Shown: positions 1 to 64,000 of the stretch, piece by piece | Layout of the letters: each line of letters begins with the position of its first letter | Numbering within the stretch: position 1 is the stretch's first letter | From: Amycolatopsis thermoflava N1165 | Lineage (GTDB): Bacteria > Actinomycetota > Actinomycetes > Mycobacteriales > Pseudonocardiaceae | Direction of reading: 5' to 3' | Length of the DNA: 64,000 bases | Assembly: GCF_000473265.1 (NCBI RefSeq) | Contig: NZ_KI421511.1 | Span: 7,351,314-7,415,313, forward strand | Position numbers and translations under genes: made by a program | The notes under the pieces: model-generated | What the model was told of the DNA's origin: nothing | The model's input: the letters and a program-made list of their open reading frames with translations, nothing else | Databases searched by the model: none

Positions 1-80
1 CCGCTGCCGCTGCCGCTGCCGCTGCCGCTGCCGCTGCCGCTGCCGCTGCCGCTGCCGCTGCCGCTGCCGCTGCCGCTGCC
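1..80. repeat. CCGCTG hexanucleotide tandem repeat
   Basis: About 13 uninterrupted copies of the six-base unit CCGCTG start at the window edge, so the full length is unknown. Depending on frame the top strand would read Pro-Leu, Arg-Cys or Ala-Ala repeats. The Ala-Ala frame stays open to a stop at 315-317, so this could be the 3' part of a gene starting outside the window, but the downstream residues look like random GC-rich translation. Confidence 0.9.
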
Positions 81-421
81 AGCCCGGTGCCGGTGTCGGT
101 CTCGGTGTTGGAGCCCGCCGCCGCTGCACGGTGCGCTGTCGGTGTGCTTCAGCGCCCTGTGTCTCCTCGCCGCCCTACCGGTCCGGCGACTGGGCAGCCC
201 GGAGCCCGCCTGCACACCGCACATGCAAAACCGCCACGGTCGCGCGGCGGCATCCACTCGGCGGCCTTGCGGCTGGACCACCGGGCCTCGCGACCAGTCG
301 TCGGCCGGGCGCGGTGAGCCGCACCAGGCCGCTCCGCCCATCCCAACTACCAGTGAAGGAGCTGTGAACGCGATGGGGGTGATAACAGGGAGCGCACTCC
401 CCATATGGTGAGCTTCCGCGC
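81..421. other. Spacer without a supported gene
   Basis: No reading frame here has convincing codon use, start context or recognisable motif. Short frames are open on both strands because of the high GC content. The last 60 bases, just before the M50 peptidase gene, are the likely promoter area, but I see no clear -35/-10 pair. Confidence 0.5.
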
Positions 422-1150
422 GTGAACGAGGCGACGGCAGAGCTCGACGTGCTGGCGGGTCTCTTCGGGGCGCAGCCGGATCCGTCCATCCCGGTGCCGC
501 TGGTGACCGGCGGTGTGGCGCTCCTGCTGGTGTTGTCCGGCGCGCCCTGGCGGATGGCCCGCAACGTGATCACCATCGTGCACGAGGCCGGCCACGCGTT
601 GATCGCGGTGCTGGCCGGACGGCGGTTGCAGGGCATCAAGCTGCACTCGGACACCTCGGGCGTCACGGTCTCGCGGGGCAAGCCCGAGGGGCCGGGCATG
701 GTCCTGACCGCGCTCGCGGGCTACCCGGCCCCCGGGATTCTCGGCCTGGCCTTCGCGAGCCTGCTGGCCGCGGGGCGCATCACGGTGCTGCTCGCGCTCG
801 CCGCGTTGTTGCTGCTCGGGGTGCTGGTCATGGTCCGCAACGCGTACGGCGTGCTGTCCGTGGTGCTCACGGCCGCCGGTCTGGCGGCGGTCGCACTCGT
901 CGCCGGTCCGCAGGTCCAGGCGTGGTTCATCTACCTGATCACCTGGTTCCTGCTGTTCGGCGGGCTCCGGCCGGTCATCGAGCTGCAGATCAAACGGCGG
1001 CGCGGTGCGGCGCGGGACTCCGACGCGGACCAGCTCGCCCGGTTGACCGGCGTGCCGGCGGCGCTGTGGATGCTGATGCTCGGCGTGCTCGCGGTCACTT
1101 GTCTGTTCGTCGGCGGCGCGTGGCTGCTGGAACCCGCGCTGCAGCCCTGA
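422..1150 (+). CDS. M50-like membrane zinc metallopeptidase
   Basis: This 242-residue protein has the zinc-peptidase motif HEAGH at residues 54-58 at the end of the first hydrophobic stretch, as in the peptidase M50B-like family of actinobacteria. Several further hydrophobic segments (about 28-38, 96-118, 120-138, 145-165, 170-182 and 215-235) make it polytopic. Family members are membrane-embedded proteases whose substrates are mostly unknown, so the role here is open. GTG start; it ends 51 bases before proA on the same strand. Confidence 0.8.
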   Translation: MNEATAELDVLAGLFGAQPDPSIPVPLVTGGVALLLVLSGAPWRMARNVITIVHEAGHALIAVLAGRRLQGIKLHSDTSGVTVSRGKPEGPGMVLTALAGYPAPGILGLAFASLLAAGRITVLLALAALLLLGVLVMVRNAYGVLSVVLTAAGLAAVALVAGPQVQAWFIYLITWFLLFGGLRPVIELQIKRRRGAARDSDADQLARLTGVPAALWMLMLGVLAVTCLFVGGAWLLEPALQP

Positions 1151-1201
1151 CCTGCCTGTGCGGCACACTGGAGGCTCCCAGTTCCCAGCGTGGAGGTAGC
1201 G

Positions 1202-2440
1202 GTGTCCGACGAGGTGGCGAAGGCTGTTGAGGAGTGCGCGCGGGCGGCCAAGGCGGCGGCCCCGTCGTTGGCCACCGCGTCCGACGAGGCCATCGACGCG
1301 GCCCTGACCGCCATGGCGAACCGGCTCCTCGACGCGCGGGAAACCGTGCTGGAGGCCAACCGGGCCGACGTGGCGCGGGCGCAGCAGGAAGGCATGAGCG
1401 CCGGACTGCTCGACCGCCTCACGATCACCGAGGAGCGGCTCACCGGCATGGCCGAGCAGCTGCGCCTGCTGGCCGGCTCGCCCCACGGGGAGCGCGAGAT
1501 CCCGGTGAAGGAGCTGTCCGACGGCCTGCGGCTGGTCGAGCGGCGCCGTCCGGTCGGCGTGATCGGCGCGAACTACGAGGCCCGGCCCAACGTGACGGTC
1601 GACGTGGCGTCGCAGCTGGTGAAGTCCCGCAACGGCGGGGTGCTGCGCACCGGCTCGGCCGCGCTCGGTTCCGCGCAGCGGCTCCTGGAGGTCGTCATCG
1701 CCCCGGCGCTGTCCGACGCGGGCATCGATCCCGCCGTCGTGCAGCTGGTGCCGCGCGTCGAGCGGGAGGCCGCCGCCGCCCTGGTGCGGTTCCCGGACCT
1801 GGTGCCGCTCGTCATCCTGCGCGGCAGCGGCGAGAGCACCCGCGCGCTCGCGCTGGAGGCCGCCCAGCACGGCGTGCGCACGCTCGCCCACGCCGACGGT
1901 GGTGGCGTGCTGTACATCGACGAGGCCGCCGACGCCGGCAAGGTCCGCGACCTGGTGTTCAACAGCCTCGACCGGCTGGGTGTCTGCAACCGGCTCAACC
2001 TGCTGCTCATCCACTCCGCGGTGCACGACCAGCTGTGGCCGGTCATTTCCGAGGCGCTGGCCGAGCGGAAGGTGACGCCGTCGCTGCCGCCGCACGACCA
2101 CGCCATCGGCTACGAGTGGGCGCTCGACTCCGACCACGAGGCCACGGTGACCGTCGCGCAGGTCGCCGACGTGACCGAGGCCGTGTCGATCGCGAACGAG
2201 CAGACCTCCGGCCTGGCGGCGGGCATCGCCACCGAGGACGCCGGAACCGCCTCGGCCTTCCTCGACGGCTACACCGGCACCGGCGTGTTCTGGAACGCTC
2301 CGACGCGCCTGCTGGACGGCTTCAAGCTGCTGGCCGTGCCGGAGACCGGCATCAACCTGGACAAGGTGCCGGGCCCCCGCGGGCCGGTCACCTACACGGA
2401 CCTGTACGTGCGCCAGTACGCGGTCCTGCCCGCGAACTGA
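1202..2440 (+). CDS. proA: Gamma-glutamyl phosphate reductase (glutamate-5-semialdehyde dehydrogenase)
   Basis: ProA reduces gamma-glutamyl phosphate to glutamate-5-semialdehyde with NADPH, the second step of proline synthesis in the cytoplasm. The 412-residue product has the usual family length and carries the aldehyde-dehydrogenase-type catalytic Cys in the segment LGVCNRLN. I chose the GTG at 1202 because a GGAGG lies at 1192-1196, five bases upstream; an in-frame GTG at 1190 would sit on that ribosome site. proB is not in the window, so the two proline genes are apparently unlinked or proB lies elsewhere. Confidence 0.95.
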   Translation: MSDEVAKAVEECARAAKAAAPSLATASDEAIDAALTAMANRLLDARETVLEANRADVARAQQEGMSAGLLDRLTITEERLTGMAEQLRLLAGSPHGEREIPVKELSDGLRLVERRRPVGVIGANYEARPNVTVDVASQLVKSRNGGVLRTGSAALGSAQRLLEVVIAPALSDAGIDPAVVQLVPRVEREAAAALVRFPDLVPLVILRGSGESTRALALEAAQHGVRTLAHADGGGVLYIDEAADAGKVRDLVFNSLDRLGVCNRLNLLLIHSAVHDQLWPVISEALAERKVTPSLPPHDHAIGYEWALDSDHEATVTVAQVADVTEAVSIANEQTSGLAAGIATEDAGTASAFLDGYTGTGVFWNAPTRLLDGFKLLAVPETGINLDKVPGPRGPVTYTDLYVRQYAVLPAN

Positions 2441-2451
2441 GCCTGGACGAC

Positions 2452-2491
2452 CGATGCGGTCGCCGGGGCACCCGGCCCGGTGACCGCATCG
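2452..2491. terminator. Convergent hairpin terminator
   Basis: The ten-base arms CGATGCGGTC and GACCGCATCG match perfectly across a GC-rich loop that can itself pair. The hairpin lies between the converging ends of proA and the cyclase gene and can serve both. There is no U-tract, which is common in actinomycetes. Confidence 0.75.
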
Positions 2492-2510
2492 ATTTCCGCT
2501 CGGCAGCCTG

Positions 2511-3464
2511 CTAATCCCGCCTGAGCACGTACGGGTGCAAGCGCGCGTAGCCGCGAACCGTCGCCGGGCGGCGGGATCGCACCGTGAAACCCGGCAGCTC
2601 CGCCAGTTCGCCCGCCAGTTCGCGGTCGATCAGCACCGTGCCGGGGCGCGCCACCGACGTGAGCCGTGCGGCCATGTTCACCACCGACCCGTACACGTCG
2701 CCGAAGCGGCTCAGGATCCGGCCCGCCGCCAGACCCGCCCGGACTTCTGGCAGTTCGGCGTCCGCCGCTGTGCGTTCGGTCAGCGTCAGCGCTATCTCGG
2801 CCGCGTCGGCGGGCGCGTCGGCGACGAACAGCACCTCGTCGCCGATCATCTTCACCACCCGGCCGTGGTGGTCGGCGATCACCTCGGTCGCGAGCAGCTC
2901 GAAGCCCTCTAGTACGGCACTGAGCTCGCTCTCGTCGAGGCGGCGGGTCAGCCGCGTGTAGCCGACCATGTCGACGAACCCGACGACTTCGGTCCGCGCC
3001 TCGAGGTCCTCCTCCGGCGAGGCCAGCGCCCGGCCCGCGAACGCCGCCAGGTGCCGCCGCCACACGAAGTCCTGCACGCGCTGCAACTCCGGCAGCAGGC
3101 GCTCGACCAGCGTCACGACCTGCGAACCGTCCTGGCCGAGGTGCTCGTTCTCGGTGATCAGCGTCCACAGCATCCGCACCTGCCACTCCGCGAGCCGGGA
3201 CAGGTGCAGGCCCAGCGTGCGCGCCACCGGCGCCTCCAGGCCCTGGTCGAGCAGGCCGGAGGAGATCAGCTGGTCGGTGGTGCGCACCGCCTCCACGTCG
3301 GCGTCGGTGAAGACGACCTCGTCGTCGCCGACCGTGGCGAACCCCAGCGCCCGCCACAGGCGGGTGGCCCGTTCGATGGGCACCCCCGCCTTCTCGGCCA
3401 CCTCGAGCCGCGTGTAGCGGCGCTCGCCGCCGAGCAAGATGCTCTCGAGGCCCTCGGCGTCCAC
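2511..3464 (-). CDS. Class III adenylate/guanylate cyclase with N-terminal regulatory domain
   Basis: Residues 1 to about 150 resemble the adenylate-cyclase regulatory domain of mycobacterial Rv1264-type enzymes (RYTR..VAEKAGVP, then an FTDADVEA stretch). Residues 155-300 are a class III cyclase domain. Metal-binding Asp165 and Asp209, substrate-type Lys205, and Asn263/Arg267 of the NMAAR motif are all visible, so the domain should be active and make cAMP. No membrane segment is seen, so it is probably cytosolic. The GTG start lies six bases after the uspA stop, so the two genes are almost certainly one transcript. Rv1264 senses pH; whether this one does is inference. Confidence 0.85.
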   Translation of the reverse strand: MDAEGLESILLGGERRYTRLEVAEKAGVPIERATRLWRALGFATVGDDEVVFTDADVEAVRTTDQLISSGLLDQGLEAPVARTLGLHLSRLAEWQVRMLWTLITENEHLGQDGSQVVTLVERLLPELQRVQDFVWRRHLAAFAGRALASPEEDLEARTEVVGFVDMVGYTRLTRRLDESELSAVLEGFELLATEVIADHHGRVVKMIGDEVLFVADAPADAAEIALTLTERTAADAELPEVRAGLAAGRILSRFGDVYGSVVNMAARLTSVARPGTVLIDRELAGELAELPGFTVRSRRPATVRGYARLHPYVLRRD

Positions 3465-3470
3465 GACGGC

Positions 3471-3920
3471 CTACGTGGTGTGCACGATCAGGACGTCGAC
3501 GCCCGACTTGCGCGCCGCCTCCGACGGCACCGACCCGAGCAGCCGCCCGGTGAGGGTGTTCAGGCCCCGGTTACCGACGACCAGCAGGTCGGCCGACTTG
3601 TCGGAGACGACCTTGCGCAAGGCTTCGACCGGCTCCCCGACCACGGCGATCGTCTCGGTCGACCCCGCGCCGGCCTTGAGCGCGCGGTCGCGGGCGCTGC
3701 GGAGCGTGTCCTCGGCCGGCGCCGAACCGACCACCTGGTAGGCCTCCTCGCCGAGGACGTCCTGGGCCTTCTCCACGTCCTGCCTGCTCGCCGGGTAGTA
3801 GGCGCACACGATGACGAGCGTGGCGCCGGAGTCCGCGGCCACGGCCGCCGCCCGGTCGACCGCGCGGAACGATGAATCAGACCCGTCCGTACCGACAACC
3901 ACGGTCCGGTATGCAGCCAT
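3471..3920 (-). CDS. Universal stress protein (UspA family, ATP-binding type)
   Basis: This single-domain 149-residue Usp protein has a complete ATP-binding signature: Gly116, Gly119 and the Gly129-Ser130 pair spaced as G-2x-G-9x-G(S). It therefore belongs to the nucleotide-binding subgroup. ATG start with a GGAGG seven bases upstream. Its stop is immediately followed by the cyclase gene. The pairing of an ATP-binding Usp with a cAMP-forming enzyme suggests nucleotide-linked stress signalling; some actinobacterial Usp proteins bind cAMP, which makes a functional link plausible but unproven here. Confidence 0.9.
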   Translation of the reverse strand: MAAYRTVVVGTDGSDSSFRAVDRAAAVAADSGATLVIVCAYYPASRQDVEKAQDVLGEEAYQVVGSAPAEDTLRSARDRALKAGAGSTETIAVVGEPVEALRKVVSDKSADLLVVGNRGLNTLTGRLLGSVPSEAARKSGVDVLIVHTT

Positions 3921-4336
3921 CCCAATACCTCCGGCAAGGGTGCGCGCCTGTGCGCTTTCGCAAGTGGCGCCCTAGGTTACTCGCCAGTCGGTTTCTGCGC
4001 AGCCCCACCACCGGTGACGGTTCCACGTTCTTCGGCGGGGCATGACACCTGCTCGGGCACCCCCTGCACCGGGGCGACAACTGCGCAGGTGGGGCGGCTC
4101 AGCGGCGGTGGCGGCGAACCTGAGCGAAGGTGGCGCTGATGGCTCGGAGGGGGCCGCGAGCGCGGCGCCGGCGGCGATCGAGGTGGGTCCCGCGCTGGAG
4201 GTGCCACCGCAGGGTGACCGGTCAGGCTGCTCGTCACGGCGAGTCGGGTGCGGCGGGTCGGGTGCGGCCGCGCTGTCGCTCGGCGCGGCCGGACCGCCCG
4301 TGATGGCCCCGAGCCTGCTCGGTTGGGCTGTCTCGG

Positions 4337-4396
4337 CATGTCCCGCCGGTGGGATCGCGGCATGTCCTGCCGGTGGGATCGTGGCCTGTCCGGTCG
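4337..4396. repeat. Short 24-bp tandem repeat
   Basis: Two nearly identical 24-base units start at 4337 and 4361 (CATGTCC.GCCGGTGGGATCG.GG), followed by a partial, diverged third. The block lies just upstream of the 9-bp array in the spacer between uspA and the coiled-coil gene. No gene is recognisable in the rest of 3978-4336. Confidence 0.75.
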
Positions 4397-4444
4397 GCGA
4401 AACAGAGCTTGCCCGATTGGCAGGGCCCGGCAGGTGAAACCAAG

Positions 4445-4762
4445 CGTGCCGGACGTGCCGGGGCGAGCCTGCCGGACCTGCCGGGGCGAGTGTGCCGGAC
4501 GCGCCGGGGCGAGCGTGCCGGACCTGCCGGACCTGCCGGGGTGAGCGTGCCGGACCTGCCGGACCTGCCGGGGCGAGCGTGCCGGACCTGCCGGACGTGC
4601 CGGGGTGGGCGTGCCGGACCTGCCGGACGTGCCGGGGTGGGCGTGCCGGACCTGCCGGGCGTGCCGGGGTGGGCGTGCCGGACCAGCCGGGCGTGTCGGG
4701 CGGGCCTGCCCGACCTGCCGAGGTGGGCCAGCCCGATGTGCCAGGCCTGCCGAGGCGCGCTT
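4445..4762. repeat. Intergenic degenerate 9-bp tandem array
   Basis: About 300 bases are built from 9-base words such as GTGCCGGAC, CTGCCGGAC and CTGCCGGGG, periodically broken by CGAGC or TGGGC to give longer units of 23-32 bases. Frames on both strands stay open only because the sequence is repetitive and GC-rich; the translations are low-complexity (Pro/Leu/Asp or Arg/Ala/Gly) and resemble no protein I know. The array ends about 30 bases before the 3' end of the coiled-coil gene on the minus strand. It is one of several such spacers in this window. Confidence 0.85.
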
Positions 4763-4793
4763 GCCGCGCCGACTCGGCAGGCTTGGCCAATCC

Positions 4794-5855
4794 CTACTGC
4801 CTCCCGGAGGGCTTCCCTGCCGGCGCGGCCTCGCGCTCCTCGGGCAGGGGTTCGATCACCGGTTCGGCCTCGCCGAGCACCGAGTTCGCCTCTAGCAGTA
4901 CTTCGCGCGCGGCCTTGACCTGTTCGGCGATTCCCGCGCGCAGCTTGCGCAGCGCCTCCACCCGGTCGGCGGCCGCGTTGATTCGGCGGTTCGACTCCTC
5001 CGTGGCTTCGCGCACGCGGCGCGCCGCCTCGTCGGATGCTTCCGCCACCCGGGCGTTCGCTTCGGTGATCGACTCCGTCTTGCGGCGGTTGGCGTCCTCG
5101 ATGGACTCGCGGCGGCGGCGTTCGATTTCGGCCTTCGCGGCGGCCTCTTCCTCGGCGACCTTCTTGCGGATCGCAGCCGCCTCGTCCGTCGCTTCGCGGA
5201 CGCGGCGCTCGGCTTCCGCCTTGCTGGTCGCCTCCTGCTCCGCCAGCACCCGCATCGCCTCGGTGCGCCGCGCCGCCATCGCGATCTCGAAGTCCTCTTC
5301 GACCTGCGTGCGGCGCTGCTCGGCCTCGCGGTCCAGCCGGTCCCGCTCCTCCTTGGCCTTGTTCGTGATCGACTCGGCCTCGGCGCGGGCGGTCTCCAGC
5401 ACCTTGCGGTGCTCGGCCTCCATCTCCTTGCGCCGCGCGTCCAGCTCGGACAGCAGCTGCTCGTAGCGGGCGCGCATGGCACTGGCGTCCGACTCGGCCT
5501 TCGCCCGGATGTGCCCGGCCTCGGCCTCCGCGCGGGCCCGCGTGTCGGCGGCCTCCTCCTGCGCCAGCCGCAGCATGCGCTGCAACCGCTCGGACAGGCC
5601 CTCGACCGTCGTCGGCGGCTGGCCGAGCCGCTCGACCTGGCCGCGCAGGTTCTCGATCTCGCCGCGAGCCTGCTCCAGCTGCCGGGCGAGGTCGCCGGCC
5701 TGCGAGATGGCGGCATCCCGGTCGGCGGCGAGCATTTTCAGGTCGCTGTCCAGCCGTTCGAGGTGCTCGTCGACCTGGTGGCGGTCGTAACCGCGCTTGG
5801 CCAGGTCGAAACCCGCGCCGAGCGGTACAAGCTCTCGTTCGTCGCCAAGGCTCAT
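4794..5855 (-). CDS. DivIVA-like coiled-coil protein (FilP/Wag31-type)
   Basis: The 353-residue product starts with a DivIVA-type N-terminus (residues 15-45, FDLAKRGYDRHQVDEHL). Almost unbroken charged coiled coil follows to about residue 325, rich in Ala, Glu and Arg, with a short Pro/Glu-rich tail. Such proteins mark cell poles or form cytoskeletal scaffolds in actinomycetes. A longer paralogue at 44210-46084 shares the N-terminal domain and the following segment (QVEAxGLxERLxRML pattern around residues 83-100). ATG start; it lies 14 bases downstream of ccrA on the same strand, but a functional link is unlikely. Confidence 0.8.
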   Translation of the reverse strand: MSLGDERELVPLGAGFDLAKRGYDRHQVDEHLERLDSDLKMLAADRDAAISQAGDLARQLEQARGEIENLRGQVERLGQPPTTVEGLSERLQRMLRLAQEEAADTRARAEAEAGHIRAKAESDASAMRARYEQLLSELDARRKEMEAEHRKVLETARAEAESITNKAKEERDRLDREAEQRRTQVEEDFEIAMAARRTEAMRVLAEQEATSKAEAERRVREATDEAAAIRKKVAEEEAAAKAEIERRRRESIEDANRRKTESITEANARVAEASDEAARRVREATEESNRRINAAADRVEALRKLRAGIAEQVKAAREVLLEANSVLGEAEPVIEPLPEEREAAPAGKPSGRQ

Positions 5856-5869
5856 GCGGCCCAGACTAC

Positions 5870-7207
5870 TTAGGCGCCGCGGAACAAATTGATCCGGTCG
5901 ATGTGCTTGGACCGCTTCTCCACATCACGCACGCCCAAACCCTCCTCCGGGGCGAGACACAACACACCGACCTTGCCCTGGTGGGCGTTGCGGTGCACGT
6001 CCAGCGCCGCCTGCCCGGTCTCGGTCATCGAGTAGGTCCGGGACAGCGTCGGGTGGATCAGGCCTTTCGCGATCAAGCGGTTGGCCTCCCACGACTCGCG
6101 GTAATTCGCGAAATGCGAGCCGATGATCCGTTTCAGGTTCATCCACAGGTACCGGTTGTCGTACTGGTGCAGGTATCCGGAGGTGGACGCGCAGGTGACG
6201 ATCGTGCCGCCCTTGCGCGCCGCGTAGACCGACGCGCCGAACGTTTCCCGGCCGGGGTGCTCGAACACGATGTCCGGGTCCTCGCCGCCGGTCAACTCTC
6301 GGATGCGCGCGCCGAAGCGCTGCCACTCCTTCGGGTCTTGCGTGTTCTCGTCCTTCCAGAACCGGTAACCCTCCGCATTGCGGTCGATCACCAGTTCGGC
6401 ACCCATCCGGCGGACGATCTCCGCCTTCTCCGGGCTGGACACCACGCACACCGGGATCGCGCCGCCGTTGAGCGCGAACTGCGTCGCGTACGACCCGAGC
6501 CCGCCGGAGGCGCCCCAGATCAGCACGACGTCGCCCTGCTTCATGTTCGCGCCGTTGGTGGTCACCAGCTGCCGGTAGGCGGTGGAGTTGACCAGCCCGG
6601 GGCAGGCGGCCTCCTCCCAGGTCAGGTGGTCCGGCTTGGGCATCAGCTGGTTGGCCTTGACCAGCGCCAGCTCCGCGAGACCGCCGAAGTTGGTCTCGAA
6701 GCCCCAGATCCGCTGGTCGGAGTCGAGCATCGTGTCGTTGTGCCCGTCCGGGCCTTCCAGCTCGACGTTGAGGCAGTGCGCGACGATCTCGTCGCCCGGC
6801 TTCCACCGGTGGACGCCCGGCCCGGTGCGCAGCACGACGCCGGCCGCGTCCGAGCCGACCACGTGGTAGGGCTGGTCGTGGCGCTTGGCCAGCGGCGACA
6901 GCTTCCCGTAGCGCTGCAGGAACTTGAACGTGGGGATCGGCTCGAAGATCGACGTCCACACGGTGTTGTAGTTGATCGCGCTGGCCATCACGGCGATCAG
7001 CGCCTCGCCGGGCCCCGGCTCGGGGGTGGGCACCTCGTCCACGTGCAGCGACTTGCGCGGGTCCTTGTCCCGGGAGGGGATGCCGTCGAACATGCCGGCC
7101 TCGTCGGCGTGGACCGTCACGCCGCGGTAGGCCTCCGGCACCGGCAGAGCGCCCACTTCGGCGGTCTCGCCGGTGAGGATCGCATCCCGGATGTCCGTGA
7201 TCGTCAT
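5870..7207 (-). CDS. ccrA: Crotonyl-CoA carboxylase/reductase
   Basis: This enzyme reductively carboxylates crotonyl-CoA with NADPH and CO2 to ethylmalonyl-CoA, the key step of the ethylmalonyl-CoA pathway and a source of extender units for polyketides. It is a medium-chain dehydrogenase/reductase with the cofactor loop WGASGGLGSY. With the ATG at 7207 the CO2-binding residues fall at Asn81, Phe170, Glu171 and His365, the numbering known for the Kitasatospora enzyme. That supports both the function and this start, which is preceded by GGGAGG five bases upstream; a start at 7243 would add 12 residues. A near-palindrome at 7243-7256 lies in the promoter. Confidence 0.96.
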   Translation of the reverse strand: MTITDIRDAILTGETAEVGALPVPEAYRGVTVHADEAGMFDGIPSRDKDPRKSLHVDEVPTPEPGPGEALIAVMASAINYNTVWTSIFEPIPTFKFLQRYGKLSPLAKRHDQPYHVVGSDAAGVVLRTGPGVHRWKPGDEIVAHCLNVELEGPDGHNDTMLDSDQRIWGFETNFGGLAELALVKANQLMPKPDHLTWEEAACPGLVNSTAYRQLVTTNGANMKQGDVVLIWGASGGLGSYATQFALNGGAIPVCVVSSPEKAEIVRRMGAELVIDRNAEGYRFWKDENTQDPKEWQRFGARIRELTGGEDPDIVFEHPGRETFGASVYAARKGGTIVTCASTSGYLHQYDNRYLWMNLKRIIGSHFANYRESWEANRLIAKGLIHPTLSRTYSMTETGQAALDVHRNAHQGKVGVLCLAPEEGLGVRDVEKRSKHIDRINLFRGA

Positions 7208-7242
7208 GTCGGCCTCCCTGCGCTGGGTTGGAGTGCCTGACA

Positions 7243-7256
7243 TTACTGGCCGGTAA
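7243..7256. promoter_or_regulatory. Operator-like near-palindrome upstream of ccrA
   Basis: TTACTGGCCGGTAA is symmetrical except for one pair and lies 36 bases upstream of the ccrA start. It shares the core TAC(C/T)GGCCGGTA with a perfect palindrome at 36998-37013 before the enoyl-CoA hydratase gene. A third related element (TTGACCGG/CCGGCCAA, one mismatch) is at 7332-7347 in the same divergent spacer. TetR-family acyl-CoA regulators often bind such sites; the TetR gene at 7877 is a candidate. Binding is inference. Confidence 0.45.
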
Positions 7257-7418
7257 CGTCATCCGCCACTGTCCGGGAGGAGGGCTACCTCACCCGTCCG
7301 TTGTGCCGGGTTCGCCGTGATCCCGACGTGATTGACCGGCCGGCCAATCAAGGCGCACCATGGCAGTGCGGAGACCGCGCCGCGTGGTCTCCCGGATCGG
7401 GTTCGGAGGTGATCACGA

Positions 7419-7793
7419 ATGGCTGATCGTTCGAAGCGGGCGTGGACCCGTCCGCACGACTGGGCCGAGGTCGTGCTCGGGGTGGTGGCGGTCCTGACGC
7501 CCCTGTGGGCCGACACCGACACCACCACCATGTGGACGATGATCGTTCTGGGCGCCCTCATCGCGCTGGACGGCCTGCTTTCGCTGTCCATGCCGGGTCT
7601 CGTCTACGGCGAGGGGGTCCAGGTCGTGCTCGGGGCGCTGCTGTTCATCGCGCCGTGGGTGATGACGTACACGGCACTGGACGTGGCGGCGTGGTCCTCG
7701 TGGATCATCGGCGCCCTCACCGCGATCGCCGGGCTGGCGGCCCTGCCCGTCGCGAACGCGGTGCACCGCGGTGGGATGACGACGGCGCACTGA
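7419..7793 (+). CDS. SPW-repeat membrane protein
   Basis: This 124-residue protein has four hydrophobic segments arranged as two related halves, each opening with a motif of the type WAEVVLGVVAVLTPLW and QVVLGALLFIAPWVM, as in the SPW-repeat family. It is an integral membrane protein of unknown role. ATG start with GGAGGT eight bases upstream. It is divergent from ccrA and precedes a TetR gene by 83 bases. Confidence 0.8.
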   Translation: MADRSKRAWTRPHDWAEVVLGVVAVLTPLWADTDTTTMWTMIVLGALIALDGLLSLSMPGLVYGEGVQVVLGALLFIAPWVMTYTALDVAAWSSWIIGALTAIAGLAALPVANAVHRGGMTTAH

Positions 7794-7876
7794 GCCGTCG
7801 CGCCCGGGGTCGGCCCACGGCGCGCCGGATTTCGGTTAGCGTTGTGGGCCGGCGAGCTGTACGAAAGGCGGGCGGA

Positions 7877-8467
7877 GTGGCGCGCACCGAACACGGGGAC
7901 GACCTGCCGGCCAAGGAGCGGATCCTCCGCGCGGCCGAGGACCTGTTCGCGGACAGCGGTTTCGACGCCACTCCGACCTCCCGGATCGCCGAGCGCGCCG
8001 GCGTCCCGAAGGGACTCGTGCACTACTACTTCCGCCGCAAGGCCGACCTGCTCACCGCGCTCATCAAGCGCCTGCCGGACGAGCAGATCGACGCCGCGCG
8101 GGTCGTGGTGCCCGGCGACATCGCGGAGAGCCTGCGGCGGCTGGTGTCCGAACTCGACGCGCGGCTCGCCAGGTCGCGGATGCTGTCCCACCTGCTGTGG
8201 CGGGAGGCCGACACCCACCGGGCGGTGCGGGACGCGCTGCACGACCGGTTCCAGCAGCTGGTCCGGCAGGTCCGCACGGTGATCATCGCCGCGGGTGAGG
8301 GCGACCTCGCGGTGGCCGACGTGGACAGCGCGGCCGGCCTGCTGGCGCTCGCGGTGAGCTACCGGCACTCGGTGGCGCGGCACGCCGGGGACGACCCGCC
8401 GGACCTGATGGAGCGGGAGCTGAACTTCATCGCCGACGCGCTGATGGCCCGGCCGGCGCCGGGTTAG
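7877..8467 (+). CDS. TetR-family transcriptional regulator
   Basis: The 196-residue protein has an N-terminal TetR helix-turn-helix (about residues 13-60: ERILRAAEDLFADSGF, then IAERAGVPKGLVHYYF) and an all-helical C-terminal ligand domain of the usual length. Its stop codon overlaps the stop of the convergent epimerase gene. Since ccrA, epimerase, thiolase and meaB surround it, it may control acyl-CoA metabolism, but no target is shown directly. GTG start; the ribosome site is weak. Confidence 0.85.
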   Translation: MARTEHGDDLPAKERILRAAEDLFADSGFDATPTSRIAERAGVPKGLVHYYFRRKADLLTALIKRLPDEQIDAARVVVPGDIAESLRRLVSELDARLARSRMLSHLLWREADTHRAVRDALHDRFQQLVRQVRTVIIAAGEGDLAVADVDSAAGLLALAVSYRHSVARHAGDDPPDLMERELNFIADALMARPAPG

Positions 8468-8907
8468 TGCGACGCGGCGGGCTCGACCAGTTCGACGAGC
8501 ACCCCGCCGGCGTCCTTCGGGTGCACGAAGTTGACCTTGCTGTTCGCGGTGCCGCGCTTGGCCTTGTCGTACAGCAGGCGCAGGCCCTTGGCGCGCAGCG
8601 CCTCGGCGGCCGCCTCGACGTCGGTGACCCGGTAGGCGACCTGCTGCAGGCCGGGGCCCTTGGTGTCGAGGAACTTCCCGATCGTCGAGTCCGGGCGCAG
8701 CGGCGCGAGCAGCTGGATGGCGGGGCCGGACTCGTCGCCCGGCGCGTGCAGCATCGCCTCGCGCACGCCCTGCTCCTCGTTGACCTCGGAGTGCGTGGCG
8801 ATCATGCCGAAGTTCTCCGCGTAGAAGTCGATCGCGGCGTCGAGATCGGCGACGGCGATGCCGACGTGGTCGATGGTCGTCACGAACGGCTTCAGCGCGT
8901 CATTCAT
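8464..8907 (-). CDS. mce: Methylmalonyl-CoA epimerase
   Basis: This 147-residue vicinal-oxygen-chelate protein starts with the metal-site motif [15 protein letters not shown] and ends with [16 protein letters not shown], which supplies the C-terminal metal Glu. It interconverts (R)- and (S)-methylmalonyl-CoA, linking propionyl-CoA metabolism to methylmalonyl-CoA mutase. Length is typical. I use the ATG at 8907; the frame stays open upstream but the extra residues are not family-like. It is divergent from a thiolase gene and close to meaB, whose product protects methylmalonyl-CoA mutase, which supports the assignment. Confidence 0.9.
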
Positions 8908-9025
8908 AGTGGTGAGGATAAAGCTTGGCACCTGCGTACGTGGGTGCCACGGCTCACACCTGTACTGGACGGCCGCTCCGGGTATCGTCGGATCGACCGC
9001 CGTCGTTCGTCTGTTGGAGGCTGCT

Positions 9026-10213
9026 GTGTCCGGTTCCGTCATCCTGGGTGCCGCGCGTACCCCGATCGGGCGTCTGCTCGGTTCACTGAAGGACTTCACC
9101 GGCGCGCAACTCGGCGGGATCGCCATCAAGGCCGCGCTGGAGCAGGCCGGGGTGTCCCCGGACAAGGTGCAGTACACGATCATGGGCCAGGTGCTCACCG
9201 CGGGCGCGGGCCAGATCCCGGCTCGTCAGGCTGCGGTCGCCGCCGGCATCCCGATGGACGTGCCCGCGCTGACCATCAACAAGGTGTGCCTGTCCGGCCT
9301 GGACGCCATCGCGCTGGCCGACCAGCTCATCCGCGCAGGCGAGTTCGACCTCGTGGTGGCCGGCGGCCAGGAGTCGATGACCCAGGCGCCGCACCTGCTG
9401 CCGAAGTCGCGGTCCGGCTTCAAGTACGGCGACACCACGCTGCTCGACCACATGGCCTACGACGGCCTGTTCTGCGCATTCGACCAGTGCGCGATGGGCG
9501 CGTCCACGGAGAAGTACAACTCCCGCTACGGCATCACACGCGAGGACCAGGACGCCTTCTCGGCCCGGTCGCACCAGCGCGCGGTCGCGGCCGCCGAAGC
9601 CGGCCGGTTCAAGGCCGAGCTGGCGCCGGTGTCCATCCCGCAGCGCAAGGGCGACCCGGTCGTCTTCGACACCGACGAGGGCGTGCGCGCCGACACCACC
9701 GCGGAGAGCCTGGCCAAGCTGCGCCCGGCGTTCGCCTCGGACGGCACCATCACCGCGGGCTCGGCCTCGCAGATCTCCGACGGCGCCGCCGCGGTCGTCG
9801 TCGCCAGCCGGGCCAAGGCCGAGGAGCTGGGCCTGGAGCCGCTCGCCGAGATCGGCGCCCACGGTGTGGTCGCCGGCCCGGACGCGAGCCTGCACGAGCA
9901 GCCGTCCAACGCGATCAAGGCCGCGCTGGCGAAGGCGAAGCTGGACGCGAGCGCGCTGGACCTGGTCGAGATCAACGAGGCGTTCGCCGCGGTCGGCCTG
10001 GTGTCGACGAAGGCGCTGGGCATCGACCCGGAGATCGTGAACGTCGACGGCGGCGCCATCGCGCTGGGCCACCCGATCGGCGCGTCCGGTGCCCGCCTGG
10101 CCGTGCACCTGGTGCACGAGCTGCGCCGCCGCGGCGGCGGCCTCGGCGCGGCCGGGCTGTGCGGCGGCGGTGGCCAGGGCGACGCGCTGCTGATCAAGGT
10201 GCCCGCGCTGTAG
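9026..10213 (+). CDS. Acetyl-CoA C-acetyltransferase (thiolase)
   Basis: This 395-residue thiolase has nucleophile Cys88 (NKVCLSG), His349 ([10 protein letters not shown]) and Cys379 (CGGGGQGD). It can condense two acetyl-CoA to acetoacetyl-CoA or run in reverse. Condensation would supply acetoacetyl-CoA, the precursor of the crotonyl-CoA used by ccrA. GTG start with GGAGG five bases upstream. The stop overlaps the next start by one base (TAGTG), so it is co-translated with meaB. Confidence 0.93.
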
Positions 10214-11181
10214 TGCCACTGGACGTCGGGGAGCTCGTCGACCGCGCGCGGGAGGGACAGCCGCGCGCGGTCGCCAGGCTGATCTCGCTGGTCGAGGACG
10301 CGCACCCGCGCCTGCGAGAGGTGGCCGCGGCGCTCACGCCGCACACCGGCCGGGCGCGGGTGATCGGCCTGACCGGGCCGCCCGGGGTCGGCAAGTCGAC
10401 TTCGACGTCCATGCTGCTGTCCGCGTTGCGCGCGGAGGGCAAGCGGGTCGGGGTGCTGGCGATCGACCCGTCGTCGCCGTTCTCCGGCGGGGCGCTGCTC
10501 GGCGACCGGATCCGGATGACCGAGCACGCCACCGATCCGGGCGTGTTCATCCGCTCGATGGCCACCCGCGGCCACCTGGGCGGCCTGTCCTGGGCGACGC
10601 CGCAGGCGGTGCGGGTCCTCGACGCCGCCGGGTTCGACGTCGTCCTGATCGAGACCGTCGGGGTCGGTCAGTCCGAAGTGGACGTCGTGAAGCTGGCCGA
10701 CACCATCGTGGTGCTGCTCGCGCCCGGGCTCGGCGACGGGATCCAGGCGGCCAAGGCCGGGGTGCTGGAGATCGCCGACGTGTTCGTGGTCAACAAGGCC
10801 GACCGCGACGGCGCGGAGACCGTGGTGCGCGACCTGAAGCAGATGATCGCCTACGCGCGGCGGGAGATCCGCGGCGAGAGCTGGCGACAGCCGATCGTGC
10901 GGACGGTCGCGGCGCGCGGCGAAGGCGCGCAGGACCTGGTCAAGGCGCTGTCCGAGCACCACGACTGGCTGGTTTCACACGGGGAGCTGGAGCGCCGCCG
11001 CGCCGAGCGGGCCGCGGACGAGGTGGCGGCCATCGCGCTGCGCGAGCTGCAGGCGCGGCTGACCGACCTGCACGGCGGCGGGCACCTGCCCGCGGTGGCG
11101 AAGAAGGTCGTCGAGCGCGAGCTGGACCCGTACGCCGCGGCCGACGAGCTGCTCGCGGCACTGCGCGCCGGCCGCGGGTGA
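10213..11181 (+). CDS. meaB: Methylmalonyl-CoA mutase-associated GTPase MeaB
   Basis: This 322-residue G3E-type P-loop GTPase carries Walker A GPPGVGKST and a guanine-specificity motif of NKAD type (VVNKADRDGA). MeaB protects and reloads adenosylcobalamin-dependent methylmalonyl-CoA mutase. The mutase genes are not in the window. GTG start overlapping the thiolase stop. It is convergent with the MocR gene, only two bases apart. Confidence 0.93.
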   Translation: MPLDVGELVDRAREGQPRAVARLISLVEDAHPRLREVAAALTPHTGRARVIGLTGPPGVGKSTSTSMLLSALRAEGKRVGVLAIDPSSPFSGGALLGDRIRMTEHATDPGVFIRSMATRGHLGGLSWATPQAVRVLDAAGFDVVLIETVGVGQSEVDVVKLADTIVVLLAPGLGDGIQAAKAGVLEIADVFVVNKADRDGAETVVRDLKQMIAYARREIRGESWRQPIVRTVAARGEGAQDLVKALSEHHDWLVSHGELERRRAERAADEVAAIALRELQARLTDLHGGGHLPAVAKKVVERELDPYAAADELLAALRAGRG

Positions 11182-11182
11182 C

Positions 11183-12532
11183 TCAGGCGCGCAGGCCGTC
11201 CACCAGCGCCTCCACCGCCGGGCCGAACGCGTGCTCGGCCGGGGTCGCGTAGCCGATCACCAGTCCGCCGGGGCCGGTGCCCGTCCAGTAGCGGCTCAGG
11301 TAGTCCACCGCCACCGATCGCGCGCGCAGCGCCCGCAGCACGGCGGCTTCGTCGGGCACGCGGAGCACCAGGTGCAGTCCCGCGGAGATGCCTTCCGGCA
11401 CGAACCCCGGCGGCAGCGCGGCGATCAGCCGGTCGCGGCGGCGGCGGTAGGCGACCCGGCGCTGCCGGACGTGCCGGTCGTACGCGCCGGAGTTCAGCAG
11501 GTCGGCCAGGGCCAGGTGGTCGATCACCGGGGCGCGCCAGCCCAGCGCCGTCATCGTGTCGAGCACCGGCCCGACCAGGCGCCGCGGCAGCACCAGCCAG
11601 CCGATCCGCAGCGACGGCGCGAGCGTCTTGCTGACCCCGCCCGCGTAGATGATCCGCTCCGGCGCCAGCGACTGCACCGCACCGACCGGCTGGCGGTCGA
11701 ACCGGAACTCGCCGTCGTAGTCGTCCTCGATCACCAGGCCGCCCGCGGCCGCCCAGCAGGCCAGCGCTGACCGGCGTTCCGGGGCGAGCGTGACCCCGAG
11801 CGGGTACTGGTGCGCCGCGGTCACGACGGCGACCGGACTGTCCAGTTCGGACACCCGGATGCCACGCTCGTCCACCGGCACCGTCACGATCTTCGCGCCG
11901 CCCCTGGCCGCGCCGTCGCGGAACTCCGGCAGCGACGGGTCTTCGAAGGCGATCTCGTCGAACAGGTGCCCGAGCACGCTGATCGCGTGGGAGTAGCCGC
12001 CGCACACCACGATCCGGTCCGGGTCCGCCAGCACGCCGCGGCTGCGCGCCAGGTACCGGGCCAGAGCTTCGCGCAGCACGGCAGGCCCGGCCGGGTCGCC
12101 GTAGTCGAACGACCCGGCGGGCAGCGATTGCAGGACCCGGCGCATGGCGGACGCCCACGCCGCGCGGGGGAACGACGACAGGTCGGGCCGGCCGGGGAAC
12201 AGGTCCCAGCGCGCGTCCCGGAACCAGGCGGACGTGGGCGGCCCGGACTTCTCGCGGGGTTCCGCGGATGGCCGCGGGCCGGCCGCGACGCGGGTCGGCG
12301 CGCCCTGGCTGGTGCGCAGGTACCCCTCGGCGGACAGGTCGCCGTAGACGCGGGTGACGGTCCCGCGGGCGATGCCGAGGTCGGCCGCGAGCGCTCGCGT
12401 CGAGGGCAGTGCGGTGCCGGGCGCGAGGCGCCCTTCACGGATGGCGCGGCGCAGCGCGTCCGCCAGCCCGCGCCTGCCCGCGGACGGCGACCAGTCGAGG
12501 TGGAGGTCGGAACTGGACCACGAACGCGCCAC
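11183..12532 (-). CDS. MocR/PdxR-type GntR regulator with aminotransferase domain
   Basis: The N-terminal winged helix (about residues 20-75, with LPSTRALAADLGIARGTV) is followed by a fold-type I aminotransferase-like domain with the PLP lysine in GGVSKTLAPSLRIGW. This is the MocR architecture; many members control pyridoxine or GABA genes. The start is uncertain. I chose the GTG at 12532, giving 449 residues that begin shortly before the family-typical DLHLDW; it overlaps the upstream direct repeat. Divergent from the AhpD-like gene, its likely target. Confidence 0.85.
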   Translation of the reverse strand: MARSWSSSDLHLDWSPSAGRRGLADALRRAIREGRLAPGTALPSTRALAADLGIARGTVTRVYGDLSAEGYLRTSQGAPTRVAAGPRPSAEPREKSGPPTSAWFRDARWDLFPGRPDLSSFPRAAWASAMRRVLQSLPAGSFDYGDPAGPAVLREALARYLARSRGVLADPDRIVVCGGYSHAISVLGHLFDEIAFEDPSLPEFRDGAARGGAKIVTVPVDERGIRVSELDSPVAVVTAAHQYPLGVTLAPERRSALACWAAAGGLVIEDDYDGEFRFDRQPVGAVQSLAPERIIYAGGVSKTLAPSLRIGWLVLPRRLVGPVLDTMTALGWRAPVIDHLALADLLNSGAYDRHVRQRRVAYRRRRDRLIAALPPGFVPEGISAGLHLVLRVPDEAAVLRALRARSVAVDYLSRYWTGTGPGGLVIGYATPAEHAFGPAVEALVDGLRA

Positions 12533-12544
12533 AGAACTGGACCA
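12510..12544. promoter_or_regulatory. Direct-repeat operator at the MocR/AhpD divergent promoter
   Basis: Two exact copies of GAACTGGACCA begin at 12510 and 12534, 24 bases apart, between the divergent MocR and AhpD-like genes. MocR regulators are known to bind pairs of direct repeats with about two helical turns between them, which fits. One copy falls within the first codons of the MocR gene if it starts at 12532. Confidence 0.55.
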
Positions 12545-12578
12545 TACCCGTGTGCCAGCGGCGGATAGCGTGGTCGTC

Positions 12579-13043
12579 ATGACCAAGCGAATCCAGTTGT
12601 CCGCCGCGCTGCCCGAGGCCTACAAGTCGATACTCCACCTGCACACCGTCGTCGAGAAGGCGGCCGCGAACGCGGGGCTGGACCAGCGGCTCATCGAGCT
12701 GGTGAAGATCCGCGCGTCGCTGCTCAACGGGTGCGCCTACTGCCTCGACCTGCACGCCAGGGACGCCCGCAAGCTGGGGGAGAGCGAGCGGCGGATCCTC
12801 ATGCTCGGCGCCTGGTGGGAGACCGACCTCTACACCGAGCAGGAACGGGCCGCGCTCGCGCTGACCGACGCGATGACCCGGCTGCCGCAGAACCAGGACG
12901 TGCCCGACGACGTCTACCAGCAGGCGACCAGCGTGTTCACCGAAGAGCAGTACGTCGCGGTCGCGTGGGCGGCGACGGTGATCAACGCGTTCAACCGGCT
13001 CGGCGTCACCAGCCACAAGCCGCTCCCGGTGGACCCCAAGTGA
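12579..13043 (+). CDS. Carboxymuconolactone decarboxylase/AhpD-like protein
   Basis: This 154-residue all-helical AhpD-fold protein has the redox motif Cys52-x-x-Cys55 and downstream His59 (NGCAYCLDLH), the pattern of peroxidase-type alkylhydroperoxidase D relatives. It probably acts in peroxide defence or as a small redox enzyme. It overlaps the next gene by four bases (GTGA), so the two are co-expressed. Divergent from the MocR regulator. Confidence 0.85.
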   Translation: MTKRIQLSAALPEAYKSILHLHTVVEKAAANAGLDQRLIELVKIRASLLNGCAYCLDLHARDARKLGESERRILMLGAWWETDLYTEQERAALALTDAMTRLPQNQDVPDDVYQQATSVFTEEQYVAVAWAATVINAFNRLGVTSHKPLPVDPK

Positions 13044-13750
13044 GCGCCGAGGCGCTGCGGGCGCTGCACGTCCCGGGGAAGCCGCTGCTCCTGCCGAACG
13101 CGTGGGACGCCGACACCGCGCGGCTGGTCGAGGAGGCCGGCTTCCCGGTGGTGGCGACGTCGTCGGTCGCCGTCGCCGCCGCGCTGGGCTACCCGGACGG
13201 CGAGCAGGCGCCCGCCGAGGAGATGTTCGCCGCCGCCACGCGCATCGCGCGGGCGGTCTCGGTGCCGGTGACGGTGGACGCCGAGAGCGGCTACGGGCTG
13301 TCCGGACCGGAGTTCGCCGAGCGGCTGCTTGCCACCGGCGCGGTCGGCTGCAACTACGAGGACACCGACCACGCAGGCGGCGGTCTGCGGCCGGTCGAGG
13401 AGCAGGCGGCCCGGCTGGCGGCGGTGCGTGGGGCCGCGGGGCGGGACCTGGTGATCAACGCCCGCATCGACGTGTTCCTGCGCGCCCCGGACCCGCGTGC
13501 CGTGCTGCCGGAGGCGGTCGACCGCGCGCGGGCCTACCTCGACGCCGGTGCGGACTGCGTGTATCCGATCCTGCTGCGCGACCGCGAGGTGCTGGCCGAG
13601 TTCGTGCGGGCGGTGAGCCCGGCCGCGGTCAACGCCAACGGTCCCGTCGCCGAACTGGCCGAGCTGGGCGTCGCGCGGATCTCGCTCGGCGCCGGCCTGT
13701 GGCGGGCCGCCCGCGGGTGGCTGGCCGAGCACCTGAAGACGCTGCGGTGA
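13040..13750 (+). CDS. Isocitrate lyase/PEP mutase-family protein
   Basis: This 236-residue TIM-barrel protein is of the PEP mutase/isocitrate lyase superfamily; the metal-site segment VDAESGYG and the following NYEDTDH are visible. It lacks the Cys-containing KKCGH loop of isocitrate lyase and is too short for that enzyme. It is more like the short oxaloacetate- or 2-methylisocitrate-lyase-like group. The substrate is unknown. GTG start overlapping the AhpD-like stop. Confidence 0.8.
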   Translation: MSAEALRALHVPGKPLLLPNAWDADTARLVEEAGFPVVATSSVAVAAALGYPDGEQAPAEEMFAAATRIARAVSVPVTVDAESGYGLSGPEFAERLLATGAVGCNYEDTDHAGGGLRPVEEQAARLAAVRGAAGRDLVINARIDVFLRAPDPRAVLPEAVDRARAYLDAGADCVYPILLRDREVLAEFVRAVSPAAVNANGPVAELAELGVARISLGAGLWRAARGWLAEHLKTLR

Positions 13751-13752
13751 AA

Positions 13753-13790
13753 CCGGGGAGGTGCGTACCCCCAGGGGCGCACCTCCCCGG
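13753..13790. terminator. Convergent hairpin terminator
   Basis: A perfect 13-bp stem (CCGGGGAGGTGCG with CGCACCTCCCCGG) and 12-base loop lie between the convergent PEP-mutase-like gene and the sugar-binding lipoprotein gene. Confidence 0.85.
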
Positions 13791-13795
13791 CCCCC

Positions 13796-14770
13796 TCAGC
13801 AGGACTGCTTGTAGAAGTACTGGCTGTTGGCGTCCATGTTCGCCTTCGTGATGGAGTGCAGCGGCGCCGTCAGGTTGCGCGTCACCGGCTTGCCCTCCAG
13901 CGCGGCGACCGCCTGCTGCACGCCCTGCTGCCCGATCATCGCCGGGTCCTGCGCGATCAGCGCCTGGTACTCGCCGTTGCGCAGACCCTCCACTTCGGAC
14001 GGGCTGGCATCGAAGCCGACCAGCTGGACCTGGCCCACCTTGCCGGCGTTGCGCAGGCCCGTCGCCGCGCCCTCGCCGGTGTTCAGGTTCGTCGCGAAGA
14101 TCCCCACCAGGTCCGGGGTCGACGCGAGGGCCGCGGTCACCTTCGACGCGGCCTGCTCCGGCTCGTTCTGGGTGAACTGGATGCCGGCCGACTTGAGGTT
14201 CGGGTACTTCTTCAGCTGCTCCTCGAACCCGGCGGCGCGCGCGTTCGTGGTCGAGGTGCCCGCGATCGTGTCCAGCACCAGCACCGAACCGGACTTCCCG
14301 CCTGCCAGCTGCGCCAGCGTGTCCGCCGCGAGCTGACCGCCCGCCGTGTTGTCCGAGGAGATCGAGGACTGCGCCACGCTGGTGTCCTTCAGCGACGTGT
14401 CGACCTCGACGATCTTCACCCCGCGCGAGGCGACCTGCTGGATCGGCGCGAGCATCGCCGTGTCGTCGGTCGGCGCGATGAGCAGCGCGGCAGGCGGGTT
14501 CGAACCCAGCGCGTTGACCTTCTCCGTCTGCAGCGCCGCGTCGAACTTCTGCGGCGCCGAGGTGTCCAGCGTGTAGCCGAGCTTCTGCGCCTCGGCCTGC
14601 GCGCCGCACTGCATCGAGATGTAGAACGGCTCGGCCTGCACACCCGGGATGAGCGTGAGCCGCTTGCTGTTCTCCGGCGCCGCGCCCCCGGAGCCGCCGA
14701 CCTGGCCCGACCCGCAGGCCGCCAGCAGCACCGCGGTCGCCGCCAGTCCGGCGATCTGCACCAACTTCAT
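13796..14770 (-). CDS. Sugar ABC transporter substrate-binding lipoprotein (RbsB type)
   Basis: The 324-residue precursor has a signal peptide with lipobox ending in Cys19 (VLLAAC), so it is anchored to the outer face of the membrane. The rest is a periplasmic-binding-protein type 1 fold of the ribose/fructose/xylose class. It is the last gene of the operon that runs lacI, isomerase, ATPase, permease, binding protein. The pentose or hexose bound cannot be told from sequence; the isomerase neighbour favours a hexose such as mannose or fructose. Confidence 0.88.
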   Translation of the reverse strand: MKLVQIAGLAATAVLLAACGSGQVGGSGGAAPENSKRLTLIPGVQAEPFYISMQCGAQAEAQKLGYTLDTSAPQKFDAALQTEKVNALGSNPPAALLIAPTDDTAMLAPIQQVASRGVKIVEVDTSLKDTSVAQSSISSDNTAGGQLAADTLAQLAGGKSGSVLVLDTIAGTSTTNARAAGFEEQLKKYPNLKSAGIQFTQNEPEQAASKVTAALASTPDLVGIFATNLNTGEGAATGLRNAGKVGQVQLVGFDASPSEVEGLRNGEYQALIAQDPAMIGQQGVQQAVAALEGKPVTRNLTAPLHSITKANMDANSQYFYKQSC

Positions 14771-14802
14771 CCGATCCCTCTCCCTACCTCGTCGTACGGG
14801 TT

Positions 14803-15837
14803 TCAGCGGGAATTGCGCGCCCGGCGGCGCCGTTGGTCGAACCACACCGCGGCCACCAGCACCGCACCGACCGCGATCATCTGCCAGAAGTCCTGGACGT
14901 GCGTGATGTTGAAGCCCTTCTTCAGCACCGCCGGGATGAACACCCCGATCACCGTGCCCAGCACCGACCCGACGCCGCCGAACAGGCTCGTCCCGCCCAT
15001 CACGGTCGCCGCGATCGCGTTGAGGTTGTCGTTGGTGTGCGCGGTGATCGTGGTCGAGGCGTAGTAGGCCAGCGACAGGAAACCCGCCACCCCGGCCAGG
15101 AACCCGGTCAGCAGGTACACCTTGAGCAGGTGCGCGGTCACCCCGATCCCGGCCCGGCGCGCGGCCTCGGCGTTCGAGCCGACCGCGTAGGTGTAGCGGC
15201 CGAAGCGGGTGGTGTGCAGCAGCCACGCGCCGATCAACGTGATCACCGCGGCGACCAGCACCAGGTTCGGGACGCCGCCGAACGAGGTGCCGTAGCCGAG
15301 CGTGCGGTTTAGCGTGGCCGGCACGCTGCGCACGTCGGAGCCGCCGTTGAGCAGGTACGCCGCACCCAGCGCGGCGCCCATCGAGCCGAGCGTGACGATC
15401 AGCGGCGGGATCTTCGCGACCGCGATGAGGAACCCGTTGATCAGCCCCCACGCCGTGCCGGCCAGCACCGCCGCGACCAGGCCGACGGTGATCACACCCC
15501 AGCCGGCCGCGCTCGCGTTGCCGCCGGAGAGCGCCTCCATCGTCTTGCCGCACACCATGCCGGCGAAGATCAGCACCGAGCCGACGGACAGGTCGATGCC
15601 GGAGGTGATGATCACGAACGTCATCCCGACCGACAGCACCAGCAGCACCGACGTCTCGATCAGCAGCGTCTGGAACGTGAACACGGTGGCGAACTCGTTC
15701 GGCGCCAGCACCGTGAACATCGCGATCAACGCAAGCAGCACCAACGCGATCCAGAACGTGTTGGCGCCGATCAGCCGCTGTCCCAGGGACCGCTTGCCGA
15801 TCCCGCCGCTCACCTCGGTCTGGACCGCCGTGCTCAC
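14803..15837 (-). CDS. Sugar ABC transporter permease (RbsC/FrcC type)
   Basis: The 344-residue polytopic membrane protein has about eight to ten hydrophobic segments and the typical ITSGIDLSVGS and AVGSNAEAARRAGI motifs of CUT2 carbohydrate permeases. It would form a homodimeric channel. The GTG at 15837 overlaps the stop of the upstream ATPase gene (GTGA), so they are translationally coupled. Confidence 0.92.
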   Translation of the reverse strand: MSTAVQTEVSGGIGKRSLGQRLIGANTFWIALVLLALIAMFTVLAPNEFATVFTFQTLLIETSVLLVLSVGMTFVIITSGIDLSVGSVLIFAGMVCGKTMEALSGGNASAAGWGVITVGLVAAVLAGTAWGLINGFLIAVAKIPPLIVTLGSMGAALGAAYLLNGGSDVRSVPATLNRTLGYGTSFGGVPNLVLVAAVITLIGAWLLHTTRFGRYTYAVGSNAEAARRAGIGVTAHLLKVYLLTGFLAGVAGFLSLAYYASTTITAHTNDNLNAIAATVMGGTSLFGGVGSVLGTVIGVFIPAVLKKGFNITHVQDFWQMIAVGAVLVAAVWFDQRRRRARNSR

Positions 15838-16601
15838 GCCGCCTCCTCGTGGGTCAGTGCGCCGGTCATCGCCGCCACCAGGTCCTCGAGCTTGGTCTCC
15901 GACGCCACGAACCGGGCCACGCGCGTGCCCAGCCGCAGCACCTCCACCCGGTCGGCCACGGACAGCACCTCGGGCATGTTGTGGCTGATCAGCACCACCG
16001 CGATGCCCTCGTCGCGGACCCGCCGGATGACGTCCAGCACCCGCTCCCGCTGCACCACGCCGAGCGCGGCGGTCGGCTCGTCCATGAACACGACCTTCGA
16101 CGCCCATACCACCGACCGCGCCACCGCGACGCTCTGCCGCTGCCCGCCGGACAGCGAGCCGATCGGCACGTCCGTGCTCTGCAGCGACACGCCCAGCCGG
16201 TCGAACTCCTCGACCGCGCGCCGCCGCATCTCGGCCTTGTCGAGCATGCCGAGCCTGCCGAGGACGCCCTTGCGGCGGATCTCCCGGCCGAGGAACAGGT
16301 TCGCCGCCGGATCGAGCTCCGGGGCGACCGCGAGGTCCTGGTACACCGTCTCGATGCCAAGGCGCCGCGCGGTCACCGGCGAGTCGAGCGACACCGTCCT
16401 GCCGTCCAGCCGGATCTCGCCGGAGGTCGGCTGCTCCGCACCGGACAGGCACTTGACGAGGGTGGACTTCCCCGCGCCGTTGTCGCCGATCAGTGCGGTC
16501 ACCTCACCCGCGCGGGCCTGGAAGGAGGCGCCGCGCAGGGCCTCCACCGAGCCGTAGTGCTTGACCAGGTTCCGCGCGTCGAGCAGGACGGTGTCGTTCA
16601 T
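15834..16601 (-). CDS. Sugar ABC transporter ATP-binding protein (FrcA type)
   Basis: The 255-residue single ABC domain has Walker A GDNGAGKST, signature LSGGQRQ, Walker B VVFMDEPTAALG and the H-loop His. Most CUT2 systems use a double-domain ATPase (RbsA); a single domain is typical of the fructose FrcA group, so the ATPase would act as a homodimer. The start overlaps the isomerase stop (TGATG). Confidence 0.9.
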   Translation of the reverse strand: MNDTVLLDARNLVKHYGSVEALRGASFQARAGEVTALIGDNGAGKSTLVKCLSGAEQPTSGEIRLDGRTVSLDSPVTARRLGIETVYQDLAVAPELDPAANLFLGREIRRKGVLGRLGMLDKAEMRRRAVEEFDRLGVSLQSTDVPIGSLSGGQRQSVAVARSVVWASKVVFMDEPTAALGVVQRERVLDVIRRVRDEGIAVVLISHNMPEVLSVADRVEVLRLGTRVARFVASETKLEDLVAAMTGALTHEEAA

Positions 16602-17626
16602 CAGCGCGCTCCGGGGGCCGGGGGACGGCAGCGGATGACGGTCAGGTCGCCTGCCAGTTCGAGCTGCCCGGCGGCGTGCGGGACGACCAGCGTCTCGCCC
16701 TTGGCCACGGAGATCTCGCCGCCGTGCTCGGTGCGCAGCGTGCCCTGCCCGTCGAGCGCCACGAACACGGCGAATGACGGGTCGAGTGCGAGCGCGGGGG
16801 ACGGGCGCAGCTGGTCGGCGCGGAAGAACTCCGCCGAGCCAGCCGCTAGCAGGTCCACAGTGGACCCTGGCTCGTCGGCGGTGTGCTTGACGATGCCCGC
16901 CAGCCGTTCGTCGTCCCAGCCGGACGTGTCGAGCGCCTGCAACGCGGTGTCGAACCCGAGGCCGAGGTGTCCCTTGTCCGGGTCGTCCAGGAAGTTCCGC
17001 CACTCGATGGTCAGCGAGAAGTCGGTGGGCTGCTGCAGTTCGACGACGAACACGCCCGCGCCGATCGCGTGCGGCAGTCCGGCCGGGATGTAGACCGTGT
17101 CACCGGGGCGGACCGCGACGCTGTTCAGCGCGCCGAGCATCGCGTCGGTGTCCTGGTCGCGCACCCAGCCGTCGACGGTGGCGGGGCTGACCGTCTCGCG
17201 GAAGCCGGGGTAGACGCGCGGGTCGTCGCCGCTGGTGCCGACCACGATCCAGGCCTCGGTCTTGCCGAAGTGCGAGTCGAAGTGCTTGCGCGCGAAGGCG
17301 TCGGTGGGGTGGAAGTGCACCGGCAGCCGCTGGCCGGCGTCGAGCAGCTTGACCAGCAGCGCGGTGGAGTCGCGGAACGCCGCGACGTGCTCGGCACCGA
17401 GCCAGGACTCCGGGTCGTCGCGGACGGCGTCGCGCAGCCAGCGGCCGTCCGGCAGCCGGGTCAGCCCGGACTCCTCCTGGCCGAAGCGTGTGGTGGTCGA
17501 GGCGACCCAGTCTTCCGGGCCGAACGCGGAGTCCTGTTCGGACACTCCGCGCAGCGCGGCGATCGCCGCGCCACCACGGTAGAACTGGGCGGGCTGGTTG
17601 GCCGGGAGCTTGATCGGGGCGGTCAC
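16601..17626 (-). CDS. Class I mannose-6-phosphate isomerase-like cupin enzyme
   Basis: The 341-residue protein resembles type I phosphomannose isomerase. Zinc-site cupin motifs (LPVHFHPTD, then SHFGKTEAW) and the later GLPHAIGAGVFVVELQQ segment are visible. It would interconvert mannose- and fructose-6-phosphate or act on a related sugar. It lies between the lacI gene and the transporter genes with start/stop overlaps on both sides, so it handles the imported sugar or its phosphate. No sugar kinase gene is in the operon. Confidence 0.8.
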   Translation of the reverse strand: MTAPIKLPANQPAQFYRGGAAIAALRGVSEQDSAFGPEDWVASTTTRFGQEESGLTRLPDGRWLRDAVRDDPESWLGAEHVAAFRDSTALLVKLLDAGQRLPVHFHPTDAFARKHFDSHFGKTEAWIVVGTSGDDPRVYPGFRETVSPATVDGWVRDQDTDAMLGALNSVAVRPGDTVYIPAGLPHAIGAGVFVVELQQPTDFSLTIEWRNFLDDPDKGHLGLGFDTALQALDTSGWDDERLAGIVKHTADEPGSTVDLLAAGSAEFFRADQLRPSPALALDPSFAVFVALDGQGTLRTEHGGEISVAKGETLVVPHAAGQLELAGDLTVIRCRPPAPGAR

Positions 17627-18606
17627 GGGGCCACCTCACCGGAGCCGCGGGGAACGAGGTGCACGGGCAGGACAACCTTTCTCGGTGCGGAGGCATCGCC
17701 GTTGATGCGGGCGAACAACAGCTCGGCCGCCGCCGACCCGAGACGGCTCACGTCGTGCGCGACGACGGTCACCGGCGGGTCGAGCAGGTCGGCGAGTTCG
17801 AAGTCGTCGAAACCGACGACGGCGGGGCGCGGCGTGACGTGGGCCAGCGCCCGCAGCAGGTGGACGGTGACGCGGTTGTTGCCCGCGATGATCGCGGTGG
17901 CCGGGTCCGGACCGGCGAGCAGGCGGGCGACCGCGTCGGCGACGCTCTGCCTGGTCGGCGGGCGCAGGATGGCCAGGCCCTCGTCGAAGCGGACCCCGGC
18001 GCGGGCGTACCCCTCGCGGTAGCCGCGCAGGCGTTCGGCGGCGGTGTAGATGTCCGGCCGGTCGCCGAGGAACGCGATCCGGCGGTGCCCCTGCCGGGCC
18101 AGGTGGGCGACCGCTTCGACGGTGCCGCCCAGGTTGTCGACCAGCACGGTGTCGGCGGCGATGTCCCCGGCCGGGCGGTCCACGAACACCACCGGCGTGC
18201 CCGCGCGCATCTCCGGCAGCAGGTAGCCGTGCTGGGTGCCGGCCGGGACGATGAGCAGCCCGTCGACCCGGCGGGAGCAGAATTCGAGGGCCAGCTCGCG
18301 TTCGCGGTCGGAGTCCTCCTCCGACGAGCCGGACAGCACGTGCCTGCCGAACGCGGTGGCGACCTTCTCGGCCGCGCGGGTGAGCTCGGAGTAGAACGGG
18401 TTGCCCACGTCCTCGACGACGAGGCCGATGGTGCCGGTGGTCGAGCCGCGGCGCAGGTTGCGGGCGCCCAGGTTGCGCCGGAAGCCGAGCTGGTCGATGG
18501 CGGCCAGGACGCGTTCGGCGGTCTCCGGGTGCACCGCGGGCTCGTCGTTGACCACGCGCGAGACCGTCTTGATGCTCACCCCGGCCAGACGTGCGACGTC
18601 GTTCAT
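17623..18606 (-). CDS. LacI-family transcriptional regulator
   Basis: The product is 327 residues with the usual LacI helix-turn-helix right at the N-terminus (MNDVARLAGVSIKTVSRVVN) followed by a sugar-binding domain. I chose the ATG at 18606; a start at 18654 would add 16 atypical residues and would translate the operator palindrome at 18641-18652. It is the first gene of the transporter operon and probably autoregulates it, being released by the transported sugar or a phosphate of it. Confidence 0.9.
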   Translation of the reverse strand: MNDVARLAGVSIKTVSRVVNDEPAVHPETAERVLAAIDQLGFRRNLGARNLRRGSTTGTIGLVVEDVGNPFYSELTRAAEKVATAFGRHVLSGSSEEDSDRERELALEFCSRRVDGLLIVPAGTQHGYLLPEMRAGTPVVFVDRPAGDIAADTVLVDNLGGTVEAVAHLARQGHRRIAFLGDRPDIYTAAERLRGYREGYARAGVRFDEGLAILRPPTRQSVADAVARLLAGPDPATAIIAGNNRVTVHLLRALAHVTPRPAVVGFDDFELADLLDPPVTVVAHDVSRLGSAAAELLFARINGDASAPRKVVLPVHLVPRGSGEVAP

Positions 18607-18640
18607 CGTGGCGCGCCTCGACGCCTTCCCCGGACCCGAC

Positions 18641-18652
18641 GACAACGTTGTC
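18641..18652. promoter_or_regulatory. LacI-type operator palindrome
   Basis: GACAACGTTGTC is a perfect 12-base palindrome with the central CG step typical of LacI-family operators. It lies 35 bases upstream of the lacI start, where bound repressor would block the operon. Confidence 0.7.
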
Positions 18653-18708
18653 ATAGCGGGTGGATTTCACACCACCCGGCGGCGGTGTGTCAACCGCCGC
18701 CCGGCTGG

Positions 18709-19598
18709 TCACCGCTCCATCGCCGACTGCCCCGGACCAGGCGTGCCTTCGACGGGACCGGCGCTCGCGGACCCGCGGACGTCGTGGCCGACGGCCCGGC
18801 CCAGCGAGATCCGCTCGGCGGTGATCGGGTACACCGGCCTGCCGTTGATCTCGCCGGGGTTCGAGTAGTCCACCGGGATGCCGGCCCGCTCGGCCACCTC
18901 GACCGTGGTGTCCGCGGGCCGGTCCGGGTGTCCGTGCGCCGGAGCACCAGCGCGCGGCGCGCGTAGTCCATCGTGGTCAGCAGGCGGTAGAAGACCGTCG
19001 TGCCGAGCACGCCGGCGGGGACCGCGCCGTCCGGGAGCGCCGGTTTGGGCTGGTTCGTCCACCGCATGGGGATGTTGCGGATTTCGAGGTCGCCGAACCG
19101 GATCGAGTCCAGGATCCCGAGGTGGATGGTGACCGGCCGGTTGCCGGCGTAACCCGAAGCCGTGGCGAGGGAGCGCAGGCCCAGTTCGTCGGCCACCGGC
19201 TGGTCCGGGTCGAGCGTGCCGTAGGTGTCGAGGAGGAACCGGCGGGGCTCGCCGCCGTTGAGGGACGCTTCGACGGTCGGCAGCGGATCGAGGTCGATGA
19301 AGGGGAGCCGGGCCGCCGTCGCCCCTCGGATCCCACGGCTTGCCGCGCAGCGCCGCGTACAGCGTGTCGAACGGTTGTGCAGCAGGGCGATGTAGCCGCG
19401 CTGGGCGGCCGCGCGGGCGTTCGCCGGATCCCGGCGCAGCAGCGCGGCGTAACCGCGGTCGGCCGCGTCGAACGATCCGGCCCGGAACAGCTGATCCGGG
19501 TCGGCGTCGGTCGCGTCCGCGAGACCGGAGGTCGCCAGTGGGATGGTGGCGGTGGCCAGGCCGGCCCGCCACAGGAAACCGCGTCGGCTGAGTGTCAT
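18709..19598 (-). pseudogene. Broken retropepsin-like aspartyl protease gene
   Basis: The ATG at 19598 starts a twin-arginine signal (SRRGFLWRAGLATATIPLA) and a TPR-like segment (about residues 30-75). Reading must then switch frame: FDTLYAALRGKPWD is in one frame, LDPLPTVEASLNGGEPRRFL through YARRALVLRR in the other, and the C-terminal GIPVDYSNPGEINGRPVYP back in the first, ending at 18709. At least three frameshifts are therefore needed, and the TPR part looks shortened. The expected catalytic DTG reads DTYG. Both features indicate a decayed gene for a secreted aspartyl protease-like protein. Confidence 0.7.
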
Positions 19599-19670
19599 GC
19601 CGCAAGACCTACCGGCGGGGACCGATGGCCCCGCACGGCGCGGCGTGGTTCTCCAGCACCCAGTTCCGCG

Positions 19671-20579
19671 TCGATCGCGCTCGCCGTGGTGGTGCTGCCG
19701 GCCGCGGTCCTCGGCTGGCTGGTGGCCGGGCGGGTGCTGCGCCCGATCCGGGCCATCTCGGCGACCGCGCGGCGCCTGTCCGCGGAGAACCTCGCCGAAC
19801 GCGTCCCGGTCACCGCGCCCCCGGACGAGCTCGCGACCCTGGCCGCGACCGTCAACGACATGCTGGACCGCATCCAGCAGGGCATCGCCGAGCGCGACCG
19901 CGTGCTGCGCAGCCAGCGCATGTTCACCGCCAACGCCGCGCACGAACTGCGCACCCCGCTGACCACCGTCCGCGCCGCGATCGACGTCACACTGGACGGC
20001 GAACCGACGCGGGCCGAGCTGCTGGCCATGACCGGCGATATCGCGACCGCGATCGAGCACAGCCGGCGCACCCTCGACGGTCTGCTCGCGCTGGCATGCA
20101 GCCAGACCGGCGCGCTCACCCGGCAGCGCGTGGATCTCGTCGCCGCCGCGCTCGGCGGCGTGGCGCAGCAGGTCGCCGCGCGCGCGTTGGCCCTGCGGAC
20201 CGGGCTGCGGCCCGCGGTCACCGGCGGCGAACCCGTGCTGCTGGAACGGATGGCGGGCAACCTCGTCGACAACGCGGTGCGCTACCACCGTCCCGGCGGC
20301 CTGATCGACGTCGCCACCGGCAGCACCGACGGGCAGGTGTTCCTGCGGATCTCGAACACCGGGGCCGCGGTGCCGGGCGACGCGCAGCGGCTGCTGGAAC
20401 CGTTCGTCCGTGGCGCGGGCGCCCGCGTGCGCTCGGAATCCGGCGCGGGGCTCGGATTGTCGATCGTGCACGCCGTCGCCACCGCCCACCACGGGCACGT
20501 GTCGATCGCCGCCCCGCGCGCAGGTGGACTGGACGTGACCGGGTGGCTACCCGGATCCTCTGTGGACGGCGGCTCGTGA
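19671..20579 (+). pseudogene. N-terminally truncated sensor histidine kinase
   Basis: What remains is one membrane segment (SIALAVVVLPAAVLGWLVA), a HAMP domain, the H-box with phospho-acceptor His (NAAHELRTPLTT), the N-box (NLVDNAVRYH) and the G-box (GAGLGLSIVHAVATAHHG). The first membrane segment and sensor loop are missing, and no convincing start precedes 19671; GTG codons at 19686 could restart translation inside the membrane segment. No response-regulator gene is adjacent, whereas such kinases normally follow one. It abuts the broken protease gene head to head, so both probably decayed in the same event. Confidence 0.65.
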
Positions 20580-20597
20580 TGATGATCACGACCCCCG

Positions 20598-20680
20598 AGG
20601 TACCCGTGAGGACCATCACGCCTCACACTGGGTACCGAAACGTCCGACAGCGTGGTTGACGTAGACCGGAGTCGGACGTT
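20598..20680 (+). promoter_or_regulatory. Double hairpin between the kinase remnant and the DUF3817 gene
   Basis: The first hairpin at 20598-20635 pairs GGTACCCGTGAGG with CCTCAC...GGGTACC, with a three-base bulge. The second at 20637-20680 has perfect 11-base arms (AAACGTCCGAC and GTCGGACGTTT) and is followed by TTTCTC. The second looks like an intrinsic terminator for top-strand reading; together they could instead be a structured leader of the next gene, since a TTGAC sits in the second loop. Confidence 0.5.
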
Positions 20681-20711
20681 TTCTCATGTGCTTCTCACAA
20701 GGAGGAAAGCA

Positions 20712-21074
20712 GTGACCAGCAAGGCCGCTCTCGTGTTCCGCGTGGCCGCCGTCGCCGAGGCGCTGTCCTGGGCGGGTTTGCTGATCGGGATGTTCCTGAA
20801 GTACGTCGTCGACGCCCCGAACGAGGGCGGCGTGCCGGTGCTCGGCATGGTGCACGGCGTCGTCTTCGTCGTGTACCTGGTCGTCACCCTGGCCGTGTTC
20901 AAGCCGCTCGGCTGGCGTCCGAAGACCGTGGTGACCGCGCTGCTGGCGAGCATCCCGCCGCTGTTCACCTGGTGGTTCGAGACCTGGGCTCTGCGCACCG
21001 GCAAGCTGGACGGCCCGGAGCGCCTCACCCACGGCGGCACCGGCCTGATCGTCCGCGACACCGTCTCCGCCTGA
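20712..21074 (+). CDS. DUF3817 integral membrane protein
   Basis: The 120-residue protein has three to four membrane segments and the DUF3817 pattern RVAAVAEALSWAGLLIGM at the N-terminus. It is an actinobacterial membrane protein of unknown function. GTG start with a strong AAGGAGG six bases upstream. Confidence 0.85.
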   Translation: MTSKAALVFRVAAVAEALSWAGLLIGMFLKYVVDAPNEGGVPVLGMVHGVVFVVYLVVTLAVFKPLGWRPKTVVTALLASIPPLFTWWFETWALRTGKLDGPERLTHGGTGLIVRDTVSA

Positions 21075-21081
21075 TCTTCAC

Positions 21082-21124
21082 CACGAAGCGCCGCCGCCAC
21101 GACCTGTGGCGGCGGCGCTTCGTG
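21082..21124. terminator. Bidirectional hairpin terminator, 19-bp perfect stem
   Basis: Arms at 21082-21100 and 21106-21124 are perfectly complementary over 19 bases with a five-base loop (GACCT). It lies between the convergent DUF3817 and LysR genes. Confidence 0.92.
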
Positions 21125-21127
21125 CTG

Positions 21128-21988
21128 TCACGGGTTCTTGTCGAGCCCGGCCGCCGAATGGACCAGCGCGGCGACCGCTGGTGAGCGGCTGTTCGCCGGC
21201 CAGGCGAGCACGGTCGTGACTTCCGGTGCGTCGACGACGGGCACCGCCACGTGCTCCGGCCACTGCCACGCCCGGCTTGACGCGGGGATGACGAGCAGCG
21301 TCCGTCCCAGTGCCACGAGCTGGGCCAGCTGCGACTGCGTGCGCACCTCCGGGCCGGGGCCGGGCGGATAGGTGCCGTCGAGCCGGGGCCACCGCGCGAT
21401 CGGCAGGTCCGGGACGTCGCTGACTTCAGCGAGTGTGAGCTGTTCGCGGGCCGCGAGCGGGTGCGCCGCGGGCAGGATCGCGACCTGGCCTTCGACGACG
21501 AGGTCCTCGGTGTCGAATCCGGCGAGATCGTCGAACGGGCGGTGCATGATCGCCACGTCGGCCTGCCCGTCGCGCAGCAACCCGGCCTGCTCGCCCACTT
21601 CGCACAGGAGGACTTCGACCGGCGGTGCGCCCGGTTCGGCTGCGACGGCGTCGAGGAGTCGCTGCAGGAGTTCGTGCGACGCCCCGGCTTTCGTCACGAG
21701 CACCAGGGGCCGTTTCGGGTCGGCGGCGCGGCGCGTCCGGCGCGCGGCGGCCGTGACCGCGTCGAGGGCCACCTTGGCCTCGCGCAGCAGCACCCGGCCG
21801 GGTTCGGTCAGCGCCACCCCGCGGCGGTCACGGTCGAGCAGCCGGACGCCGAGCCGCTGTTCCAGCTGCCGGATGGCGCGGGAGAGCGGCGGCTGCGCGA
21901 TCCCGAGCCGCTCCGCGGCACGGCCGAAGTGCAGCTCCTCCGCGACGGTGACGAAGTACCGGAGCTCGCGGGTTTCCAGATCACGCAC
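21128..21988 (-). CDS. LysR-family transcriptional regulator
   Basis: The 286-residue protein has an N-terminal winged helix (LRYFVTVAEELHFGRAAERL, then QPPLSRAIRQLE) and a periplasmic-binding-protein-like effector domain of normal length. Divergent from a short-chain dehydrogenase with a clear palindrome between them, so that gene is its likely target. GTG start. Confidence 0.9.
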   Translation of the reverse strand: MRDLETRELRYFVTVAEELHFGRAAERLGIAQPPLSRAIRQLEQRLGVRLLDRDRRGVALTEPGRVLLREAKVALDAVTAAARRTRRAADPKRPLVLVTKAGASHELLQRLLDAVAAEPGAPPVEVLLCEVGEQAGLLRDGQADVAIMHRPFDDLAGFDTEDLVVEGQVAILPAAHPLAAREQLTLAEVSDVPDLPIARWPRLDGTYPPGPGPEVRTQSQLAQLVALGRTLLVIPASSRAWQWPEHVAVPVVDAPEVTTVLAWPANSRSPAVAALVHSAAGLDKNP

Positions 21989-22005
21989 GGTTTCGATCCT
22001 ACGCG

Positions 22006-22026
22006 GTGATACCTCCCGGGTATCAC
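22006..22026. promoter_or_regulatory. LysR-box palindrome
   Basis: GTGATACC-TCCCG-GGTATCAC is a perfect inverted repeat with the ATAC...GTAT core common to LysR sites, located in the 83-base spacer between the divergent LysR and SDR genes. Confidence 0.75.
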
Positions 22027-22071
22027 AGCATAGCGAGCTGATCTTGGACAGCGCGTTCCCGCGAGCCGAGC

Positions 22072-22797
22072 ATGGGCCGCGTGAACGACACGAAGATCGC
22101 GCTGGTCACCGGTGCGAACAAGGGAATCGGTTACGCCATCGCGCAGGGGCTCGGCGCGATCGGCTACACGGTCGCCGTCGGGGCGCGCGACGACGCCCGC
22201 CGTGAGGAGGCCGTCGAGCGGCTGCGCGCCACGGGCGCCGACGCGTTCGGGGTGGCCCTCGACGTCACCTCCGACGACAGCGTCGCGGCGGCCGCGGCGA
22301 CGATCGATCGCACAGCCGGACGGCTCGACGTCCTGGTCAACAACGCGGGCATCGGGGGCCGGACCGATGGCGGCGCGCAGGATCCGACCACACTGGACCT
22401 CGACGTCGTCCGGACCGTCCTCGACACCAACGTGTTCGGCGTCGTCCGGGTGACGAACGCGATGCTCCCGCTGCTGCGCCGCGCCGACTCGCCGCGCATC
22501 GTCAACATGTCCAGCAACATGGGGTCGCTCGCCCTGCGGACCGGCCCGGTCATGGCCGCGTACGCGCCGTCGAAGTCGATGCTCAACAGCATCACCGTGC
22601 AGTACGCCCGCGCGCTCGCCGACACGAACGTCATCGTGAACGCCGCCTGCCCCGGTTACGTCGCGACCGACTTCACCGGCTTCGCCGCGCCCCGGACTCC
22701 CGAGCAGGGCGCGGCCATCGCGATCCGGCTCGCCACCCTGCCCGACGACGGGCCACGCGGCGGCTTCTTCGACGACGACGGCGTCATCCCCTGGTGA
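22072..22797 (+). CDS. Short-chain dehydrogenase/reductase (carbonyl-reductase-like)
   Basis: The 241-residue SDR has cofactor motif TGANKGIG, NNAG, the active-site Ser in MSSNMGS and the YAPSK catalytic Tyr/Lys. The sequence is closest in style to plant/fungal carbonyl-reductase-like SDRs that use NADPH. The start could also be the GTG at 22081. It is probably controlled by the divergent LysR protein. Substrate unknown. Confidence 0.88.
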   Translation: MGRVNDTKIALVTGANKGIGYAIAQGLGAIGYTVAVGARDDARREEAVERLRATGADAFGVALDVTSDDSVAAAAATIDRTAGRLDVLVNNAGIGGRTDGGAQDPTTLDLDVVRTVLDTNVFGVVRVTNAMLPLLRRADSPRIVNMSSNMGSLALRTGPVMAAYAPSKSMLNSITVQYARALADTNVIVNAACPGYVATDFTGFAAPRTPEQGAAIAIRLATLPDDGPRGGFFDDDGVIPW

Positions 22798-22805
22798 GGC
22801 GGACT

Positions 22806-22832
22806 CCCCGCGCCGCACCTCGCGGCGCGGGG
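22806..22832. terminator. Convergent hairpin terminator
   Basis: CCCCGCGCCG pairs with CGGCGCGGGG around a seven-base loop, between the SDR gene and the convergent thioredoxin-domain gene. Confidence 0.8.
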
Positions 22833-22841
22833 GACGCCGTC

Positions 22842-23795
22842 TCAGAACAGGGCCGACGCCAGGTTCCGCCGGGCCGCCGCGACGCGCTCGTCGGCCGGGT
22901 CGAACAGGTCGAACAGGCCGACCAGGTGCTCGCGGACGCGGTTGCGGTCCGGGCCGGCCGTGCGGCGCACGGCCTCGATGAGCCGGGAGAACCCGTCCTC
23001 GACCTTGCCCGTCGCCACCTCGTAGTCGGCGGCCGCGAACTGGGCGTCCAGATCGTCCGGGGACGCGTCGGCACGCGTGACGGCCGACGGGTCGGCCTCG
23101 GCGGCGCGGGCGGCGAACCGGACCTGCGCCAGACCGGCCTTGGCCAGCTCGTTGGCCGGCTCGACGTCGAGGATCCGCTGGTAGGCGGCCTCGGCGGCGG
23201 CGAAGTCACCGCGCTCGAAGGCGGCTTCGGCCTCGGTGAAGCGCGGGTCCTCGGGCTCCTCCGCGCCGTCCGCGCCGGACGGCGGGATGCCCGGCAGCTT
23301 GCCCTTCAGCGCCTCCAGCAGCTGGTCCAGCCACTGCCGGATCTCCGGCTCCGGCAGCGCGCCGGAGAACGCGTTGACCGGCTGCCCGCCTGCGATCGCC
23401 ACGACCGTCGGGATCGACTGGACCCCGAAGACCTGCGCGATGCGCGGGTTGGCGTCGACGTCGACCTTCGCCAGCACCCAGGCGCCGCCGGACTGCTCGG
23501 CCAGGCGCTCCAGCACCGGGCTCAGCTGCTTGCACGGCCCGCACCAGTCGGCCCACAGGTCCACCACGACGAGCTGCTGCAGCGACCGCTCGACGACCTC
23601 GGCCTGGAACGTGGCCTCGGTGACGTCGATGACCGCGGCGCTCGCGCCGCCGCCCCCGGCCGGTGCGCCGCTCGACGGCGGCGGGGCGTTGCGCTGGGCC
23701 TCGGCCCTGGCCTTGAGCGCGGACAGATCCACCGCGCCGGACAGCGCGGCGGACATGGCGGCTGACTTCGCTGCTGATGCGCGTGGATTTGTCAC
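22842..23795 (-). CDS. YbbN-like thioredoxin-domain protein with TPR region
   Basis: Residues about 50-155 form a thioredoxin fold with the complete redox motif WCGPC, followed by a TPR-like region (about 180-310) as in the co-chaperone YbbN/CnoX. Such proteins hold unfolded or oxidised proteins for refolding. GTG start at 23795, giving 317 residues that begin [13 protein letters not shown]; an ATG 13 codons later is possible. It is 31 bases downstream of the thiamine-binding-like gene on the same strand. Confidence 0.88.
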
Positions 23796-23826
23796 GCTTC
23801 CATCCTGGCATGTACTGTCCGGCGTT

Positions 23827-24126
23827 TCACCGGAGGTGCTCCTCCAACCGCTCCACTTTCGCCTCCAGCTGACCGCTGTCGAAGCCCGGCCGGATGTCCG
23901 CCTTGAGCACGAGCGACACCCGGGCGGCACCCTCGCCGGCCGCTTCCACCGCCCGCTTCACCACGTCCATGACCTCGTCCCAGGACCCCTCGACGTTGGT
24001 GAACATCGCGTTCGTGGAGTTCGGCAGGCCCGAGTCGCGGACGACCCGCACCGCCCTGGCGACCGCTTCGCTGACTCCGCCGTCCGGGTCACCGCCGGAC
24101 GGGCTCACGCTGAAGGCGACGATCAT
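23827..24126 (-). CDS. MTH1187-family thiamine-binding-like protein
   Basis: This 99-residue protein has the small ferredoxin-like fold of the MTH1187/YkoF group ([11 protein letters not shown] at the start, central [20 protein letters not shown]). Relatives bind thiamine or its precursors. It is probably co-transcribed with the YbbN-like gene. Divergent from a MarR gene. Confidence 0.85.
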
Positions 24127-24203
24127 CGGCTCTCCTCACACTTGCGACACTTTGCGCACTACCCTGCCCCCTCGGTCAAGAACCCGCTGGTAGCTTCCCT
24201 GCC

Positions 24204-24704
24204 ATGAACCGCCCGCTGCCTTTCGACCCGATCGCCCGCGCCGCGCAGCTGTGGGAGGACCGGATCGGGCCGTCCGCGACGATGGCGGCGGTCACCGGCG
24301 TGATGCGCGTGCAGCAGATCGTCCAGTCGGCCGTCGACGGCGCGCTCAAACCGCACGGCCTCACCTTCGCGCGGTACGAGGCGCTCGTGCTGCTGTCGTT
24401 CGCGCGCCGCGGTGCGCTGCCGATGCGGGTCATGGGCGAGCGCCTCCAGCTGCACCCGACCAGCGTGACCAACATCGTGGACCGGCTGGAGAAGGACGGG
24501 CTGGTCAAGCGGGTGCCGCACCCAACCGACCGGCGCACCACGCTGGTGGAGATCACCGACGACGGTCACGCCCGCCTGGAAGAGGCGACGAAGGCGGTCA
24601 CCTCGATCGACTTCGGGCTCGTCGGCCTCACGCCGAAGCAGACCGAGCAGCTGTCCGAGCTGCTCACCAAGGTCCGCAAGGCGACCGGCGACTTCATGGG
24701 CTGA
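24204..24704 (+). CDS. MarR-family transcriptional regulator
   Basis: The 166-residue protein has a winged helix with the usual MGERLQLHPTSVTNIVDRLEK recognition region and the wing containing HPTDRRTTLVEIT. Target unknown; the gene diverges from the thiamine-binding-like/YbbN pair. It ends one base before the stop of the convergent peptidase gene. Confidence 0.9.
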   Translation: MNRPLPFDPIARAAQLWEDRIGPSATMAAVTGVMRVQQIVQSAVDGALKPHGLTFARYEALVLLSFARRGALPMRVMGERLQLHPTSVTNIVDRLEKDGLVKRVPHPTDRRTTLVEITDDGHARLEEATKAVTSIDFGLVGLTPKQTEQLSELLTKVRKATGDFMG

Positions 24705-24705
24705 C

Positions 24706-26118
24706 TCAGCCGTACTGGGTGCTGCACGGGCCGGAACCCTGCAGGTAGCCGGTGCGCATGGCCTCGACGCGGTTGAACCCGCTGGCCGCGGGCTTGCCGT
24801 CCACGTCGGCCGCGACCAGCGAGTCCGGCCGCAGCAGGTCCGAGATCGCCTCGTCCAGGTCGCCGGCCGACAGCCGCATCTGCTGCCCCTCCTGCGCGGC
24901 CACCGCGGCCCACGCGCCGACCAGGCACGCGGTCCGCAACCCGGCGTTCGCGTTGTCCAGGGAGGCGCCGACACCCTTCTGGATGCCCATCGCGTACCGG
25001 GACGCGACTTCGGAGAACGCCGCGAAGTCGCCGTGCCCGCCGCTGCTGGACCCGGTGAACTCGCCCTCCTGGTCCACCGGCTGACCCAGTTCGGCCAGCG
25101 CGGTGAGGTCGATCCGCACCGTGTTGTCGCTCGTGCAGTAGGTGGCGGGCGGGGTGGCCGAGCCGTTGGGGCAGGACGCGCCGTCGTCGACGATCTCCGG
25201 CGCCTGCACCTTGGCGCCCGCGAACGCCTGGTCGAGGCTGTCCTTCAGCAGGCCGATCGCCTCCTGGTCGACCTCGATGTCGCCGTCCCGGTCGCCGGAG
25301 TCGAAGGGCCGCTCGGTGAGCCGCGGCTGGATGCTGTCCAGGGTCATCGCGGCGCACTCCGTCGGCCCCTGCTCGAACCCGATCTGGAACGCGTAGGTCC
25401 GGTCGAACCCGGTGCCGTGCGCGGAGCGGTCGGTCGCCGAGGTGCCCGCGCTGTCCCGCACCAGGAACAGCGACGACAACGCGGAGTTCAGCCCGTCGGA
25501 GGTGGACACGGCGAAGTACTTGCTCTTGCCCTCGGCGACCCAGCGGTAGTAGGCGCCGGTGAAGCAGTCGGCCTGCTGCTCCTTCACGATCGTTGGCGTG
25601 TTGCGGCTGATGCCCGCCTTGTCGCCGAGCCGGTACTGCACGGCGTGGCCGAACTCGTGCGCCAGCACGGTCACCACCGACAGCGGGCCGAACTGGTCCA
25701 TCATGGTCGGCAGCAGCACGCCGCGGTCCCACGCCACGGAGTCGTCGACGCTGCAGTAGAAGGCGTTCGCGTTGCCCTTCGTGTCGCCGCAGCCGTTCTC
25801 CTGGTTCTCGCCGTCGGAGTCGTAGGACAGCAGCGACTTCACCGGCTCGAACTTGACGTCGAAGTTGCCCGGCAGCGCGCCGGACCAGTAGTCCTCGACG
25901 TCGGCGATGGTGGCGACGGCCACCCGGTCCGCCTCGTCGCTGCTGACGTTGGTCACGTCGAGGTCCGGCTCCGGCGCGGCCGACTTGAGACCGCTCTCGA
26001 AGTGGGTGATCGGCAGCCCGGCGACGTCACCCTCGGAAACCGGGGCGGACTTCCCGTCGCTGCAACCGGCCAGTCCCAGCGCCAGCACCCCGCTCAGCGC
26101 CACCAGCGATCGCCGCAC
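24706..26118 (-). CDS. Neutral zinc metallopeptidase-family lipoprotein
   Basis: The 470-residue protein has a signal peptide with lipobox Cys19 (LGLAGC), so it is exported and lipid-anchored. The zinc motif is HEFGH at residues 154-158 and the third ligand region is EQQADCFTG, as in the putative neutral zinc metallopeptidase family. GTG at 26118 is preceded by GAGGGGG and starts a proper signal (MRRSLVALSG); longer starts do not. Divergent from glgP with a 62-base spacer. Confidence 0.87.
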   Translation of the reverse strand: MRRSLVALSGVLALGLAGCSDGKSAPVSEGDVAGLPITHFESGLKSAAPEPDLDVTNVSSDEADRVAVATIADVEDYWSGALPGNFDVKFEPVKSLLSYDSDGENQENGCGDTKGNANAFYCSVDDSVAWDRGVLLPTMMDQFGPLSVVTVLAHEFGHAVQYRLGDKAGISRNTPTIVKEQQADCFTGAYYRWVAEGKSKYFAVSTSDGLNSALSSLFLVRDSAGTSATDRSAHGTGFDRTYAFQIGFEQGPTECAAMTLDSIQPRLTERPFDSGDRDGDIEVDQEAIGLLKDSLDQAFAGAKVQAPEIVDDGASCPNGSATPPATYCTSDNTVRIDLTALAELGQPVDQEGEFTGSSSGGHGDFAAFSEVASRYAMGIQKGVGASLDNANAGLRTACLVGAWAAVAAQEGQQMRLSAGDLDEAISDLLRPDSLVAADVDGKPAASGFNRVEAMRTGYLQGSGPCSTQYG

Positions 26119-26180
26119 CCCGGCCCCCTCGATGTTCGTCACGCTTGTCGCAGCGCACCTTACCGATATCGTCGATCCCC

Positions 26181-28721
26181 ATGAGAGCAATCCGCCGGTT
26201 CACCGTCCGCGCGAGCCTGCCCGAGCCGCTGGCCGGGTTGCGCGCGCTGGCCACCAACCTGCGCTGGACGTGGCACCCGCCGACCCGTGACCTGTTCGCG
26301 TCGATGGACGACGAGCTGTTCCGGCGCGTGCGGGACCCGCTCCGGATGCTCACCGCGGTGTCGCCGGCGCGGTTGACGGAGCTGGCCGGTGACGAGGACT
26401 TCCTCGCCAGGGTCCACGCGATGAGCGACGACCTGGAGCGCTACCTGACCGAGGACCGGTGGTACCAGCAGCGCCCGCAGGGGGAGCGGGCGCCGGCCGC
26501 GATCGCGTACTTCTCGATGGAGTTCGGGGTGCACGAGGCGCTGCCGAACTACTCGGGCGGCCTCGGCGTGCTCGCCGGCGACCACCTCAAGGCGGCCTCA
26601 GACCTGGGGGTGCCGCTGATCGGGGTCGGCCCGCTCTACCGGTCGGGGTACTTCCGGCAGTCGTTGTCGCTGGACGGCTGGCAGGTCGAGCACTACCCGG
26701 TGATCGAGCCGAGCGCGCTGCCGCTGGAGCTGCTGACCGGTGAGGACTCCGAGCCGGTGCTGGTGCACGTCGCCATGCCGGGCGGGCGCGACCTGTACGC
26801 GCAGGTGTGGCAGGCACAGGTCGGGCGCGTGCCGTTGCTGCTGCTGGACACCGACGTCGAGGCCAACGACGAGGACCTGCGCCGGGTCACCGACCGGCTC
26901 TACGGCGGCGACGCCGACCACCGCATCCGGCAGGAGATCCTGGCGGGCATCGGCGGCATGCGCGCGGTGCGGCGCTACTGCGAGCTGACCGGTCACCCGC
27001 AGCCGGAGGTGTTCCACACCAACGAGGGGCACGCCGGGTTCCTCGGCCTGGAGCGCGCCCGCGAGGTGATCGACGAGCAGGGCCTGGCGTTCGACGAGGC
27101 GTTGTCCGCGGTGCGCGCGGGCACCGTGTTCACCACGCACACCCCGGTGCCCGCGGGCATCGACCGGTTCCCGGTGGACCTGGTGCAGCACTACTTCGGC
27201 GACGGACGGCTGCTGCCGGGGCTGGAGCTGCAGCGGATCCTCGCGCTGGGCGCCGAGGACAACCCGGGCATGTTCAACATGGCGCACATGGGCCTGCGGC
27301 TGGCGCAGCGGTCCAACGGCGTGTCCCAGCTGCACGGGCGCGTGTCGCGGCGCATGTTCGCGCGGCTGTGGCCGGGCTTCGACGACGCCGAGGTGCCGAT
27401 TTCGTCGGTCACGAACGGCGTGCACGGGCCGACCTGGGTGGCGCGCGAGCTGACCGCGCTGCTCGGCGGCAAGCACAAGGCGTGGGGGCACGACGGCAAG
27501 CTGCCCAGCCAGATGGGTGTGTCCGACGAGGAACTGTGGGCGCTGCGGCGGGACCTGCGGCAGAAGCTCGTGCTCGAAGTGCGGCGGCGGGTGCGCAACG
27601 CGTGGCTGCAGCGCGGCGCGTCGGCGCTGGAGCTGGGCTGGGTGAACCAGGTGTTCGACCCGGACGTGCTGACCGTCGGGTTCGCCCGCCGCGTGCCGAC
27701 GTACAAGCGGCTGACGCTGATGCTGCGCGACCCGGAACGGCTGCGCGCGCTGCTGCTGGACGAGGAACGTCCGATGCAGATCGTCGTCGCCGGCAAGTCG
27801 CACCCGGCCGACGAGGGCGGCAAGGCGCTGATCCAGCAGGTCGTGCGGTTCGTGGACGACCCCGCGGTGCGTCGACGAATGGTGTTCCTGCCCGACTACG
27901 ACATGTCGATGGCGCGCTACCTCTACCGCGGCTGCGACGTGTGGCTGAACAACCCGACCCGGCCGTTGGAGGCGTGCGGCACGTCGGGCATGAAGTCGGC
28001 GCTCAACGGCGGGCTCAATCTGTCCATCAAGGACGGTTGGTGGGACGAGTGCTACGACGGCAGCAACGGCTGGGCCATCCCGACCGCGGACGGCGTGACC
28101 GACCCGCTGCGCCGGGACGAGCTCGAGTCGGCCGCGTTGTACGACCTGCTGGGCCAGCAGGTGGCGCCGCTGTTCTACGAGCGGGACGACGCGGGCGTGC
28201 CGCGCGGGTGGATGTCGATGGTGTGGCACACGCTCGACGAGCTGGGGCCGCGGGTGCAGGCGTCGCGGATGGTGCGCGAGTACGTGGAGACGGCCTACCA
28301 CCCGGCAGCCGTGACCAGCGCGGCGGCGAGCGCCGACGGCTACGCGGGCGCGCGGTCGCTGGCGGAGTACCGACGGCGGGTCGACGCGGTGTGGCGGCAG
28401 GTGCGGGTGCTGGACACGGAGCTGACGGTGGAGGCGCAGGAGCGCCTGGTGGTCGGCGACGAGGTCCGCGTGCGGGCGAAGGTGGACCTGGCCGGGCTGG
28501 CGCCGTCCGAAGTGGAGGTCCAGACGGTGGTCGGCCGCGTCGGTGACACCGACGAACTGGCGGAGCCCATGACGGTGCGGATGGAGCCGTCCCAGGAGGG
28601 CGAGTACACCGCGACGCTGCGGCTGCCCCGGGCCGGCTCCCTCGGCTACACCGTGCGGATCCTGCCGCGGCACGACCTCCTGGCGACGCCTGCCGAGCTG
28701 GGCAAGGTGGTGCTCGCCTGA
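26181..28721 (+). CDS. glgP: Glycogen/alpha-glucan phosphorylase
   Basis: The 846-residue GlgP-type phosphorylase matches the length of the mycobacterial enzyme. It has the N-terminal DUF3417-like segment (LRALATNLRWTWHPPTRDLF), the EFGVHEALPNYSGGLG loop and the PLP lysine in GTSGMKSALNGG. It releases glucose-1-phosphate from storage glucan in the cytoplasm. No other glycogen gene is adjacent. ATG start with a very short leader and no strong ribosome site, so it may be leaderless. Confidence 0.95.
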   Translation: MRAIRRFTVRASLPEPLAGLRALATNLRWTWHPPTRDLFASMDDELFRRVRDPLRMLTAVSPARLTELAGDEDFLARVHAMSDDLERYLTEDRWYQQRPQGERAPAAIAYFSMEFGVHEALPNYSGGLGVLAGDHLKAASDLGVPLIGVGPLYRSGYFRQSLSLDGWQVEHYPVIEPSALPLELLTGEDSEPVLVHVAMPGGRDLYAQVWQAQVGRVPLLLLDTDVEANDEDLRRVTDRLYGGDADHRIRQEILAGIGGMRAVRRYCELTGHPQPEVFHTNEGHAGFLGLERAREVIDEQGLAFDEALSAVRAGTVFTTHTPVPAGIDRFPVDLVQHYFGDGRLLPGLELQRILALGAEDNPGMFNMAHMGLRLAQRSNGVSQLHGRVSRRMFARLWPGFDDAEVPISSVTNGVHGPTWVARELTALLGGKHKAWGHDGKLPSQMGVSDEELWALRRDLRQKLVLEVRRRVRNAWLQRGASALELGWVNQVFDPDVLTVGFARRVPTYKRLTLMLRDPERLRALLLDEERPMQIVVAGKSHPADEGGKALIQQVVRFVDDPAVRRRMVFLPDYDMSMARYLYRGCDVWLNNPTRPLEACGTSGMKSALNGGLNLSIKDGWWDECYDGSNGWAIPTADGVTDPLRRDELESAALYDLLGQQVAPLFYERDDAGVPRGWMSMVWHTLDELGPRVQASRMVREYVETAYHPAAVTSAAASADGYAGARSLAEYRRRVDAVWRQVRVLDTELTVEAQERLVVGDEVRVRAKVDLAGLAPSEVEVQTVVGRVGDTDELAEPMTVRMEPSQEGEYTATLRLPRAGSLGYTVRILPRHDLLATPAELGKVVLA

Positions 28722-28725
28722 GCGC

Positions 28726-28795
28726 AGAACTCGCGCGCCCGAGCGCAGGACTCGCGCGGGCTGGCGCGCGTCCTGCGTTCCTGGGCGCGAGTTCT
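28726..28795. terminator. Nested inverted repeats forming a convergent terminator
   Basis: Outer arms AGAACTCGCGCGCCC and GGGCGCGAGTTCT enclose inner arms GCGCAGGACTCGCGCG and CGCGCGTCCTGCGTT. The left half is itself an imperfect direct duplication (GCGCAGAACTCGCGCG then GCGCAGGACTCGCGCG). It separates glgP from the convergent SDR gene and overlaps the latter's stop. Confidence 0.85.
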
Positions 28796-29492
28796 ACAGG
28801 AACCGGGCGCGCAGGTCCGGCCGGAGGAACGCGGCGGGCGAGGCGATCGACAGCCCGCCGTCGACCGGGAGCACCACGCCGGTGACGAACGACGCCCGCG
28901 GGGATGCCAGGAACGCCACGGCGTCGGCGACCTCGCGTGGCTCGCCGGTGCGGCGCAGTGGGTAGCCCTCCGCCACGGCGGGCAGGTCAGCCGAGCCGAT
29001 CATGCCCGGCGCGACCGCGTTGACCCGGATCCCGCGCGGGCCGTACTCCAGCGCCAGCTGCCGCACCAGCCCGTCCACCCCGGCTTTCGCCGCCGCGTAG
29101 CCGGGGAGGCCGGGCGCGGCCAGGAAGCCGTTCACCGACGTCACGGCGACGATGCTGCTCCCGGCCGGCATCACCCGCAGCGCGGCCCGCGTCGGGTAGA
29201 ACGCCGCGTCCAGCGTGTTCGCGATCGCCGCGCGCCACTGCTCGTCGGTCGCTTCCGCGGCGGCCGCCACCGGTTGCGAGGCCGCCGCCAGCACCAGCAC
29301 GTCCAGCCGGTCGAGCGCGCCGACGGCTGCTTCCGCACCCGCCGGGGTCGCGCAGTCGGCGACCACGTACGCGTCGAACGCCGGGTCTGTCACGGGCTCC
29401 AGCCCGGCGCCGACCACGTGGTCGTCCGGGAACGCCGCGGCGATCGCCCGCCCGATGTCCGAGCCACCGCCGACGACCAGGACGCCCCTCAC
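28794..29492 (-). CDS. Short-chain dehydrogenase/reductase of a sugar-acid cluster
   Basis: The 232-residue SDR has cofactor motif GGGSDIGRA, active-site Ser in VTSVNG and the YAAAK catalytic pair. The GTG start overlaps the upstream DHDPS-family stop (GTGA), so it is the last gene of the operon enolase-like, DHDPS-like, SDR. It probably oxidises or reduces a sugar-derived alcohol or semialdehyde; substrate unknown. Confidence 0.85.
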   Translation of the reverse strand: MRGVLVVGGGSDIGRAIAAAFPDDHVVGAGLEPVTDPAFDAYVVADCATPAGAEAAVGALDRLDVLVLAAASQPVAAAAEATDEQWRAAIANTLDAAFYPTRAALRVMPAGSSIVAVTSVNGFLAAPGLPGYAAAKAGVDGLVRQLALEYGPRGIRVNAVAPGMIGSADLPAVAEGYPLRRTGEPREVADAVAFLASPRASFVTGVVLPVDGGLSIASPAAFLRPDLRARFL

Positions 29493-30376
29493 CGGCGCCA
29501 CGCCGGCAGCGCCAGCTCGTCCAAGACCTCGGCCAGCGCCTTCGCCGTGATCGGCTCCAGCGGCCGGGCGGGCAGCCGCACGGTGGCCGTCTCGATGATC
29601 CCGCGCCGCACCAGCACCTCCTTGTGCACGGCCCAAGCCTGCCCCGGCCGGACCCCGAGGTGGATCAACGGCAGGAGCCGGGTGAACTCCGCCCGCGCCT
29701 CGGCCCGCCGCCCGCCCGCGAGATCGTCCAGAATGGACCGCAGGACGTCGGTGAACTCGCACGCCGGCATCGTGCCGACCGCGCCGTTGTCGTATTCCTC
29801 GATCAGCGCCTGCGCGTTCTGCCCGCCGAGGACGGCCAGCCCCGCGGCATCCCGCACCGCGGCCACTTTGGACGGTGTCGGCGGCGCCTCCACCTTGATC
29901 GAGGTGATGCCCTCGACACCGGCGAGCGCGGTCACCGCCGCCACGTCGACCGGTACGCCGGTCACGCCCGGCGCGTCCTGGATCATCACCGGCACCCCGG
30001 CGCCGGCGACCTCGGTGAAGAACTCGACGACCTGCGCCGGCGACGGTTTGGCCAGGAACGGCGGCAGCACCATGACCTGGTCCGCTCCGCCGTCACCCGC
30101 GGCGCGGACCTGTTCCAGCGCGGTCACCGTGCTGGTGCCGTTGACCCCGGCGACGACCGGCAGCGACGTCATCGCCCGCACCTCGCGCAGGATGACCTCC
30201 CGCTCGGCCGCGGCCAGCGCGAACCCCTCGCTGGCCATGCCGAACACGGCGAGCCCGTCGACGCCGCAGGAGAGCTGGAACTCCACCAGCGACCGCAGCG
30301 ACGGCAGGTCCAGCTCGCCGTCCGCGGTGAACGGCGTGGCCAGGATGGGGATGAGACCGGTGGGTGTGTCCGGCAC
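29489..30376 (-). CDS. DHDPS/N-acetylneuraminate lyase-family aldolase or dehydratase
   Basis: The 295-residue TIM barrel has the Schiff-base lysine in TSIKVEAPP and the GMASEGFAL substrate loop. The Tyr of the canonical YNxP motif is absent (MIQDAPGVTG), so it is not a dihydrodipicolinate synthase. Context with an enolase-superfamily dehydratase suggests cleavage or dehydration of a 2-keto-3-deoxy sugar acid. It is three bases downstream of the enolase-family gene. Confidence 0.82.
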   Translation of the reverse strand: MPDTPTGLIPILATPFTADGELDLPSLRSLVEFQLSCGVDGLAVFGMASEGFALAAAEREVILREVRAMTSLPVVAGVNGTSTVTALEQVRAAGDGGADQVMVLPPFLAKPSPAQVVEFFTEVAGAGVPVMIQDAPGVTGVPVDVAAVTALAGVEGITSIKVEAPPTPSKVAAVRDAAGLAVLGGQNAQALIEEYDNGAVGTMPACEFTDVLRSILDDLAGGRRAEARAEFTRLLPLIHLGVRPGQAWAVHKEVLVRRGIIETATVRLPARPLEPITAKALAEVLDELALPAWRR

Positions 30377-30379
30377 GGG

Positions 30380-31546
30380 TCAGTTCTCCTTCGCGAGTTT
30401 CGTGATCAGGTCGGCGTCGACGTCGATGCCCAGCCCGGGCCCGGCCGGCACGGCGAACCCCGTCGGCCCGGCGGTCAGTGGGGTGCGCAGGATGCTCTGC
30501 GCGACCGGGACGGTGTCCGGCTGGTACTCGAAGAACGGGGTGTCCGCGCTGGCCGCGGACACGTGGATCCCGGCGGCGAGCGCGATGCCGAGGCCGACCG
30601 AGTGGTGGCAGGCGACCGGCACGTGGTGGGCCGACGCGAGTTCCGCGATCGACATCGCCTCGGTGATGCCGGTGCGGGCCACGTCCGGCTGCGCCAGTCG
30701 CAGGGCGCGGCGGCCGAGCCAGTCGGCGAACTCGAAGCGGTTGCGCATCGCCTCGCCGACCGCGACCGGCGTGCGGATCCGGCGGGCCAGCTCGGCGTGC
30801 CCATCGACGTCCTCGGGCACCAGCGGCGCCTCGAAGAACAGCGCCTTGCGCCGGTCCAGCTCCTGGCCCAGCTCGACGGCCTCGCCGATCCGGTACGCCC
30901 AGTGCGCGTCGACCGCGATCCGCATCGCCGGCGCGGCCTCGGCGACCGCGTCGAAGGTGGCCAGGTCCGCCTCGATTCCCTTGCCCAGGGCCAGTTTGAC
31001 CAGGGTCGCCCCCTTGGTGACCCAGTCCGCGGCCAGCGCGGCGCGCTCGGCGTCGGTGGAGCGGGCGAGGCCGGAGATGTAGGCCGGGACGTGCGTGCGC
31101 ACCGCCCCGCCGAGCAGGTCGGCCACCGGCAGGCCGGTCAGCTTGCCGTAGAGGTCCCACAGCGCGATGTCGACCGCGGCCAGCGCGTCGGCCTGGTGCC
31201 CGACCAGGTGCCCGCGCTCACGCATCAGGTCCCGCAGGCCGAGCCAGAGCGGGCGGACGCCGGTGATCTCGCGGCCGGTCAGCCACCCGGCGAGCATCCG
31301 GTCGACGATCGCGGCAGGCACCTCGGGGCCGACCGGCGCCAGTGCCTCGCCCCAGCCGGTGGTGCCGTCCTCGGCGGTGACGCGGACGAGCATCGTCTCG
31401 AACCGGCCGGAGTAGAGGCTGCGCCACGGTTCACGCACGACGTAACCGCGGTCCTCGCTCAGCTCGCTGCCGTCCTCCAGCTTCCCCAGGTAGGCCTGCG
31501 GACCGGACAGCTTCAAGACGTAGGTCGTCACCTCGGCGATGCGCAT
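30380..31546 (-). CDS. Enolase-superfamily (mandelate racemase/muconate lactonizing) sugar-acid enzyme
   Basis: The 388-residue protein has metal ligands in AVDAHWAY, FFEAPLVPED and VGEAMRNRFE, a lysine in TLVKLALGKG, and an Asp/His pair (QPDVARTG and CHHSVGLG) as in the mandelate-racemase branch. Likely activity is dehydration or cycloisomerisation of an aldonate, aldarate or lactone. ATG at 31546 chosen; six extra codons upstream would overlap the operator. Divergent from iclR. Confidence 0.82.
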   Translation of the reverse strand: MRIAEVTTYVLKLSGPQAYLGKLEDGSELSEDRGYVVREPWRSLYSGRFETMLVRVTAEDGTTGWGEALAPVGPEVPAAIVDRMLAGWLTGREITGVRPLWLGLRDLMRERGHLVGHQADALAAVDIALWDLYGKLTGLPVADLLGGAVRTHVPAYISGLARSTDAERAALAADWVTKGATLVKLALGKGIEADLATFDAVAEAAPAMRIAVDAHWAYRIGEAVELGQELDRRKALFFEAPLVPEDVDGHAELARRIRTPVAVGEAMRNRFEFADWLGRRALRLAQPDVARTGITEAMSIAELASAHHVPVACHHSVGLGIALAAGIHVSAASADTPFFEYQPDTVPVAQSILRTPLTAGPTGFAVPAGPGLGIDVDADLITKLAKEN

Positions 31547-31556
31547 GGTTGCCAAT

Positions 31557-31586
31557 CTTTGCACGGGACTTGCGGAATGTGCAAAG
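31557..31586. promoter_or_regulatory. IclR-type operator in the divergent promoter
   Basis: CTTTGCAC and GTGCAAAG form perfect eight-base arms separated by 14 bases, located between the divergent catabolic operon and the iclR gene. Placement over both promoters fits an IclR regulator controlling itself and the operon. Confidence 0.65.
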
Positions 31587-31605
31587 CCTCCGCATACTTC
31601 GTGCC

Positions 31606-32409
31606 ATGGTTTCCGAAAGCGGTGGCAATCAGAGCGTGGAGCGGGCCTCGGCCGTGCTGAACGCCTTCACCCTCGGCCGGCCCGCGTTGCGGGTCTCCGA
31701 CGTCGCGGCGGAGGTCGGGCTGGGCATCTCCACCACGTCCCGGCTGCTCGCGACGCTGGAGTCGGTCGACCTGGTCCGCCGCGACCCGGTGAGCCAGCTC
31801 TACGAGCTCGGCCCGGCGGTGCTGACGATGGCGGGGATCGCGCTCAACAACGACCCGATCTACCGGCAGGCCCGTCCGGTCGCGCAGCGGCTGGCGTGGG
31901 AACTGGGTCTCGGCGCCAACGTCGCGGTGCGCCGCGGCGCCGAGCTGTTCTACCTGCTCAACGTCGAAGGCCAGCTGGCGCAGAAGTCGTTTTCGCTGAT
32001 GGGGCAGCGCAACCCGCTGCACGCCACCGCCATGGGCAAGAGCCTGCTGCTGGGCCTCGCGCCGGAGCAGCGCCGGGAACTGCTGGGCCCGGAGCCGCTG
32101 CACGGCTTCACCGCGCACACCATCACGACGTTCGAGGCGCTGGACGCCGACCTCGCGCGGATCGCGAGCCGCGGCTACTCGACCGAGATCGAGGAGCTGG
32201 CGCTGGGCCGCGCGTGCATCGCCGCGCCGGTGCGGGACCACACCGGCGCGGTCGTCGCCGCGATCTCGCTGTCCGGTGCGCTGTCCGCGATCGCGCTCGA
32301 CGAGCGGGAGGCCGACCTGGGGCGCACGATCGTCGAGGCGGCCGACAGCGTGAGCATCGGCCTCGGCTACCTCGGCCCGGTGCACACCCCGGTGCGGGAG
32401 GTCCGGTGA
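31606..32409 (+). CDS. IclR-family transcriptional regulator
   Basis: The 267-residue protein has an N-terminal winged helix (RVSDVAAEVGLGISTTSRLLATLE) and the C-terminal IclR effector domain with HATAMGKSLL and a RGYSTEIEEL segment. Divergent from the enolase-family operon and overlapping the next gene by four bases (GTGA), so it likely controls sugar-acid use on both sides. Confidence 0.92.
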   Translation: MVSESGGNQSVERASAVLNAFTLGRPALRVSDVAAEVGLGISTTSRLLATLESVDLVRRDPVSQLYELGPAVLTMAGIALNNDPIYRQARPVAQRLAWELGLGANVAVRRGAELFYLLNVEGQLAQKSFSLMGQRNPLHATAMGKSLLLGLAPEQRRELLGPEPLHGFTAHTITTFEALDADLARIASRGYSTEIEELALGRACIAAPVRDHTGAVVAAISLSGALSAIALDEREADLGRTIVEAADSVSIGLGYLGPVHTPVREVR

Positions 32410-33338
32410 GGATCGCCGTCACCGGGGCCGCGGGACGGCTCGGCCGCACGCTGACCGGACGGCTGGAAGAGCGTGGCCACACCGTGGTGCCGATCGACGT
32501 CGCGCCGCCGGTCAGCCTGCCACTGTCCGATCGGGACGGTCTGATTTCGGTTTGCGCGGGCGCGGACGTGGTGGTGCACCTGGCCGCCCGGATGTCCTGG
32601 CAGCGGGCCGACGACGCGGCGCTGTTCGAGACCAACGTGCTCGGCACCGCGAACGTGGCCGAAGCGGCGGCTCTGGCGGGCGCGAAGCTCGTCCTCGCCA
32701 GCACCGGCGAGGTCTACCCCGAGGGCAAACCCGTCTACCAGCCGCTCGACGAGGACCACCCGCGCGCGCCGACGAGCGCGTACGGGCTGACGAAGAAGCT
32801 CGCCGAGGACACTGTGGACTTCTACCGCCGCACCCGCGGGCTGGAGGCGGTGGTGCTGCGGTTCTCCCACTTCCAGGACGCCGCCGAACTGCTCGACCGT
32901 AACAGTTTCTTCTCCGGGCCGCGGTTCTTCCTGCACCGCAAGATCGAGCAGCAGCGGGCGTTCGGCAACGCGGCCGCGGTCGCCGCGCTCGAACCACACG
33001 ACGACGGCACGACCAAGCTCGTGCTCTCGCGCGGCGAGGACGGGACGCCGTTCCGGATGGGCATCCTGGACACCCGCGACCTGGCGGCCGGTGTGGTCGC
33101 CGCCGTCGAAACCCCCGGCCTCGACGGCGAGGTGATCGGTCTCGGCGCGGACGACTCGGTCGACTTCGACTGGCTGGTCCCGGAACTGGCGCGCCGCGCC
33201 GGACTGGACTATGTGGACGTATCCCTGCCCGGTCCCGCGGTGCACTACACGACGTCCAACGCGAAGGCCCGCAAACTGCTCGGCTTCACCGTCGAATTCC
33301 CCGTCTCCCGCATGATCGCGGAAGCGGAACTCCGCTGA
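32406..33338 (+). CDS. NAD-dependent epimerase/dehydratase-family protein (uronate-dehydrogenase-like)
   Basis: The 310-residue extended SDR has the nucleotide motif TGAAGRLG at the N-terminus and the catalytic YGLTK pattern. In this context (enolase-superfamily enzyme, keto-deoxy-acid lyase, MFS carrier) a uronate or sugar dehydrogenase role is attractive, since oxidative hexuronate pathways combine these families. Direct proof is lacking. GTG start overlapping the iclR stop. Confidence 0.75.
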   Translation: MRIAVTGAAGRLGRTLTGRLEERGHTVVPIDVAPPVSLPLSDRDGLISVCAGADVVVHLAARMSWQRADDAALFETNVLGTANVAEAAALAGAKLVLASTGEVYPEGKPVYQPLDEDHPRAPTSAYGLTKKLAEDTVDFYRRTRGLEAVVLRFSHFQDAAELLDRNSFFSGPRFFLHRKIEQQRAFGNAAAVAALEPHDDGTTKLVLSRGEDGTPFRMGILDTRDLAAGVVAAVETPGLDGEVIGLGADDSVDFDWLVPELARRAGLDYVDVSLPGPAVHYTTSNAKARKLLGFTVEFPVSRMIAEAELR

Positions 33339-33369
33339 TCCCCACTCCGACACGGACAACGAGGTCGTC

Positions 33370-34686
33370 ATGTCTGAACAGGTCGCTGTGCCCGAAACCG
33401 TGAGCACCGGCCAGGTGCCCAGCCGGAAAGTGCTGCTCGCCGCGGGTGCCGGTCACTTCGTGGAATGGTTCGACATGGGTATCTACGGCACCCTGTCGAC
33501 CGTCATCGCCGCGAACTTCTTCGCCGCGGGCGACCCGACGGCCGCCCTGCTGTCGACGTTCGCGGTGTTCGCCGCCGGGTTCGTGATCCGGCCGCTGGGC
33601 GGGTTGTTCTTCGGGCCGCTCGCCGACCGGATCGGGCGCCAGCGGGTGCTCGCGATCGTCGTGCTCACCACGTCGCTGGCCACCTTCGCGATCGGTGTGC
33701 TGCCGACCTACCACGCGGTCGGCGCGCTCGCGCCGTTGCTGCTCGTCGTCGCGCGGCTGGTGCAAGGGTTCGCGGCGGGCGGCGAAACCTCCAGCGCGGT
33801 GACGGTGCTGTACGAGTACGCGCCGCCGAACCGGCGCGGGTTCTTCTCCAGCTTCGCCGACACCTTCGGGTTCGCCGCGTTCGTGTTCGGCTCGGGGCTG
33901 GCGTTGCTGCTGACCGCGTCGTTCGGGGACGCGACGATGACCTCGTGGGCGTGGCGGCTGCCGTTCCTGCTGGCGTTGCCGCTCGGTCTGGCCGGTCTTT
34001 ACCTGCGGCTGAAGCTGCAGGACACGCCGGAGTTCCGCGAGCTGGAGGCCAAGGGCGAGGTCACCGAGAGCCCGGTGCGCGAGACCTTCCGCACCGGCGG
34101 CAAGGCGATGCTGGTGCTGGCCGGGCTGGTCGTGATCAAGGGTGTGGCGCACTGGACGCTGCAGACGTTCATGCCCAGCTACCTGCAGACCACGCTGCAC
34201 TTCACGAAGGTGCAGTCGTTCGTCGCGTCCACGGTGTGCCTGGCCGTGGTCGCCGTGGCGGTGCCGTTCGCCGGTGCGCTGTCCGACCGGATCGGCCGCC
34301 GCCCGTTGCTGATCGCGGGCACCGCCGGGTTCGTCCTGCTGACCTGGCCGTCGCTGTTGCTGATGTCGCTGGGCAACGAGTTCCTGGCGATCCTCGGGAT
34401 GGTCGTGCTGGGCCTGCTGATCGCCGCCTACGACGGCGCGGTGTCGGCGACGATGGCCGAGCTGTTCCCGCCGCGCATCCGCTCCGGCGCGATCGCCATC
34501 CCGTACAACATCGCGGTGTCACTGTTCGGCGGCACGGCGCCCTACATCGCCACGTGGCTGATCTCGGCCAGCGGCTACCGGCTCTCGCCGGCGTTCTACG
34601 TGATGCTCACCGCCGCGATCACGCTGGTCACCGTCCTGCGGGTCGTGCGGGAGACGGCCGGGCCCAAGGCCCGCGCCGTGGCCTGA
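33370..34686 (+). CDS. MFS transporter, metabolite:H+ symporter (MHS) type
   Basis: The 438-residue carrier has twelve predicted membrane segments, the loop 2-3 motif GPLADRIGRQR and its repeat GALSDRIGRRP, and the N-terminal AGHFVEWFDMGIYG signature of the KgtP/ProP-like MHS group. It probably imports an organic or sugar acid for the neighbouring catabolic genes. It follows the epimerase-like gene by 31 bases. Confidence 0.9.
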   Translation: MSEQVAVPETVSTGQVPSRKVLLAAGAGHFVEWFDMGIYGTLSTVIAANFFAAGDPTAALLSTFAVFAAGFVIRPLGGLFFGPLADRIGRQRVLAIVVLTTSLATFAIGVLPTYHAVGALAPLLLVVARLVQGFAAGGETSSAVTVLYEYAPPNRRGFFSSFADTFGFAAFVFGSGLALLLTASFGDATMTSWAWRLPFLLALPLGLAGLYLRLKLQDTPEFRELEAKGEVTESPVRETFRTGGKAMLVLAGLVVIKGVAHWTLQTFMPSYLQTTLHFTKVQSFVASTVCLAVVAVAVPFAGALSDRIGRRPLLIAGTAGFVLLTWPSLLLMSLGNEFLAILGMVVLGLLIAAYDGAVSATMAELFPPRIRSGAIAIPYNIAVSLFGGTAPYIATWLISASGYRLSPAFYVMLTAAITLVTVLRVVRETAGPKARAVA

Positions 34687-34716
34687 AGTCCCCACCGGTC
34701 AAGGAGAAGTCACGAC

Positions 34717-34764
34717 CCCCGCCGGATCCGGCTACACGCTGGTCTTCAGCGACTCCCGGCGGGG
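34717..34764 (+). terminator. Hairpin terminator after the MFS gene
   Basis: CCCCGCCGG pairs with CCGGCGGGG across a 30-base loop, 30 bases after the MFS stop. Confidence 0.6.
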
Positions 34765-34891
34765 TAGGCGAGGGGGCGTGCCCCTGCGGATAGGCGAGTG
34801 GGCGGGCCGGTCGTGGTGACCGGCACGCCTCCGCGAACCGCCGCTCCGCGGCTTGTTTCAGCGCGCCGCCCGCGTCCCACGGCTCCCGTCC

Positions 34892-35040
34892 GGGAATCGC
34901 CGGCGTTCTGCTTGGGTGCACCGGCAGCCCTGTCGCTCACGCGCCCGCCCACCGCAGCCACGCAGCGCACCCCGCCGCGACCCAGAAACAACCCCCTCAG
35001 GGAACCGCCGGCGTGCCGCCCGGCTGCACCGGCAGCCCGG
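34892..35040. repeat. Imperfect duplication of the rhodanese gene 3' end in the spacer
   Basis: About 41 bases from 34892 match 35000-35040, the last codons of the rhodanese gene, with roughly eight differences (both contain CGCCGGCGT and TGCACCGGCAGCCC). A weaker third relative begins near 34829. The spacer 34765-34891 holds no gene I can support. Confidence 0.7.
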
Positions 35041-35389
35041 CGGCGCGCCAGGCCCGGAAGCCGCCCACCAGGTCCGTCGCCAGGGACAGTCCCAGCCGGC
35101 GTAGGTCGGCGGCCGCCAGGCTGGACGCGTAGCCCTCGTTGCACACCACGACGACCGGCCGGTCCGGGCGCACCCCGGGCAGCCGGTGGTCGCTCGCCGG
35201 GTCGAGGCGCCACTCCAGGTGGATCCGCTCGACCGGCACCGCGCCGGGGATCTCGCCCTCGGCCTCCCGGTAGCCGATCGGCCGGATGTCCACGATCAGC
35301 GCGCCCTCGGCCTGCAGCCGCCACGCGTCGGCGGGCTCGGCCCGCTTCAGGGTGGCGCGGGCGGAGGCCAGCATCTCGTCGATGTTCAT
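34997..35389 (-). CDS. Rhodanese-domain sulfurtransferase
   Basis: The 130-residue single rhodanese domain has active-site Cys83 in the loop VVCNEGYASS and the DIRP substrate-loop Asp. It would move sulfane sulfur. Start ATG at 35389 overlaps the cysteine dioxygenase stop; a GTG one codon earlier is equally possible. Coupling to cysteine dioxygenase places it in thiol/sulfur oxidation. Confidence 0.88.
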   Translation of the reverse strand: MNIDEMLASARATLKRAEPADAWRLQAEGALIVDIRPIGYREAEGEIPGAVPVERIHLEWRLDPASDHRLPGVRPDRPVVVVCNEGYASSLAAADLRRLGLSLATDLVGGFRAWRAAGLPVQPGGTPAVP

Positions 35390-35925
35390 CACCGCAGGAT
35401 GCCCGGCAGCGGCGGGATCTCGGCGGGCACGTCAGCCAGACTGGCGTATTCGCGGGTCGGCACGAGCGGCGGCGAGTAGGCGTGGATGCTCGCCGCGGCC
35501 TCGGTGCCCGCGCCGGTCACCTGGTGCGCCCGCCCGGCGCCGAACCCGATTCCGTCGCCCGTCACGTGGGTGCGCTGCCGGATCGGCCCGCCGGGGTAGC
35601 GGTACTCCTCGGACAGCTCGCCGCGCAGCACGGTGAACGACCCGGCCGCGCCGCCGTGGTCGTGCGGCTTGGTGCCCTGCCCGGGCAGCCAGGTCAGCAC
35701 CCACAGCTCGATCCCCTCGGTCAGGGCGAGCCGCGCCCACCACCGCTGGTCGGCGTCGAAGTGCAGGAACTCCGAGATCCGCGCACCCAGCTCCAGCGTG
35801 ACGGTGCGGGTCAGGCCGGCGAGCTGGGTGGGCGTCCACAGCAGCCGCTCGGGGTGCAGCAGCTCCTCGAGCGCGGTGCCGATCAGGCGCGGGTGGATCT
35901 CGGTCGAACGCAGGACAGAAGTCAC
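35389..35925 (-). CDS. Cysteine dioxygenase type I
   Basis: The 178-residue cupin has iron ligands His88, His90 and His134 (KPHDHGG and GRAHQVTG). It oxidises L-cysteine to cysteine sulfinate. GTG start with GGGAG about six bases upstream. Upstream lies a leader peptide gene with Cys codons and a hairpin, suggesting that cysteine level controls it; downstream it overlaps the rhodanese gene. Confidence 0.9.
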   Translation of the reverse strand: MTSVLRSTEIHPRLIGTALEELLHPERLLWTPTQLAGLTRTVTLELGARISEFLHFDADQRWWARLALTEGIELWVLTWLPGQGTKPHDHGGAAGSFTVLRGELSEEYRYPGGPIRQRTHVTGDGIGFGAGRAHQVTGAGTEAAASIHAYSPPLVPTREYASLADVPAEIPPLPGILR

Positions 35926-35968
35926 AGGGGTCTCCCAGTAAGGTCGCGTGAGAATCGGGAAGAGGCGA

Positions 35969-35998
35969 GACGCGGCAGGTCAGCGACCGTGCCGCGTC
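35969..35998 (-). promoter_or_regulatory. Hairpin overlapping the leader peptide 3' end (possible attenuator)
   Basis: GACGCGGCA and TGCCGCGTC are perfect nine-base arms with a 12-base loop. In the bottom-strand transcript the first arm covers the leader codons just after Cys-Gly-Cys and the stop codon lies in the loop. A ribosome stalled at the Cys codons would cover the first arm and keep the hairpin open. Confidence 0.55.
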
Positions 35999-36093
35999 GG
36001 GCTACACCCGCAGGACGCGACCAGCACCAGATCGACGGCACGGTTGCGCCAGAAGCGGCGCCGCGGGTACCGGGAGGTGCTCACGAAGCGCAT
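35980..36093 (-). CDS. Cys-containing putative leader peptide upstream of cysteine dioxygenase
   Basis: A 37-codon frame starts MRFVSTSRYPRRRF and continues with NRAVDLVLVASCGCS. It fits the actinobacterial 'putative leader peptide' pattern, which has an Arg-rich start, a VDL motif and one or two Cys near the end, and which is found upstream of sulfur genes. In mycobacteria such peptides sense cysteine by ribosome stalling. It ends 54 bases before the cysteine dioxygenase start. Confidence 0.7.
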   Translation of the reverse strand: MRFVSTSRYPRRRFWRNRAVDLVLVASCGCSPTRHGR

Positions 36094-36186
36094 CGTGCCA
36101 CGAGATCCGGCTACCCGCTGTGACGTCCCACCAAGTGGTACGGGGGCGGCGGGACTCCGGCGGCGCCCGGCGGCCACAATGGGCCC

Positions 36187-36990
36187 GTGAGCGAGCCGAA
36201 CGACCTTGACGATCTCGTGGTGCGGATGGCCGGGGTGGGGGTCCGCCGCGGCAAGAACGACCTGCTGGCCGGCCTCGACTGGTCGGTCGAGCTGGACGAG
36301 CGCTGGGTGGTGCTGGGCCCGAACGGCGCGGGCAAGACCACCCTGCTCCGGCTCGCGGCCGCCGAACTGCACCCCACCACCGGGTCGCTGCACCTGCTCG
36401 GCGAGCAGATCGGCCGCACCAACATCTTCGACCTGCGCCCGCGCATCGGCTTCACCTCGGCGGCGATCGCCTCACGCGTGCCGGGGGACGAGAAGGTCGT
36501 CGACGTCGTGGTCAGCGCCGGGTACGCGGTGATCGGCCGCTGGCGCGAGCAGTACGACACGATGGACACCGGCCGCGCCGAGGAGCTGCTGGGCGCGCTG
36601 GGCATCCGGCACCTGGCCGACCGCGAGTACGGCACGCTGTCCGAGGGCGAGCGCAAGCGCACGCTGATCGCCCGGTCCCTGATGACCGACCCGGAGCTGC
36701 TGCTGCTTGACGAGCCCGCCGCGGGTCTCGACCTCGGCGGCCGGGAAGACCTGGTCGCCCGGCTGTCCGAGCTGGCGCTGGACCCGGACGCCCCGGCCAT
36801 GGTGCTCGTCACACACCACGTCGAGGAAATTCCGCCAGGCTTCACCCACGCGCTGCTGCTGCGGGAAGGCCGTGCCGTGGTCGCGGGCCTGGTCGACGAC
36901 GTGCTCACCGCGGAGAACCTGTCGAAGACGTTCGACCAGGACCTCGTCCTCGAACGCTCGGGTGACCGCTTCTTCGCGCGTCGCCGGTAA
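36187..36990 (+). CDS. ABC transporter ATP-binding protein without a permease neighbour
   Basis: The 267-residue ABC domain has Walker A GPNGAGKTT, signature LSEGERKR and Walker B LLLLDEPAAGLD. No permease or binding-protein gene is adjacent, so it may energise a transporter encoded elsewhere or be a soluble ABC protein of the YlmA/ModF-like type. GTG start. Confidence 0.85.
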   Translation: MSEPNDLDDLVVRMAGVGVRRGKNDLLAGLDWSVELDERWVVLGPNGAGKTTLLRLAAAELHPTTGSLHLLGEQIGRTNIFDLRPRIGFTSAAIASRVPGDEKVVDVVVSAGYAVIGRWREQYDTMDTGRAEELLGALGIRHLADREYGTLSEGERKRTLIARSLMTDPELLLLDEPAAGLDLGGREDLVARLSELALDPDAPAMVLVTHHVEEIPPGFTHALLLREGRAVVAGLVDDVLTAENLSKTFDQDLVLERSGDRFFARRR

Positions 36991-36997
36991 GGTCACC

Positions 36998-37013
36998 CCT
37001 ACCGGCCGGTAGG
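36998..37013. promoter_or_regulatory. Operator-like palindrome upstream of the enoyl-CoA hydratase gene
   Basis: CCTACCGGCCGGTAGG is a perfect 16-base palindrome starting eight bases after the ABC gene stop and ending 29 bases before the hydratase start. It shares its core with the element upstream of ccrA at 7243-7256, which hints at one TetR-type regulator for both. Confidence 0.5.
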
Positions 37014-37042
37014 TGCACCGCAAGATCAAGGAGGATGCCAGC

Positions 37043-37822
37043 GTGGGCGAGTTCGTACGGCTCGAGGTGGACGGCGGGATCGGCACGATCCGGCTGGAGC
37101 GGCCCCCGGTCAACGCGATCAACGGCCAGGTCACGGCCGAGCTGGCGGTGGCCGCGCAGGAGGCGGCCGAGCGGTCCGACGTGCGCGCGGTGATCCTCTA
37201 CGGCGGGGAGAAGACCTTCTGCGGCGGCGCGGACGTCAAGGAGATGGTCACCCGCTCCTACGTCGAGATGCGGTCCTTCGGCGCGAAGCTGCAGAACACG
37301 GTGGCCGCGGTCGCCGCGATCCCGAAGCCGGTCGTCGCCGCGATCACCGGGTACGCGCTGGGCGGCGGGCTCGAACTCGCGATGGGCGCGGACTACCGGA
37401 TCGCCGGCGACAACGTGAAGGTCGGCCAGCCGGAGATCCTGCTCGGCATCATCCCCGGCGCGGGCGGCACACAGCGGCTCGCGCGCCTGATCGGCCCGAG
37501 CAAGGCCAAGGACCTGGTGTTCACCGGCCGCTTCGTCAAGGCCGAGGAGGCCCTGTCGCTGGGCCTGGTCGACCAGCTGGTCGCGCCGGACGACGTCTAC
37601 TCGGCCGCGCAGAAGTGGGCGGGTCAGTTCGTGAACGGCCCGGCCGTCGCGCTCGCGCAGGCCAAGGCCGCGATCGACGGCGGTCTCGACATGGACCTGG
37701 CCAGCGGCCTCAAGCTGGAGACGCAGCTGTTCACGTCGTTGTGGGCGACCGAGGACCAGACCACGGGCATGACCTCCTTCGTGGAGAACGGCCCCGGCAA
37801 GGCCACCTTCGAAGGGAAGTGA
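37043..37822 (+). CDS. Enoyl-CoA hydratase/isomerase
   Basis: The 259-residue crotonase-fold protein has the CoA-binding/oxyanion segments KTFCGGADVKEM and GYALGGGLELAMGADYR and the catalytic-type Glu in QPEILLGIIPGAGGTQRL. It hydrates trans-2-enoyl-CoA. I chose the GTG at 37043 because AAGGAGG lies eight bases upstream; the GTG at 37013 has no ribosome site. One base separates it from the methyltransferase gene. Confidence 0.9.
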   Translation: MGEFVRLEVDGGIGTIRLERPPVNAINGQVTAELAVAAQEAAERSDVRAVILYGGEKTFCGGADVKEMVTRSYVEMRSFGAKLQNTVAAVAAIPKPVVAAITGYALGGGLELAMGADYRIAGDNVKVGQPEILLGIIPGAGGTQRLARLIGPSKAKDLVFTGRFVKAEEALSLGLVDQLVAPDDVYSAAQKWAGQFVNGPAVALAQAKAAIDGGLDMDLASGLKLETQLFTSLWATEDQTTGMTSFVENGPGKATFEGK

Positions 37823-37823
37823 C

Positions 37824-38774
37824 GTGACCGACCCCGCCCCGAACCCGCACGCGACCGAGGAAGAGGTCAAGGCGGCGTATTCGGACCCCAAGCTGGCCAA
37901 CATCCTCTACCACGACTGGGAGGCAGGCACCTACGACGAGAAGTGGTCGATCTCGTACGACGAGCGCTGCATCTCCTACGCCACCGACGTGTTCAACGCC
38001 GTGGCGGGCGAGGAGGGCCAGCCCTATCCGACCGCGATGGAGCTGGGCAGCGGCACCGGGTTCTTCCTGCTCAACCTGATGCAGGGCGGGGTGATCAAGA
38101 AGGGTTCGGTCACCGACCTCTCGCCGGGCATGGTGCAGGTCGCGCTGCGCAACGCCGAGAACCTGGGCCTGGACGTGGACGGCCGGGTGGCCGACGCGGA
38201 GCGCATCCCGTACCCGGACAACAGCTTCGACCTGGTGGTCGGGCACGCGGTGCTGCACCACATCCCGGACGTGCCGGGCGCGCTGCGCGAGGTGCTGCGG
38301 GTGCTCAAGCCGGGCGGCCGGTTCGTCTTCGCCGGTGAGCCGACGAAGATCGGCAACTTCTACGCGCGCAAGCTCGGCCAGCTGACCTGGTGGCTGACCA
38401 CCAACGTCACCAAGGTCCCGGCGCTGAGCGGCTGGCGGCGCCCGCAGGAGGAGCTGGACGAGTCCTCGCGCGCGGCGGCGCTGGAGGCCGTGGTCGACAT
38501 CCACACGTTCGACCCGTCCGAGCTGGAGCGCATGGCCCTGGGCGCGGGCGCGGTCGACGTCCGTGCGGTCACCGAGGAGTTCAGCGCGGCGCTGGCCGGC
38601 TGGCCGATCCGCACGTTCGAGGCGGCGGTGCCGCAGGAGAAGCTCACGGTGCGGTGGCGGATGTTCGCCTACCACCTGTGGCTGAGGCTGTCCGCGCTGG
38701 ACAAGAAGGTGCTGTCCAAGGTGCTGCCGCGCGAGCTGTTCTACAACGTGATGATCACCGGTATCAAGCCGTAA
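37824..38774 (+). CDS. Class I SAM-dependent methyltransferase
   Basis: The 316-residue protein has the SAM-binding motif I MELGSGTGFF and a motif IV-like SFDLVVGHAVLHHI. The substrate is unknown. It is tightly packed between the enoyl-CoA hydratase and the THUMP-like methyltransferase genes, and its C-terminal half (about 200-316) may be a membrane-associated or substrate domain (YHLWLRLSALDKKVL). Confidence 0.85.
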   Translation: MTDPAPNPHATEEEVKAAYSDPKLANILYHDWEAGTYDEKWSISYDERCISYATDVFNAVAGEEGQPYPTAMELGSGTGFFLLNLMQGGVIKKGSVTDLSPGMVQVALRNAENLGLDVDGRVADAERIPYPDNSFDLVVGHAVLHHIPDVPGALREVLRVLKPGGRFVFAGEPTKIGNFYARKLGQLTWWLTTNVTKVPALSGWRRPQEELDESSRAAALEAVVDIHTFDPSELERMALGAGAVDVRAVTEEFSAALAGWPIRTFEAAVPQEKLTVRWRMFAYHLWLRLSALDKKVLSKVLPRELFYNVMITGIKP

Positions 38775-39920
38775 GTGCCCTACGCGTTCACCCTCGACGA
38801 CGTCGCCTTCCTCCGCTCGGAGGAAGGCGCGCGTGCGCTGGCCCAGGTCGGCGAGCTGCCGTTGACCGACCGGATCGCGGACGTGGCGGCCGCGCGGAAG
38901 GTGGCCGGTGAGCGGTTCGCCGCGGTGCTGGAGACCGTGCTGCTGCGACGCAAGGGCAAGCTCGACCCGTCCTGGCTCTACACCGGCGACGCGCTGCAGC
39001 AGGCCAGCGTGCCGCCGGTGGCGCGGCACCGCGCGGAGCGGCTGGCCGGCCGCGACGTGCACGACGTGACCTGTTCGATCGGCGCCGACCTCGCCGAGCT
39101 GGCCCGGGTCGCGCGCCGGTGCCTCGGCTCCGACCTGGACCCGGTCCGGCTGGCGATGGCACGGCACAACTGCCCCGGCGTTGCGGTGGTCCAGGCCGAC
39201 GCGTTGCGGCCGGTCAGCCGGGACGCGGTGGTCGTGGCTGATCCGGCCCGCCGTGACTCGGCGGGCCGCCGGACCTGGCGTCCGTCCGATTTCGCGCCGC
39301 CGCTTGACCAGCTCGCCGAGGTCTACGCGGGCCGCGACCTCGCGGTGAAGTGCGCCCCCGGCCTGGACCCGGCGGCCGCGCCGTGGGCGGCGGAGATCGA
39401 GCTGGTGTCGCTCGACGGCCAGGTCCGGGAGGCCTGCGTGTGGAGCGCCGGCCTGGCCACCGCTTCGCGGCGAGCGACCGTGCTGCGCTCGCACGGTACA
39501 CAGTGGACGATCACCGACCGGGACCCGTCGGACGTCGGCGCCGCCGGGCCGGGCGAGTGGATCGTGGACCCGGACGGCGCGGTCGTGCGGGCGGGCCTGG
39601 TCAAGCACTACGCGGCCCGGCACGGGCTGTGGCAGCTCGACGAGCGGATCGCCTACCTGACCGGTGACGTGCCACCGCCCGGCGTGCGCGCCTTCCGCGT
39701 CCTGGAGCACGGCCACTACCAGGAGAAATCGCTGCGTTCGTTGCTGCGGGCCCGCGGCGTCGGGAGGCTGGAGATCCTCGTCCGCGGCCTCGACGTCGAC
39801 CCGGACGCGCTGCGCAAGCGGCTCAAGCTCGCGGGCGACCAGGAGGCCAGCGTGGTGCTCACGCGGATCGGCCGCGCACCCCACTTCTTCCTCTGTCGCG
39901 CGGAGCGGATCCCGGGGTAG
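38775..39920 (+). CDS. THUMP-like-domain class I SAM methyltransferase
   Basis: The 381-residue protein has an N-terminal helical region, a SAM fold (DVTCSIGADLAELA, then SDLDPVRLAMARHN and VVADPARRDSAGRR) and a C-terminal THUMP-like domain ending in a hydrophobic FFLCRA strand. Such domains bind RNA, so an RNA base methylase is likely. The GTG start directly abuts the previous stop codon. Confidence 0.8.
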   Translation: MPYAFTLDDVAFLRSEEGARALAQVGELPLTDRIADVAAARKVAGERFAAVLETVLLRRKGKLDPSWLYTGDALQQASVPPVARHRAERLAGRDVHDVTCSIGADLAELARVARRCLGSDLDPVRLAMARHNCPGVAVVQADALRPVSRDAVVVADPARRDSAGRRTWRPSDFAPPLDQLAEVYAGRDLAVKCAPGLDPAAAPWAAEIELVSLDGQVREACVWSAGLATASRRATVLRSHGTQWTITDRDPSDVGAAGPGEWIVDPDGAVVRAGLVKHYAARHGLWQLDERIAYLTGDVPPPGVRAFRVLEHGHYQEKSLRSLLRARGVGRLEILVRGLDVDPDALRKRLKLAGDQEASVVLTRIGRAPHFFLCRAERIPG

Positions 39921-39955
39921 GTTCTCGGGTCGTCGACCGTTGACGAGGAGGCCCC

Positions 39956-40711
39956 GTGTTGCGTGAGAAAATGTCCGGTTTGGCCAAATTGGCCGCCGCT
40001 GCCGCGATCGGCGCCACCGTCGCCGGGGGCGCCACGGCCGTCGCCACCTCGGGCGGCAGCCACGAGCCGGACAACCTCGGCCAGGTCAAGCTCGACGTCA
40101 AGGCCTACTACGGCGACCAGGTGGACGCGGACGGCAAGCACCACGAGTCCGACCGCAGCCAGTGGGCCGCCGACGTCCGCCGCCAGGTCGAGGGAGCCGA
40201 GCACTACCTCGCGATCCGCCTCCAGCAGGGCGTGCGCAACCCGGCGATCGTGCTGGACATCGACGACACCTCCGAGGTCACCTACGGCTGGGAAGCCGAC
40301 AACGACTTCGGCTTCGACCCGGTCAAGCAGGAGAAGGCCATCAACGACGGCGCCTTCCCGGCGATCAAGCCGACCCTGGAACTGGCGAACTGGGCCGCGC
40401 AGCACGGCGTGGACGTCTACTTCCTGACCGGCCGCAAGGAGCACCAGGGCCCGGCGTCGCTGAAGAACCTGGCGAACGAGGGCTACCCGGCGCCCGCGGC
40501 GGCGTTCTTCAAGCCGGAGACCACCGCGCCGGACTACCTGCCGTGCGGCCTGACCTGCGACACCGTGCAGTACAAGTCCGGCACGCGGGCGCACATCGAA
40601 GCCACCGGCGCGACGATCGTGCTCAACCTCGGCGACCAGTACAGCGACCTCGAAGGCGGCCACGCGGAGCGGCCGGTCAAGCTGCCGAACCCGATGTACT
40701 ACCTGCCCTGA
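39956..40711 (+). CDS. HAD-family class B-like acid phosphatase, probably secreted
   Basis: The 251-residue protein has a hydrophobic, Ala-rich N-terminus (residues 7-32) that looks like a signal peptide, and the HAD motif I DIDDT with Asp101 and Asp103. The FLTGRKEHQ segment is motif II. It fits HAD subfamily IIIB acid phosphatases. GTG start with GAGGAGG upstream. Its last 13 bases overlap the end of the convergent threonine synthase gene. Confidence 0.87.
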   Translation: MLREKMSGLAKLAAAAAIGATVAGGATAVATSGGSHEPDNLGQVKLDVKAYYGDQVDADGKHHESDRSQWAADVRRQVEGAEHYLAIRLQQGVRNPAIVLDIDDTSEVTYGWEADNDFGFDPVKQEKAINDGAFPAIKPTLELANWAAQHGVDVYFLTGRKEHQGPASLKNLANEGYPAPAAAFFKPETTAPDYLPCGLTCDTVQYKSGTRAHIEATGATIVLNLGDQYSDLEGGHAERPVKLPNPMYYLP

Positions 40712-41919
40712 CGCGGGATCGCGCCGTCCTTGGCCAGCACCGGCGCGGACACCTCGACCGTCTCCGGGTACTTGACGCCCGCGCCGGTGTTGAGGACGAC
40801 GACCTCGTCGTCCGCGGAGAGCCAGCCCGATCCGCGGAGTTTGCGGACCGCGGCGAAGCACGCGGCGCCCTCGGGGCAGACGAACGTGCCCTCGGCGCGC
40901 GCGAGGTTGCCCTGCTCGGCCAGCAGTTCCTCGTCGGTGACGGCGATCGCGGTGCCCCCGGTGGAGTAGACGGCGTCCAGCACGAGGAAGTCGCCCAGCG
41001 CCTTGGGCACCGTGATCCCGAAGGCGATCGTGTGCGCGCCGACGGCCGGTTCGGACTCGCGGGCGCCGCGCTCGAACGCGTCCACGATCGGCGCGCACCC
41101 GGTGGCCTGGACCGCGACCAGCCGCGGCAGCTTGCCGTCCGGGATCCAGCCCAGCTCGCGCATCTCCAGCAGCGCCTTGTGGATGCCGATGATGCCGACC
41201 CCGCCGCCGGTCGGGTACACGATCACGTCCGGCACGCGCCAGCCGAGCTGCTCTGCGATCTCGTACCCCATCGTCTTCTTGCCCTCGATGCGGTACGGCT
41301 CCTTGAGCGTCGAGACGTCCTGGTAGCCGCCGCGCTCGGCGACGGCGTCGCGGATGAGCTTCCCGGCGTCCGAGATCAGGCCGTCGACCAGGTACAGCTC
41401 GGCGCCGCTGACCTGGCACTCCGCCCTGGTGATGGCCGGTGCGCCGACCGGCATCGCGATCAGGCTGCGCAGGCCGGCGCGCGCCGCGTAGAGGGCCCAG
41501 GCCGCGCCGGCGTTGCCGTTGGTGGGCATCGCGATCCCGGTGACGCCCAGCTCGGCGGCTTTCGACACCCCCACCGCCGCGCCGCGCGCCTTGAACGAGC
41601 CGGTCGGGACCAGGCCCTCGTCCTTCATCAGCAGGCCGGGCACGCCGACCTGCTCGCCGTAAGTGGGCAGAGGCAGCAGCGGCGTCATGCCCTCGCCGAG
41701 GGTGACCACGTTCGCGGCCGACCGGACCGGCAGGACCTCGTGGTAGCGCCACAGGGTCGGCTCGCGGTCGGCGATCTCGTCCCTGGTCACCGTGGTGGCG
41801 GCCAAGTCGTAGCGGGCGAGCAGCGGCGAGCCGCAGGTGCAGAGGCCCTGCACGCGGTCGGCGTCGTGGGTCAGGTGGCAGCGGGGGCAGTCCAGGTGGG
41901 AGAGCGCGGAGTAGGCCAC
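40699..41919 (-). CDS. Threonine synthase
   Basis: The 406-residue PLP enzyme has Lys110 in PTGSFKARG and an N-terminal zinc-ribbon-like Cys set (Cys11, Cys14, Cys27, Cys29). It converts O-phosphohomoserine to threonine. Presence of the zinc ribbon suggests the archaeal-type threonine synthase branch, and it may be a second copy besides the hom-thrC-thrB locus, which is not here; a related PLP lyase activity cannot be excluded. Confidence 0.85.
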   Translation of the reverse strand: MAYSALSHLDCPRCHLTHDADRVQGLCTCGSPLLARYDLAATTVTRDEIADREPTLWRYHEVLPVRSAANVVTLGEGMTPLLPLPTYGEQVGVPGLLMKDEGLVPTGSFKARGAAVGVSKAAELGVTGIAMPTNGNAGAAWALYAARAGLRSLIAMPVGAPAITRAECQVSGAELYLVDGLISDAGKLIRDAVAERGGYQDVSTLKEPYRIEGKKTMGYEIAEQLGWRVPDVIVYPTGGGVGIIGIHKALLEMRELGWIPDGKLPRLVAVQATGCAPIVDAFERGARESEPAVGAHTIAFGITVPKALGDFLVLDAVYSTGGTAIAVTDEELLAEQGNLARAEGTFVCPEGAACFAAVRKLRGSGWLSADDEVVVLNTGAGVKYPETVEVSAPVLAKDGAIPRQGR

Positions 41920-41929
41920 GCCTCCCGTT

Positions 41930-43327
41930 CTACCTGACCAGGGTGTCGGTGTTGATCAGCCACTTGCCGTCGCGCTGGATCATGCCCAGGTGGTGCCGCT
42001 CGCGGAAGTGCGAGCCGCCCTTCACGAAGTCGACCGTGACCTCGACGGTGTTGGCGTCGACCTGGCGCGGCCCGCTGACGATGCTCACCGAGCTGATGGT
42101 GGACCACCAGCCGACGTAGCTGGACTTGCCCTGTGCCTGCAGCACGGGGCCGAGCCGCTCCCAGCCGGCGTCGGTGTTGCCCGGCATCATCGCGTAGTAG
42201 TCGCTGACCGCCTGCACCGCCGAGGCGGTGGCCGGGGTCGGGCTGCTGGTCGCCGTCTTGGTCACGGTGGTGACGCTGGTCGACGGCGGCGCCGGGCTGC
42301 TCGTCGCGGAGGTGGGGGAGGGCGGGGCCGAGGCCTGGTCGGCGGGCGCGTCGTTGTCCCCGGTGGAGGCGGGCAGCAGGATGACGAGCGTGACGACCAG
42401 GGCGGCGACGACGGCGAGCGCGGCGCCGGCGTAGGCGAATCTTCGCCGCGACGGTCTCCGCGGCGGCACCGGGTCGACCTTGGTCGTGGCCGTCATCATC
42501 GCGAGCTTGCCCAGTTCAGCGGCCAGTTCGGCCATCGTGGGGCGGGCCTTGGGGTCGACGTCGAGCATCCGGGTGAGCACGCCGGTGAGCGGCCCGGCGT
42601 GTTCCGGCGGGGCGACGCGGCCGGCGGCGGCCGCGTAGAGCAGCGCCATCTGGTTGTCGGTGTCGCCGTAGGGCATGCGGCCCTCGACGGCGGCGTAGAG
42701 CGTGGCGCCGAGGGAGTAGACGTCGGACTCCGGGCCAGGCGTCTCCCCGCGCGCGGCCTCGGGGGAGAGGAACGCGGGGGTACCCGCGAAGCGGCCGCTG
42801 CCGGTCAGGGTGCCGTCGTCGGCGGCCTTGGAGATGCCGAAGTCGGTGATCTTCGCGATGCCGTCCTCGCCGAGCAGGATGTTGCCGGGCTTGACGTCGC
42901 GGTGCACGATGCCGGCCGCGTGCGCCGCGGCCAGCGCGGACGCCGCGTGCGCGCCGATGCGGGCGACCTCGCCGGGCGGGAGGCTGCCGCGCTCGGCGAG
43001 CACCTCGGCCAGGCTGTGCGAGGGCAGGTACTCCATCACCAGCACGGGCTTGCCGTCGTCGTCGGCCACGTCGAACACGGTGATGGCGTGCGGGTGCTGG
43101 AGGCGGGCGGCGAGACGGGCCTCGCGGAAGGAACGCTTGCGGGCCTGCTCGGCCTCTTCCGGAGTGAGCCGCGGCGGTAGCAGAAGTTGTTTCACCGCAA
43201 CGGTCCGGTCGAGTAGCTGATCGTTCGCCTCCCAGACGACGCCCATCGCGCCCCCGCCGATGTGACGCTGCAGCCGGTACCGGCCGGCGATCACGCGCGG
43301 GTTGTCCTGCCCCTCGGTCTCCGTCAC
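41930..43327 (-). CDS. Membrane Ser/Thr protein kinase (PknA/B type)
   Basis: The kinase domain spans about residues 15-275, with GGGAMG loop, Lys46, HRDVKPGN (Asp144) and DFG Asp162, and an activation loop with Thr173 and Thr175. One membrane segment at about 298-318 is followed by a Pro/Ser/Thr-rich linker and an extracellular domain of about 100 residues resembling NTF2-like folds (VQAVSDYYAMMPGNTDAGWE). No phosphatase or PASTA partner is adjacent. The start lies ten bases before the end of a spacer array region. Confidence 0.92.
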   Translation of the reverse strand: MTETEGQDNPRVIAGRYRLQRHIGGGAMGVVWEANDQLLDRTVAVKQLLLPPRLTPEEAEQARKRSFREARLAARLQHPHAITVFDVADDDGKPVLVMEYLPSHSLAEVLAERGSLPPGEVARIGAHAASALAAAHAAGIVHRDVKPGNILLGEDGIAKITDFGISKAADDGTLTGSGRFAGTPAFLSPEAARGETPGPESDVYSLGATLYAAVEGRMPYGDTDNQMALLYAAAAGRVAPPEHAGPLTGVLTRMLDVDPKARPTMAELAAELGKLAMMTATTKVDPVPPRRPSRRRFAYAGAALAVVAALVVTLVILLPASTGDNDAPADQASAPPSPTSATSSPAPPSTSVTTVTKTATSSPTPATASAVQAVSDYYAMMPGNTDAGWERLGPVLQAQGKSSYVGWWSTISSVSIVSGPRQVDANTVEVTVDFVKGGSHFRERHHLGMIQRDGKWLINTDTLVR

Positions 43328-43520
43328 CCGGCAAGGCTACGGTGTCGGCTCCCCGCGCCGCGCGGCAAACACCTCGAAACGGTCCAGGCCGCCGGCGTGG
43401 GGCGGTTTCGAACTACCCGAACCCGCTGGCCCGGACCAATCCACACCGCTCCGACCTGCATCGATACCCACCGGCTCGCCCCACGCCCACACGGTCGTCG
43501 ACCGCGAAGCCGGTGACGTG

Positions 43521-43549
43521 CCGGGAACCCGGGAACCCGGGAACCCGGC
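43521..43549. repeat. 8-bp tandem repeat CCGGGAAC
   Basis: Three and a half perfect copies of CCGGGAAC form repeated CCCGGG palindromes, at the start of a longer array between the kinase gene and the Scy-like gene. Confidence 0.85.
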
Positions 43550-43782
43550 CAACCGCCCGGCATCCGCCCATCACGCCCGGCCGCCACGCCCAATCCCCCC
43601 GGCCACCCCAACCGCGCGGCCATCACGCTCAACCGCCCGCCTTCACCCCCATCCCCCGGCCATCACACCCGACCGCGCGGCCATCACGTCCGGCCGGCCG
43701 CCCATCAGGTCCGGCCGCCCGGCCATCACGCCCGGTCGCCCGGCCATTTCGCCCAACCTCCGGCCATCACGCCAACCCCCGG
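43550..43782. repeat. Intergenic degenerate ~21-bp tandem array
   Basis: Around eleven imperfect units of the form CGGCCATCACGCCCGGCCGC follow each other, lengths 19-23 bases. Translations are low-complexity in every frame. It lies in the 880-base spacer between the divergent kinase and Scy-like genes. Confidence 0.85.
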
Positions 43783-44209
43783 CGTCCCGCGCTGTTCCGG
43801 TGCCGGCAGCTCGTTGGCGTGTCGCCGCCGGCGCGTGGTGGCGGCCCGGTCGTCGTTTCGCGCCCGTTTTTGACTCGACCGGGACTTGAAGGTTCATAGC
43901 TTTTTCCGGAACCCGCCATCGCGCACGGTGATCACGGGCGCGAACGCGAAGCATCCGAACGTCGGCCCCCGCACTACGTGCAGGTGAATCGGCTGCAGAT
44001 GCCGTTGCCCCGCAGGCGTTCCGCCGGTGCGGTCGTGCCGCCATCCGGGTTGCGGAGGCGGACCCGAAGGCGAATGCGAGGACGTCACACCGGAAATTCG
44101 AAACGCGCGGCCCCAGCGGGTGGACGCGGGGCGCGGATGAGAGGATGCTGGGCAGTGGCAGGCTTTCAGCAGCTTTGTCCATTCAGGACAGTCTCTTCGG
44201 GAGGTGCGG
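43783..44209. other. Spacer before the Scy-like gene, no supported gene
   Basis: Base composition is slightly lower in GC near 43865-43905, with TTGAC and TTTTTC stretches that could be promoter or leader elements. No frame on either strand shows recognisable protein features. The segment carries the promoter of the Scy-like gene, but I cannot place it exactly. Confidence 0.4.
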
Positions 44210-46084
44210 ATGACGGCCGTGGACGCTCGCGAGGACCTGGTGCCACTGCGGACCGATTTCGACCGCTCGTGGCGTGGCTATGACGCTCGTCAGGTGCAGG
44301 CGTACGTCCGCGCCGTGGAGACCGACCTGCGGATGGTGATCGCCGACCGGGACGCGGCCGCCGCTGCGGTCGAGCGGCTAGCCGCACAGATGGAGGACCT
44401 GCGCACGGAGAACGACGCTCTGCGCGAGAAGATCGACCGGATCAGCCGGACGCCCATCGAGGCGGAGGGGCTGACCGAGCGGTTGCTGCGGATGGTGGAG
44501 CTGGCCGAGGACGAGGCCGCGGAGGTCACCGAGCGGGCGCGGCTGGCGGCCGAACGGAGCTGGGCGGCGGCCGAACAGGCGGCCGGCCGACTGCGCGAGC
44601 GGCACGAACGCCTGGTCGCCGAGCTGGACTTCCGGCGCCGGGAGATGGCCGAGGAGCAGGCTGAGCTGATGCGCCGCACCGAGGCCGAGGTCGATTTGAT
44701 GACCCGCCAGGCCGCGCAGAGCAGGCGTAAGCTGGACGAACAGGCGGCCCGCCGCCGAGCCGAAATCGAGCGGGACTTCGAAGAGGCGATGTCCGTCCGG
44801 CGAGCCACGTCGATGCGAGCGATGGCCGAGCGCGAAGCCGAGGCCACCGCAAAGGCCGACGAGCTGGTCAAGAACGCCCAGTCCAAGGCCGACGAGCTGC
44901 TACGCGCCGCCCGAGAAGAGGCCGAGTCCACGCTGACCTCGGCCCGCACGGAGGCCGAGTCGACGTTGACGTCCGCCCGCGCCGAGGCGGACCACCTGCT
45001 GACCTCGGCCCGCGAGGAGGCGAACGAAACGCTGACGTCCGCGCGCGCCGAAGCCGAGTCCACGCTGACGTCCGCCCGCACGGAGGCCGAGTCGACGTTG
45101 ACGTCCGCCCGCGCCGAGGCGGACCACCTGCTGACCTCGGCCCGCGACGAGGCGAACGAAACCCTCACCTCCGCTCGCGCCGAAGCCGAGGAAACCCTGA
45201 CCTCCGCCCGCACGGAAGCGGACGAAACGCTTGCGTCCGCCCGCGCCGTGGCCGAAACCACGGTGACCTCGGCCCGCGCCGAAGCCGACAGCCTGGTCGC
45301 ATCCGCCCGCGCCCAAGCAGATGACCTGCTCTCCTCGGCCCGCGCCGAAGCCGAGGAGACGGTGACCTCGGCCCGCGCGGAAGCCGACCAGACCCTGGCC
45401 GCAGCGCGCGCCGAAGCCGAATCCCTCCAGGCGAAAGCCACCAAGCAGGAGGCCGACGCCCAGGCCAGGGCCGACGAGCTGGTCACCACCGCCACCGCCC
45501 AGGCGGAGAAGCTCACCGCCGACGCTCAAGCCAAAGCCGAAACGCTCGTCGCCGACGCCACCGCACAGGCCGACGCGAAGCTCGCCGACGCGACCTCCCG
45601 CGCCGACGCCCTCCTGGCCGACGCGACCAAGCGCGCGGACGCGATGGTCGCGGAGGCCACCGACCGGGCGAGCGCGATGATCGCCTCGGCGACCGCCCGC
45701 GCCGAGGACAAGGTCACCAGGGCCAGCACGCAAGCCGAGAAACTGCTGGCCGAAGCCACAGCCGAAGCGCGCCGCCGCACCGACGAGGCCGCCGCCAAGG
45801 TCGCCGAGCTGGACAAGATCCGCGTGGACATGACCGACCGCCTCCGCGCGATCAACACCCTCCTGGCCGAGGCGACCCCCCTCCTGTCCGAGACAGCCAC
45901 AGCCAAGCCCCCGACGCCGACCGACGCGTCGCCGGCAACCCCTGTCACCAGCGCAGAGCCCCTCGACCAGCCCACGTCGGCCCAAGCCTCCAACGGCAAG
46001 CCCCCGTCGGTCCCGCGCGTCGAGATCGCCGTCCCGGAGCAGATCTCGGCCACGGAAAAAGCCCCGCTCGAAGTGACTCCCTGA
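44210..46084 (+). CDS. Scy-like DivIVA-domain coiled-coil protein with hendecad repeats
   Basis: The 624-residue protein begins with a DivIVA-like N-terminus (FDRSWRGYDARQVQAYV, about residues 15-45), then coiled coil to residue 235. Sixteen 11-residue repeats of the type AEAESTLTSAR follow at 236-411, and about nine more diverged repeats at 427-525. A Pro/Thr/Ser-rich tail closes it. Eleven-residue repeats favour right-handed coiled coils, as in the Streptomyces polarity protein Scy. I chose the ATG at 44210 with GGGAGG five bases upstream. It is paralogous to the shorter protein at 4794-5855. A role as polar scaffold is inference. Confidence 0.82.
   Translation: MTAVDAREDLVPLRTDFDRSWRGYDARQVQAYVRAVETDLRMVIADRDAAAAAVERLAAQMEDLRTENDALREKIDRISRTPIEAEGLTERLLRMVELAEDEAAEVTERARLAAERSWAAAEQAAGRLRERHERLVAELDFRRREMAEEQAELMRRTEAEVDLMTRQAAQSRRKLDEQAARRRAEIERDFEEAMSVRRATSMRAMAEREAEATAKADELVKNAQSKADELLRAAREEAESTLTSARTEAESTLTSARAEADHLLTSAREEANETLTSARAEAESTLTSARTEAESTLTSARAEADHLLTSARDEANETLTSARAEAEETLTSARTEADETLASARAVAETTVTSARAEADSLVASARAQADDLLSSARAEAEETVTSARAEADQTLAAARAEAESLQAKATKQEADAQARADELVTTATAQAEKLTADAQAKAETLVADATAQADAKLADATSRADALLADATKRADAMVAEATDRASAMIASATARAEDKVTRASTQAEKLLAEATAEARRRTDEAAAKVAELDKIRVDMTDRLRAINTLLAEATPLLSETATAKPPTPTDASPATPVTSAEPLDQPTSAQASNGKPPSVPRVEIAVPEQISATEKAPLEVTP
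44915..45442 (+). repeat. 33-bp coding repeat with an internal 132-bp duplication
   Basis: Sixteen in-frame 33-base units encode the hendecads. Two consecutive 132-base blocks (44915-45046 and 45047-45178, four units each) are almost identical in DNA, including rare synonymous choices such as TTG, which indicates a recent block duplication on top of older unit amplification. Confidence 0.9.
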
Positions 46085-46190
46085 GGCCCGCCACCCGGGT
46101 CGGCTCGCACAGACGGCGGGGCCGGCCCCAACACGACAACCTGCCGCCACCCGCCCAGCAGCGCTCACAGCAGGTGCCTAGCCGCACCTG

Positions 46191-46415
46191 GAGGTTGCCC
46201 TCCGATTGGGCCTGCCCCTACCAAGGCGCCGTAGGACGAGGCTGCCCTCCGATTGGGCCACCTGCCAAAGCGCCGTAGGACGAGGTCGCCCCCGATTGGA
46301 CCCCTACCAAAGCGCTGCAGGACGAGGTCGCCTCCAATGAGGCCCCTGGAATGCGCTGCAGGGCGAGGTCCCCTCCCCGCCGACCCCGAACTCGCCGCAG
46401 GACGATGCCGACCGG
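46191..46415. repeat. Intergenic ~42-bp tandem array
   Basis: Five imperfect units of 40-49 bases share GCGCCGTAGGACGAGG, then CCTCCGATTGG and CCTACCAAA. They shorten and diverge toward 46415. The array lies in the 1.09-kb convergent spacer after the Scy-like gene; no gene is supported in it. Confidence 0.85.
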
Positions 46416-46766
46416 ACAACGTCGGCAACCTGGCCGCGCACCCAGTTGCGGCTGGTGACAGCCGCGCCTTCAGCTTCGCAACCGGCTCACCGCAACGCGC
46501 CGCATGGGCTGCGACCGTCCACCAACCTCGGCGAACGCTTGGCCAAGACAGGCGGAAAGCCGCGCTTCCGGCTCGCGCAGCAGCCAGCTCGGCACACTTG
46601 GCTGCCCCAGGCAGAGCGTTCGCCGCACGCCCGACGCCACCCCCGGACCGGCCCTCGGCTGAAGCCGAGGCAAGTCGAGCCCGGAGGCCGCGGATCGGCT
46701 GATCTCACCAACGCGACCCACTGGCACGCCACCTCGAGCCCGAGGCCCGACGCGGCGGAGCTGCGT

Positions 46767-46964
46767 CGGCCAGACAACCTCCAGCGATCCCAGGCAGACG
46801 AATCTCCCACCAGTGACCGCGCGGGCAGACGGACCTCTCCAGCGACCCTGCGCGGCCAGATGGACCTCCCTCCAATGGTCCCGCGCGGGCAACACGCCCG
46901 CTCTCCAATGACCCCCCGCAGGGGCAGACGGACCTCCCGCCCACCCGCGCAACGGTCACTCGCC
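46767..46964. repeat. Intergenic ~32-bp tandem array
   Basis: About six imperfect units share GCGCGGGCAGACGGACCTC and TCCAATGACC. Unit length varies from 30 to 34 bases, so no frame is conserved. It is unrelated in unit to the array 350 bases upstream in the same spacer. Between the two arrays (46416-46766) no gene is supported. Confidence 0.85.
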
Positions 46965-47002
46965 GCTGGTGGAACGCGCCCCGAGGCGCTCCGGTCAGCT
47001 GC

Positions 47003-47030
47003 CGCGATGGCCCCAGACGCGGCCATCGCG
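47003..47030. terminator. Hairpin in the convergent spacer
   Basis: CGCGATGGCC pairs perfectly with GGCCATCGCG around an eight-base loop, 140 bases past the end of the heat-shock regulator gene on the minus strand. Confidence 0.6.
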
Positions 47031-47171
47031 ACGAGGTCCCGGCACGGCAGCCACGCAACGGCACCCGCGCAGCCCGTCGCCGCAGTTTGGGCGAATCATG
47101 ATCGACGCTGATCAAGCACTGCCGCGGAACCCATCGCAGCCCTCGTGCTCCCTGCTCGTGGCGGTACAGCG

Positions 47172-47780
47172 TCAGGAGCTGCTGCCCGCTCGGGACGACT
47201 GCCTCCTTTCCTGGGTCTCCCGGCGGACCCGGTCCATGTGGTCGCGGACGAGCGAGACCTCGACCGCCAGCTGGGGGTAGGTCTGGTCGAGGTGCTGGAT
47301 CACCCCGCTCAGCGGTGTCAGCAGCGCTGCCGCGTCGTCTTCGGCCAGTGCTCGCCGCACCTTTCCCACGCCCGGCACGCCCTTCAGCGCGCTGATCTGC
47401 CCGGCCAGTCGGCGCAGCGAGGCCGAGTTCTCGCGCGCCCACTGCATGACCGCCTTCTCCTCGGCGCGGCGGTCTCGCGTCTTCTGCACCCGTTCGTCAG
47501 CCGTGTGGTCGCTGCCCACGGCATCCCGGAGCCGAAGGTAGCGACGCTCGGCCGCCTGCCTGCTGGCGACGCCGAGCGCGGGAGCCAGCTCCGCCCAGCT
47601 GACGCCCGCTTCGCGCGCGGCTTCGATGAGCTGCGGCTCCCAGACCGTCAGCGTGTCCCGTAGCGCCCGCAGCACCTCGAGTGCGGCGAGCACCCTCCTC
47701 GGGTCGTAGTCGGCGGTGGCTTCGCCGAGCACTCCCTCTACCAGTTCCAGCGCGTCGTGCAAGTTGTCGTAGGGCGGCAC
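47172..47780 (-). CDS. Probable HSP18-type transcriptional regulator
   Basis: The 202-residue protein is mostly helical, with a helix-turn-helix-like AAREAGVSWAELAPALGV followed by ASRQAAERRYLRLR, and a charged C-terminal helix. Proteins of this kind next to small heat-shock genes in Amycolatopsis-like genomes are annotated as HSP18 regulators. GTG at 47780 chosen because the following PPYDNLHDALELVE begins the helical protein; no ribosome site is seen, so it may be leaderless. Divergent from hsp20 with overlapping -35 elements. Confidence 0.7.
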   Translation of the reverse strand: MPPYDNLHDALELVEGVLGEATADYDPRRVLAALEVLRALRDTLTVWEPQLIEAAREAGVSWAELAPALGVASRQAAERRYLRLRDAVGSDHTADERVQKTRDRRAEEKAVMQWARENSASLRRLAGQISALKGVPGVGKVRRALAEDDAAALLTPLSGVIQHLDQTYPQLAVEVSLVRDHMDRVRRETQERRQSSRAGSSS

Positions 47781-47808
47781 AACGTCATCATGCCGATGAC
47801 GCGGGCAC

Positions 47809-47837
47809 TTGTCAACGGAACGACGACGCGCTATAAC
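47809..47837 (+). promoter_or_regulatory. Promoter of the hsp20 gene
   Basis: TTGTCA (47809-47814) and TATAAC (47832-47837) are spaced by 17 bases, a near-consensus vegetative promoter. The complementary strand reads TTGACA at 47810-47815, so the divergent regulator gene probably uses an overlapping -35. The motif GTCAACG recurs at 47811 and about 47864. Confidence 0.7.
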
Positions 47838-47890
47838 TGTGGTGTGCGACGTCAACGTCCCAGGTGAACGAGACCGAAGGAGGTGGCGAG

Positions 47891-48328
47891 ATGTTGATGC
47901 GCACCGATCCCTTCCGCGAACTCGACCGCCTGACCCAGCAGGTGTTCGGCCAGGGGTCGGGAACGTGGTCGCGCCCCGCCGTGATGCCGATGGACGCCTA
48001 TCGCGCGGGCGACGAGTTCGTGGTCGTGTTCGACCTGCCCGGCGTGAACCCGGACGCGATCGAGCTGGACGTCGAACGCAACGTGCTGACCGTGAAGGCG
48101 GAGCGTCGTCCGTCCGCGGCCGGCGACAACGTCGAGATGCAGGTGGCCGAGCGGCCGCTCGGCGTGTTCTCCCGGCAGCTCTTCCTGGGCGACACGCTCG
48201 ACACCGACCACATCAAGGCGAACTACGAGAGTGGCGTGCTGACGCTGAGGATCCCGGTGGCCGAGGCCGCCAAGCCGCGCAAGATCGCTATCGAGAGTGG
48301 TGAGAGCCGCAAGGAGATCACCGCCTGA
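47891..48328 (+). CDS. Small heat-shock protein, Hsp20/alpha-crystallin family (Hsp18-like)
   Basis: The 145-residue protein has an alpha-crystallin domain at about 35-130, including the conserved GVLTLRIPV near its end. It is an ATP-independent holdase. ATG at 47891 has GGAGGT six bases upstream; a start at 47864 lacks one. Divergent from a probable dedicated regulator and followed by a terminator. Confidence 0.93.
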
Positions 48329-48343
48329 GACCACTCCAGAGGG

Positions 48344-48387
48344 GGGTGATGCCCGGATGTCCGCGGGCGAGCGCCCGGGCATCACCC
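48344..48387 (+). terminator. Hairpin terminator after hsp20
   Basis: GGGTGATGCCCGG pairs with CCGGGCATCACCC over 13 perfect bases with an 18-base loop, between hsp20 and the FAD oxidase gene. Confidence 0.85.
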
Positions 48388-48424
48388 GGTTCTCTCGCCT
48401 ACCTTCGCCCGATACGGTGAGTTC

Positions 48425-49789
48425 GTGGGACTCATCGCCGAGCTGGAAGCCGATTTCGTCACGACCGACCCGGACGTACTTGCGGGTTACCGTTTCGACC
48501 AAGCCGGGTTCGGCACGGCCGGCGTGCCGATGGCGCTGGCACGGCCGATCGAGACCAAAGATGTCGTAAGAATCCTGCGTGTCGCTTCCCGGCACCGGAT
48601 CCCTGTCGTCCCGCAGGGTGCCCGGACGGGACTGTCAGGTGGAGCGAACGCTGTGGACGGGGCGATCCTGCTCTCCCTGGAGCGGATGACCCGCATCCTG
48701 GACATCGACGAAATCAACCACACGGCGACCGTGCAGCCGGGGGTCGTGAACGCGGTCCTGTCCCGAGCGGTCGAGGACAAGGGCCTGTTCTACCCGCCCG
48801 ACCCCGGCTCGTGGGAGTCGTCGACGATCGGTGGCAACGTCGCCACCAACGCCGGTGGGCTGTGCTGCGTGAAGTACGGCGTCACCAGTGACTTCGTTCG
48901 GGAACTCGAAGTGGTGCTCGCCGACGGGCGGGTGCTGCGGACGGGCCGCCGCACCGCCAAGGGTGTCGCCGGGTACGACCTGGTGCGGCTGTTCACCGGC
49001 TCGGAGGGAACGCTCGGCGTGATCACCGAGGTCACGGTGGCGCTGCGGCCGGTCGCGGAGGCGCCGTTGACGGCGGTCGCGTTCTTCGCGGCGCCCCCCG
49101 CGGCGTGCCGGACGGTCACGGAGTACCTGAGCACCGGGCAGCGTCCGTCGGTGCTCGAGCTGATGGACAAGCCGACGATCGACGCGGTCGCGGCGTACCG
49201 GGACCTGGGTTTCCCGGACGACGTCGAGGCCGTGCTGATCGCCCAGTCCGATCGGGGGCCGGCGGCGCCGCACGACCTCGAGGCGTTCGCGAAGGTCGCG
49301 CGGTCCTGCGGGGCGACCGAAGTGCTGGTGGCGAGCGACCGCGCCGAGGCGGACATGCTCATCGCGGCACGGCGGCTGGCCGGGGTCGCGATGGAGCAGC
49401 TCGGTGATCGGCTGGTGGACGACGTGTGCGTGCCCCGCTCGCGGCTGGCGGAGTTCTTCGAGGGGGTGACAGCCATTTCCCGCGAGCACGACGTGCTGAT
49501 CCCGACGTGCGGGCACGCGGGGGACGGCAACATGCACCCGAACGTGGTCTTCGACGCCGCAGACCCGGACTCGGTGCGGCGCGGGCAAGCCGCGTTCGAC
49601 GCGATCATGGCGCTCGGTCTCCGGCTGGGCGGCACGATCACCGGCGAGCACGGCGTGGGCATGCTGAAACGGGACTGGTTGGAGACGGAACTGGGAGAGG
49701 TGGGCGTGTCCGTCCACCAAGCGGTCAAACAGGCCTTCGACCCGCTGGGAATTCTCAACCCCGGCAAGGTCGTCCGCCCGCTACCGTGA
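48425..49789 (+). CDS. FAD-linked oxidase, GlcD/D-lactate dehydrogenase type
   Basis: The 454-residue protein has the PCMH FAD-binding motif (VVPQGARTGLSGGA and GSWESSTIGGNVATNAGG) and a C-terminal cap with CGHAGDGNMHPN and ITGEHGVGMLK. It oxidises a 2-hydroxy acid such as glycolate or D-lactate. No GlcE/GlcF subunit gene is adjacent. GTG start; the aminotransferase gene follows at once, so the pair may form and use a keto acid or glyoxylate. Confidence 0.9.
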   Translation: MGLIAELEADFVTTDPDVLAGYRFDQAGFGTAGVPMALARPIETKDVVRILRVASRHRIPVVPQGARTGLSGGANAVDGAILLSLERMTRILDIDEINHTATVQPGVVNAVLSRAVEDKGLFYPPDPGSWESSTIGGNVATNAGGLCCVKYGVTSDFVRELEVVLADGRVLRTGRRTAKGVAGYDLVRLFTGSEGTLGVITEVTVALRPVAEAPLTAVAFFAAPPAACRTVTEYLSTGQRPSVLELMDKPTIDAVAAYRDLGFPDDVEAVLIAQSDRGPAAPHDLEAFAKVARSCGATEVLVASDRAEADMLIAARRLAGVAMEQLGDRLVDDVCVPRSRLAEFFEGVTAISREHDVLIPTCGHAGDGNMHPNVVFDAADPDSVRRGQAAFDAIMALGLRLGGTITGEHGVGMLKRDWLETELGEVGVSVHQAVKQAFDPLGILNPGKVVRPLP

Positions 49790-49794
49790 GGGAC

Positions 49795-51057
49795 ATGGAC
49801 ACAGCACTGTGGCATCCGTTCTCGGACATGGCGGTCGTCCGGGAAGACGAGTTCGTCCTCGAGCGCGGCGAGGACGTGTGGGTCTACGACGCGGCAGGCA
49901 ACCGTTACCTGGACGCCACGGCCAGCCTTTGGTACGCCAACGTGGGCCACGGCCGGGCGGAGATCGCTGACGCCGCTGCTGAGCAGATGCGCAAGCTCGC
50001 CGGCTACTCGATCTTCGGCGACTTCACCAACGAACCGGCCCGTGCGCTCGCGGGGCGGCTCGCCGGGCTCGCGCCGATGCCGGATGCCAAGGTCTTCCTC
50101 ACCGCGGGCGGTGGGGAGGCGATCGACAGTGCCGTCAAGATCGCGCGCCGCTACCACGTGGTGCAGGGGCAGCCCGAACGGGTGCACGTCATCAGCCGGA
50201 CGAACTCCTACCACGGAACCAACGGCATCGGCACCGGCGTGGCCGGCATCGAAGCCAACCGAACCGGGTTCGGCGAGATCCTGCCGTCCTCGTCGCGCGT
50301 CGCCTACGACTCGGTCGACGCGCTGCGTGACGAGATCCGGCGGGTGGGACCGGAGCGCGTCGCGGCGTTCCTGTTCGAGCCGGTCATCGGCGCGGGTGGT
50401 GTGCTCGCGCCGCCGGAGGGTTACGTGCAGGGGGTGGTCGACGTGTGCCGGGAGTACGGCGTCCTGGTCATCGCCGACGCGGTGATCTGCGGTTTCGGCC
50501 GGCTCGGCACGTGGTTCGGGGTCGAGCGGTGGGGTGTGGAGCCCGACCTGATCACCTTCGCCAAGGGGGTGACCAGCGGATACCTGCCGCTGGGCGGGGT
50601 CGTCGTGCACGGGCGCGTCGCCGAGCCGTTCTGGGCCCGATCGGGCACGACCCTGCGGCACGGCGCCACCTACTCCGGCCATCCAGCCTGCTGCGCCGCG
50701 GCCCTGGCGAACATCGACATCCTCGAGCGGGACAACCTGTTGCAGCGGGGACAGCTGCTCGAAGGTGAGCTCGCCGCCGCGCTGCAGCCGCTGGCCGCGC
50801 ACCCCCTCGTCCGCGAGGTTCGGGCAGGGGTGGGGCTGCTCGCTGCTGTCGAACTGCAGCCCGACCTGTTCGAGCGTCTGCCGTCGGCTGTGGCCGACCT
50901 CAGCCTGCTCATCCGTCAGCGGGGTGTGCTGACTCGGACGCTGGCCAAGGCGCTTGCCGTCTCGCCGCCGTTGACCATCCAGCGGCCGGAGATCAACGAG
51001 ATCGCGCAGGCGTTCGCCGCGGGACTCGACGAACTGGCACTGAAGGCCGGGAGCTGA
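49795..51057 (+). CDS. Class III (PLP-dependent) aminotransferase
   Basis: The 420-residue fold-type I enzyme has PLP lysine in ITFAKGVTSGYLPLGG and NSYHGTNG upstream. It resembles omega-amino-acid:pyruvate and adenosylmethionine-type aminotransferases. ATG start five bases after the oxidase stop; a GTG at 49786 would overlap that stop (GTGA). Keto-acid partner may come from the oxidase; both are inference. Confidence 0.87.
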   Translation: MDTALWHPFSDMAVVREDEFVLERGEDVWVYDAAGNRYLDATASLWYANVGHGRAEIADAAAEQMRKLAGYSIFGDFTNEPARALAGRLAGLAPMPDAKVFLTAGGGEAIDSAVKIARRYHVVQGQPERVHVISRTNSYHGTNGIGTGVAGIEANRTGFGEILPSSSRVAYDSVDALRDEIRRVGPERVAAFLFEPVIGAGGVLAPPEGYVQGVVDVCREYGVLVIADAVICGFGRLGTWFGVERWGVEPDLITFAKGVTSGYLPLGGVVVHGRVAEPFWARSGTTLRHGATYSGHPACCAAALANIDILERDNLLQRGQLLEGELAAALQPLAAHPLVREVRAGVGLLAAVELQPDLFERLPSAVADLSLLIRQRGVLTRTLAKALAVSPPLTIQRPEINEIAQAFAAGLDELALKAGS

Positions 51058-51069
51058 CCCAGCGGGACC

Positions 51070-51258
51070 GGCGCGCGTGATCCCGGTGGCGGGATCGGCG
51101 CAGGGTGATTCTGGGGTGGCGCCGGTGCAGGGCGATTTCCGTGGTGGGCGGGTTCCGCGGTGATTCCGGTGGCGGGGCCGGCACGGTAATCCTGTTGGCG
51201 GGCAGGCGCGCGGTGGTCCTGGTCGTCGGGCGGGCGCGTGGTGGCCCCGATGCCGGAG
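51070..51258. repeat. Intergenic ~27-bp tandem array
   Basis: Seven imperfect units of 25-29 bases share GGCGC.GGTGAT and CCGGTGGCGGG. It starts about 13 bases after the aminotransferase stop in a convergent spacer; the remainder up to the hairpin at 51402 holds no gene I can support. Confidence 0.82.
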
Positions 51259-51401
51259 CTGCCCCGAAGTCGGGACCGGGTCATCAGGGGAGATCAGGCA
51301 GCCAGAGGTTCAAGCGGACGAAAAGCAGGGGCGCTGGCGATCTCCGGCGAGATGGGACGGCGGGGTGCCGGACGCCTGGCGGCGGAGGTGGTTCTCGCGA
51401 G

Positions 51402-51436
51402 CGTGACGGGGGCGACCCCCAGCCGCCCCCGTCACG
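51402..51436. terminator. Convergent hairpin terminator
   Basis: CGTGACGGGGGCG and CGCCCCCGTCACG are perfect 13-base arms around a nine-base loop, 13 bases past the reductase stop. Confidence 0.85.
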
Positions 51437-51448
51437 AGTCGGCCTTGG

Positions 51449-52015
51449 TCAGCTCGCGTACGGGCGGACTCGCCGCGCGTCTCGCAGCGAGTGCGCCCAC
51501 CAAGCGAGCTGGTCGAGCAGCGCCTTGGCCGCTGCCGTCGGACCGTCAGGGTTGATCAGCTCGCCCTGGTCGTCGAACTGGCTCCAGGCGCTGTGGAAGC
51601 TCACCGTCTCCCGGATGGTCACCGCGTGCAGCTCGGCGAAGACCGGGCGCAGGTGCTCCACCGCACGCAACCCACCGGACAACCCGCCGTACGACACGAA
51701 CGCCACCGGCTTCGCCTGCCACTGCGTGCCGTGCCAGTCCAGCAGCGTCTTCAGCGATGCCGGGTAGCTATGGTTGTACTCCGGGGTCACCACGACGAAC
51801 GCGTCCGCCTTCTCCAGGCGCTCGCTGACGGCCGCCACCTCGGGAGTCGGCCGGCCGGACAGGGCAGCAGGGAGGTTCGCGTCCGCCAGGTCGATCACGT
51901 CGACCCGGAACTCGCCGTGCTCGGACGCCTGCCTGGCGACCCACTTCGCCACCACCGGGCCGAACCGGCCGTCCCGGGTGCTTCCGACGATCACCGCAAC
52001 ATCAAGAGGTTCCAT
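51449..52015 (-). CDS. NADPH-dependent FMN reductase
   Basis: The 188-residue flavodoxin-like protein has the FMN phosphate loop GSTRDGRFG and the family motif TPEYNHSYPASLKTLLDW with YGGLSGG. It supplies reduced flavin or reduces quinones or azo compounds in the cytoplasm. Its promoter (52025-52053) carries an inverted repeat in the spacer, so it is probably induced through a repressor. Confidence 0.9.
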   Translation of the reverse strand: MEPLDVAVIVGSTRDGRFGPVVAKWVARQASEHGEFRVDVIDLADANLPAALSGRPTPEVAAVSERLEKADAFVVVTPEYNHSYPASLKTLLDWHGTQWQAKPVAFVSYGGLSGGLRAVEHLRPVFAELHAVTIRETVSFHSAWSQFDDQGELINPDGPTAAAKALLDQLAWWAHSLRDARRVRPYAS

Positions 52016-52024
52016 GCGGATCAG

Positions 52025-52053
52025 GATGTAACCTCGACATTACTAGAGGTCAA
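52025..52053 (-). promoter_or_regulatory. Promoter with internal operator before the FMN reductase gene
   Basis: On the bottom strand TTGACC and TACATC are 17 bases apart. The spacer contains ACCTC-N10-GAGGT (52031-52050), an inverted repeat placed where a repressor would block polymerase. The nearby HxlR protein (53137) is one candidate regulator. Confidence 0.55.
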
Positions 52054-52144
52054 GAGCTTCTGATCAGCGATTATGTGCGGCGAAAAGTTGGGGCTGCTGG
52101 GGCGGCGGCTGGCGACGACAGCGGGCTTGACCACACCGGCACCC

Positions 52145-52498
52145 GGCCGTGGGGAAGGTTGGTCAGGCGCCGGTGGGTCGGCAGGTGCTTGACCGTGCCG
52201 GCCTGTGGGGCGTCGGGTCAGGGGCCGGGGGATCGGCAGGTGTTGCCGCACCGGGGGCGTGGCCGTGGGGAGGGGTAGGCAGGGGCGGGTGGTCAGCAGG
52301 CGCTTGGCTGCGCCGGCGCGTTGGGCGTGGGGAGGTTGGTCAGTGGCCGGTGGTTCGCAGGTGTTGTCGTGGCGGCCCATGACCGCGTGGGGATGGCCAA
52401 GGGCCGGGTGGTCGGGAGGTGCCCGACCGCTCCGGCCCCTGACCTCGAGGAGCGTTCCGTCAGGCGCCGGTGATCAGCAGGTGCTTCCGCCGGTGCCG
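52145..52498. repeat. Intergenic ~67-bp tandem array running into a gene 3' end
   Basis: About five imperfect units share GTCAGG.GCCGGTGG, TCGGCAGGTGCTT and GGCGTGGGGA. The last unit (52459-52498) contains the stop and final dozen codons of the NmrA-like gene: GTCAGGCGCCGGTG and CAGGTGCTT occur both at 52162 and at 52459. The spacer has no gene I can support. Confidence 0.85.
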
Positions 52499-53080
52499 GG
52501 GGCTCGACGCCTCGTCGACCAGGGCGATCGCGAAGTCCGCGTAGGACACGCGCGCCTCGGGGTCGCCGGAGGCCGCCACCCGGTACCTGCCGGTGCGGTC
52601 GCCGCCGTGGTCGAAGTCTCCCGCGGGGCTCACGTACAGCCAGTCCAGATCACTGGCGCGCAACAGGTCCAGCCCGGCCGCGTGCGCGGCGGTGAACGGG
52701 CGGAACTCCGCTGGGAACCCGGGCGCATCCCGGAGGGGCCGGCCCGTCGCATCCGGGGCCAGCGACGACAGACCGACGACGACCACCCGCGCCGCGCCGG
52801 AAGCGGCCAGCGCGCGTCCCGACGAGGTGAAGAACGCGTGCGGATCGGTGTCCGCTCCGTAGACCGCGGCCGCTGAGATCACCGCGTCCTGGTCCTTCAC
52901 CAGCGCGGCCACCGAAGCCGCGTCCGTGACGTCACCGGCCACCAGTTCGACCCCGTCGGGCGCCCGGTGCTTCGCCGGGTCGCGCACCACCGCCGTCACC
53001 TCGTGCCCGCGCCGCGCGGCCTCCGCGACCGCCTGCTGTCCCGCGCGCCCGCCGGCGCCGAAAATCACGATTCTGCTCAT
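52460..53080 (-). CDS. NAD(P)H-binding NmrA-like oxidoreductase
   Basis: The 206-residue protein has the nucleotide motif GAGGRAGQQA at residues 8-17 and a typical NmrA/atypical-SDR core. Its last 12 residues are encoded inside the terminal unit of the neighbouring DNA repeat. ATG at 53080; divergent from hxlR. Members often sense redox or act as quinone reductases. Confidence 0.85.
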   Translation of the reverse strand: MSRIVIFGAGGRAGQQAVAEAARRGHEVTAVVRDPAKHRAPDGVELVAGDVTDAASVAALVKDQDAVISAAAVYGADTDPHAFFTSSGRALAASGAARVVVVGLSSLAPDATGRPLRDAPGFPAEFRPFTAAHAAGLDLLRASDLDWLYVSPAGDFDHGGDRTGRYRVAASGDPEARVSYADFAIALVDEASSPRHRRKHLLITGA

Positions 53081-53103
53081 GGTGCGACCGTAGCCAGCGT
53101 CCC

Positions 53104-53121
53104 GGTTTCCTCCTGGATACC
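53104..53121. promoter_or_regulatory. Inverted repeat in the NmrA/HxlR divergent promoter
   Basis: GGTTTCC-TCCT-GGATACC is symmetrical except one pair and lies in the 56-base spacer. HxlR regulators commonly bind such sites upstream of a divergent oxidoreductase gene. Confidence 0.5.
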
Positions 53122-53136
53122 GATTACCGTGGCAGT

Positions 53137-53517
53137 ATGCGCGAACCCCTGCCACCGGACATGTTCGACGAGATCTGCCCGTCGGGCCTGGCGCCGATCC
53201 GTTTCGGCGACAAGTGGGCCCCGCTGGTGATCGCCTGCCTCGAGCACGGTCCACGGCGCTTCTCCGAACTGCGGGTGCCCCTGCGGCGCGTCACCCCGAA
53301 GGGACTGACCAAATCACTGCGCGGCCTCGAACGCGACGGGCTCGTCAGCCGCACCAGCCACCCCGGCACACCGCCGCGCGTCGAGTACGAGCTCACGCCC
53401 CTTGGCCGCAGCCTGCTGGAGCCCATGAAGGTCGTGTGCGCCTGGGCCGGCGAGCACTGGGAGGAACTGCTCGACGCGCGCGAGGCCTACGACAATCGGC
53501 TGCGCGAGGCACGCTGA
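53137..53517 (+). CDS. HxlR-family transcriptional regulator
   Basis: The 126-residue winged-helix protein has the HxlR pattern (FGDKWAPLVIACLEHGPRRF, then RRVTPKGLTKSLRGLERDGLV). It starts with a Cys (Cys14) near the N-terminus, which in this family can act as a redox or aldehyde sensor. It probably controls the divergent NmrA-like gene. Confidence 0.9.
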   Translation: MREPLPPDMFDEICPSGLAPIRFGDKWAPLVIACLEHGPRRFSELRVPLRRVTPKGLTKSLRGLERDGLVSRTSHPGTPPRVEYELTPLGRSLLEPMKVVCAWAGEHWEELLDAREAYDNRLREAR

Positions 53518-53530
53518 CTGTCCGTTGTGG

Positions 53531-54308
53531 ACCAGCAGGTGGGCGGCGGCTGGATTCCGGGGCAGGGCCGCCGCGGGTGCTGCGGCGAGTGGGCCGGCCG
53601 GTGGTCGGGCAGGTGGGTGGTGATTTCTGGGGGCAGGGCTGCCGCGGGTGTTGCGGCGAGTGGGCCGGCCGGTGGTCGGGCAGGTGGGTGGCGGCGTTTT
53701 CGGGGGTAGGGCCGCCCGAGTCCTGGAGTGAATGGGACGGCCAGCGTTCGGACAGGTGGGCGGCGATTCCAGGGAAGGGCGGTGCCGGCACTGCGGCTAG
53801 TGGGCTGGTCGGTGGCGGGTAGGCGAGTGGCGATTTCGGGGCAGGGGCCGCCGCGGGTGTTGCGGTGGATGGGTCGGCTGGCGGTGGGGCAGGTGGGTGG
53901 TGTTTTCGGGGGCAGGGGCGCTGCGGGTGCTGGGGTGGATGGGTCGGCTGGCGGTGGGGCAGGTGGGTGGTGTTTTCGGGGGCAGGGGCGCTGCGGGTGC
54001 TGGGGTGAATGGAACGGCCGGTGGTCGGGCAGGTGGGCGCCGATTTCGGGGCCGGGGCGCTGCGGGTGTTGCGGTGACTGGGTCGGCTGGCGGTGGGGCA
54101 GGTGGGTGGTGTTTCCGGGGGCGGGGTCGCCGCGGGTGCTGCGGTGAATGGGCCGGTCGGTGGTGGGCAGGGGGTGGCGATTCCACGGGGCAGGGGCCGC
54201 CGCGGGTGTTGCGGCGGGTGGGCCGGTCGGTGGTCGGGCATGTGGGCGGCGCTTCCGGGACAAGGGCCGCCGCCGGCGCTGCGGTGAATCGGCCGGCCGG
54301 GGCGGGCA
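53531..54308. repeat. Large intergenic ~70-bp tandem array
   Basis: About eleven head-to-tail units of 68-72 bases share CAGGTGGGTGGTG.TTTC, GGGGCAGGGGCCGC, GCGGGTGTTGCGG and GGCCGGTGGTCGGG. Two neighbouring units (53890 and 53960) match for nearly all 70 bases, so at least one copy event is recent. Unit length is not a multiple of three, and Pro/His-rich frames on the minus strand change along the array, so it is not coding. It fills the convergent spacer between hxlR and the dehydrogenase gene. Confidence 0.92.
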
Positions 54309-54317
54309 ACGAACTGG

Positions 54318-54360
54318 GGCGGCGCTGATCTGCCACCAACCGTGACCGATCGGCGCCGCC
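54318..54360 (-). terminator. Hairpin terminator of the amino-acid dehydrogenase gene
   Basis: GGCGGCGCTGATC and GATCGGCGCCGCC form a 13-base stem (one wobble pair) four bases past the gene's stop, at the edge of the 70-bp array. Confidence 0.85.
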
Positions 54361-54364
54361 GTGT

Positions 54365-55372
54365 TCAGGCCAGCCTGGCCGCCACCCGGGCGCGCGCTTC
54401 CCGCAGCGGCGTGGTTCCCTTGTCCCGCGCCGAATCCAGCACTGCGGACACCGTGGCGCCGATCGCCTCCACGCGGGCGTTCGCCTCCTCGTGCGGCACG
54501 CCCTCCACCTCGCGCAGCAGCGTGTACACCGCGCCACCCGCGCTGGCGATGAAGTCCGGCACCCACACGATCCCCCGCGCGGCCAGCTCGTTCGCCACCG
54601 CCTCGGACGTGAGCTGGTTGTTCGCCGGGCCGACGACCAGCGGCGCGGACAGCTCGGGCACCAGCTCCGCGGACAGCACGCCACCCACCGCCGCCGGCAC
54701 CACGATGTCCGCGGGCGTGCGCAGCGCCTTCTCCGGATCCACCCACTCGTAACCGGACGCGCGCTTCGCCGGGTCCACATCGGACACCAGAACCCGCGCG
54801 CCCGCCGCCGCCACGTGCTGCGCCACCAGCGTGCCCACCGAACCCAGCCCGCTGATCACGACCGTGCGGCCGGTCAGATCGGCGCTGCCGAACACGTGCC
54901 GCGCCCCGGCCCGCAGCGCGGCGAACACCCCCAACGCGGTCGGGATGCTCGACGAACCCGTCCCGCCGTGCTCCGGCGGCAGGCAGAACACCCGCGACGT
55001 CGAGCGCCGCACCACCACCATGTCGTCCGGGCCCGTCCCGACGTCCGGACCACCGAAGTACGTGCCCTCGAACGATTCGATCAGCTCGCCCGTGTCGAGC
55101 AGCGCCGCCTCCCGCAGCGACGGCGTCAGCTCGGTGTCCGGTCCGAGCGCGATCACCGTCTTCCCGCCGCCGAAATCCAGGCCGGCGGCGGCGTTCTTCG
55201 CGGTCATCGCCTCCGACAGGCGCAGTGCGTCGGCCAGGCCGTCCCGCCAGTCCGGATACCGGCGCAGCCGGATGCCGCCGGCCGCGGGGCCGAGCGCGCG
55301 GGAGTGGATCGCGACGACGACCGGCAGCCCCGAGCGGGGACCGCGCCGGACTTTCACCTCTTCATGCTCCAT
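54365..55372 (-). CDS. Leucine/valine dehydrogenase-family (Glu/Leu/Phe/Val) enzyme
   Basis: The 335-residue protein has the catalytic Lys59 (MTAKNAAAG) and Lys71 (GGGKTVI) and the NAD-binding SGLGSVGTLVA. It deaminates branched-chain amino acids to keto acids with NAD. ATG start at 55372. Divergent from an Lrp/AsnC regulator, the usual partner for such an enzyme. Confidence 0.9.
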   Translation of the reverse strand: MEHEEVKVRRGPRSGLPVVVAIHSRALGPAAGGIRLRRYPDWRDGLADALRLSEAMTAKNAAAGLDFGGGKTVIALGPDTELTPSLREAALLDTGELIESFEGTYFGGPDVGTGPDDMVVVRRSTSRVFCLPPEHGGTGSSSIPTALGVFAALRAGARHVFGSADLTGRTVVISGLGSVGTLVAQHVAAAGARVLVSDVDPAKRASGYEWVDPEKALRTPADIVVPAAVGGVLSAELVPELSAPLVVGPANNQLTSEAVANELAARGIVWVPDFIASAGGAVYTLLREVEGVPHEEANARVEAIGATVSAVLDSARDKGTTPLREARARVAARLA

Positions 55373-55413
55373 GCGCGAAAAGCTAGGCTGATGCACAACC
55401 ACGAAGCGCCGCC

Positions 55414-55430
55414 GCCGAACGATATTCGGC
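55414..55430. promoter_or_regulatory. Lrp-site-like inverted repeat
   Basis: GCCGAA-CGATA-TTCGGC is a perfect inverted repeat in the 79-base spacer between the divergent dehydrogenase and Lrp genes, the expected place for an Lrp site. Confidence 0.6.
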
Positions 55431-55451
55431 ACGACCACCGGAGCTGCGAAC

Positions 55452-55913
55452 ATGGACGAACTTGATTCGGCGATCGTGCGGCTTCTGCAGGAGGATGCGC
55501 GGCAGTCGAACCGGGACATCGCGCGCAAGGTCGGCATCGCGCCGTCCACCTGCCTGGAACGGATCCGCCTGCTGCGCAAGCGCGGCGTGATCCGCGGCTA
55601 CCACGCGGACATCGACCTCGGCGCCCTCAACCGCGGCGTGCAGGCGATCGTCGCGGCGCAGATCCGGCCGCTGACGCGCGACGTGGTGGACGCGTTCGAA
55701 CGCTCGCTCGCCCAGCTGCCCGAGGTCATCTCGGTCTTCACGATCGCGGGCAGCGACGACTTCCTCGTGCACGTCACCGCTCAGGACATCGACCACCTGC
55801 ACGCGTTCCTGCTCGAACGGTTCACCAGCCGCAGGGAGATGGTCACGTTCCGGACGTCGATCATCTACCAGCACCACAGCAAGCAGGTGCTGGACCCGCT
55901 ACCCGGTCACTGA
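55452..55913 (+). CDS. Lrp/AsnC-family transcriptional regulator
   Basis: The 153-residue protein has an N-terminal helix-turn-helix (LDSAIVRLLQEDARQSNRDI, then APSTCLERIRLL) and a C-terminal RAM effector domain (IAGSDDFLVHVTA). Binding an amino acid such as leucine, it likely controls the divergent dehydrogenase gene. It overlaps the end of the convergent NmrA-like gene by seven bases. Confidence 0.92.
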   Translation: MDELDSAIVRLLQEDARQSNRDIARKVGIAPSTCLERIRLLRKRGVIRGYHADIDLGALNRGVQAIVAAQIRPLTRDVVDAFERSLAQLPEVISVFTIAGSDDFLVHVTAQDIDHLHAFLLERFTSRREMVTFRTSIIYQHHSKQVLDPLPGH

Positions 55914-56521
55914 TCGGGGTGCAGTGCGGCGAACACCGACGGCCAGTCCGGCCGCGGTGAGTCCTCGTCGTCGTACAGCTCGAACGTCTTGCCGGACGCC
56001 GACGGGTCGAACAACGCGGCCACGACGGCGTCGGCCACCGCGTCGCGGGAGACCCGGCCCTCGCCGGTGTCGCCCTGCTCGACGCGCACCCCGCCCGCGG
56101 GCAGGTCGTGCAGCCAGCTCGGCCGGACGATCGTGTACTGCGCGCCGCTCTCCCGCAGCGCCTGCTCGCCCCGCGCGCGAGCCTCGATGCGCGCGCTCAT
56201 CTCCGGGTGCTCCGCCGGCCGCGTCAGGTAGATCTGGGACACCAGCACCACCGGGATGTCCTCGCGCGCCGCGATTTCCGCGATCGCCGAGACACCGCCG
56301 TGCATCGCGGCCTGCGCCGCGTCCGGTTCCTTCGGCGGCTCCGCGACGATCACCACGCCCTCGGCGCCCGCGAAGAGCGTCGGGTCCGGTTTCGCCGTGA
56401 GGTCCAGCGGAGGCTTCGTACTCCGGCCGGCCACCACCACCCGGTGCCCGCCGTTCGCGAGCCGTTCGGTGATCCGGCGGCCCGTCCGCCCGGCGCCGCC
56501 GACCACGACGAAGGTGCTCAT
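55907..56521 (-). CDS. NmrA-like NAD(P)-binding protein
   Basis: The 204-residue protein has motif GGAGRTGRRI at the N-terminus and an NmrA-type fold. Its ATG overlaps the stop of the AfsR-like gene by four bases (ATGA), so it is translated from that gene's transcript and could be its sensor partner or target. Function unknown. Confidence 0.82.
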   Translation of the reverse strand: MSTFVVVGGAGRTGRRITERLANGGHRVVVAGRSTKPPLDLTAKPDPTLFAGAEGVVIVAEPPKEPDAAQAAMHGGVSAIAEIAAREDIPVVLVSQIYLTRPAEHPEMSARIEARARGEQALRESGAQYTIVRPSWLHDLPAGGVRVEQGDTGEGRVSRDAVADAVVAALFDPSASGKTFELYDDEDSPRPDWPSVFAALHPDQ

Positions 56522-59352
56522 GGCTCTCTCCCGGCTCTCTCGGAGGGAACCAGGATGGACCCGCCGGCGATCATGGTCAACGGGTGGTGACTCAACCGTT
56601 CCCGCAGCGCGGCCGCCGCTTCTTCGGCGCCGAGCTCCGACCAGATCTCCAGTGAGCGCCGGAACAGGCCGTGCGCCTCGCGGACCTGCCCGAGACGTTC
56701 GTGCAACTCGCCGAGGAGCTGCCCAGCCTCGGCCTCGGACCGCCGGTCGCCGTCGCGCCGGTGCACCGACAGCGAGTTCACCAGGAGGAGCTTCGCGTGC
56801 GCGAGGTCGCCGCTGCGCAGGCACAGCTCGCCGAGGCTCTGGTGCGCGTACCCGACGCAGTGGTCGTCGCCGAGCTCGCCGAAGATCGCGATCGCCCGGT
56901 CCAGCTCCTCGCGGGCCCGTCCGAGTTGGCCGCGTTGCTGGTGCAGCAACGCCATCCGGTGCCGGGCGTGCGCCTCGCGGTGCCGGTCACCGATCTCGAC
57001 GCACGCCTCGCGCGCGTCGGTGAACCAGCGTTCGGCCGTCGCGTGGCAGCCGCGCGCCAGCCACACCGACCCGATCGCGATCCGCACCACCGCTTCGCCA
57101 TGCCGGTCGCCGCTGCGGACGAACAGCTCCAGCGCGTCGTGGCAGTGCGAAAGTGCCATCTCGTGCTCGCCCGCGACACGCCGGATCGTGCTCAACCCGG
57201 CCAGCGCGACGGCCGCGCCCTGGTCGTCGCCGATGCTCCGGAACAACGCCAGCGACCGCTCGAACGCCTCGCGCGCGGCGGTGTAGTCGTCCTGGTAGAC
57301 CTCGAGCTGCCCGAGGTTGCGCAGCACCAGCGCCTGCCCGCGTGGATCGCCTGCCCGCTCGGCCGCGCCCAGCGCCAGTTCGTGCGTGCGCCGCCAGTCC
57401 TCGTGGTGCCCGCGCAGGTCGAAGTACGGGGTGAATGCCGCCGCAAGCCGCCACGCCAGCCCGTCGAGACCGTGGTCCACCGCCAGCTCGACGAGCGGCA
57501 CCGGTCGCTCGCCCGCGAACCACGCCACCGGATCGTCGAACCGGTCCGGGCACCACAGGTCCGCCGACCTCGGCTCCGGCGCGGCGCCGAAGAAGCGGAC
57601 CGGCATCCGCTCCGCCGCCTCGGTGGCGAGCGAGAGGTACCCCTCGACCACGCGGCGGACCCCGTCCGGATCCGGCTCCCCGAGTTCCCGTGCGTAGCAG
57701 CGCACCAGGTCGTGCAGCCGGTACCGCGGCTGGTCGCCGACCAGCTCCACCAGGTGCGCGTCGACCAGCGCGTCCAGCACGTCGTCCGCGTGCTCCCGCC
57801 CGAGCAGCGCCCCGACCACCCAGCCGGGGAACGGCAGCGGCCCGAGCCCGCCCAGCGCGCGGAACGCCCGCGCACAGCTGCCGGGCAGCTGGTCGTGGCT
57901 CAACGCGAGGCTCGCGCGCACCGCGAGGTCGCCGACGCGCAGCTCGTCCAGGCGACGGCGCTCGTCGGCCAACCGGACGGCTAGCGTGCGGAGTGTCCAC
58001 TCGCGACGTTGCGAAAGCCGTGCGCCGGCGATGCGGATCGCCAGCGGCAACCGTCCGCACGCCTCGACGATCCCGGCCGCCGCCTCGGGTTCGGCCGCCA
58101 CCCGGCCCGCCCCGGCGATCCGGGCCAGCAGCCGCGTGGCCTCCGCGGCGGTCAGCACGCCGACGTCGACGTGCCGGGCGACGGTGAGGTCGGGCAGCCT
58201 GCCCCGGCTGGTCACCAGCACCGCGGCCGCGCCCGCGCCGGGCAGCAACGGTCGCACCTGCGCGGCGCTGCCCGCGTCGTCGAGGACCACGCACACCCGC
58301 CGCCCGGCCAGGCGCGACCGCAGCAACGCGGCCCGTTCGCCGAGCCCACGGGGGATCCCGGCGTCCGGCACGCCGAGCGCATGCAGCAGTTCGGCCAGCA
58401 CGTCCAGCGGCCGCCGCGGCGAGTCCGAAGTGCCGCGCAGGTCCACGTACAGCTGGCCGTCGGGGTAGCGGTCGCGCACGGCGTGGGCGGCGTGCACGGC
58501 CAGCGCCGACTTCCCCGCGCCGGGCGGACCGGACAGCACCACGACGGCGGGGTGTTCGCCGTCCAGCAACCCGGTCAGCTCCGCGAGTCCGGTCTCGCGG
58601 CCGGTGAAGTCGGGTAGATCCAAGGGCAGCTGACACACCGGCGCCGGCGTGTCCAGCTCGGCCACCGCCTGCCGCAGGCGGACGCCCGGCTCGGCGTCCA
58701 GCTCCGCACGCAACACGCGCTCGGCCTCGGCGTACGCGGCCAGCGCCTCGCCCTGCCGCCCGCTCGCGCCCAGCGCGACGACGAGCAGCCGCCACAGCTC
58801 CTCCCGCAACGGGTGTTCGGCCAGCAGGCCACGCAGTTCGACGATCGCCTCGGCGTGCCGCCCGGCCGACACGTGGCGCCGCAACCGTTCCTCCTGCACC
58901 GACAACCGCAGCTCGCTCAGCCGCGCGACGGCCGGCGACCAGGTGTGGTGGTGCGGCAGGTCTTCCAGCACCTCGCCGCGCCACAGCGCGGCCGCCTGGT
59001 CGAGCAGCGCCGGTGCCTCTTCGGCGCGGGCCCGTGCCACGAGTCGTTCGGCGAGCGTCGCGTCCAGCTCGTCCGGTCCGGCGTGCAGCTGGTACCCGCC
59101 TGGGCCGCTTTCGATGCGGTCGCCGAGCACGCGGCGCAGGCCGTGCACGTAGGTGCGCAGGTTCGCGGCGGCCGACCGCGGCGCGCGCCCCGGCCACAGC
59201 ACGTCGGTCAGCGCGTCGGCGGACACCACGACTCCGGGCTGGAGCAGCAGGGCGGCCAGCAGCAGGCGCGGTTTCGGGCCGCCGAGTGGCACGCGTCGGC
59301 CCCTGGCCTCCGCTTCGAGCGGTCCCAGGATGCGGAAGAACACCAACGGCAT
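56518..59352 (-). CDS. AfsR/SARP-family regulator with NB-ARC and TPR domains
   Basis: The 944-residue protein has an OmpR-like DNA-binding domain (about 1-90), a bacterial transcriptional activation domain (about 95-235), an NTPase with Walker A GPPGAGKS at 275-282, and C-terminal TPR repeats (about 670-930). This is the AfsR architecture, typical of regulators of antibiotic and morphogenetic genes. No biosynthetic cluster is in the window. I chose the ATG at 59352; an upstream ATG adds residues unlike the family. Confidence 0.92.
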   Translation of the reverse strand: MPLVFFRILGPLEAEARGRRVPLGGPKPRLLLAALLLQPGVVVSADALTDVLWPGRAPRSAAANLRTYVHGLRRVLGDRIESGPGGYQLHAGPDELDATLAERLVARARAEEAPALLDQAAALWRGEVLEDLPHHHTWSPAVARLSELRLSVQEERLRRHVSAGRHAEAIVELRGLLAEHPLREELWRLLVVALGASGRQGEALAAYAEAERVLRAELDAEPGVRLRQAVAELDTPAPVCQLPLDLPDFTGRETGLAELTGLLDGEHPAVVVLSGPPGAGKSALAVHAAHAVRDRYPDGQLYVDLRGTSDSPRRPLDVLAELLHALGVPDAGIPRGLGERAALLRSRLAGRRVCVVLDDAGSAAQVRPLLPGAGAAAVLVTSRGRLPDLTVARHVDVGVLTAAEATRLLARIAGAGRVAAEPEAAAGIVEACGRLPLAIRIAGARLSQRREWTLRTLAVRLADERRRLDELRVGDLAVRASLALSHDQLPGSCARAFRALGGLGPLPFPGWVVGALLGREHADDVLDALVDAHLVELVGDQPRYRLHDLVRCYARELGEPDPDGVRRVVEGYLSLATEAAERMPVRFFGAAPEPRSADLWCPDRFDDPVAWFAGERPVPLVELAVDHGLDGLAWRLAAAFTPYFDLRGHHEDWRRTHELALGAAERAGDPRGQALVLRNLGQLEVYQDDYTAAREAFERSLALFRSIGDDQGAAVALAGLSTIRRVAGEHEMALSHCHDALELFVRSGDRHGEAVVRIAIGSVWLARGCHATAERWFTDAREACVEIGDRHREAHARHRMALLHQQRGQLGRAREELDRAIAIFGELGDDHCVGYAHQSLGELCLRSGDLAHAKLLLVNSLSVHRRDGDRRSEAEAGQLLGELHERLGQVREAHGLFRRSLEIWSELGAEEAAAALRERLSHHPLTMIAGGSILVPSERAGREP

Positions 59353-59437
59353 CGCCCCCGACCGGAAAAAAGGAAATCCGATACTAGGCAAGCCCGTCAA
59401 CGATTCACCAGTGCCGTTCGGCGGCTTTTTCCGAATT

Positions 59438-59881
59438 TCAGCGGAAGTATTCGCGCCGATTGTTCACTTGTTCACCGGTTCCGGCCGGGCGGCTCCGGGC
59501 GAATTCCGCGGCGGCGGGCAGCTTCGGGCCGCGCGGCTCGTCAGCCGCGAGACGGAGGCAGGCAAGCAGGCGCAGCCCCGTCCACTCCCGGTCGGTCCAG
59601 CCGCCGGGATCCGCGGGCGGCTGCCAGTCCAGCTCCGCCGCCTCGGTCCACACGTCGTGCGCGTGACCGGCCAGCAGGACGAGCCTGCTCACCGGCTCCT
59701 GGCGCGGGACCATGTCCTGCTCGCACCGCACCGCGTCGTCGACCGCGGTCAGGTGCCTGTCGAACGCCCGCCACACCGAGGGGTCTCCGGCCAGCGCCTG
59801 CCAGCCGGAGTCGAGCCGCCCGGCGATCCCGCGCAGCCACCGCCGCGCGGATCGATCTGCCAGGGAGTCGGCCCACTGCAC
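59438..59881 (-). CDS. Hypothetical protein
   Basis: The 147-residue frame has good actinomycete codon use and a helical, Trp-rich sequence (GVQWADSLADRSARRWLRG at the start and DWQPPADPGGWTDREWTG later), which supports a real gene. I recognise no family. GTG start with an imperfect ribosome site; it lies 28 bases past the tex stop on the same strand. Confidence 0.6.
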   Translation of the reverse strand: MQWADSLADRSARRWLRGIAGRLDSGWQALAGDPSVWRAFDRHLTAVDDAVRCEQDMVPRQEPVSRLVLLAGHAHDVWTEAAELDWQPPADPGGWTDREWTGLRLLACLRLAADEPRGPKLPAAAEFARSRPAGTGEQVNNRREYFR

Positions 59882-59909
59882 CCCTCGATGATGAACCCTG
59901 AACGGCGTT

Positions 59910-62249
59910 TTAGCGACCGTATCCGGCCTTCCGGAGAGCGTCGGCCATCGAACCGCCGCCGCCGGCGGGCTCGCGCCGCTTCGGCTGACCGCCCTTGCGC
60001 GGCTGCCCGCCACGGCGCTCGCCACCGCCGCCACCAGCGGGTTTGGCACGGCCGCCGCCGACCTCGTCGTCCAGGCGGAGGGTCAGCGAGATCCGCTTGC
60101 GCGGGATGTCCACCTCGAGCACCTTCACCTTGACGATGTCACCCGGTTTGACTACCTCACGCGGGTCCTTGACGAAGTTCTTCGACATCGCCGACACGTG
60201 CACCAGGCCGTCCTGGTGCACCCCGATGTCGACGAACGCGCCGAACGCGGCCACGTTCGTCACGACGCCCTCCAGCCGCATGCCCGGCTTGAGGTCGCCG
60301 ATCTTCTCCACGCCCTCGGCGAACGTCGCGGTCTTGAACGCCGGGCGCGGGTCGCGGCCGGGTTTCTCCAGCTCGGCGAGGATGTCGGTGACGGTCGGCA
60401 GGCCGAAGGTCTCGTCGACGAAGTCCTCCGGGCGCAGCTTGCGCAGCACCCGCTCGTTGCCGATCAGCTCCCGCAGTTCGATGCCGGTCTTCGACAGGAT
60501 GCGCCGCACGACCGGGTAGGCCTCGGGGTGCACGCTGGAGGAGTCCAGCGGGTCGTCGCCGCCGCGGATCCGCAGGAAGCCGGCGCACTGCTCGAAGGCC
60601 TTCGGGCCCAGCCGCGCGACGTCCTTCAGCGCCGAGCGCGACCGGAACGGGCCGTGCGTGTCGCGGTGGTTGACGATGTTCTCGGCCAAGCCCGCGGTAA
60701 TGCCGGAGACCCTGGTCAGCAGCGGAGTCGACGCGGTGTTGACGTCCACGCCGACCGCGTTCACACAGTCCTCGACCACCGCGTCCAGCGAACGGGACAG
60801 CGCCACCTCGGACACGTCGTGCTGGTACTGCCCGACGCCGATCGACTTGGGGTCGATTTTCACCAGCTCGGCCAGCGGGTCCTGCAGGCGCCGCGCGATC
60901 GAGACCGCGCCGCGCAGCGAGACGTCCAGCTCGGGCAGCTCCTGCGAGGCGAACGCGGACGCCGAGTACACCGACGCACCCGCCTCGGAGACGACCGCCT
61001 TGGTCAGCTTCAGCTCGGGGTGCCGCTTGATCAGCTCGACGGCGAGCTTGTCGGTCTCCCGGGACGCGGTGCCGTTGCCGATCGCGATCAGGTCCACCGA
61101 GTGGGCGGCGCAGAGCTTGGCCAGCTCGTCGATCGACTGGTCCCAGCGGTTCTGCGGCTGGTGCGGGTAGATCGTGTGGGTGTTGACGACCTTGCCGGTC
61201 CCGTCGACGACCGCCACCTTCACGCCGGTGCGGAAGCCCGGGTCCAGGCCCATCGTGGCGCGGGTGCCGGCAGGCGCGGCCAGCAGCAGGTCGCGCAGGT
61301 TCGCGGCGAACACGTTCACCGCGTCCTCCTCGGCCTTCTGCCGCAGCCGCATCCGCAGGTCGATGCCGAGGTGCAGGAGAATCTTGGTGCGCCAGGCCCA
61401 CCGCACGGTGTCCTGCAGCCACTTGTCGGCCGGGCGGCCCTCGTTCGTGATGCCGAAGCGCTGCGCGATGCGGCGTTCGTAGTCCGACGGGCCCACCTTC
61501 GGCTCGTCGCTGGGTTCCTCCGGCTCGACGGTGAGGTCGAGGACCTCCTCCTTCTCGCCGCGCAGCATCGCCAGCACCCGGTGCGAGGGCATCTTCGTGA
61601 ACGGCTCGGCGAAGTCGAAGTAGTCGGCGAACTTCGCGCCCTCGGTCTCCTTGCCCTGGCGGACCTTCGACGAGAAGTAGCCCTCCGACCACATCTTCTC
61701 GCGCAGCTCGCCGATCAGGTCGGCGTCCTCGCCGAAGCGCTCGACCAGGATCGCGCGGGCCCCGTCGAGGGCGGCCTGCGCGTCCGCGACGCCCTTCTCG
61801 CGGTCGACGAACACGGCCGCGGCGGCCTGCGGGTCGGTGTTCGGGTCGGTCAACAGGCCGTCGGCCAGCGGCTCCAAGCCGGCCTCGCGGGCGATCTGCG
61901 CCTTCGTGCGCCGCTTCGGCTTGTAGGGGAGGTAGATGTCCTCCAGTCGGGCCTTGGTGTCCGCGGCGCGGATCGCCTCCGCCAGCTCCTCGGTGAGCTT
62001 GCCCTGGCTGTCGATCGACTCGAGGATCGCGGCCCGGCGCTCGTCGAGCTCCCGCAGGTAACGCAGCCGGTCCTCCAGCGTGCGCAGCTGGGCGTCGTCC
62101 AGCGCGCCGGTCACCTCCTTGCGGTACCGCGCGATGAACGGCACGGTCGCCCCGCCGTCGAGCAGGTCCACGGCGGCCTTGACCTGCCCTTCGCGGACGC
62201 CGAGCTCCTCGGCGATCTTCTGCTCGATCGACTGCACGGCCACTGTCAC
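59910..62249 (-). CDS. Tex-family RNA-binding transcription accessory protein
   Basis: The 779-residue protein has the Tex N-terminal helical domain ([20 protein letters not shown]), a YqgF-like core ([21 protein letters not shown]), helix-hairpin-helix motifs and a C-terminal S1 RNA-binding domain ([20 protein letters not shown]), then a Gly/Arg/Lys tail. It acts on transcribing RNA polymerase and RNA. GTG at 62249 chosen since it begins [16 protein letters not shown], the family start; longer frames upstream are not Tex-like. Confidence 0.93.
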
Positions 62250-62418
62250 GATGCTGATCACTCCCTGCTCGCGGTTGCGGGGGCCAATTCTGCCTGCGCC
62301 GCCCCCGGCGCGGCACGGAAGGGGTGCCCGCCGTTGCCGAATCGGGAGGATCGGCGCGGTAACCAACGGGGGCCCGGCCGCGACCTCGGGATACCGGGGT
62401 CGAGGTGGGCAGGTGCGG

Positions 62419-62670
62419 ATGGGCGGGAAGCGGCAGGTGCGGGTGGCGATGCACCGCCGGCGGGTCGACGTGGACGGGCCGGACGGCGAGCCGGTGACGT
62501 TGTCGTACCCGGGGATGCTGCTGACCGGGTACGAGGACGGCCGCGAGGTGTGCCAGCGCTGGATCCCGCTGGGCAACGAGCCGAGCGTGTCCGACGACGA
62601 ACGGCTGATCGCGGCCCTGCACGCGGCGATGCGGTGGCAGAACAACGACGCGGAGGAGGAGTGCCCCTGA
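62419..62670 (+). CDS. Small hypothetical protein
   Basis: An 83-residue frame starts [14 protein letters not shown] and continues with [16 protein letters not shown] and [15 protein letters not shown]. Codon use fits a gene, and it is divergent from tex. ATG start; GTG two codons earlier is possible. Family unknown. Confidence 0.6.
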
Positions 62671-62698
62671 GAGGCGTCCGCGCGGTGCCGAGCCTGGG

Positions 62699-63691
62699 CT
62701 AGAACGCCCAGAGGTGGACCGACGCGCCGTCCTCGGCCACCGTGTACCAGGCGCCGTCGCCCGCCGGGCGCGGCGGGCCCGCGACGGGGAACGGGTAGGT
62801 GACCTCGCCGCGCGGTGTCAGGTCGCGCAGGAGCCAGTGACGGGCCGGGCGGTTGCCCGCGCCGGCGACGATGACCGTGCTCTCGTCGGCGAACGCCGCC
62901 TCCAGGTCCCAGTAGACGCGGCTGCCGGCTCCCGGCGGGAGGGTGCCCGTCGCGTCCAGCTCGCGCAGCACCGAGCCGTCCTCGTCGTGCAGCGACAGGG
63001 TCTCCTGGGTGACGTCGACGGTGAGCAGCAGGCCGGACGGGCTCACCGCGAGCGCGACCAGCTCGTCGTCGACCTTCGTCACCGACAACCGCCCGTCCCA
63101 CCGGCCGGACAGGACGGGTGAACCCTCCTCGCCCTCGCCGATGCTCAGGTGCATCCGGGTGGGATCCGGGTGCGCGGTGTGGAACGAGCCGGAGGCCACG
63201 GTGCCGGTCTCCGCGCGGCCGAGCACCCGGCCGTCGACCGCGTCCAGCACGAGCCACGCCTCGCCGTCCGGTTCGCGGACGTGGGCCCAGACGAGCTTGC
63301 TGTCGCCGGACACCGCGGCCGATCCGTGGTCCGGGTACTCGTGGTCCTCGTCGTCGAGGTACTCGGCAGCCGACGCGTGCGGCACGTCGCAGCCGCCCCA
63401 GCACGCGTGCCGCATCTCCCAGCGGATGTCACCGGCCGGATCGACCGCGCGTACCGCGTGCAGCCCGGCGAACACCGCGAAATCGCCGTGCGGGGACAGG
63501 GTCGCGGTGCCGAGACCGCGTGGCCACGGAGCCGGGAAGCGCACCTCGCGGCCCTCGCCGGGATCCAGCGCGACCAGTTCGGTGTCGCCGCGCTGCACGA
63601 GCAGCCCGTGCACCAGTTCAGGAGCGTCGGCGCCGGACGGGGGCAGCGGGGCGGCGAGGGTGGCGACGAGGCGGGCGACGGTCACGCGCAC
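62699..63691 (-). CDS. Beta-propeller-like hypothetical protein
   Basis: The 330-residue protein contains repeated short beta segments such as [33 protein letters not shown] and [20 protein letters not shown], suggesting a WD40- or PQQ-like propeller. No signal peptide is seen. The first codons (MRVTVARL) might be replaced by the GTG two codons on. It follows the MarR gene by nine bases, so both are probably one operon. Confidence 0.65.
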
Positions 63692-63700
63692 ACCTTACGG

Positions 63701-64000
63701 TCACGCCGGCGGCGGGCTGAGCTTCAGCAGGAGCCGGTGCAGTTCGGCGCGCTCCGCGGCGTTCAGCCGGCTCAGCATCGACTCGTCCACCTCGCGCGCG
63801 ACCGGGTCGGCCTCGCGCAGGGCGGCTTCGCCCGCGCTGGTCAGGCGCAGGATGCGGCGGCGCCGGTCGGTGCCGATCGTGCGGGTGATCAGGCCGCGCT
63901 GTTCCAGCCGCAGCATCAGGTTCGCCAGCGTCGCCTTGTCGATCGCCGCCTGCTGGCCCGCGCTCGCCTGGTCCACGTCGTCGCCGTCGGCGATCGCCTT
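63701..64000 (-). CDS. MarR-family regulator, cut by the window edge
   Basis: The visible C-terminal 99 residues contain the recognition helix and wing of a MarR protein (IDKATLANLMLRLEQRGLI, then TDRRRRILRLTSAGEAAL). The frame is open to the window end, so the N-terminus lies outside. A GTG at 63976 exists but would remove the first half of the domain. Confidence 0.8.
   Translation of the reverse strand, partial: KAIADGDDVDQASAGQQAAIDKATLANLMLRLEQRGLITRTIGTDRRRRILRLTSAGEAALREADPVAREVDESMLSRLNAAERAELHRLLLKLSPPPA

Follow-up and report, generated by a model that had tools for sequence, protein, structure and literature searches.

A leader peptide that acts as an attenuator usually turns on the genes for making the amino acid whose supply it senses. 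The locus described here raises the question of what such a leader does in front of a gene whose product destroys that amino acid. On the minus strand of the window (the whole 64,000-nucleotide stretch analyzed, from Amycolatopsis thermoflava N1165, contig NZ_KI421511.1), a short Cys-containing frame precedes a putative cysteine dioxygenase (CDO) operon, and CDO leaders of this kind turned up in 26 genera within a single family. Such a leader is a compact test case for whether adding one RNA strand could reverse an attenuator's sign. Here, we report that the CDO leader, judged by sequence comparison, is a real, conserved, and functional-looking variant of known actinobacterial Cys-leader control, and that its new elements are an invariant UGU codon and an added, largely CDO-specific hairpin.

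The operon (all features on the minus strand) consists of a CDO family protein (35389..35925; GTG start; 178 amino acids [aa]; PF05995, E 1.8e-13; CDO relatives in the PDB) and a rhodanese-domain protein (34997..35392; PF00581, E 2.8e-12) whose gene shares 4 bases with the end of CDO. When the CDO profile was compared with the PDB, cysteine dioxygenases came out on top (E 2.4e-17), with 3-mercaptopropionate dioxygenases far weaker (E 0.015). The closest named relatives are from Amycolatopsis, the best being A. tucumanensis (97% CDO identity). Among 80 loci of a named collection, the rhodanese gene comes after CDO on its strand at all 80 and no more than 100 bases away at 79. The CDO start is preceded by a candidate Shine-Dalgarno sequence (SD), GGGAG (35932..35936), which was read from the sequence and scored as a 4-base match. 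An ABC transporter ATPase gene (36187-36990, plus strand) diverges from the operon and itself looks leaderless (CACAAT, six bases, and then a GTG start); a homologue is divergent to CDO at 45 of the 80 named loci. Scanning positions 35000-37000 against Rfam gave only two subthreshold matches, both outside the leader, and no riboswitch, T-box, or other family; 34990-36200 contained no terminator-like site in an intrinsic terminator scan, and no promoter was found before the leader with a strict TTGACA/TATAAT sigma-70 scan.

The leader had originally been predicted as a 37-codon frame running from ATG 36093 to TGA 35982-35980 (MRFVSTSRYPRRRFWRNRAVDLVLVASCGCSPTRHGR, then stop). This frame is present, but its start is probably GTG 36084. 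ATG 36093 was rejected because its first two bases are covered by CACGAT (36092..36097), the −10-like box of a predicted leaderless promoter, because locus L012 has ATT in its place, and because of the box geometry in other leaders. In 82 of 94 leaders, [TC]ANNAT lies 6 to 7 nt upstream of an in-frame GTG or ATG (shuffled upstream sequence, 0.7%); the spacing between box and start is 7 nt in 49 of the 82 and 6 nt in 33, and the start codon is GTG in 63 and ATG in 19. This geometry, together with the overlap between the ATG and CACGAT, argues that the leader is probably leaderless and probably starts at GTG 36084, which gives an open reading frame (ORF; 35980..36084, minus strand) of 34 aa plus stop (MSTSRYPRRRFWRNRAVDLVLVASCGCSPTRHGR). 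The C-terminal part of the peptide (...VDLVLVASCGCSPTRHGR) does not end in Ser-Cys-Gly-Cys-Ser as had been claimed; six more codons (PTRHGR) come after SCGCS, and these encode the first arm of the hairpin (arm1).

Homologous leaders were sought with the pattern [VIL][DE][LFQ] followed by Cys ten residues later (Asp-Arg just before favored), which demanded Cys at the second Cys position and allowed any Cys codon. Of 150 genomes of the family, 92 yielded a CDO orthologue at E <= 1e-40, covering 27 of its 46 genera; in the class, 22 of 394 genomes did so at E <= 1e-25. The 101 fetched CDO loci comprised 18 from the genus (a set of 19 genomes, in which G004 has only a CDO paralogue) and 83 of the 85 loci from elsewhere in the family (G051 and G078 not included). 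A leader was found upstream of CDO at 94 of these 101 loci and at 79 of the 80 named loci; the two sets overlap, partly sharing genomes, and 143 of 169 segments are distinct. These counts bear out the original assignment to the actinobacterial VDL type of leader, placed before CDO (PF05995) plus rhodanese (PF00581). Two of the seven loci missed by the pattern (L093 and L100) have a variant recognized by eye; at the others (L018, L055, L075, L110, and L113), the pattern found no leader. Likewise, it found no such leader at CDO paralogues of about 40% identity (L019-L030 and L183) or at 20 CDO homologues in other families (L114-L133) except L129. Five further pattern matches were judged to be nonleaders, four of which share one upstream frame.

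L129 has a leader-like, TGT-containing ORF (VDFVRVASALCPRDGR) upstream of a CDO homologue that comes from another family and is 42% identical. Within the window's genus, the leader frame extends beyond the CDO start at five loci (L010, L013, L015, L016, and L017), and the two translations overlap. The leaders of L273 and L300, titled Rhodococcus rhodnii NRRL B-16535 and Nocardia sp. NRRL S-836, are Kibdelosporangium- or Lentzea-like, and these labels may be wrong.

The two Cys codons of the leader, which the original prediction had weighted equally, differ in conservation. The second, TGT (36004..36006, minus strand; the putative sensor codon), is TGT in 94 of 94 fetched and 79 of 79 named leaders, whereas the first, TGC (36010..36012, minus strand), lies at a position that holds Cys in only 62 of 94 and 46 of 79 (TGC in 57 of the 62 and TGT in 5). 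In this comparison, the first Cys is dispensable and the second Cys codon is the invariant one. RNA structure was rejected as an explanation of why UGU is invariant, since changing U to C in silico had no consistent predicted structural effect (n = 88; mean change, 0.08 kcal/mol; SD openness, 0.182 versus 0.180). An invariant UGU without a consistent structural reason, next to a mostly UGC neighbor, poses a testable question: does codon choice set the sensitivity of the sensor?

As originally described, a perfect 9-bp stem (35998-35990 with 35977-35969, minus strand) has its first arm just after the Cys codons and the leader stop inside its loop of 12 nt. Arm1 (GACGCGGCA, 35990..35998) begins +8 nt from the first base of the TGT, within the last leader codons, and pairs with arm2 (TGCCGCGTC, 35969..35977). 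For folding, 88 of the 94 leader loci were used (omitted were L079, L088, L092, and L101, which have no SD-bearing start, and L083 and L109, with spacers of >190 nt). When an 11-nt window was scanned against the downstream sequence, pairing peaked at +8 from the TGT (58 of 88 loci). A smaller peak at -40 (32 of 88 loci), where the codons for R-D-R resemble arm1, showed no covariation in the test covering it (z -0.24). With arm1 fixed at +8, ungapped 11-nt pairing exceeded the threshold in 108 of 143 distinct sequences (shuffled downstream sequence: mean, 10.1; maximum, 15), and in the 143-sequence table the pair types change on both sides (c2+9, A-T 60 and G-C 35; c2+14, G-C 49 and A-T 45; c2+16, A-T 40 and G-C 48). 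The hairpin falls under the threshold at 17 of the 88 folded loci, including L002, which is among the window's nearest relatives; 15 of the 17 have <=72 nt from TGT to CDO start.

Covariation was evaluated by swapping arms between genera. In unselected sequences (25 genera, 90 sequences), native arm pairs scored -22.6 kcal/mol against -19.4 kcal/mol for swapped ones (mean z -4.9; range, -6.7 to -3.7), although arm2 was placed via its pairing with arm1, which favors that pairing and is only partly corrected by the permutation. A set preselected for a strong hairpin gave z -4.8, and three control pairings showed no covariation (z -0.24, -0.25, and 0.08). The first swap test, on 82 loci without preselection, was weak (mean per-sequence z -0.38; 21 sequences below -1 and 7 above +1). 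Taken by sequence, the hairpin arms covary across genera, and the conserved hairpin overlaps the leader end. The comparison of this spacer across relatives that had been proposed as a check thus found both the leader and the pairing of its arms conserved.

Other Cys leaders of these bacteria show how far these features are shared. A sister leader, typically VD[LF]CRVRSSLC, precedes DUF4395 plus rhodanese genes (L216, same genome, 6038711 region; L310-L339). Among 30 loci with DUF4395 and a two-stretch rhodanese (PF14340, PF00581), 29 such leaders were found, in which the last Cys is TGT in 29 of 29 and the other Cys is TGC in 26 of 28. Leaders of nitrite/sulfite reductase genes (PF01077, which we take to be sirA) beside cysH-like PF01507 genes were found at 21 of 30 loci (TGC in 15, TGT in 6); within the genus, 17 were found at 18 loci, with TGC in all 17, and four of these genomes recur in the 30-locus set. 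A split between UGU in CDO leaders and UGC in all other Cys leaders was therefore dropped, given UGU throughout the DUF4395-rhodanese leaders and the mixed codons of the sulfite-reductase leaders. In the same genome, a Cys leader (VDLCRLFGSLCR) also precedes an amino acid permease gene (PF13520; L215, 849733 region). Pairing at +8 was seen in none of the 21 sulfite-reductase leaders and in 4 of the 29 DUF4395-rhodanese leaders, which indicates that the +8 hairpin, at least in these sequences, is largely a CDO feature. Among the DUF4395-rhodanese leaders, pairing slightly exceeds the shuffled level at +4 and +8 (5 and 4 of 29; shuffled, 0.4 and 0.0), and the sulfite-reductase leaders show pairing excess at other offsets (e.g., 8 at 0 and 9 at +48).

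Arm2, with the bases following it, has a possible alternative partner in the SD region. In the window, GTCTC at the 3′ end of arm2 (35967..35971, minus strand) could, on a reading of the sequence, form 5 bp with GAGAC (35934-35930) over the SD; this pairing is weak and is not the predicted minimum-energy partner. Across genera, arm2 paired more strongly with the SD region native to it than with SD regions swapped in from other genera (-20.1 versus -17.8; z -3.6 [-5.3 to -1.8]; 22 genera, 77 unselected sequences), and the preselected set also gave z -3.6. In an alignment of 22 Saccharothrix/Lentzea-type sequences, whose selection pattern itself included a portion of the arm2 block, that block (CGTCGCGTCTTGATCGCTACC) is nearly invariant amid a variable spacer; its possible partners are GTAGC..GCGAC in the leader and the SD-proximal GTAGCCATCAGGAGCGAC, and predicted folds switch between the two in L037, L041, and L047. 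Masking arm1 lowered predicted SD openness relative to dinucleotide shuffles, both for the 71 loci (20 genera) that make up the hairpin set (genus-averaged z of 4.3 and 3.5 for two masks, the former from a delta of 0.051 versus a null of -0.004) and across all 88 loci (z 3.1 and 4.0). In the 17 loci under the hairpin threshold, masking had no predicted SD effect. The covariation of arm2 with both arm1 and the SD region suggests a three-strand translational switch.

Our preferred reading, to which we give a little less than an even chance, is that ribosomes operate the region as a translational attenuator of the CDO-rhodanese operon that responds to cysteine, so that cysteine would be destroyed only when it is sufficient. 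From the leader, UGU codon, arms, and covariation observed here, we infer stalling, use of the switch, and sign as follows. Transcription would begin at the leader's own GTG, and ribosomes would translate the peptide [VI]DL..V.S..C, reaching the UGU Cys codon ten residues beyond the Val/Ile, with arm1, encoded by the final leader codons, beginning +8 nt from the UGU. Pairing of arm2 with arm1 would leave the CDO SD more open, and pairing with the SD region would hide it. When charged tRNA-Cys is short, the ribosome may pause at UGU with its leading edge over the base of arm1; arm2 would then be freed onto the SD, and CDO translation would drop. When cysteine is plentiful, the ribosome would move on and depart, arm1 and arm2 would pair, and CDO would be made. 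The net outcome, destruction of cysteine only at sufficiency, would be the opposite of that expected of sulfur-acquisition leaders.

An extended version of this scheme, which we think unlikely, also assigns a role to the codon: the nascent-peptide motif and the single UGU, kept over UGC, would stall ribosomes at a mild drop in charged tRNA-Cys, and the RNA strand added at +8 would stop the destruction of cysteine before sulfate assimilation is turned on by the sulfite-reductase leader, which is mostly UGC-based. If this were true, the synonymous choice of sensor codon would set the order of responses. UGU in 29 of 29 DUF4395-rhodanese leaders and 6 of 21 sulfite-reductase leaders misfits a simple split between degrading and making.

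The sign is where the preferred attenuator meets its chief competitor, a possible but doubtful account in which the ordinary sign is kept: a stall at or near the Cys codons would leave most of arm1 free, or block an upstream pairing between leader and SD, so that low cysteine would turn CDO-rhodanese on, and the operon would serve sulfur release or thiol housekeeping in shortage rather than disposal of excess cysteine. The leading edge of a ribosome lies about 12 nt downstream of the stalled codon (footprint size), and arm1 would thus be partly under a ribosome stalled at UGU, which suggests that the operon is off at low cysteine; a ribosome at the leader stop likewise covers arm1. The invariant codon is the second Cys codon (Cys2), whose stall would mask the arm1 base, and the first, where a stall would leave arm1 free, is the dispensable one; this, and the predicted consumption of cysteine by CDO, speaks against the ordinary sign. 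The +8 position of arm1 and the absence of such pairing from all 21 sulfite-reductase leaders make an opposite sign anatomically allowed. In the hairpin set, predicted SD openness was similar with a ribosome at the stop (0.249) and with a stall at Cys2 (0.219) and lowest without a ribosome (0.165); in a boundary scan, it peaked at 0.30-0.34 with the leading edge between Cys2-18 and Cys2+6 and was lowest without a ribosome (about 0.15; 0.154 at cut -30). Folding as proof of the inverted sign is weakened by these scans, in which ribosome-free mRNA has the lowest openness. With the leader free from Cys2-30, the SD was costlier to open for native leaders than for leaders recoded at random in 6 of the 7 short-set genera (10.5 versus 9.2 kcal/mol) and in 10 of the 20 hairpin-set genera (10.3 versus 9.5 kcal/mol). 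The native leader hiding the SD more than recoded ones, clearest under the hairpin threshold and less clear elsewhere, favors the ordinary sign, as do a weak own-pair preference between the leader segment from VDL to Cys2 and the SD region (hairpin set, z -2.05 with a median p of 0.03; short set, z -1.58), an anti-SD CTCCTG within 25 of 94 leaders, and the direction published for mycobacteria, which is reported to be on at low cysteine. The window's own predicted SD openness barely shifts (arm1 free, 0.355; Cys2 stall, 0.336; stop, 0.429; no ribosome, 0.395), and SD opening energies in its clade have no clear trend. The inverted sign is our best guess from anatomy and metabolic sense and is not settled by folding.

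Other accounts change what is sensed or where control acts. The conserved peptide could be an arrest peptide, its [VI]DL..V.S nascent chain stalling the ribosome at a fixed distance from UGU on a cysteine or other thiol signal, with the hairpin merely tuning. Amino acids are indeed conserved amid synonymous variation (GAC 78 and GAT 15; GTC 65 and GTG 24; GCG 35 and GCC 27), including Val at +5 (89 of 94) and Ser at +7 (69 of 94), both outside the search pattern, and the ten-residue register to Cys recurs in CDO, sulfite-reductase, and DUF4395-rhodanese leaders. However, the Val/Ile/Leu and Asp/Glu positions, the residue that follows them, and the register of the Cys were preset by the pattern, which also favored Asp-Arg, so that conservation there is partly built in; we regard this account as improbable. 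Very improbable, in our view, is control of transcript level instead of SD access, with translation of the leader coupled to Rho-dependent termination or to mRNA decay. The loci under the hairpin threshold, which lack a predicted SD effect, would fit it, and Rho-dependent termination is proposed for terminator-less mycobacterial cys leaders in the portion of Seliverstov et al. 2005 (PMC1262725) used here, but the covariation of arm2 with the SD region points to translation. That a chance ORF and a chance hairpin have come together in GC-rich DNA, where long spurious ORFs are plentiful, has a negligible probability and is refuted by the conservation, the invariant codon, and the covariation.

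Among named families and published leaders, the CDO leader has relatives but no exact counterpart in the sources considered. Its only NCBIfam leader matches, NF042934 (putative leader peptide; 10.3 bits, cut-off 27) and NF042933 (Ms5788A family Cys-rich leader peptide; 16.8 bits, cut-off 45), are both under the curated cut-offs. No Cys leader before CDO was described in the titles and abstract openings among the matches listed by a search of open-licence papers.

Mycobacteria reportedly have polycysteine leaderless short-ORF attenuators, which Canestrari and coworkers are said to have described in 2020, proposing that ribosomes pause and that RNA structure covers the ribosome-binding site downstream. 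The CDO leader is similar in being a short ORF with Cys codons, predicted here to be leaderless, at the head of a sulfur/cysteine operon. It differs in having one invariant UGU at a fixed register in place of a run of adjacent Cys codons, a hairpin overlapping the last leader codons, and a putatively cysteine-consuming target. As to RNA able to hide the ribosome-binding site, a trait of the mycobacterial type, arm2 covaries with the SD region across genera, and this pairing is weak in the window itself. Among the eight leader peptides tabulated for Streptomyces lividans in the passages considered, none is for cysteine. The Cys leaders that the same portion of Seliverstov et al. 2005 (PMC1262725) places before cys and cbs operons in Mycobacterium, Propionibacterium acnes, and Bifidobacterium longum resemble the CDO leader in being short, terminator-less ORFs whose Cys codons lie close to the stop; unlike them, with their Cys runs and no conserved terminator hairpins, the CDO leader has a conserved covarying hairpin and a CDO target. 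The uORFC-8-2 attenuator of cysS in Rhodobacterales, as presented in the section of PMC8632094 considered, is similar in that Cys codons lie in an upstream ORF overlapping a stem, but it has two tandem Cys codons, with UGC dominant, an intrinsic terminator, and a cysteinyl-tRNA synthetase as its target.
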